Positions 1-22,509 of a DNA stretch of 22,509 nt are shown piece after piece (within the stretch, counting starts at the first letter, position 1; each line of letters begins with the position of its first letter). The translations under genes and the position numbers were made by a program. This stretch comes from a virus, in the IMG/VR virus record IMGVR_UViG_3300045995_000322, positions 1 through 22,509 of that record; one strand, 5' to 3'. A model generated the notes under the pieces. That model was not told where the DNA came from. It did not search any database and saw only the letters and a list, made by a program, of their open reading frames with translations.

Positions 1-973
1 CGGTCTCATACACCTGCTTGTACCGGGCGTAGTCCGTCGTGATCCCCTGCGTCGTGCCGTCGTCGTTTGTCGCATCCTGGCGGATATGGGTGGCCAGCGT
101 CGCCGCGCCCGCGTCCGTCTTCTTCGCATCTACCACGATCATTACGGCGTCAATCGAGGCGCCAGGATTCTTGAAATCCTCACAGCCGTAGCTTTCGCGT
201 TCGCCTGCCGCGTCGAGCGTCACATAACTCGTGTCGTCGTCAGGTGACGGCTCATCAACCATTGGATAGTGCGGGTCGGCGGGACCGGAGGACGCGACAC
301 CATCCTGGTTTGCACCATCGGCAATCGGATAGTGCGAATCCACGCGCCGGTCGCCGACAAAGGTGGACGCCGACCAGAGGTCATCGACATACACCGCCAC
401 GCCGCCACCGGGCACGTTGCCGTTGCCGATGAGGATGTTCGTGATCGTGGCTGTGCCGGTTCGCGTGTCCTGATTTGTCAGGGTGAGTCTGGGGACCCCA
501 TTGACCCGGATCTCCAGCTCGCCAACAGTGTCAGAGACAAGGAGACGCGCTTGAATATGGAAGGGCAGCGCAGCAGAGATCACACCCGCTGCCGTGCGCC
601 CCAAGAGGGTCCGGTAGCCGTCGTTATAGGGCAGGGGGTAGTTGAAGTCATTCTCGGGAATGCTTGGACGATAAACCCCGATGGATCCGTCGCTTTCCAC
701 AATCAGGTAGACCTGCCCGTTCGTCGCATCGCGGAACTCCAAGAAGGGCACCGGGAACGCCGCGATTTCCAGATAGGCGCCGATCACGACTTCGGCTGGC
801 GAAGTTTTGAAGGCCCGGCATACATAGTTCGCCGCGGCGTTGCACCGCAGTCGGTTGCCGCCATTCCGACCCCCACTGACGATGGAGACGGCCGCCCCGA
901 CGATCCGCACGTGCTCCCGCAGCAGTTGCGCGGTCGGATAATCGTCGTAGCCGTCGAAGTCGTGGATCTGCAT
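1..973 (-). CDS. Tail structural protein with lectin-like region, partial (3' end beyond left edge)
   Basis: Reading the minus strand from the ATG at 971-973 gives an unbroken frame of 324 codons to the left edge, so the C-terminus is missing. The protein begins MQIHDFDGYDDYPTAQLL. A Shine-Dalgarno-like GAGGA sits 7 bases upstream of the start, and the gene begins 15 bases after the preceding tail gene ends. Residues about 40-205 alternate hydrophobic and polar residues and end in a VYVDDLWSAS segment, a pattern common in concanavalin/LamG-like beta-sandwich domains of phage tail-tip or receptor-binding proteins. Position after the tape measure and one distal tail protein fits a tail-tip or fibre component. 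The fold assignment is an inference from pattern only. A 534-residue plus-strand frame covering the same bases is an antisense shadow. Confidence 0.75.
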   Translation of the reverse strand, partial: MQIHDFDGYDDYPTAQLLREHVRIVGAAVSIVSGGRNGGNRLRCNAAANYVCRAFKTSPAEVVIGAYLEIAAFPVPFLEFRDATNGQVYLIVESDGSIGVYRPSIPENDFNYPLPYNDGYRTLLGRTAAGVISAALPFHIQARLLVSDTVGELEIRVNGVPRLTLTNQDTRTGTATITNILIGNGNVPGGGVAVYVDDLWSASTFVGDRRVDSHYPIADGANQDGVASSGPADPHYPMVDEPSPDDDTSYVTLDAAGERESYGCEDFKNPGASIDAVMIVVDAKKTDAGAATLATHIRQDATNDDGTTQGITTDYARYKQVYET

Positions 974-988
974 GGCTTAGTCCTCAGA

Positions 989-1825
989 TCACAAGGGAAG
1001 ACCGCGAGAAACCTCAATAAACTCAACCGGCAGGTTCAGCAGATCATGGGCTTGCCACGTCGCCGAGAGAGCCTGACTGAGGCCTTCGGCGCAGCGCATC
1101 AGGCATCCGCCATCGGTCAGAACCTCATCGTTAAGGACCACGACGAAGGGCTGAACAGGGCCACCTGCATCGTCGACGAGGTCCTTCAGTGCGTCGTAGT
1201 CGGCCGTGCCGCCGACCACCGTGCCGCGCACGCGCGTCTGCTTGACGTTCATGTCGTAGTAGGTCTTCACGCCGTAGGCTGTTTCGAGCGCCGGGATGTA
1301 TCGCCGCTCGATCGTCTGCTCATCGTCGAAGCGCAGGCCGTTCGTCCAAGTCCGCCACTGCTTGACCAGACAGACTTCACCGAGCTGAATGGGCACGGAG
1401 GACGTCGCCGGAATGTAGAGCCGCCAGTACCGAAAGCCGCTGGTTGCATAGCCGGCCACGGCTGTCAGGTCGACCCAGGGCCGTTTGCTGTGCCCGTCCT
1501 TGTCGGCGGCCGCGACGGTGAGCGCCGCGTTGAGCGTCGGGCTGCCCCAGCTATTCGACGTGTGCCCCTGAAATCTGACAGCAAGGCCCGCACTCAGGTT
1601 GTGCGCCGGGATCACGATCCCATCCAGGCGCTGCGCAGCGCCAAAGTCGAACAGAATCGCCGTCGCAATCGCCGGGCTGTTCGTGAACTTCAGCGGCTTC
1701 GCCGGATTGCCATCATGCAGCGATGCCAGCCCGTAGTTCGGGTCAGTCGACACCGTCCCGAGCGGTGCGGTGATCGTGGCGTTCCCGGTCACGATGTCCG
1801 AGGGGAGACAGTAGCGATACCGCAT
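989..1825 (-). CDS. Distal tail / minor tail protein
   Basis: About 278 residues, starting at the ATG at 1823-1825 (MRYRYCLPSDIVTGNATI). An in-frame TTG two codons upstream (1831) is possible but less likely. The gene starts 25 bases after the tape measure stop. Residues about 55-150 contain LFDFGAAQRLDGIVIPAHNL and FRYWRLYIP, which resemble jelly-roll (discoidin-like) domains seen in phage tail-tip proteins. The C-terminal half (RYIPALETAYGVKTYYDM onward) looks like a second beta-rich domain. Its place directly downstream of the tape measure corresponds to the lambda gpM/gpL or distal-tail position. I recognise no specific named family, so the function rests on position and composition. Confidence 0.75.
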   Translation of the reverse strand: MRYRYCLPSDIVTGNATITAPLGTVSTDPNYGLASLHDGNPAKPLKFTNSPAIATAILFDFGAAQRLDGIVIPAHNLSAGLAVRFQGHTSNSWGSPTLNAALTVAAADKDGHSKRPWVDLTAVAGYATSGFRYWRLYIPATSSVPIQLGEVCLVKQWRTWTNGLRFDDEQTIERRYIPALETAYGVKTYYDMNVKQTRVRGTVVGGTADYDALKDLVDDAGGPVQPFVVVLNDEVLTDGGCLMRCAEGLSQALSATWQAHDLLNLPVEFIEVSRGLPL

Positions 1826-1850
1826 CAGCAATCCAGGAGCGCCTTGAGGA

Positions 1851-4800
1851 TCATGGGTTCACCTTCGCTTTGATCGTCCTGGTCAGCCGGGTCCCTTCGT
1901 GCTCGATGTTGTCGGTGATGATTTGACGGATATACGGCACGATCTCCTTCACGGTCACACGCTTGACGTCCGCCCCATCCAGCGCCCTGATGTCGAATTG
2001 CAGATTGAGGTTGACGACCCTCGATTCTCGCGCCGGTTCGCCACTCGGGGCCTGTCCATGATTCATCGCCGCCAGCGCCCACCGACCCAGCGCCGGCATC
2101 CCCGTATCCCGCGATAGAATCCCTTCCCCGACCTGCGCCAGGATGGGCACCTCGTCTGCGGCCCTCGCCGCCCGGCCGACCAGCAGTCCCGTGTGCGCCC
2201 GGGTGTAGGCTTCGCCGGCGGCCCAAATCGAGGCGCCGACATGCGCGGGCGAGATGAGCCCGCCGCGGTGCATCACGAGCCCGCCGTGGTGGTAGGCCTC
2301 GCCGTCGTCAGGGGACGGCTCCGGCCGTGGCGTGGCAGGAGCGCCAGGAACGGCCGGCGTGCCACGCGGCACCGCCTTCCCATAGGCTTCAGCCGCCCCG
2401 CGGGCGCGACTGAAGGCGTCATCGGCCGCCTTGCCCCAATCCTGAATCGCAACGACCATTGCCTCGATCGCCAGTTTCAAGTCCTTGAAGGCGGCGAGCA
2501 TCTGCTCGTTGATCGATTTGTGGTTCTCGCCGACAAGGTCCCATTCCTCGCCCTGCCGCAGCATGGCCTCGGTCTCGTCGTCGACGACGATCTTGCCGTC
2601 TTTCCAGAGTTGCCAGAGGGTCTGCAGCGACGGCTGCATCAGGACCATGGCGACCTTGGCGTCCGTGCCGCCATCGACCATGGCCTTGTAGGCCTTCTTC
2701 GTGTCGGTCGCGAGCGCGTTGACCGCCTCTTGGCTGATGAGGCCGGCGGCGCTGAGGGCCTGCACGATCTTGGTCGCCGTGCTGAGAGGATCGAGCACAC
2801 CCTTGAAGGTGGTCTGGACCTGGCGCATCCCGAGCAACTCGCCGATCGCCCCCTCCGCATCGATCCCGAGAATCTTCAACCCCTCGGCGTAGTCGTCGAG
2901 CACCGGCCCGATAGACTGCAGCGCGCCGTAGAAATCGCCGGTCGACTGGACCATCACGGCGAAGGCTGCGACCGTGTAGGCCGAGAGGGAACCAATCGAC
3001 TCCTTCGCGTCTGCCGACGCCTGATTCACCTTGGCTTGCCACTCATCGACCTTCTGCTTCGCCGCTTCGAGTTTGAGGGGATCGGGGTCAGCATCCTTGG
3101 CGAGCTCGTCGTAGTCCTTCTTCGCCTGAGCCAGTCCGTCGCTCGCGTCACGAAGCGGTTTCACCCAGATCCCGATCAACTCGCCGATCAGCGAAACGGC
3201 CGACTGCGCAGCAGCCTGCCGAACCTTCAGCGCGTCGAGCGCGGCGGTGACCTTTTCGATGGACCGCTGTATCTCCTTAGTGTTCCCCGCGGACTTGCGA
3301 ATATGCTCGGCCCAAGCATCCCACTCCCGACCCGTGAGTTGGAGGTTCGCGCGTAACGTGTCGAGGCCGCCCTGTTGCTTCACATAGGCCTCGACCAACC
3401 GATTGGTCTCATTCCGAGCGATGTTCGCCTTGTCGGTCCAATCGGATAACGCCTTGATGGCTTGGTACATCACACCCAGGATGGCCAGATAGCCGGCCGC
3501 TTGCTGCATTCCAGCGGCCATCTTTTGTGAGCTATTCTGAGCGGCGGCCATGGCCTTTTCGCCGGCCTTGATTGCGTCGATGGCCTGGAGCAAGAGGTTG
3601 ATGGAGGTAACCCCCTTCGCGACGGCCGCCAGGACCGTCCCCATCGATCCGTCTGAGACCTGGGCGAGTTGCGTGAAGGCCTGTGCGACCCCGCCGACCG
3701 CATCGGCCAGCAGCCCGACATCTGCTGGCGCCTTCTTCCCGAAGGTCCAGTCAATGACGTCGCCCGTCACTTCGACGCCCGTCTTGAGTTGCGGCAGCGC
3801 GTCAAGGACGGTCCGCGCAAACTGCGGCTGGTTGAAGGCGAAGTTGATCTTCTTATTCGCGTCCTCGATCCCGGTCAATAGCCCCTCGATCTGGCGTTTG
3901 ACCTTCGGAATATCCTTCGTGCCGAAGGTCCAGTCGATCGCATGCGCCCGCTCCCCGATCTCGTCAATACTGCCGGCAAGGTCTGCCCGACGCACCGCCT
4001 CGGCCGCCCGCTGGAACGCGAGCGGAAGTTCCACGCCCAGGGCCTGGGCGTTCCGCGTCGCCTTCAGGATCGCGTCCGCGTTCTCCTTGATCCATTCCCC
4101 GCGCATCGCTGTGCCGGCGGTGCCGAGCTTTTCGTAGGCCGACCAGACTGTGGTGAGATCCGCGATCTTGTCGCGCAGCTCCTGGACCGGTCCCGTGGCT
4201 TTCTTCTGCTCCTTGGCAAGGTCGACAATGACTGGCTTCTGCTTCGCCGTGGCGTCCGTGGTTTTGTTCGTCGCATCCGTGAGCCGGAACTGAGCCTTGG
4301 CGGCGTCCTCATACCACTGCGCGGAAGCTCGGAAATCTGCCGCCTGCGAGCCGATGCCGAGCGCCTTCGCGCCCGGGATCTTCGCGGCAAGGTCGGCCGC
4401 CGCCGCCGCCGTGCGGTAGAGCCAGGCCACGGCGGACATGCCCATCCCCACGAGATTAGAGAATCCCTGCTGCAAGGCGGGCACGACCGTTGAGCCGAGC
4501 GTGCCCATCCATCGCGCGACGCTCGTGAGCACGGGCACAAGCGGCGTGAGGACCTGGGCGATGAGCACGCTCCCGGAGAGCTTCAGGGTGTCGAGGGTAT
4601 CCCCCAGCTCGTCCCCTGCGGCAACCATCTTCTCGTCGAGCACGAGGCCGAGCCGTTCCGCTTCCGCGGCCGTCTCGCTCAGGTTCCCCTTCATCATGGG
4701 GAGCACGTCGGCGCCGCTCTTCCCGAAAAGGCGCACAGCCAGCGCACTTTGTGCCAGGGGATCAGGAATCTTCGCGATCGCATCCGCGACCGTGAAGAAC

Positions 4801-5312
4801 ATCTGATCAGGCCCCTGCTTGCGGAGATCCTCTACCGAAAGGCCGAGGCTCTTGAGCCCCGCGAGCGCGGACTTGTCGCCCTCCACGAGGTTGCGGCCCA
4901 ATTTCGAGGCGGCGGATGCCGCGGTCTCAACATCTCCGCCGTTCATCTTCGCGGCATACCCGAGCTTTTGTAGGGCCGTCGTCGACAGGCCCGTCTTGGC
5001 GGACAGGTCGGTGAGCTGACCGGTGAAGTCGGCGTACTGTTTGATCGCCCCGGCGATCGCCGCGACGCTGAAGGCCGCCACGATCGCCTTCCCGACGCCG
5101 CCGAGGCTTCGGCTGACGCCATCCATTGAGCCCGCGGCCGTTTTGCCGGCGTCGCCCATGTGGCCGCCGAAAGCCTTGGCCTCCCGGCCGGCCGCGCCGA
5201 AGGTCCCGCCGAGCCCCTTCGCCTTGGCCTCAGCTTTATTGAGGTCAGCGAAGAAGCTCGCGCTCTCCGTCTTCAGTTCAAGGACCGTGCGTCCGAGTCC
5301 GGGCTCGTTCAT
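1851..5312 (-). CDS. Tail tape measure protein
   Basis: 1153 residues if started at the ATG at 5310-5312 (MNEPGLGRTVLELKTESA), which overlaps the stop of the upstream gene as ATGA. A longer frame reaching 5429 would run into that gene and is not preferred. It is the largest gene in the window. It is rich in Ala, Lys, Asp and Glu with long predicted helices, and has an N-terminal region typical of TMPs (FFADLNKAEAKAKGLGGTF, then GVGKAIVAAFSVAAIAGAIK). There are hydrophobic stretches in the middle and a Gly/His-rich segment near residue 1020 (HHGGLVMHRGGLISPAHVG) often seen in tape measures. The protein sets tail length during assembly and is ejected with DNA. By the rough rule of 0.15 nm per residue, the tail would be about 170 nm (inference). 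The upstream chaperone genes fit this role. Confidence 0.93.
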   Translation of the reverse strand: MNEPGLGRTVLELKTESASFFADLNKAEAKAKGLGGTFGAAGREAKAFGGHMGDAGKTAAGSMDGVSRSLGGVGKAIVAAFSVAAIAGAIKQYADFTGQLTDLSAKTGLSTTALQKLGYAAKMNGGDVETAASAASKLGRNLVEGDKSALAGLKSLGLSVEDLRKQGPDQMFFTVADAIAKIPDPLAQSALAVRLFGKSGADVLPMMKGNLSETAAEAERLGLVLDEKMVAAGDELGDTLDTLKLSGSVLIAQVLTPLVPVLTSVARWMGTLGSTVVPALQQGFSNLVGMGMSAVAWLYRTAAAAADLAAKIPGAKALGIGSQAADFRASAQWYEDAAKAQFRLTDATNKTTDATAKQKPVIVDLAKEQKKATGPVQELRDKIADLTTVWSAYEKLGTAGTAMRGEWIKENADAILKATRNAQALGVELPLAFQRAAEAVRRADLAGSIDEIGERAHAIDWTFGTKDIPKVKRQIEGLLTGIEDANKKINFAFNQPQFARTVLDALPQLKTGVEVTGDVIDWTFGKKAPADVGLLADAVGGVAQAFTQLAQVSDGSMGTVLAAVAKGVTSINLLLQAIDAIKAGEKAMAAAQNSSQKMAAGMQQAAGYLAILGVMYQAIKALSDWTDKANIARNETNRLVEAYVKQQGGLDTLRANLQLTGREWDAWAEHIRKSAGNTKEIQRSIEKVTAALDALKVRQAAAQSAVSLIGELIGIWVKPLRDASDGLAQAKKDYDELAKDADPDPLKLEAAKQKVDEWQAKVNQASADAKESIGSLSAYTVAAFAVMVQSTGDFYGALQSIGPVLDDYAEGLKILGIDAEGAIGELLGMRQVQTTFKGVLDPLSTATKIVQALSAAGLISQEAVNALATDTKKAYKAMVDGGTDAKVAMVLMQPSLQTLWQLWKDGKIVVDDETEAMLRQGEEWDLVGENHKSINEQMLAAFKDLKLAIEAMVVAIQDWGKAADDAFSRARGAAEAYGKAVPRGTPAVPGAPATPRPEPSPDDGEAYHHGGLVMHRGGLISPAHVGASIWAAGEAYTRAHTGLLVGRAARAADEVPILAQVGEGILSRDTGMPALGRWALAAMNHGQAPSGEPARESRVVNLNLQFDIRALDGADVKRVTVKEIVPYIRQIITDNIEHEGTRLTRTIKAKVNP

Positions 5313-5584
5313 GTGGTCAATGCGCTTTCCTTCCGCTTGACGACACGGCGGTAGCCAATCCCGGCGCTCCCCATCGCCTGCGCCGTCAGGCGTTCGGGCG
5401 GCTGATCCCCGCGTGCGAGGCGGAGCCACTCGCGCACGAGATTGCCACTCGCCTCACGTTTGAGCGAGGCGGATCCGACTGCGACCCGCTCAGCCGCATG
5501 CAGGGATTCCTCCGCCTGCAGGCGCGGGAGCATCCGCAGATGCGCCCGCACGACCGCCCGCGGCGTCTCGTCCAGCCACATCAT
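5309..5584 (-). CDS. Putative tail assembly chaperone, T-like (downstream partner)
   Basis: 91 residues, basic and helix-rich (MMWLDETPRAVVRAHLRML). The start ATG overlaps the stop of the 157-residue gene upstream (ATGATG context), with a clear GGAGG at 5592-5596 spaced 7 bases from the start. Its own stop overlaps the tape measure start. In siphophages the two open reading frames just before the tape measure encode the G and GT/T tail assembly chaperones. This frame lies at -1 relative to the upstream gene, the same relation as in lambda G-T. Here, however, the frame has its own good ribosome site, so it may be translated independently. The assignment is by position; sequence identity to a named family is not obvious. 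Confidence 0.65.
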   Translation of the reverse strand: MMWLDETPRAVVRAHLRMLPRLQAEESLHAAERVAVGSASLKREASGNLVREWLRLARGDQPPERLTAQAMGSAGIGYRRVVKRKESALTT

Positions 5585-6054
5585 GGGGCTGCCTCCAAAG
5601 GCATAGAGGAGAGTGGGGATGAGGACTCCCCAGTCGTCTCCTCGCCGGACGTCGTTCTGTGCGCCTCCGCGGTTTTCGCGATCGCTCTGATTGCTTGGAG
5701 GCTCGCCGTCAACCAGAGCCGTGAAAAAGTCAGCCCCACGGCCGCCCGCTGCGACGTGGTTAGGCGCTCCAGGATCTCGTCCGGCGCCAGGAGGAGCTTG
5801 CGGCAGAAGGTGCGTAGAAGGCGGTCATAGTCGGCGTCGTCGTCGTCTGTCGCCTCCTCAAGCGCCTCGATCGCCTCGATCCGCTTCCCGAGCGCGAGCA
5901 GCCGATGATTCTCGAGCACCGACAATTCGTCCGGTGCGCGCAGCTCGTACTCGACCTCGTCAATCCGGACGATCGGCCGGATGACCAGCGTATCGAGGTC
6001 CAGGAGCGGGCGCTTGGCTGGCGGGGGTGAGGCCGGGGTCTTCGTCTCGACCAT
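5581..6054 (-). CDS. Putative tail assembly chaperone, G-like
   Basis: 157 residues, start ATG at 6052-6054 with AGGAG six bases upstream. The N-terminus is Pro-rich (ETKTPASPPPAKRPLLDLD), followed by LVIRPIVRIDEVEYELRAP, an opening typical of short phage proteins that recognise the tape measure, then acidic helices with a DDDDAD run near residue 70. The C-terminal tail is Ser/Glu/Thr-rich. The gene sits between the tail tube gene and the tape measure, the standard place for tail assembly chaperones. It overlaps the next gene by 4 bases. Function is assigned mainly from synteny and size. Confidence 0.7.
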   Translation of the reverse strand: MVETKTPASPPPAKRPLLDLDTLVIRPIVRIDEVEYELRAPDELSVLENHRLLALGKRIEAIEALEEATDDDDADYDRLLRTFCRKLLLAPDEILERLTTSQRAAVGLTFSRLWLTASLQAIRAIAKTAEAHRTTSGEETTGESSSPLSSMPLEAAP

Positions 6055-6247
6055 GGAATGCTCCTGCGTCGGGGCGCGGGTGGAAGATCAACTCAATGCC
6101 GAGCGCGCGAGACTCAGCTTCGAGCGCGGTGAGGGCCGAGGCGGCGCTGCGCAACTGCTCCCGGTGACGCCGGATGGCCGCCTTGTGGGCGGCGACTTCA
6201 GCCCGGAGCGCCGCCGCCCTCGCCGCGAGATTAGGTCTCGGCAACAT
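5960..6247 (-). CDS. Small coiled-coil protein of unknown function
   Basis: 95 residues. The first 50 residues are an Ala/Arg/Glu-rich helix with heptad-like spacing (LAARAAALRAEVAAHKAAI), probably a coiled coil; the rest is Pro/Gly-rich and low in structure. It overlaps the 3' end of the tail tube gene by 17 bases and the first 95 bases of the G-like gene. No convincing Shine-Dalgarno precedes its ATG at 6245-6247, so expression would depend on coupling to the upstream gene. I call it real because otherwise 6055-6230 would be the longest gap of the tail module and the helix-forming part lies exactly in that gap. The C-terminal part may be only overlap. No function is claimed. Confidence 0.5.
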   Translation of the reverse strand: MLPRPNLAARAAALRAEVAAHKAAIRRHREQLRSAASALTALEAESRALGIELIFHPRPDAGAFHGRDEDPGLTPASQAPAPGPRYAGHPADRPD

Positions 6248-6839
6248 CCGTCTGGACGATCAGCCGACCGAAGTACTCGTCTGCCGTGGCCGCCTCCGAA
6301 TCGACCAGCGCGGTCCACTCGAGCGCCAGGCCGGCGGCCTCGCCGTTCCGAAAGACGGGCGCCGGTGTTCCGGTCTGCGCGGCCCGCGGGACCTCATACT
6401 GCGCGACGCCATCCGCCATCTCGGGCGACGGGCCGCGGACGAGCAGCGCCATCGTCGCGACGGCCGTGCCGCGCGACAAGCCGATTGACTTCGTGCCAGC
6501 CACACCCGGTGCCGCAGGCACTGTCGTGATCGCGTTCGAGTTGAGCGCGTGGGCGTATTGCTCGAGTGTGAGGTCGGCCAGCGTCAGCTTGATCTTCAGG
6601 TCCTCTTCCGTGCGGAACGCCTTCCGCGACCCGCAATCGCCGGCCGCCCGGAAGAAGTTCATCGTCTGCGAGTGCTCGACGGTGACGCCCTCAGAGAAAT
6701 AATTGAGGTCGCCGGAGGTGCCAACCTTCGCCCATGGGGCAGAGGGCTCGGTATCGACCTCTGCAAAGGCGGTGCCCACTGGCGCGGCCCAAACCGTGAA
6801 GGGCGCGCCGAGGACTTCATACGGGACTGCGTTCTGCAT
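6231..6839 (-). CDS. Major tail tube protein (lambda V position)
   Basis: 202 residues, start ATG at 6837-6839 with a strong AGGAGAG just upstream. The protein starts MQNAVPYEVLGAPFTVWAAP and continues with SAPWAKVGTSGDLNYFSEGV, EEDLKIKLTLADLTLEQYA and a late ALEWTALVDSEAATADEYF segment. This layout (short N-terminal strand, GTSGD turn, then a beta-barrel with an LTLADLTLE helix edge) is common in siphophage tail tube subunits. It polymerises into the tube around the tape measure. It follows the Z-like and terminator-like genes and precedes the chaperone genes, the standard place for the tube gene. The strong ribosome site fits a high-copy structural protein. Confidence 0.8.
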   Translation of the reverse strand: MQNAVPYEVLGAPFTVWAAPVGTAFAEVDTEPSAPWAKVGTSGDLNYFSEGVTVEHSQTMNFFRAAGDCGSRKAFRTEEDLKIKLTLADLTLEQYAHALNSNAITTVPAAPGVAGTKSIGLSRGTAVATMALLVRGPSPEMADGVAQYEVPRAAQTGTPAPVFRNGEAAGLALEWTALVDSEAATADEYFGRLIVQTDVAET

Positions 6840-6860
6840 GGTCTCTCTCCTGTGCGCGTC

Positions 6861-7415
6861 CTACGCGCTCTTGCTCATCGCGAAGCGGAACTCCGACTGG
6901 AGGTTCTTGACGAGTTGCTCCTCGCCGCGCGCCTGGCCGACGGCGACGTGTTTGGTGAAGACGCGGGCGATCGACGGGCCGTGCAGCTCATAGATCGGCA
7001 GCCGCCGCGTATTGCCAGGGAGGCGCGTGAACACGCCGCGGTGCCCACTCTGCATGCGCGCGAGAAAGGCATGCGGATACCGCCCCGCTCCGCCACGCAG
7101 CCGGGCCGTCACGCCGCGCCCCTTCCCACGCGAGGGTTCTGGTCCTGTCGCCCCGTAGTCGATGAGCGGGATCGGCTTCGCGCTGGCGTGGAGTTCTGCG
7201 ACCAGTTGGTCGGCTCGCGCCTCACGCACCCAGATCCGCTCGCGCACGTCCCCGCTCTTCAGCCCGGTATCGACGGCCACCTCCCGGACCATGGCCGTCT
7301 TCGCGCTGGCGATCGAGCGATTGAGCGCCCGCACGATGGCCTGCGGGGCAAACGCCTGCATGCGCTCGAAGGCGCGTAGGGTCTCCGCGACGTTGACCTG
7401 AATGCTGACGTTCAT
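6861..7415 (-). CDS. Minor tail protein, gpZ-like
   Basis: 184 residues from the ATG at 7413-7415 (MNVSIQVNVAETLRAFERM). A longer in-frame start at 7451 would lie inside the preceding gene. Helical N-terminus (QAIVRALNRSIASAKTAMVR), then VDTGLKSGDVRERIWV and a basic Gly-rich central region, ending FTKHVAVGQARGEEQLVKNL. The N-terminal pattern 'aLNrtiasartamvRe ... tGlk...vr.ri.v..A' is what I know from prophage minor tail protein Z. In lambda, gpZ is needed to join tails to heads or finish the tail top. It begins 4 bases after the upstream stop and ends 21 bases before the tube gene. Confidence 0.8.
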   Translation of the reverse strand: MNVSIQVNVAETLRAFERMQAFAPQAIVRALNRSIASAKTAMVREVAVDTGLKSGDVRERIWVREARADQLVAELHASAKPIPLIDYGATGPEPSRGKGRGVTARLRGGAGRYPHAFLARMQSGHRGVFTRLPGNTRRLPIYELHGPSIARVFTKHVAVGQARGEEQLVKNLQSEFRFAMSKSA

Positions 7416-7419
7416 GGCC

Positions 7420-7866
7420 TTACGGCGTTCCCCAACACTCCGCGTAATCAATCAGGTACGTGATCCCGATCCCGACGGTCGTGCTCCCTGGCTCACGCGC
7501 CAGCGTGCGCGTCGAACCGCGCGTGAGCGGCGACTTGAGTGCCCGTCCCATCCGTCGATCTTTAACTTCCATCGCCTGCTTGATGTCCCCCAGGATCGCC
7601 TCGATGCTGCCCCACGGGTCGTCGAGGTTGGCCTGCGCCAGCGCCGCAATGGTGAGTGGCAGACGGATAAGAATCTGCTCGCCCTGGTATCGCGGCTCGT
7701 CGTCCCCGATCACGATCGCAATCGCGGTCGTCGGATCGTCAGGTCCGAGCGAGGGAGCCTCGCCCATGAACACGGTCGCGCCGGCGTCGGTCGCGTACCC
7801 GGAGCCGAGGCGGATTGCCTGGAGCCGGGTCTTCACGATCTCAAGGATCTCTGACCGGTTCGACAT
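7420..7866 (-). CDS. Putative tail terminator / minor tail protein (gpU-like position)
   Basis: 148 residues from the ATG at 7864-7866; an adjacent GTG at 7869 could also serve. Starts SNRSEILEIVKTRLQAIRLG, then IAIVIGDDEPRYQGEQILIR, LPLTIAALAQANLDDPWGSI and a C-terminal YLIDYAECWGTP. The layout of an N-terminal helix, a strand of the form 'ai.V..ge', a 'lplti.a.......p' strand and a C-terminal strand is common to small alpha/beta tail terminator and tail completion proteins of siphophages. It lies between the head-tail joining gene and the Z-like gene, where completion proteins are encoded. In lambda Z precedes U; here the order is reversed if the assignment holds. No catalytic role expected. 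Confidence 0.65.
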   Translation of the reverse strand: MSNRSEILEIVKTRLQAIRLGSGYATDAGATVFMGEAPSLGPDDPTTAIAIVIGDDEPRYQGEQILIRLPLTIAALAQANLDDPWGSIEAILGDIKQAMEVKDRRMGRALKSPLTRGSTRTLAREPGSTTVGIGITYLIDYAECWGTP

Positions 7867-7875
7867 CACTCGTTC

Positions 7876-8226
7876 TCACGAACCCAGTTCAGGATCGGGC
7901 AAAAGGAAGACGCGATGATGATCGCTGTCCGTCTGCTCAATCCCATCGATGCGCCAGCGTTGTACGGTTCCGCCCAACATCTCCGGTGCCTCAATGATGG
8001 TGCCCCTGGGGACCGTCGGCACCTCGGTGCGTGTGAGCGCCATCACCCGTTGCGACTCCTTGCGCTGGAACTCCATGGCCGGCGGCATGTCCAGCGTCAA
8101 GGGTGAGACCCAGACCCCCGTCGTCAGGATAGGGATCTCGTCGGGGGCCGGCCGCGTCACCGTCGCCGGCACCCCGAACGCCTCAAAGATCGGGTCCAAC
8201 GGGACCCGAAAGTCGCTGGCCGCCAT
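7876..8226 (-). CDS. Head-tail joining protein, gpFII-like
   Basis: 116 residues from the ATG at 8224-8226 (MAASDFRVPLDPIFEAFGVP). A TTG five codons upstream is less likely; a GGGA lies 6 bases before the ATG. Size (lambda gpFII is 117), the opening with FEAFGVPATVTRPAPDE, the central strand GVWVSPLTLDMP, the 'RGTIIEAPEML' turn and the end WRIDGIEQTDSDHHRVFLLP fit the small beta-barrel head-tail joining proteins that close the connector. The gene lies directly after the capsid gene. A separate gpFI-like gene is not present between them. Confidence 0.75.
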   Translation of the reverse strand: MAASDFRVPLDPIFEAFGVPATVTRPAPDEIPILTTGVWVSPLTLDMPPAMEFQRKESQRVMALTRTEVPTVPRGTIIEAPEMLGGTVQRWRIDGIEQTDSDHHRVFLLPDPELGS

Positions 8227-8250
8227 GTCGCGTCCCGTCAACCGCTCGCG

Positions 8251-9264
8251 CTACGTCGCGAGCGTCAGCTTGATGACCGCCGCAGGCATCAAACAGATCG
8301 GCAGCGGGTTCGACTGCGAGTGCAGCTTGACCCAGCGCTGGAACTCCGGGTCGCGCGCCTGCTTCACATACACCGGCAGTCCGCGCGTGTTGACCGTTTC
8401 CTCGAAATCGGCGGGCGCGAAGTAGGTCTGGAACAGCGACCCCGTTCCCGTCACCGCATCTTCGGGGAAGCAGTACGCTTCGCCATCGGGGATGAACTCG
8501 ACGGCGCCGACGTGCCCGCGGTACTCCTCGAATGTGATGCCCCCGAAGGTGAACCCGCGACGGAGGTCGTTTCGCAGCACCTCGCCCTGCTGGTACTTGA
8601 ACGACTCCTGCACCTTGTCATGGCCGATCAGCGCGTCGAACCACGAGCCTGAGCAGAACGCCCGGGCGTTTCTGTAGGTGGCGGCGCCCAGCACGTCCTC
8701 GATCTGCCGCAACACGGCCGTGCAGAGGCCACGGACGTTGAGGGTGCTGTCGCTGAAATCGAACTCCTGCGTCTGCTGGAGGACCCCGAACTCGGTGAAC
8801 AGGTCGTAGATGACGGTCATGCCATCGGCATCGAGGATTTGACCCTTCAAGGCCCCGATGCGCAGATACTCGAGCGTCACCTCATGCATCGCCCGCAGCA
8901 TGACCAGGCGATCGTTCACGACCTGCTGGACACTCTCAAGCTCGCTCTCCGTGCCGAACGCGCGGACGCCCTGCACCTGGTCGGCGATGATCGTCGACTC
9001 CCTGGCGAGATGGGGGACGTTCAATGCGCGCATCGTGCGGCGCTCACGGCCGATGGTGCTGGCTGGACCTCCGCGCGGGCTCGTCTCGATCAGTGAGAGC
9101 TGGCCGTTCTTCTCTTCGATCTGCACCGTCGTGGTCGTGATGCCGGACTCGAAGAACAGCCCCAGTTGCCCGAGTCGGCCGGGCTTGAACGGGGCGTTGA
9201 GGATCGCTGCCGTGAGCGACCGCAAGCTGAAGGCGTCGTTGTTGAACACGTCCATCGTTGGCAT
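8251..9264 (-). CDS. Major capsid protein, lambda gpE family
   Basis: 337 residues from the ATG at 9262-9264 (MPTMDVFNNDAFSLRSLTAA), chosen because a strong GAGGAGAG precedes it; the frame extends to 9324 but the added residues look non-coding. Motifs typical of gpE: 'NAPFKPGRLGQLGLF' near residue 25, 'VQIEEKNGQLSLIETSPRGG', 'DRLVMLRAMHEVTLEYLRIG', and the C-terminal 'GVEYRGHVG...I.DGEAYCFPEDAVTG..F.TYFAPADF' pattern. Lambda gpE is 341 residues. It forms the icosahedral shell and is stabilised by the decoration protein encoded upstream. Ends with KLTLAT. Confidence 0.95.
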   Translation of the reverse strand: MPTMDVFNNDAFSLRSLTAAILNAPFKPGRLGQLGLFFESGITTTTVQIEEKNGQLSLIETSPRGGPASTIGRERRTMRALNVPHLARESTIIADQVQGVRAFGTESELESVQQVVNDRLVMLRAMHEVTLEYLRIGALKGQILDADGMTVIYDLFTEFGVLQQTQEFDFSDSTLNVRGLCTAVLRQIEDVLGAATYRNARAFCSGSWFDALIGHDKVQESFKYQQGEVLRNDLRRGFTFGGITFEEYRGHVGAVEFIPDGEAYCFPEDAVTGTGSLFQTYFAPADFEETVNTRGLPVYVKQARDPEFQRWVKLHSQSNPLPICLMPAAVIKLTLAT

Positions 9265-9337
9265 GATGCTTCTCTCCTCTACGAACAGAACCCGTGACAG
9301 GCCGCCGCCATCTGCCGCGGCCACAGGTGTCGGCGCC

Positions 9338-9712
9338 CTAGTCGCGCGCCTTGATGGCCACCGTCAGCAGATCCGCGAGCCCGGCCGTCTCGTCGACGCC
9401 GACGCCCCACTCGAGGTCCGCACTGCGCACCTCGGCGCCGAAATTGATGATCACGCCGGCCTGCTCGGCCATCGCGTCATCGTCGTTTCCGAGCGACCCG
9501 TAAAGGACGCCCGCCGCCATTTCCCTGCCATCCGACGCCGTGTCGTCATACGGCGCGTAGTGGCCTGACCCCGAGATCGCGCCGAGCACGGTGCCGGCCT
9601 CGAGCGTGGTGAGGGCGGGAACCTCCACGGTCACGGTGTCACGGCTGAGCGTGCCCGGCAGCTCGCTCAGAATGAACTCGCCGGTGTGCCGGCCTTCAGT
9701 CAGAGAACTCAT
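9338..9712 (-). CDS. Head decoration protein, gpD family
   Basis: 124 residues (lambda gpD is 110). The ATG at 9710-9712 has AAGGAG eight bases upstream, one of the best ribosome sites in the window, and starts 4 bases after the protease stop. The N-terminus HTGEFILSELPGTLSRDTV, the 'ltaGtVLG..sgsG.Y.py' strand and the C-terminal 'VLYGSLGNDDDAMAEQAGVI' segment match the gpD family of trimeric capsid-stabilising proteins. It binds the shell after expansion. About 73 bases separate it from the capsid gene; this gap holds the capsid ribosome site and a small GC hairpin (9300-9322) with no T run. Confidence 0.92.
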   Translation of the reverse strand: MSSLTEGRHTGEFILSELPGTLSRDTVTVEVPALTTLEAGTVLGAISGSGHYAPYDDTASDGREMAAGVLYGSLGNDDDAMAEQAGVIINFGAEVRSADLEWGVGVDETAGLADLLTVAIKARD

Positions 9713-9716
9713 GGTG

Positions 9717-10790
9717 CTACTCCTTCGTGAGGTGGTTGCGCGCGGCGTACACCGCGTCGACGTTGATGCGGGCCTTGGACTTGCCTCCCTGGTCAGGAGG
9801 CAGACTGCCGTCGATCTCGATGCGATCGAACTTCGCGGTCAGTGTGGTGAGATGGGCGCGGACCTCATCGAACGTCATCGCGCCCTTGATGTAGCCGTCG
9901 GCGAGCTCCGGGAATTTCGCCTTCCCGCAGACGGCGCGGATCTGCGTCGCCCTGGCGGACGCCTCCCCACGCGTGCTCCGCTCCTCCGTCACTCGGGCTT
10001 GCACTTGCTCGAGCGTCGCGCTGGCGGTAATGAGCCCTTCTGCCAGGTCAAGGCATCCACCCTCACGGCAGAGGCGCAGGACCTCCACGGCCGCCACAGG
10101 CTGCGGCGGATCGGCGGGCGGCGCGGGTTTCACGAGCAGCGCGTCGACGCGCGCGCGGTACTGCTCGGGGATAGTACCCAGCCGCGCCAACACCTCAGGC
10201 CGGAAACACGCGGTGACTTCTTTGCCATGCGCGATCGTCGTCGCGAGCCCGTTGGCGACTGCGTCGGTGGCGTTGAACCATGTCTCGGCCGCCATCATGG
10301 CCGACAGTTCCTCGGTGGTCTTGATCGAGACCCACCGATAGGTCGCAATGATCGAGTCGCGAATCGCATCGAGAATGTCGGCCATCTTGCGCATGACGGA
10401 TGCGTTGCCGATCTCGATGCCCTCGGGTTCATGAATCATCATCATCGCGTTGTCCGCGATGGTGACCGGCTGGCCGGCGCTGCTCACGATTGTGGCGGCG
10501 CTGGCGGCCAACCCGTCGATACTGGTTTCGACTGCCCGGCCGCGCTCGTCTCGCTCAGCGCGGAGTGCATTCGCGATCGCGCTGGCCTCAAAGACACTCC
10601 CCCCAGGTGAATTGATGTGAACCTTGATCACCTTGATCGACGCCGGCAGGGCCTTCAGGGCGGCGATGAACGTCGCGGCCGAGACCGCGTCGTCATTCCA
10701 GAAGGACTTGCCGATTTCGTCGTAGATGTAGATGTCGGCGACATCTTGCTCGGTCTTGTTTTCGATGCGGTACCACTGTCGTGGTTTCAT
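9717..10790 (-). CDS. ClpP-like prohead protease with C-terminal scaffold-like region
   Basis: 357 residues; the start overlaps the portal stop as ATGA. Residues about 15-190 are a ClpP/S14-type serine protease domain: oxyanion strand HINSPGGSVFEAS (58-70), nucleophile Ser97 in DGLAASAATIVSSAG, His120 in MMMIHEPEG, and a TWFNATDAVANGLA segment where the third catalytic residue normally lies (Glu169 appears at the place of the usual acid). Residues 200-357 have a Pro-rich linker (PAPPADPPQPVAA) and helical, charged sequence, as expected for a fused scaffold. It should act inside the prohead to cleave the scaffold and portal-associated proteins. Lambda uses an S49-type protease (gpC/Nu3) here; this phage uses the ClpP type, a common substitution. 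Confidence 0.92.
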   Translation of the reverse strand: MKPRQWYRIENKTEQDVADIYIYDEIGKSFWNDDAVSAATFIAALKALPASIKVIKVHINSPGGSVFEASAIANALRAERDERGRAVETSIDGLAASAATIVSSAGQPVTIADNAMMMIHEPEGIEIGNASVMRKMADILDAIRDSIIATYRWVSIKTTEELSAMMAAETWFNATDAVANGLATTIAHGKEVTACFRPEVLARLGTIPEQYRARVDALLVKPAPPADPPQPVAAVEVLRLCREGGCLDLAEGLITASATLEQVQARVTEERSTRGEASARATQIRAVCGKAKFPELADGYIKGAMTFDEVRAHLTTLTAKFDRIEIDGSLPPDQGGKSKARINVDAVYAARNHLTKE

Positions 10791-12346
10791 GCGGCCACCT
10801 TTCTGCGTCGATTATTCGCTTGCTCTTCGGCGGGCGGAGGCGACTCAGGCGGATCCGGCTCCTGTCCTGCCGCAGGGGCGCTCGACGCGTTCGCGGGCGT
10901 CCGTCCGTCCGAGTCATATTTCAAGCCAAGGCCATCGGCGCGCGCATTGTCCATGGCCTGCTCTTCATCGATCGCCTCGGCGTCGTCGCCGTATTCGCTC
11001 ACCGTGGCGCTGCGCGACGTCAGGCCTGCCCGGATCGCGGCCTTCTGCGCGTCGATGTCCTGCACCGGCTGGATGTACGGCACGCGCGGCGGCGTCCATT
11101 TGACGGCGGCCCAGGGCTCTGGGTTGACGAGATAGTCGAAGGGAATGGGCAGCGCACCCGAGAGGAAGACCCGATCGAGCCAGGCGCGCCACACGGGTCG
11201 GCAAAGGAACTGGGCCACAATGCTGTGTTGCCAGACCGCAATTCGCCCACGGAATTCGTTGAGCAGTACTCGCACGGTCCGGTCGTTCACGCCGCGCATG
11301 TCGCCCGTGAGCAGTTCGTAGGGCACGCCCGTCGCCGCCGCCACGCCATACAATTGCTGGCGCATGAAATCCGGATAGCCACGTGGTTCGGGCGGGTCGG
11401 AGAAGGTCACCTCTTCGCCGGGCGACAGTTCCTGGAAGATCCCAGGCTCCAGGCTCACGAGCGGTTTGTCGTTGAGCGTGGTGACTGCCTCACCGGTCAG
11501 GGGATGCAGCGTTTCCGCGTCACCGACGGGCGACGGCCGCGTGACGAACCCGACGAACATGTTGGCGAGCTGCTGACGGAGCAACGTCGCATCGTCGAAC
11601 TTGTCGAGCTCGTAGAGGTCGATGAGGGCTTGGGTCAGGTGCGGTAGCCCACGTAGTTGCCCGGGCCGCAGCGGATCAAACAGATGTACGACGCTCTCCG
11701 CCGGCACGCGGCGAAGCTGCGAGGCATCGAAATCGTCCAGCTCAGGTCGGGACGGATGAAAGTAGTACGCGACCCGGCGGCCAAGAGGATTGAACTCAAT
11801 CCCCGCCCGGATGCGCACGCCGCCACCATAGGCCAGTGTGTGGGCATGAGGGCAGAGCTCCGGTTCGAGCACTTGAACCTGGAGCGGAACGACGAGCCCA
11901 TCCTCGGGCAGCCGCGGACGCAGGCGCGCAAAGACCTCGCCCGCTTCGAACCACGCGCGCACGGCCTGTCTCTGTTGCCCATACCAGTCGAGTAGGCCAT
12001 CCGCATCACTCTTGTCAGTCCACCTCAGCCACAAGGCCTGGATCTGATTGCGGAACTGCGGATCGGCCGCTTGCGAGAGGGGTTTGATACCGGTCCCGAC
12101 GATATTCTCGACGAGCTTGTCGATCGCGCCCTTCGCGTACCCGTCGTTACGGACGGCCGCGCGGGAGCGATCGCGCAGCGTGGTCAGGTTGGCGAGGATG
12201 GCTTGATTGGCAGAGGACGTCGGCGCGCGCCAGCCAACCGTGCGCCGCGTCTGCGAGCCGGCATCATAGAGGGCGCTGTTCCGGACAGCGGGAGCCGCTC
12301 TCCCGATGCGTCGAGCCCAGCGCTGCACGCTTGCGATCACGCCCAT
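10787..12346 (-). CDS. Portal protein, lambda gpB family
   Basis: 519 residues, close to lambda gpB (533). The start ATG at 12344-12346 comes 2 bases after the gpW-like stop. N-terminal YDAGSQTRRTVGWRAPTSSA and 'LRDRSRAAVRNDGYAKGAID' are hallmark lambda portal segments; 'VENIVGTGIKPLSQ', 'GRRVAYYFHPSRP', 'VVHLFDPLRPGQLRGLPHLT' and 'GVPYELLTGDMRGVNDRTVR' follow in the usual order. It forms the dodecameric vertex through which terminase packages DNA. The C-terminal tail is Pro/Glu-rich and basic (ending NNRRRKVAA). Coupled with the protease gene by a 4-base overlap. Confidence 0.95.
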   Translation of the reverse strand: MGVIASVQRWARRIGRAAPAVRNSALYDAGSQTRRTVGWRAPTSSANQAILANLTTLRDRSRAAVRNDGYAKGAIDKLVENIVGTGIKPLSQAADPQFRNQIQALWLRWTDKSDADGLLDWYGQQRQAVRAWFEAGEVFARLRPRLPEDGLVVPLQVQVLEPELCPHAHTLAYGGGVRIRAGIEFNPLGRRVAYYFHPSRPELDDFDASQLRRVPAESVVHLFDPLRPGQLRGLPHLTQALIDLYELDKFDDATLLRQQLANMFVGFVTRPSPVGDAETLHPLTGEAVTTLNDKPLVSLEPGIFQELSPGEEVTFSDPPEPRGYPDFMRQQLYGVAAATGVPYELLTGDMRGVNDRTVRVLLNEFRGRIAVWQHSIVAQFLCRPVWRAWLDRVFLSGALPIPFDYLVNPEPWAAVKWTPPRVPYIQPVQDIDAQKAAIRAGLTSRSATVSEYGDDAEAIDEEQAMDNARADGLGLKYDSDGRTPANASSAPAAGQEPDPPESPPPAEEQANNRRRKVAA

Positions 12347-12348
12347 CG

Positions 12349-12861
12349 TCAGAAGCCCTTCGTACTCACGCCATAGGTCTGTTTCGGCCGGGTCCGCGCG
12401 CCGACTACCGCGAGCTCCTGGAGAATGTCCGCCTCGACCTGCCGCATCTCCGCATCCGAGGTGTAGGTCACCGAACGGTCGGCGAACTGGACGGTGCGAA
12501 TGCCCCGCAGGCGGGAGGCACGGATCGCGGCGAGGGCGGCCGCGTTGTAGGTCGTGGCTGGCGCAGGCGCCGATGGCGGCGCCGTCACGATGGCATCAGT
12601 CGCCCAGGCAAAAGACACGGGCACACAGTTCGTCGCGAGAAGCAGGAGCCCGATCGTCCCGCCGTTCGTGTCCCCGCGCGAGAAGTTGTATCGGTACTGC
12701 CCGTGCCCGAGATCGTCAACGGTGCCGCCGGCAGCGCTCTGCGCTCCGCCGTCTTTCGTGAGCCATGCCGCCACGGTGGCGCCCGTGACCGGCGCGCCGC
12801 TCGTCACGTCGACGAGCATGAAGAAGACTTCCTGGCCCGCCAGGTTTCGATAGAGGGTCAA
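12349..12861 (-). CDS. gpW-like head-tail connector with extra N-terminal domain
   Basis: About 170 residues if started at the TTG at 12859-12861, which overlaps the upstream stop (TTGA) and has GGGGA 7 bases ahead; a GTG at 12882 has no ribosome site. The last 65 residues (AALAAIRASRLRGIRTVQF, then ADRSVTYTSDAEMRQVEADI) match the gpW family, small connector proteins that bind the portal exit. Lambda gpW is 68 residues, so the first roughly 100 residues are additional: a beta-rich segment (VFFMLVDVTSGAPVTGATV, FSRGDTNGGTIGLLLL) then an Ala/Pro linker. gpW directly before the portal is the lambda order. An internal GTG near the linker might yield a standalone gpW form, but no strong ribosome site is seen. 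Confidence 0.75.
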   Translation of the reverse strand: MTLYRNLAGQEVFFMLVDVTSGAPVTGATVAAWLTKDGGAQSAAGGTVDDLGHGQYRYNFSRGDTNGGTIGLLLLATNCVPVSFAWATDAIVTAPPSAPAPATTYNAAALAAIRASRLRGIRTVQFADRSVTYTSDAEMRQVEADILQELAVVGARTRPKQTYGVSTKGF

Positions 12862-14879
12862 TTGGTATTCCCCGATATGCACACGAGGGCCGGCACGGAA
12901 ATCCTGGGTTCTGCTGGGCCGATGCTTTCCGCACTCAAAAGCAGCGTGGCAAGGCCCGACCCGACGGGCTCGATCTGCCCGGCGCCGGAGGCGGCCAAGA
13001 CCGCGGTCGCATACCCGCCGCCGGCCGTGAGCGTCTCGCCACGGCCGACAAGATCCAATCCGAGAACAGCACTCCCGTCTCCCTCCGGAGTCCCGAGCGA
13101 CGGAGCGTCGCCTTCACCGGTCGCGTCGAGTGTGAGCACCGCGATCGCGGATCCGTAATCGGCGTGTTTCCCAACGCCCGCCAGGCTCAACGCGAGCGAG
13201 GGCACGCCTGTCCCGGCCACGGCAATACGACCCTCTGCCTGCACGGCCAGCACGAGGGCCGACGCACCGTCCCCCTCAGCCCCGCCCACCGTTGGCGCGT
13301 CACCGACCCCTTCCGCTGACAAGATGAGCGAAGAGGTGCCGTGACCGGAGGCGACGAGGCGGCCCTGACCGGTCGCCGCGAGGATCAGTGGGGGTGTTCC
13401 GGCTCCAGACCGGACAGAAACACCGGTCCCCGTGACGCCGAGCGTGAGCGAGCTCGACCCGTGCCCATACGCCGCCTGCTGGCCCGCACCAACCGTGCTC
13501 AGCGAGAGCCCGGTCGTGCTGGAGCCGTAGGTGACGCGCTTGCCGGCGCCCGCCGCGCCGAGCGTGAGCGCCTCGGCCCCGTGTCCTGATTCAACCGTTG
13601 TCCCGGCGCCCGTCGCAGCCAGGACGAGCGCCGCCGTGCCCGCCCCTTCCGACATGGGCACTTCGGGCGCCTCTCCCACCCCGCTCGCGCCCAGCGTCAC
13701 TCCCGGTGCGCCAGCGCCCTGCGCGATGGTCGTCCCCGTGCCGCTGGCCCCGAGCGTGAGCGCAGGCACTCCGGAGCCACTCGGGATTGACAAGACTGGC
13801 GCCGCGCCCTCGCCCGTGGTGGCCAGTGTCAGGCCGGGCGCCCCGCCGCCCGAGGGGATCTGCTTGCCAGCGCCCGTCGCGCCGAGCGTCAGGCAATTCG
13901 AGCCGGTGCCGTAGGCGGTCTGTTTGCCGGTGCCCGTGGACGACAGCGTGAGCGCGGGAGCGCCGACGCCGGATCGCATAGAGACACCCACGCCGGTCGT
14001 GCTCAGCGTCAGGCCGGGTGTGCCGTAGCCGTTGGCGACCGTCGCGCCTTGGCCTGTGGTGGACAGCGTGAGCGCGGGAACCCCGTAGCCGTTCGGGGGC
14101 GGCACGGCAGGTGCTTGGCCCTGACCAACCAGAGCCAGCGTGAGGGCAACGGCCGCGTAGCCAGACTTGATGGCCTTCCCAACGCCCGTCATGCCGAGCG
14201 TGAGAGCAGGGACCCCGTAGCCTCGTGGTTGATACAGCGAAATCGTCCCCGAGAAGGTGACGAAGGGGCAGTACTGGTTCGTGCTCGCGTCGTCAACCGG
14301 AAGGTCGTTCGCGCCGGTGTCCCCGTATTCCAATGTGATCGTACGAGAGGTCACTGCCGCGTTCTTACGCGAGCCGATGGTGATCTCGATGTAGTCGCCG
14401 TCGGTCGGCGTCTGGGTCGTGAGTGAGATAGTGACCGACTCGGCCGTGTCGCGGAACTGGTTGTTGGTGAGACTCGTCCGCAGCTCCGGCGGATTCGCGT
14501 CCACCAGGTCCGCATAGGTCGGCGCCAGCAGAACCGACCGCTCAGTCCCGTCGGGTTTGAGAATCCGCGCCCCGATCGCAATCGTGTTCTGAGAGGCAGC
14601 GTTCGATTCCGACCCGCGCATCTGCCCAACGATGGTCCCGCTGATCTGATTCCCTGCGACCGGTCCGTACAGGAACCGCATGAATGGGAGGGTCGCGACC
14701 ACCGTCCCGCTGGCGGCAGCCACGGACGCGAACGCCGAGGACGCCTTAGTGGTGGCGCCCTTCTTCGTGACGTTCCCGGTGACAGGTGTCCCCCAGCCCG
14801 TCGCCCAGTTCGACGGGGCAATCGCCGCGGCAACGTTCTGGAGATAGATCTTGGTCGGCACCTGGTACGCTGTTCCCAA
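12858..14879 (-). CDS. Repeat-rich virion or fibre protein (21 copies of a 20-residue Gly-rich repeat)
   Basis: 673 residues from a TTG at 14877-14879 (first residues MGTAYQVPTKIYLQNVAAAI); a GTG at residue 7 is an alternative. Residues 1-219 form a non-repeated region (ILKPDGTERSVLLAPTYADL, TRTITLEYGDTGANDLP-like segments) that looks like a beta-rich virion domain. Residues 220-661 are tandem units of the form GxGxxxLTLxxTGxGxxxxx. The protein has no transmembrane helix or signal peptide. Regular Gly/Ser/Thr-rich repeats suggest a beta-solenoid or extended fibre shaft. It is tightly linked to the 114-residue tail-type gene upstream and the gpW-like gene downstream. The role as fibre, decoration or adhesin is inferred; I do not recognise a named family. 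Adjacent glycosyltransferase genes make glycosylation of its Ser/Thr repeats a reasonable guess. Confidence 0.8.
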   Translation of the reverse strand: MGTAYQVPTKIYLQNVAAAIAPSNWATGWGTPVTGNVTKKGATTKASSAFASVAAASGTVVATLPFMRFLYGPVAGNQISGTIVGQMRGSESNAASQNTIAIGARILKPDGTERSVLLAPTYADLVDANPPELRTSLTNNQFRDTAESVTISLTTQTPTDGDYIEITIGSRKNAAVTSRTITLEYGDTGANDLPVDDASTNQYCPFVTFSGTISLYQPRGYGVPALTLGMTGVGKAIKSGYAAVALTLALVGQGQAPAVPPPNGYGVPALTLSTTGQGATVANGYGTPGLTLSTTGVGVSMRSGVGAPALTLSSTGTGKQTAYGTGSNCLTLGATGAGKQIPSGGGAPGLTLATTGEGAAPVLSIPSGSGVPALTLGASGTGTTIAQGAGAPGVTLGASGVGEAPEVPMSEGAGTAALVLAATGAGTTVESGHGAEALTLGAAGAGKRVTYGSSTTGLSLSTVGAGQQAAYGHGSSSLTLGVTGTGVSVRSGAGTPPLILAATGQGRLVASGHGTSSLILSAEGVGDAPTVGGAEGDGASALVLAVQAEGRIAVAGTGVPSLALSLAGVGKHADYGSAIAVLTLDATGEGDAPSLGTPEGDGSAVLGLDLVGRGETLTAGGGYATAVLAASGAGQIEPVGSGLATLLLSAESIGPAEPRISVPALVCISGNTN
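12897..14222 (-). repeat. Tandem 60-base coding repeats (about 21 units)
   Basis: Codons 220-661 of the overlapping gene consist of 20 full units plus a degenerate last unit. Fifteen of the full units are 20 residues. Units 2, 7, 9, 15 and 18 are 24 residues, each carrying an inserted segment around an AP dipeptide after the second Gly pair. Unit consensus is GxGxxxLTLxxTGxGxxxxx. At DNA level the 60-base period is visible in the recurring 'agcgtgagcgc' and 'ggtgtcgct'-like stretches. Sequence between units is diverged rather than identical, so the array is old rather than freshly expanded. Confidence 0.88.
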
Positions 14880-14897
14880 TGGCCCCCAGGGCCAGTT

Positions 14898-15239
14898 CTA
14901 CGCCGTGATCTTCGTGGTCGTCCCCTTCAGCGTGTACTCGCCCGCGGCGTTGGCGGCCTGGTCACCCGTCAGGATGGCCCCGCACTTGAACACGTCGCCA
15001 GAGTTCAGCCACACGCCGAAGTACGTGACGGACTGGCTGGGCGTCATGCCGGTAAACGCCACGTCGGCATTCAGCACGCGCTCACCGCTGGCGTTCGCGG
15101 CGTTGAACGACGCCGCCTGCTTGCCTCCGGCCGTGATGTAGCTGGCGCCGGTTGTGCCCGGGTCGCCGCTGTGGAGACTGACCCGATCGACCGTGATGCC
15201 GTCGAGCGCCTGCTGCCGTGCGACAAGTGCAAAGCCCAT
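14898..15239 (-). CDS. Short phage tail/virion protein
   Basis: 113 residues from the ATG at 15237-15239 (MGFALVARQQALDGITVDRV), supported by GGGAGG 7 bases upstream (15247-15252). An earlier ATG at 15254 overlaps that ribosome site and is rejected. The sequence runs SLHSGDPGTTGASYITAGGK, then 'AASFNAANASGERVLNADVAF', 'VTYFGVWLNSGDVFKCGAIL', and ends 'YTLKGTTTKITA'. This opening (SLHtgdPGttG...) and the VTHxGvW-type strand are familiar from small tail-fibre or tail-sheath-associated phage proteins of about 115 residues. It stops 18 bases before the repeat protein start and is probably its partner in the virion. Function beyond 'virion-associated' is not shown. Confidence 0.75.
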   Translation of the reverse strand: MGFALVARQQALDGITVDRVSLHSGDPGTTGASYITAGGKQAASFNAANASGERVLNADVAFTGMTPSQSVTYFGVWLNSGDVFKCGAILTGDQAANAAGEYTLKGTTTKITA

Positions 15240-15302
15240 GAACGTGCCTCCCATCAGACGATCGAATAGACTGAGACTGCTCCCCGCTCGATCAACACAA
15301 TG

Positions 15303-15376
15303 TGGTTGCGGGGGCCGGAGTCGAACCGGCCTGACAAGGTTATGAGCCTCGCGAGGAACCGCTCCTCCACCCCGCG
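15303..15376 (-). tRNA. Initiator-type tRNA (anticodon CAU), CCA encoded
   Basis: A 74-base cloverleaf on the minus strand. The acceptor strand CGCGGGG pairs with CCCCGCA except for a C1-A72 mismatch, the hallmark of bacterial initiator tRNA(fMet). The D stem GAGG/CCTC gives the A11-U24 pair also typical of initiators. The anticodon loop CTCATAA contains CAU, with stem CGAGG/CCTTG; two of the three diagnostic GC pairs are kept (G30-C40, G31-C39) while the first is A29-U41. The T arm is GCCGG-TTCGACT-CCGGC; the discriminator is A and CCA follows in the DNA. Differences from E. coli: D loop two bases shorter, variable loop 4 bases, U at position 21. Co-oriented with the phage genes. Function would be initiation-type tRNA during infection, or it may be a captured host gene. 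Confidence 0.93.
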
Positions 15377-15444
15377 TCCAAGTGAGAATTAAACAAGCTG
15401 GACTGCATGTCTATTTATTGACCCAAAAAATCCCCCGAGGCGTC
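15377..15444 (-). promoter_or_regulatory. AT-rich intergenic segment upstream of tRNA, possible promoter
   Basis: This 68-base gap is clearly more AT-rich than the rest of the window. On the minus strand it contains a TAGACA (15408-15413, one mismatch to TTGACA) and TTTAAT (15388-15393, one mismatch to TATAAT), but with only 14 bases between them, so a sigma-70 promoter is possible yet not compelling. It is the best candidate for a separate transcription start for the tRNA and the tail genes that follow. Just after the preceding stop a run of six Ts follows a GC-rich stretch (15425-15440), but only a weak 3-bp hairpin can be drawn. Confidence 0.3.
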
Positions 15445-16392
15445 TTACGGCGCATGGACGCTCAGGGTCTTCTTCAGCACGGTCTGGACGGATTGATCGG
15501 TGGCATTGGCCTTGCGGCAGTAGGCGTCGTAGACCGGTAATGGCAACCGGACATTGGTCTTGATCGTCTCCGGTCCACGCGGGCGCCCGCGGCGCCGCAG
15601 CGGGAGTACGGCCCGAGCCATGGGCGCGGCGGGTGTTGAACGCGGCGGAGGCGTGACCTTGGGCGCCGCGGCCGTCAACGCCGCCCGTTCGAGCCCGCGC
15701 CAGATCCGTGTCAGTCGCGTGAGGGTGGCCAAGGGTGATCCATGAAAGATCGCCCGCCGCAGTCCGCTCTTGACATGCACGATCCGGGTCAGCGCGGGAT
15801 CGAAGTCCTGCCAGGACGCATCCTCGCAGTTCCATTCACGGCACGGGAGCGTGGCGAGCTGCACCCCAGATCGATCGCCCTGCTCGAGGAGGAAGCCGAG
15901 GGCGGCCTGGTTGATGCCACCGTACCGCTTGCGCCACACCTGGTGGCGCTGGTGGTCGGTCAACATGCGGCGGTTCTCCTCGGCCCATTGCCTGAGGAAC
16001 GCGCGCGATCGCGCGTTCACGCGCACGAAGACGACGCCGGCATTGATCGGAAAGGGAAACCCCTTCGCCCGCGTCGTATAGCCCAGGTCGAAGGGCTGCT
16101 CCCAGATAGGGTCGAGGGAGCCGACAATCATCGTGTCGGTGTCGAGTAGGGCGATACAGTCACCGTCCCGCGCCTCCGTAATCGCGCGCGCCCAGAAGTC
16201 CAGCTTCTGGGTGTTCGCGGCGTACGCCGAGGTGAGTGGGGCCATGGAGCACGATTTCGGCACGATCTCCTGGACCTTCACCTGCCACTCCGGGCAGCGT
16301 TGCCGCGCGGAGAACTCGAGCACGCGCGCCAACCGTGGCCACTGGTCGCCGGCGCCGGCGAAGTAGCACGAGATCAGACGCGGGGCGTTCAC
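15445..16392 (-). CDS. GT-A glycosyltransferase with C-terminal AT-hook-like and RHH-like tail
   Basis: 315 residues from a GTG at 16390-16392 overlapping the upstream stop (GTGA), with AGAGG 5 bases ahead; the frame runs open to 16506 but that part overlaps the previous gene. Residues 1-225 are a GT-A domain of glycogenin-like type: CYFAGAGDQWPRLARVLEFS, the DTD metal/nucleotide-sugar motif at 84-86 (CIALLDTDTMIVGSLDP), NAGVVFVRVNARSRAFLRQW (117-136) and a late HVKSGLR. After a Pro/Ala linker come RRRGRPRGP (266-274), an AT-hook-like motif, and residues 276-310 (TIKTNVRLPLPVYDAYCRKA onward) which follow the ribbon-helix-helix pattern of CopG/Arc proteins. Such a tail is unusual for a glycosyltransferase. 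An internal ATG at 15621 could give a 58-residue RHH protein, but no ribosome site is seen. Target unknown. Confidence 0.8.
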   Translation of the reverse strand: MNAPRLISCYFAGAGDQWPRLARVLEFSARQRCPEWQVKVQEIVPKSCSMAPLTSAYAANTQKLDFWARAITEARDGDCIALLDTDTMIVGSLDPIWEQPFDLGYTTRAKGFPFPINAGVVFVRVNARSRAFLRQWAEENRRMLTDHQRHQVWRKRYGGINQAALGFLLEQGDRSGVQLATLPCREWNCEDASWQDFDPALTRIVHVKSGLRRAIFHGSPLATLTRLTRIWRGLERAALTAAAPKVTPPPRSTPAAPMARAVLPLRRRGRPRGPETIKTNVRLPLPVYDAYCRKANATDQSVQTVLKKTLSVHAP

Positions 16393-17570
16393 GCTCGCCT
16401 CTTCACGGCGCCGGCAATCGCGCCGACAGCGTTGACGGATCGCTGGTTGATGAGTGCGCGGTATGTCGACTCGGCCAGCCAGACACGCGGCAAGACGCAG
16501 AACCATGGCTTGACCGCCGCCAGCGCCCGCACGAAGGCGAGCCGTTCGTCGCCGCCGTCGCAGTCCGCGCGCCAGTGTTCCGTGAACATGCGCCCGGCCC
16601 CGTTGTCTCGCACGAAGAGGAGTTCATGCGCATAAACGGGGATACGCAGGTCACGGACGATCGCGCGCGTCCGCTCCCGGTCCTCCGATGTGCCGATCTG
16701 CTCTGCCAGGACCTGGTCTGAGGAGAACGGGGCGGCGACATCCCACTTCGCCAGCAACTCAAAGCCGACCGGGAGCAAATCCCATGGCAGGTTCCTCGCG
16801 TCAGCGACGAACACCGTGCGGGGCCACGGTGCGGCCCATCCTTGGGACACGGCCACACCGAACCCAGCAGCGGCAGCCCGCTTTCTTGCTGGCGGATCCT
16901 CCTGCCGCAAGACGACGCCAGCCTGCACAGACGGAACCGGCTGGAGGATGGGACGCGCCGCCGCCGGATTGCCGAGCGTTTCTCCGCGGCGTCGATGAAA
17001 TTCCGCCATGCCGACTTTCTCGTCATCGACAATCCGCACGTCAAAGAGCCGGCCGAGTGTGGCCGCCATCGCGTTCAATTCTTCGTACACGATGCCGCTC
17101 GGGGATCGACTGTGCTGCGGGGAATAGTCGTGGCAGAGCAAGAGCCTGCCCTCGCGCAAGTGGTCGAACCAGGGCAGGTCGCGCGCAATCCGATTGTGAT
17201 CGCCGTCCACAAAGACCAGGTCCCAGGTCTCGGTGTTCCGAGCCAGGTAGTCCCACGAGGCTTCGACGCGCACCGCGATGTTCCGGCAGCCCTCTCGCTG
17301 CCAGAATCGCTCGGCGGCAGACGTCGTCAGCGACGTGATCCGTGCGAGCGGCGCGGCCCGCGACAACAGATAGCCGGAACTCCCATGCCCGGTCCCGATC
17401 TCCAGGATCTGGGCGCCCGCGCGGTTCTGCTCACGGGCGAGCATGAACAGCGCCAGCCTCTGGTAGTCGAGGAGCTGCTGCTTGACCGCCGGCGGCCGTG
17501 GCATCTCTGGACACTGGCGAGCCAAGGTGCGGCACAGCGTGGACGCGTCCGCCTCGAGGTGTGGCGTCAT
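16389..17570 (-). CDS. Methyltransferase fused to degenerate GT-A-like domain
   Basis: 393 residues; ATG overlaps the upstream stop (ATGA) and GGAGGT lies 6 bases ahead. Residues 30-190 form a class I SAM methyltransferase: motif I EIGTGHGSSGY (57-67), DLVFVDGDHNRIARDL (117-132) and LLLCHDYSP (143-151), the type of fold found in Methyltransf_24. Residues 250-370 resemble the GT-A domain of the neighbour: TVFVADARNLPWDLLPVGFE occupies the place of the 'vfvDADTll..dl..lfell' motif, followed by AKWDVAAPFSS, IPVYAHELLFVRDN and FTEHW. The DxD is not intact (VADAR), so the second domain may be inactive or use another site. Coupled both sides in the operon. Substrate unknown; a sugar or a sugar-modified acceptor is inferred from context. 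Confidence 0.75.
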   Translation of the reverse strand: MTPHLEADASTLCRTLARQCPEMPRPPAVKQQLLDYQRLALFMLAREQNRAGAQILEIGTGHGSSGYLLSRAAPLARITSLTTSAAERFWQREGCRNIAVRVEASWDYLARNTETWDLVFVDGDHNRIARDLPWFDHLREGRLLLCHDYSPQHSRSPSGIVYEELNAMAATLGRLFDVRIVDDEKVGMAEFHRRRGETLGNPAAARPILQPVPSVQAGVVLRQEDPPARKRAAAAGFGVAVSQGWAAPWPRTVFVADARNLPWDLLPVGFELLAKWDVAAPFSSDQVLAEQIGTSEDRERTRAIVRDLRIPVYAHELLFVRDNGAGRMFTEHWRADCDGGDERLAFVRALAAVKPWFCVLPRVWLAESTYRALINQRSVNAVGAIAGAVKRRA

Positions 17571-18028
17571 TTGCGCACCTCCAAGGTGGCAATGATCGAT
17601 GAGCTGGAATGATTCAACTGCGGGGCCTCACGGATCTTCCACTTGCGGGGGGTATAGAAGGCGTACGCCCGCCCGCGTGTCGTCTCCGGGTCGAATTGAT
17701 CCAGGCTGTGCAAACTGAAGAACCATCGGTGGGTCGGGTCCTGATGTGAGACATCCGATTGCCAGTAGGGCAACTTGATGAAGAGTTGCCCACCGGGCCG
17801 AAGCAAGCGCCAGCACTCGTTGAGCGATTGCACGAGGTCGATGCGCAGATGCTCGAGGACGGCCCGCGCGACGATGAGCTCGAAGCTCCGATCGGCCCAC
17901 GGCCAGGGCAGAGTATTTAGGTCCCAGGTCACGGCGATCTCTGGGCGATGCTTCGTCAGGTCGTGGTTCACCGCGTTGCCAATCGGCCTGTTGCCCGCTC
18001 CCAGGTTCAAGATGGTGGGACTCGCCAT
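17567..18028 (-). CDS. Class I SAM-dependent methyltransferase
   Basis: 153 residues, ATG at 18026-18028, 21 bases after the upstream stop. Motif I ILNLGAGNRPIG (6-17), then NHDLTK (21-26), FELIVARAVLEHLR (49-62), LLRPGGQLFIKLPYW (75-89) and SHQDPTHRWFFS (94-105). The last pattern (h.DPtH...f) is familiar from small methyltransferases linked to polysaccharide or sugar gene clusters. It is short (most are 180-220 residues) but has all expected core motifs. Lies between glycosyltransferase genes and overlaps the next gene by 4 bases, so it probably methylates a sugar made or transferred by them (inference). Confidence 0.85.
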   Translation of the reverse strand: MASPTILNLGAGNRPIGNAVNHDLTKHRPEIAVTWDLNTLPWPWADRSFELIVARAVLEHLRIDLVQSLNECWRLLRPGGQLFIKLPYWQSDVSHQDPTHRWFFSLHSLDQFDPETTRGRAYAFYTPRKWKIREAPQLNHSSSSIIATLEVRK

Positions 18029-18049
18029 GGTTTCTCACGCGACAGGCGA

Positions 18050-18787
18050 TCAACGTAATCCATGGGTCGCGCCCCATCGCTTCACAATCGCCCAGGCTTC
18101 CTGGCTGTCGATGCGCCCAGGGAGCTTCCCCTCCCAGCGTCGGGCCTCGCACGGGTAGTGCATCACGCCCGCGGTCTGGACGGTCGGGGTGTACTTCGGG
18201 AACGTGTTCCATTCGTTGCCGAGGACCCACATCTTGAGTGGCTCCGCGTACAGCGCCCGAATCAACGCGCCTTGATCGCGCTGGGCATGGACTTCCCACT
18301 CGGCCCGCCATCGGCGCATGAACCGCTCGATCGCCGGGCAACGCCGGAAGGCCCAGACACCGCCGTTGAACTGGACCGCGTAGAGCGTCCCGACCGCCGT
18401 CGCGACTTGCCGGAATTCCTTCAGGTTGTTCTTCCGCTGGAACGAATGGAGCGTCTCGCCCACGTCGCGGCAGATCACGAATTCCCACCCGTCCTCGACC
18501 CATTGGAAGAGCGAATAGACCGGTGCCACGAGCTCCGTATCCGCGTCCAGGTACAGCACGGACTGCCAGGCCGCGGGGACCAGCTCGTACGCCCGCAGCT
18601 TCGCGCGACGTCCGCCGACGTCGGTGTCGGGCTGGACGATGAGCACATCCTCCGGGCCGATGGCCTTTGACGCACAGACCGCAATCGGGATGTCCGGCAT
18701 ATGCTTCTTGATGCTCGCCATCAGTCGGAGCGCGCATCTTCGGGCGGGGTCGCCGAAGGCGACAACGTAGATGCCGCGCGTGCTCAT
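18050..18787 (-). CDS. GT-A glycosyltransferase (glycogenin/GT8-like)
   Basis: 245 residues from the ATG at 18785-18787 (MSTRGIYVVAFGDPARRCA), overlapping the upstream stop (ATGA); the frame runs further but into the previous gene. N-terminal IYVVAFGDPARRCALRLMAS, strand IPIAVCAS, then AAWQSVLYLDADTELVAPV with the DAD motif at 81-83, IRCD-like VICRDVGE, FNGGVWAFRRCPAIERFMRR and WVLGNEWNTF. This is the order of a GT-A nucleotide-sugar transferase. It probably moves a hexose to an acceptor using UDP-sugar (family knowledge). It is the second of a run of sugar-modifying genes. No signal peptide or membrane segment is evident, so the protein is cytoplasmic. Confidence 0.85.
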   Translation of the reverse strand: MSTRGIYVVAFGDPARRCALRLMASIKKHMPDIPIAVCASKAIGPEDVLIVQPDTDVGGRRAKLRAYELVPAAWQSVLYLDADTELVAPVYSLFQWVEDGWEFVICRDVGETLHSFQRKNNLKEFRQVATAVGTLYAVQFNGGVWAFRRCPAIERFMRRWRAEWEVHAQRDQGALIRALYAEPLKMWVLGNEWNTFPKYTPTVQTAGVMHYPCEARRWEGKLPGRIDSQEAWAIVKRWGATHGLR

Positions 18788-19776
18788 GGGGCCTTGGCTC
18801 CGAACGCCTGAACGAAGCCCGCTGCATGCCCGGCACACCAGGCCTCGATCGTGTGACCTGCCGTGGCGGCGCGGAGCGCCTCGCGGTTCACCGGAGCGGA
18901 TGGAAAGGCCGCGCGCTCGAGCGCCACAAGCAGACCCGCGCGATCGCCGCGTGGGTATCGGTGGATGCCCGGCACGTCGGGCAACTCGTCAACGATACCG
19001 ACGCCCGTTGGAATGACCACCGACACCCCGCAGGCGAGCGCTTCGAGGACGGTCATCGGACCGCCTTCGACACGGCTCGGGCAGACGAGCACGTTCAAGC
19101 CCTGATAGAACCGTGGCATCTCTCGCCAGCTCAATCGCTGGATCGGCACAGGCCAGCCCCGCCCGCTGGCCGTCCATTCGAGACGGCGGCCGAGCGGGGA
19201 GGCGACGAGGCCACGGGCGAGGTCTTCGCCCTTCCGAGCGTTCTTGTAGGTGAAGCCGCTCAACCCGATCACGGGGCGAGGATGGCGTGGCGGCTTCGCG
19301 ATCGTGAACCGGTCCCGCTCGACCGGCAGCGGCGGTCGGATCGTCGGCCCGAAGGTTTGAAGCGGTTCGGCATACAGCCGACACATGGCCACGCGCAACC
19401 CGACGCGGCGCGCGATCTCGTCATACAACCGCGCCTTGCCATTCCCCGGAGGTTCTTCCTCGCGATGGGTAAACAGCGACGCCGTTGGTCCCTGTGGCCA
19501 ACGGGAGAAGAGCTGCGACTCGAAGTACCCCATGAGGTAGTACACGTCCGTCGCCGCGCACGGCGCCGCGCTCAAGGTCCAGCCGAGCCCGTCAGCCAGA
19601 TACCGCGCGAAGCGAGGAAGGACCCGATCGTCCTTCCAATTGCGGCACACGATGTTGACGCGCAGGGACTGGAGGTTCGGAGGTTCCAAGAATGCAACGC
19701 CCCCTGCGGCGCCAAGGCCGCGAGTGGGCGTGCTGGTGGGCCGATCGCGCGGAGGAACGCCGCACCAAGGCGGCAC
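18784..19776 (-). CDS. GT4-like glycosyltransferase
   Basis: Up to 330 residues from a GTG at 19774-19776; this start has no ribosome site and falls in an inverted repeat. A TTG at 19687-19689 (then EPPNLQSLRVNIVC) with GGGGG upstream gives 301 residues and may be the true start. Features: RVNIVCRNWKDDRVLPRFA, ATDVYYLMGYFESQL, PVIGLSGFTYKNARKGEDLA and the GT-B donor site VCPSRVEGGPMTVLEALACG with the E-x7-E pair at 237 and 245, then VGIVDELPDVPGIHRYP. This is a GT4-type retaining glycosyltransferase. The N-terminal half is shorter than usual for GT4. It is the first gene of the sugar cassette after the terminase block. Confidence 0.8.
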   Translation of the reverse strand: MPPWCGVPPRDRPTSTPTRGLGAAGGVAFLEPPNLQSLRVNIVCRNWKDDRVLPRFARYLADGLGWTLSAAPCAATDVYYLMGYFESQLFSRWPQGPTASLFTHREEEPPGNGKARLYDEIARRVGLRVAMCRLYAEPLQTFGPTIRPPLPVERDRFTIAKPPRHPRPVIGLSGFTYKNARKGEDLARGLVASPLGRRLEWTASGRGWPVPIQRLSWREMPRFYQGLNVLVCPSRVEGGPMTVLEALACGVSVVIPTGVGIVDELPDVPGIHRYPRGDRAGLLVALERAAFPSAPVNREALRAATAGHTIEAWCAGHAAGFVQAFGAKAP

Positions 19777-19784
19777 GCGATCGG
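19741..19784. repeat. Inverted repeat / nested hairpin near the glycosyltransferase start
   Basis: Arms ccgatcgcg (19741-19749) and cgcgatcgg (19776-19784) pair perfectly over 9 bases; inside, gccgc (19759-19763) and gcggc (19770-19774) pair with a 6-base loop. No run of Ts follows on the minus strand, so it is not a classic terminator. It lies between the 61-residue gene and the TTG start of the glycosyltransferase and could be a transcript-stabilising or regulatory hairpin at the junction between the terminase block and the inserted cassette. Confidence 0.5.
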
Positions 19785-19806
19785 GGTCAGGCAGAGGCCG
19801 GTTGAG

Positions 19807-19992
19807 CTAGACGGAGTTTACCATGTCCCCGCGCGTCCGGGGATGTTCCTCCGCGCGAATACGTTCTTTGATCTGAATGCCCTTGACCTTGCCCAGATGA
19901 ACATCGAGCGTGAGAGACCCCGTCCGGCCCTCGCTCAGAAATGCGAGCAGTCGGCGCCAGATCGCCGCGGGGATCGGAGGGGCGTCAGTCAT
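19807..19992 (-). CDS. Small protein, DUF2292/YezD-like pattern
   Basis: 61 residues, ATG at 19990-19992 overlapping the terL stop (ATGA). The sequence RLLAFLSEGRTGSLTLDVHL followed by GKVKGIQIKERIRAE fits a helix, then a beta-hairpin ending in a basic strand. I see the pattern 'GsvtitvhdGkvvqie..ekiR', which is what I know from the YezD-type DUF2292 family of small proteins. The similarity is by eye. In lambda the gene after terL is gpW (68 residues), but this protein does not look like gpW; the gpW-like gene is 7 kb further on. Function unknown. Confidence 0.6.
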   Translation of the reverse strand: MTDAPPIPAAIWRRLLAFLSEGRTGSLTLDVHLGKVKGIQIKERIRAEEHPRTRGDMVNSV

Positions 19993-21908
19993 ATCTTGAG
20001 ATACGAGCTGCGCGTACTCCGCCGCGCCTCGGTTGCCGGTGCCATCCGCGTCGGGGGTTTCGAAGCCACTGGCGGCTGCCCGGTGCCCGCTCCAGGCGGC
20101 GGCGCCGCGGCCAGCATGTCTGCCATCTGTCGAATGTTCGGGTTCAAGAGGCGGTACGCGGCCAGCGCCAGGACGGCCGTGTCAAGCGCCTCGTTTTGAT
20201 CGCGGTCCAGCACCCAGACGGAGTGTGTCGCGATCCCACCCTTGTTGTAGCGCGTCTCGCGATGCTCCGCACAGAGCTGGGCGAAATACTCCTCGTCGAC
20301 CAGGCCAGGAAAGTGCATGTAGCCCGGGCCTGGCGCCGCCAGCGAGAGTGCCGTCATGACGTCAGCCTTGGCGTCGTCAACGTTGATCGGCCACAGACGC
20401 ACCGGCCGCGGCGATCGTCCGTACCGCTTCTCGGACGGCTTCCCCACGACCGGCTCACCACTGCGCCCGGCGTACCCCTTCGTCGCGAAGAAGCGACGTG
20501 CCTGATACGCGAGCACGAAGTCGTAGACTTCCTCGGTCGCGAAACCGCTATCGATGCAGGTGGCGTGTATCGGGAGTTGATGCCCAGAGGCGTGCTGATA
20601 GCGACGCTGCAGCGCCTCGAGAAGCGCGGCGCGCGCCTCGGGCTGTTTCGGATTGCCTGGCACCGTCCGCCAATCCACCACCCACCGCTCCGCGCCTGGC
20701 CCCCACGCGAGGACCTGCAGCTCGAAACGGTCCTCGTGCACGTCGACCCCGGCCGTGAGCACGGGCGCGGCCGCCGGGACTTCGACGTCGTCGCCGTAGG
20801 ATTCCCGACGCGCGAGCAAGATGTGAGCCTCCATCCGCGCGCCGCGGTCTTCCCAGCCTTCGGCGAGTGAGGTGTTGATGAAGACGCGGAGGTTTTCTCT
20901 CCCCCTCGCGCGCGCGGAGAGCCACTTCTCGACGAGCCTCTCGAGCGAGACGCCGAGCGTGGAGATCATTTCGGGGACGTGGAAGCCGACCAGGCCCGCT
21001 TCCTTTGGGATTGCCGTGGGTTGCCAGTCCCCGAGCGTGACCATCGCGCGTCGTTCCGGCTCGCCCATCAACGCGCCGCAGCCGCCATGGTCTTCGCTTG
21101 GGCAGGCCAGCCGCGCCGTCGCGGGATCGTCCCCCTCATAGACGACGTGAAAATGCCCAGGCGCACTCCACGTGATCCAGTCGCGACGACCGCACTGGGG
21201 ACACGGCACGACATATTGCCGCTGGTCGCTCCGCTCATAGAGGGTGTCGATGCGGCCGCCCTTCAGGGTCGGGGTCGACACGAAGAGCACGAGCGCGTCG
21301 TGAAAGGTCCTGGTGCGATTGCGCAGCAGATCCGCCGGGTCACCCTCGTCGCCGACGACCGGCGGGAACCGGTCGACATCGTCGCCGATCGCCAGGCGCA
21401 CGGCGCGCCGGGCAAAGGTGTTCGGGGTGTTCGCTCCCCCGAGCGCGAGAAATCCGCCCGGGAACATCTTGAGTGAGAGCGTGCTCTCCCCTTCGTGGGA
21501 ACCGCGGGGCTGCCGCTTGTCGCGCACGACGGCACTGAGCGCCGGCGTCGAACGGATCATGTCGCCGAGGCGCTCCTTGCTCCATTCCTCAGCGACCAAC
21601 GCCGTCGGCTGGACGAAGAGAATAGGGCAGGGGTCGTACTGGATGAAGTACCCGAGGATGTTGTGGAGTGCTTCGGAGCCCCCGAGTTGCGCCGCCTTGC
21701 GGACCGCAATCGTCCGGACGCCCGGCTCGTGGACGGCGTCCATGATGCCGCGCAGGTAGGGCGTGGCCTCGGTTCGCCATCGACCGCCGCGCGCGCCGCT
21801 CGATTCGGGCAGCACGCGCACTGCGTCGGCCCATTGGCTGACCGTCAGGGCCGGCGGAGGCGCCGCGGCCGATGCCCACCCGGCGACGAGCGCGGCCGCT
21901 TCCATCAT
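19989..21908 (-). CDS. Terminase large subunit, lambda gpA family
   Basis: 639 residues from the ATG at 21906-21908 (MMEAAALVAGWASAAAPPPA), with GGAAGG upstream and an ATGA overlap with the small subunit; a frame to 22076 exists but lies inside that gene. ATPase domain: Walker A-like IAVRKAAQLGGSEAL (68-81), Walker B-like LAIGDDVDRF (172-181), coupling LFVSTPTLKG (208-217). Zinc-type cysteines at 236, 239 (CPQC), 269 and 277. The nuclease domain has Asp389 in TAGVDVHEDRFELQV, Asp453 in CIDSGFATEEVYDF and the late NEALDTAVLA Asp. This is the packaging motor that cuts concatemers and drives DNA into the prohead through the portal. The C-terminal tail (about 50 residues) is Pro/Ala-rich and basic. 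Confidence 0.96.
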   Translation of the reverse strand: MMEAAALVAGWASAAAPPPALTVSQWADAVRVLPESSGARGGRWRTEATPYLRGIMDAVHEPGVRTIAVRKAAQLGGSEALHNILGYFIQYDPCPILFVQPTALVAEEWSKERLGDMIRSTPALSAVVRDKRQPRGSHEGESTLSLKMFPGGFLALGGANTPNTFARRAVRLAIGDDVDRFPPVVGDEGDPADLLRNRTRTFHDALVLFVSTPTLKGGRIDTLYERSDQRQYVVPCPQCGRRDWITWSAPGHFHVVYEGDDPATARLACPSEDHGGCGALMGEPERRAMVTLGDWQPTAIPKEAGLVGFHVPEMISTLGVSLERLVEKWLSARARGRENLRVFINTSLAEGWEDRGARMEAHILLARRESYGDDVEVPAAAPVLTAGVDVHEDRFELQVLAWGPGAERWVVDWRTVPGNPKQPEARAALLEALQRRYQHASGHQLPIHATCIDSGFATEEVYDFVLAYQARRFFATKGYAGRSGEPVVGKPSEKRYGRSPRPVRLWPINVDDAKADVMTALSLAAPGPGYMHFPGLVDEEYFAQLCAEHRETRYNKGGIATHSVWVLDRDQNEALDTAVLALAAYRLLNPNIRQMADMLAAAPPPGAGTGQPPVASKPPTRMAPATEARRSTRSSYLKI

Positions 21909-22447
21909 GCGGCCGCCTTCCGCTTCGTCGAGCGCTTCAGATCCGCCAGTGTCTTCCAGCTCGCGATCTCCGTCAGGACCTCCCGACAGAGCGCAGCGAC
22001 CGGGCTCTCCAACTCGTGCGTGATGAGCCCGGCTTCGATGAGGCGGCGCGGGAGGGACCGGATCTTGGCGGCCCAACTCTTCGTGTAATGCTGACCCGTG
22101 AGAAGCACGGTTTCGCGTGAGACAAGCTCGTGGCGTCGCTCGAGCAACCGCTGCTCGTTCAGCTTCGCGGCCGCCTCATAGGCCCGAGTCTGCGCGATGG
22201 CCTTCTTATCCTGGCCCTGCGTGTTGCGCCACCACGCGAGGCACTCGACGGCATCGTAGACGCTCTCCTTCCCAAGTCCGCCGCGCGTGATCGTGGACAT
22301 GCCCGCGCGACTGTAATCCGAGATGGTGTCAGGGTGAACCCCGACCAATTCGGCGAGCTGGAGCCGGTTGACGTGCCGCCACGCGGTCGGATTGCGCGCC
22401 TTCGGACCGGCTGCCGCCGCCGTGTTCTTCCTGGCTGGTCGTGTCAT
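21905..22447 (-). CDS. Terminase small subunit, Nu1-like
   Basis: 180 residues, ATG at 22445-22447; upstream sequence to 22509 shows no clear ribosome site or promoter. After a basic leader, residues 25-55 (HVNRLQLAELVGVHPDTISD) form a winged helix-turn-helix like that of Nu1, followed by VYDAVECLAWWRNTQ and a long charged helix (AYEAAAKLNEQRLLERRHEL) as in phage DNA packaging Nu1 proteins. It binds the cos/packaging site and positions the large subunit. The immediate overlap with terL and its place as first late gene are as in lambda. A cos site would be expected to its right, outside the window. Confidence 0.88.
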   Translation of the reverse strand: MTRPARKNTAAAAGPKARNPTAWRHVNRLQLAELVGVHPDTISDYSRAGMSTITRGGLGKESVYDAVECLAWWRNTQGQDKKAIAQTRAYEAAAKLNEQRLLERRHELVSRETVLLTGQHYTKSWAAKIRSLPRRLIEAGLITHELESPVAALCREVLTEIASWKTLADLKRSTKRKAAA

Positions 22448-22509
22448 CGCTCGTTGCTGCCCCTATAGAGGCCCGTGCGAGGGCGGCACCGTTTGCGCTC
22501 CCGTTGACC

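Follow-up and report, generated by a model that had tools for sequence, protein, structure and literature searches.

A linear viral record of 22.5 kb (22,509 nucleotides, hereafter the window, meaning the whole stretch analyzed), a contig fragment from a tailed phage, carries one tRNA gene with the anticodon CAU, placed between a putative glycosyltransferase gene and the gene of a virion protein. A sequence-only reading had described it as a diverged initiator tRNA carried by a phage. This raises the questions whether the gene encodes an initiator tRNA, whether it belongs to the phage, and which role it could have among late structural genes.

Identification of an initiator-type tRNA

The gene was called as tRNA-Met(cat) by ARAGORN with the exact bounds 15303-15376 on the minus strand and is the sole tRNA gene of the window (Table 1). 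A scan of the local stretch with the Rfam tRNA model RF00005 yielded 46.5 bits (E 1e-8; cut-off 29). This local scan was relied on because the scan of the whole window at the gathering cut-off printed no match; it scored above the cut-off, as did the family search. The cloverleaf is the minimum-energy fold of the RNA, with -34.4 kcal/mol versus -29.0 +/- 3.1 for shuffled sequences. The tRNA is 74 nt long with the 3' CCA encoded in the gene, and reads CGCGGGG U G GAGG AGCGGUU CCUC G CGAGG CUCAUAA CCUUG UCAG GCCGG UUCGACU CCGGC CCCCGCA A CCA. It has a D loop of 7 nt, U21, a variable loop of 4 nt (UCAG) and the T loop UUCGACU. All features read from the letters alone (C1.A72, A11-U24, A29-U41, U21, CCA, short D and variable loops) are present in this sequence, and the proposed fold was borne out by the ARAGORN call, the RF00005 score above the cut-off and the initiator signature.

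Table 1. Features of the window around the tRNA gene.
Feature	Position	Strand	Basis
Large terminase (TerL), GpA type	19989..22031	minus	phrog_15, E 2e-205; GpA ATPase and nuclease Pfam domains
Sugar/methyltransferase cassette: glycosyltransferase group 1, second glycosyltransferase-like ORF, two methyltransferases	16389..19776	minus	Pfam Glycos_transf_1, Methyltransf_11, Methyltransf_24
GT3, putative glycosyltransferase-like protein with C-terminal extension, upstream of tRNA	15445..16506	minus	ORF; sequence reading and context only
Element GTCAATAAATAGACA, candidate late promoter/operator, intergenic	15408..15422	minus	31 nt upstream of tRNA, just after GT3 stop
tRNA(CAU), initiator type, CCA encoded	15303..15376	minus	ARAGORN; RF00005; identity elements; cloverleaf minimum-energy fold
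Virion (head) protein gene g15254	14898..15254	minus	phrog_240 head protein, E 8e-13
Repetitive virion structural protein g14879	12858..14879	minus	phrog_19041, E 3e-16
Head-tail adaptor Ad1	12349..12882	minus	phrog_2545, E 6e-12
Portal protein	10787..12346	minus	phrog_21, E 2e-103

The identity elements were compared with those of bacterial initiators. Position 1.72 is an unpaired C1.A72 of the bacterial initiator type, position 11-24 is A11-U24 with the purine at 11 and the pyrimidine at 24 that mark initiators, and the anticodon CAU lies within the loop CUCAUAA, as in bacterial initiator tRNA(fMet). Formylation by Fmt is determined by an unpaired 1.72, A73, G2-C71, C3-G70, G4-C69 and A11-U24 (PMC9976931, PMC7949028). 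The minor determinants G2-C71, C3-G70, G4-C69 and A73 are all found in the window tRNA, so that every formylation determinant named in these two papers is present. Two of the three GC pairs of the anticodon stem are kept (G30-C40, G31-C39), and the first is replaced by A29-U41. This missing G-C pair need not argue against an initiator, since cellular initiators with A29-U41 exist. An assignment as elongator tRNA(Met) or tRNA(Ile2) was rejected: these have a paired 1-72 and pyrimidine-11/purine-24, whereas the window tRNA has C1.A72 and A11-U24. The window tRNA shares 72% identity with the tRNA-fMet of Caulobacter phage CcrSC, but only 56% with the elongator tRNA-Met of the same phage. With its complete set of formylation determinants, the initiator type that had been proposed is well supported.

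Divergence from cellular initiator tRNAs

Initiators with A29-U41 occur in the genome sample (L305-L307 and L311 among others), and a strict pattern for them matched exactly in 61 of 299 Pseudomonadota genomes. The carriers named are on plasmids or chromids mainly of Azospirillum, Ensifer, Rhizobium, Paracoccus and other Alphaproteobacteria; the sequence was read for Azospirillum thermophilum. No literature on A29-U41 in rhizobia was found, and the view that this pair is normal in alphaproteobacterial initiators is based on the sequences compared here. A D loop of 7 nt is likewise normal in a second class of cellular initiators (L305, L308, L314). The off-type features of the window tRNA are U21 and a variable loop of 4 nt that includes G48, together with G57 and C59. 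Thus the description of the tRNA as diverged holds for U21, the 4-nt variable loop and G57, but not for A29-U41 and the short D loop, which are ordinary in cellular initiators. The replacement of A21 by U21, G48 instead of a pyrimidine (with loss of the Levitt pair) and the 4-nt variable loop could weaken the core of the molecule at a cost in stability.

A plasmid-borne initiator tRNA(fMet) of A. thermophilum shares with the window tRNA the acceptor stem, the anticodon loop, C1.A72, A11-U24, A29-U41 and the encoded CCA. Overall identity is 78.5%; in the window tRNA the D loop is two nucleotides and the variable loop one nucleotide shorter, the 13-22 pair is flipped, and U21, G57 and C59 differ. 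Among 398 Pseudomonadota genomes, in a cellular comparison set dominated by this phylum, no initiator was more than 79% identical to the window tRNA, the best reaching 79%. A host copy in a mis-assembled contig was therefore rejected, as phage genes also lie on both sides; the same two findings support the earlier view of the gene as phage cargo.

The pattern of the differences is informative. Compared with eight distinct cellular initiators, which are related to one another so that the counts are not independent, 4 to 6 stem pairs differ in each case, and all 38 of these 38 differing pairs are still standard pairs in the window tRNA. The acceptor stem and the anticodon loop are unchanged relative to the eight, and changes are found in the D, T, variable and lower anticodon-stem positions. 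Because every stem difference keeps pairing, this divergence points to selection for function as a tRNA, and neither to decay nor to a copy of the host gene.

Genomic setting of the tRNA gene

Along the minus strand the genes are ordered TerS, GpA-type TerL, sugar/methyltransferase cassette, GT3, tRNA, head protein, repetitive virion protein, head-tail adaptor, portal, protease, decoration protein, major capsid protein, and neck and tail genes. The tRNA is separated from GT3 by 68 nt and from the head protein gene by 48 nt, all on one strand. The flanks are as the sequence-only reading had described them, with the glycosyltransferase/methyltransferase cassette upstream and virion genes downstream. 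The cassette is syntenic in two further sequences, L012 and L083. No Pfam or PHROG match was found for GT3, which has relatives of 39-54% amino acid identity in phages, several of them between TerL and portal. By eye, its C-terminal extension (VRLPLPVYDAYCRKANATDQSVQTVLKKTL; 15445-15560, minus strand) resembles a ribbon-helix-helix DNA-binding tail, and similar tails or separate small genes are present at this place in relatives.

The 15-base element GTCAATAAATAGACA between GT3 and the tRNA occurs as a single copy in the window. It recurs with one base changed in L083 (9747-9761), also directly after GT3, where it directly precedes the adaptor gene; the conserved form is GTCAATAAATNGACA. Neither a sigma-70 consensus promoter nor a terminator was found in the window. 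Judged from these two sequences, GTCAATAAATAGACA may serve as promoter for the virion genes; the tRNA would then come first in this block.

The position of the tRNA exactly between two functional blocks, on the same strand and with short spacers, would also suit a processing landmark, at which cleavage by RNase P/RNase Z detaches the virion mRNA from the RNA of the sugar cassette. However, neither initiator identity elements nor an encoded CCA would be required for this purpose, and relatives of the same gene order manage without a tRNA, which makes this explanation most improbable. An effect on the choice of start codons had also been considered on account of GTG and TTG starts in nearby genes. 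For TerL, the major capsid protein, the adaptor gene and g8241, better Shine-Dalgarno sequences lie before an in-frame ATG; several GTG/TTG starts remain possible, but the premise of this idea appears weak.

Sporadic presence among relatives

Portal relatives (66-75% amino acid identity) keep TerL, GT3, adaptor and portal, and often parts of the cassette. In those covering the region, the tRNA is absent from the terminase-to-portal site, and a search through the full records of portal relatives (up to 73 kb) revealed no tRNA. Nor was a tRNA found near relatives of g15254 (up to 82% amino acid identity) or of GT3, and a linkage of the tRNA with a neighboring gene was rejected on these grounds. 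The g15254/g14879 pair has another place in L083, ahead of the sugar cassette. As it is missing from portal relatives and from relatives of the genes on either side, the tRNA is, by these comparisons, a sporadic insertion, with or near g15254/g14879, in the often-rearranged region between terminase and portal. None of the relatives carries the tRNA, so this phage group does not require it.

L083 is the contig CAIXRL010000296.1, binned in an Eisenbacteria MAG, with up to 80% amino acid identity to window genes, and it is the sole close prophage-like match; for the other portal relatives 56% is the maximum, and most are Pseudomonas matches of about 50%. It is probably a phage contig, for which a host assignment from the Eisenbacteria bin is unsafe. 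The TerL of the window is nearest to those of Roseobacter phages (40%).

Sporadic presence at a site of module reshuffling, as seen from the moved g15254/g14879 pair, would be expected of a captured attachment site or a decaying host tRNA, a functionless passenger of recombination in this variable region. Yet the gene is complete and not a 3' fragment, no integrase gene was found in the window, the best cellular source has 79% identity and the changes preserve pairs throughout. The tRNA lies between GT3 and the head gene, with no integrase among the families found in the window, whereas attL or attR would have a tRNA gene or 3' fragment beside an integrase gene or at the host junction. A passenger is thus very improbable, and the suggested origin as an integration target finds no support, given the missing integrase, the sporadic presence, the encoded CCA and the full cloverleaf. 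Both a relic and a mere site of RNA processing are less probable than a working initiator or a replacement for that of the host.

Initiator-type tRNAs in other phages

The sequence-only reading had regarded a phage-borne initiator tRNA as unusual. This was not confirmed, as such tRNAs are common: 298 INPHARED phage records, some of them short or probably bacterial, match a cellular alphaproteobacterial initiator query, including phages of Mycobacterium, Caulobacter, Arthrobacter, Rhizobium, Agrobacterium and Sinorhizobium. Many more were recovered by pattern in IMG/VR, where three patterns matched at least 119 stretches (some at contig edges, which represent attachment sites or host flanks), 74 stretches and at least 118 stretches, respectively. 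Nine tRNA-fMet genes have been reported from phage-related sequences of S. meliloti (PMC11476347), single tRNA-fMet genes from phiLM21-like prophages (PMC12429752) and fMet tRNAs from a huge phage (PMC10747093). By sequence, the window tRNA is a new example of already recorded, widespread phage initiator tRNAs.

The closest tRNA among annotated phage records is a tRNA-Met(CAU) of Mesorhizobium phage vB_MseS-P1 (L082:6210-6284), with about 80% identity. It too is the sole tRNA in the stretch examined and has a short D loop, a TTCGA T loop and an unpaired 1.72, but it differs in A1.A72, G11-C24 and its location in the early region. This tRNA is unannotated and lies on the same strand within an ORF annotated as a transcriptional repressor (gp13). 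Since an initiator-like tRNA lies inside this ORF, the repressor annotation may be doubtful. Sinorhizobium phage phiLM21 and the phiLM21-like prophages of S. meliloti (PMC11476347, PMC12429752), all alphaproteobacterial temperate phages, also carry an initiator-type tRNA(CAU); theirs, however, is a 77-nt form located before the terminase genes, with G1.A72 in phiLM21. The initiator tRNA annotated in the isolated Caulobacter phage CcrSC differs from the window tRNA in belonging to a tRNA cluster of a 317-kb genome and in its weaker acceptor end (U1).

The IMG/VR pattern that matched at least 118 stretches places no constraint on the acceptor stem, which therefore provides an independent test; 72 distinct tRNAs were obtained among the matches listed. 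In these 72, position 1.72 takes 11 forms, with 60 mismatches, eight U-A, four G.U and no G-C or C-G, while positions 2-71 to 7-66 are paired in nearly all cases. In a larger set, again among the matches listed, 1.72 is unpaired in 87 of 107 initiator-type tRNAs versus 8 of 333 other tRNAs of the same loci (Fisher p 4e-62, which is nominal as the rows are related). Of the 72 tRNAs, 51 have U-A or A-U at the place of the first of the three GC pairs and only 18 have G-C there, and the anticodon loop reads CTCATAA in 52 (both among the matches listed). ARAGORN found a single tRNA in 51 of 80 sampled loci, the loci being fragments. These counts support a retained initiator function and speak against escape by the anticodon loop as a general reason for carriage.

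This bears on the idea that the tRNA replaces a host initiator that is cut, acetylated or degraded during infection, by VapC, AtaT-type toxins or general breakdown, and is different enough to escape. VapC and AtaT are described as acting on initiator tRNA in work cited in PMC10264068 and PMC6293099, and the D, T, variable and lower anticodon-stem positions of the phage copy are indeed changed. The anticodon loop CTCATAA, however, is the site of anticodon nucleases and is unchanged, as in most of the phage tRNAs counted above, and no repair or antitoxin gene was seen in the window. A replacement of this kind is therefore unlikely, although among the alternatives it competes most strongly with a role in supply.

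Nine IMG/VR matches to a pattern for the D arm of the window tRNA included only three tRNA genes, which are not close overall. These three (L410:6603-6676, L415:4090-4163 and L416:454-527) are near-identical tRNA(CAU) with a GAGG/CCUC D stem and GGUU loop like those of the window, but with A1 and G37, and each is adjoined by a tRNA-Gln. Nine further environmental phage initiator-type tRNAs have D loops without GG (e.g. AGUAGUA) and G55 (UGCGAAU and similar) at the position expected for pseudouridine-55, which suggests an altered contact between D and T loop.

Proposed function

The intact cloverleaf, the initiator elements, the pair-preserving divergence, the phage location and the occurrence of the same features in many phage tRNAs indicate that the window gene is probably a working phage-encoded initiator tRNA, which adds to the supply of fMet-tRNA for initiation. 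The low RF00005 score and the divergence of more than 20% with U21, G48 and a 4-nt variable loop were counted against this, as were the absence of the gene from relatives and the failure to find a consensus promoter or terminator. The tRNA would be transcribed together with the virion gene block on the same strand, released by the tRNA-processing enzymes of the host, and then charged with methionine by its MetRS and formylated by its Fmt. It could thus provide an extra pool of fMet-tRNA late in infection, while structural proteins are made in bulk.

A broader proposal is that phage-borne initiator tRNAs, including that of the window, form a large specialised class, in which the initiator function is kept while changes affect 1.72, the first of the three GC pairs and the loops of the D and T arms. 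Such phage-tuned tRNAs would compete with or outlast the host initiator and perhaps shift which messages are initiated, a scenario that we consider distinctly unlikely.

The usual explanation of phage tRNAs by codon compensation cannot apply here, because an initiator tRNA reads no elongation codon. A widespread phage initiator tRNA that stands as a single gene thus lends itself well to testing other explanations, such as supply, replacement after attack on host tRNA or control of initiation. The diversity at 1.72, with pairing mostly avoided, constitutes natural evidence on the requirements of formylation and P-site selection.
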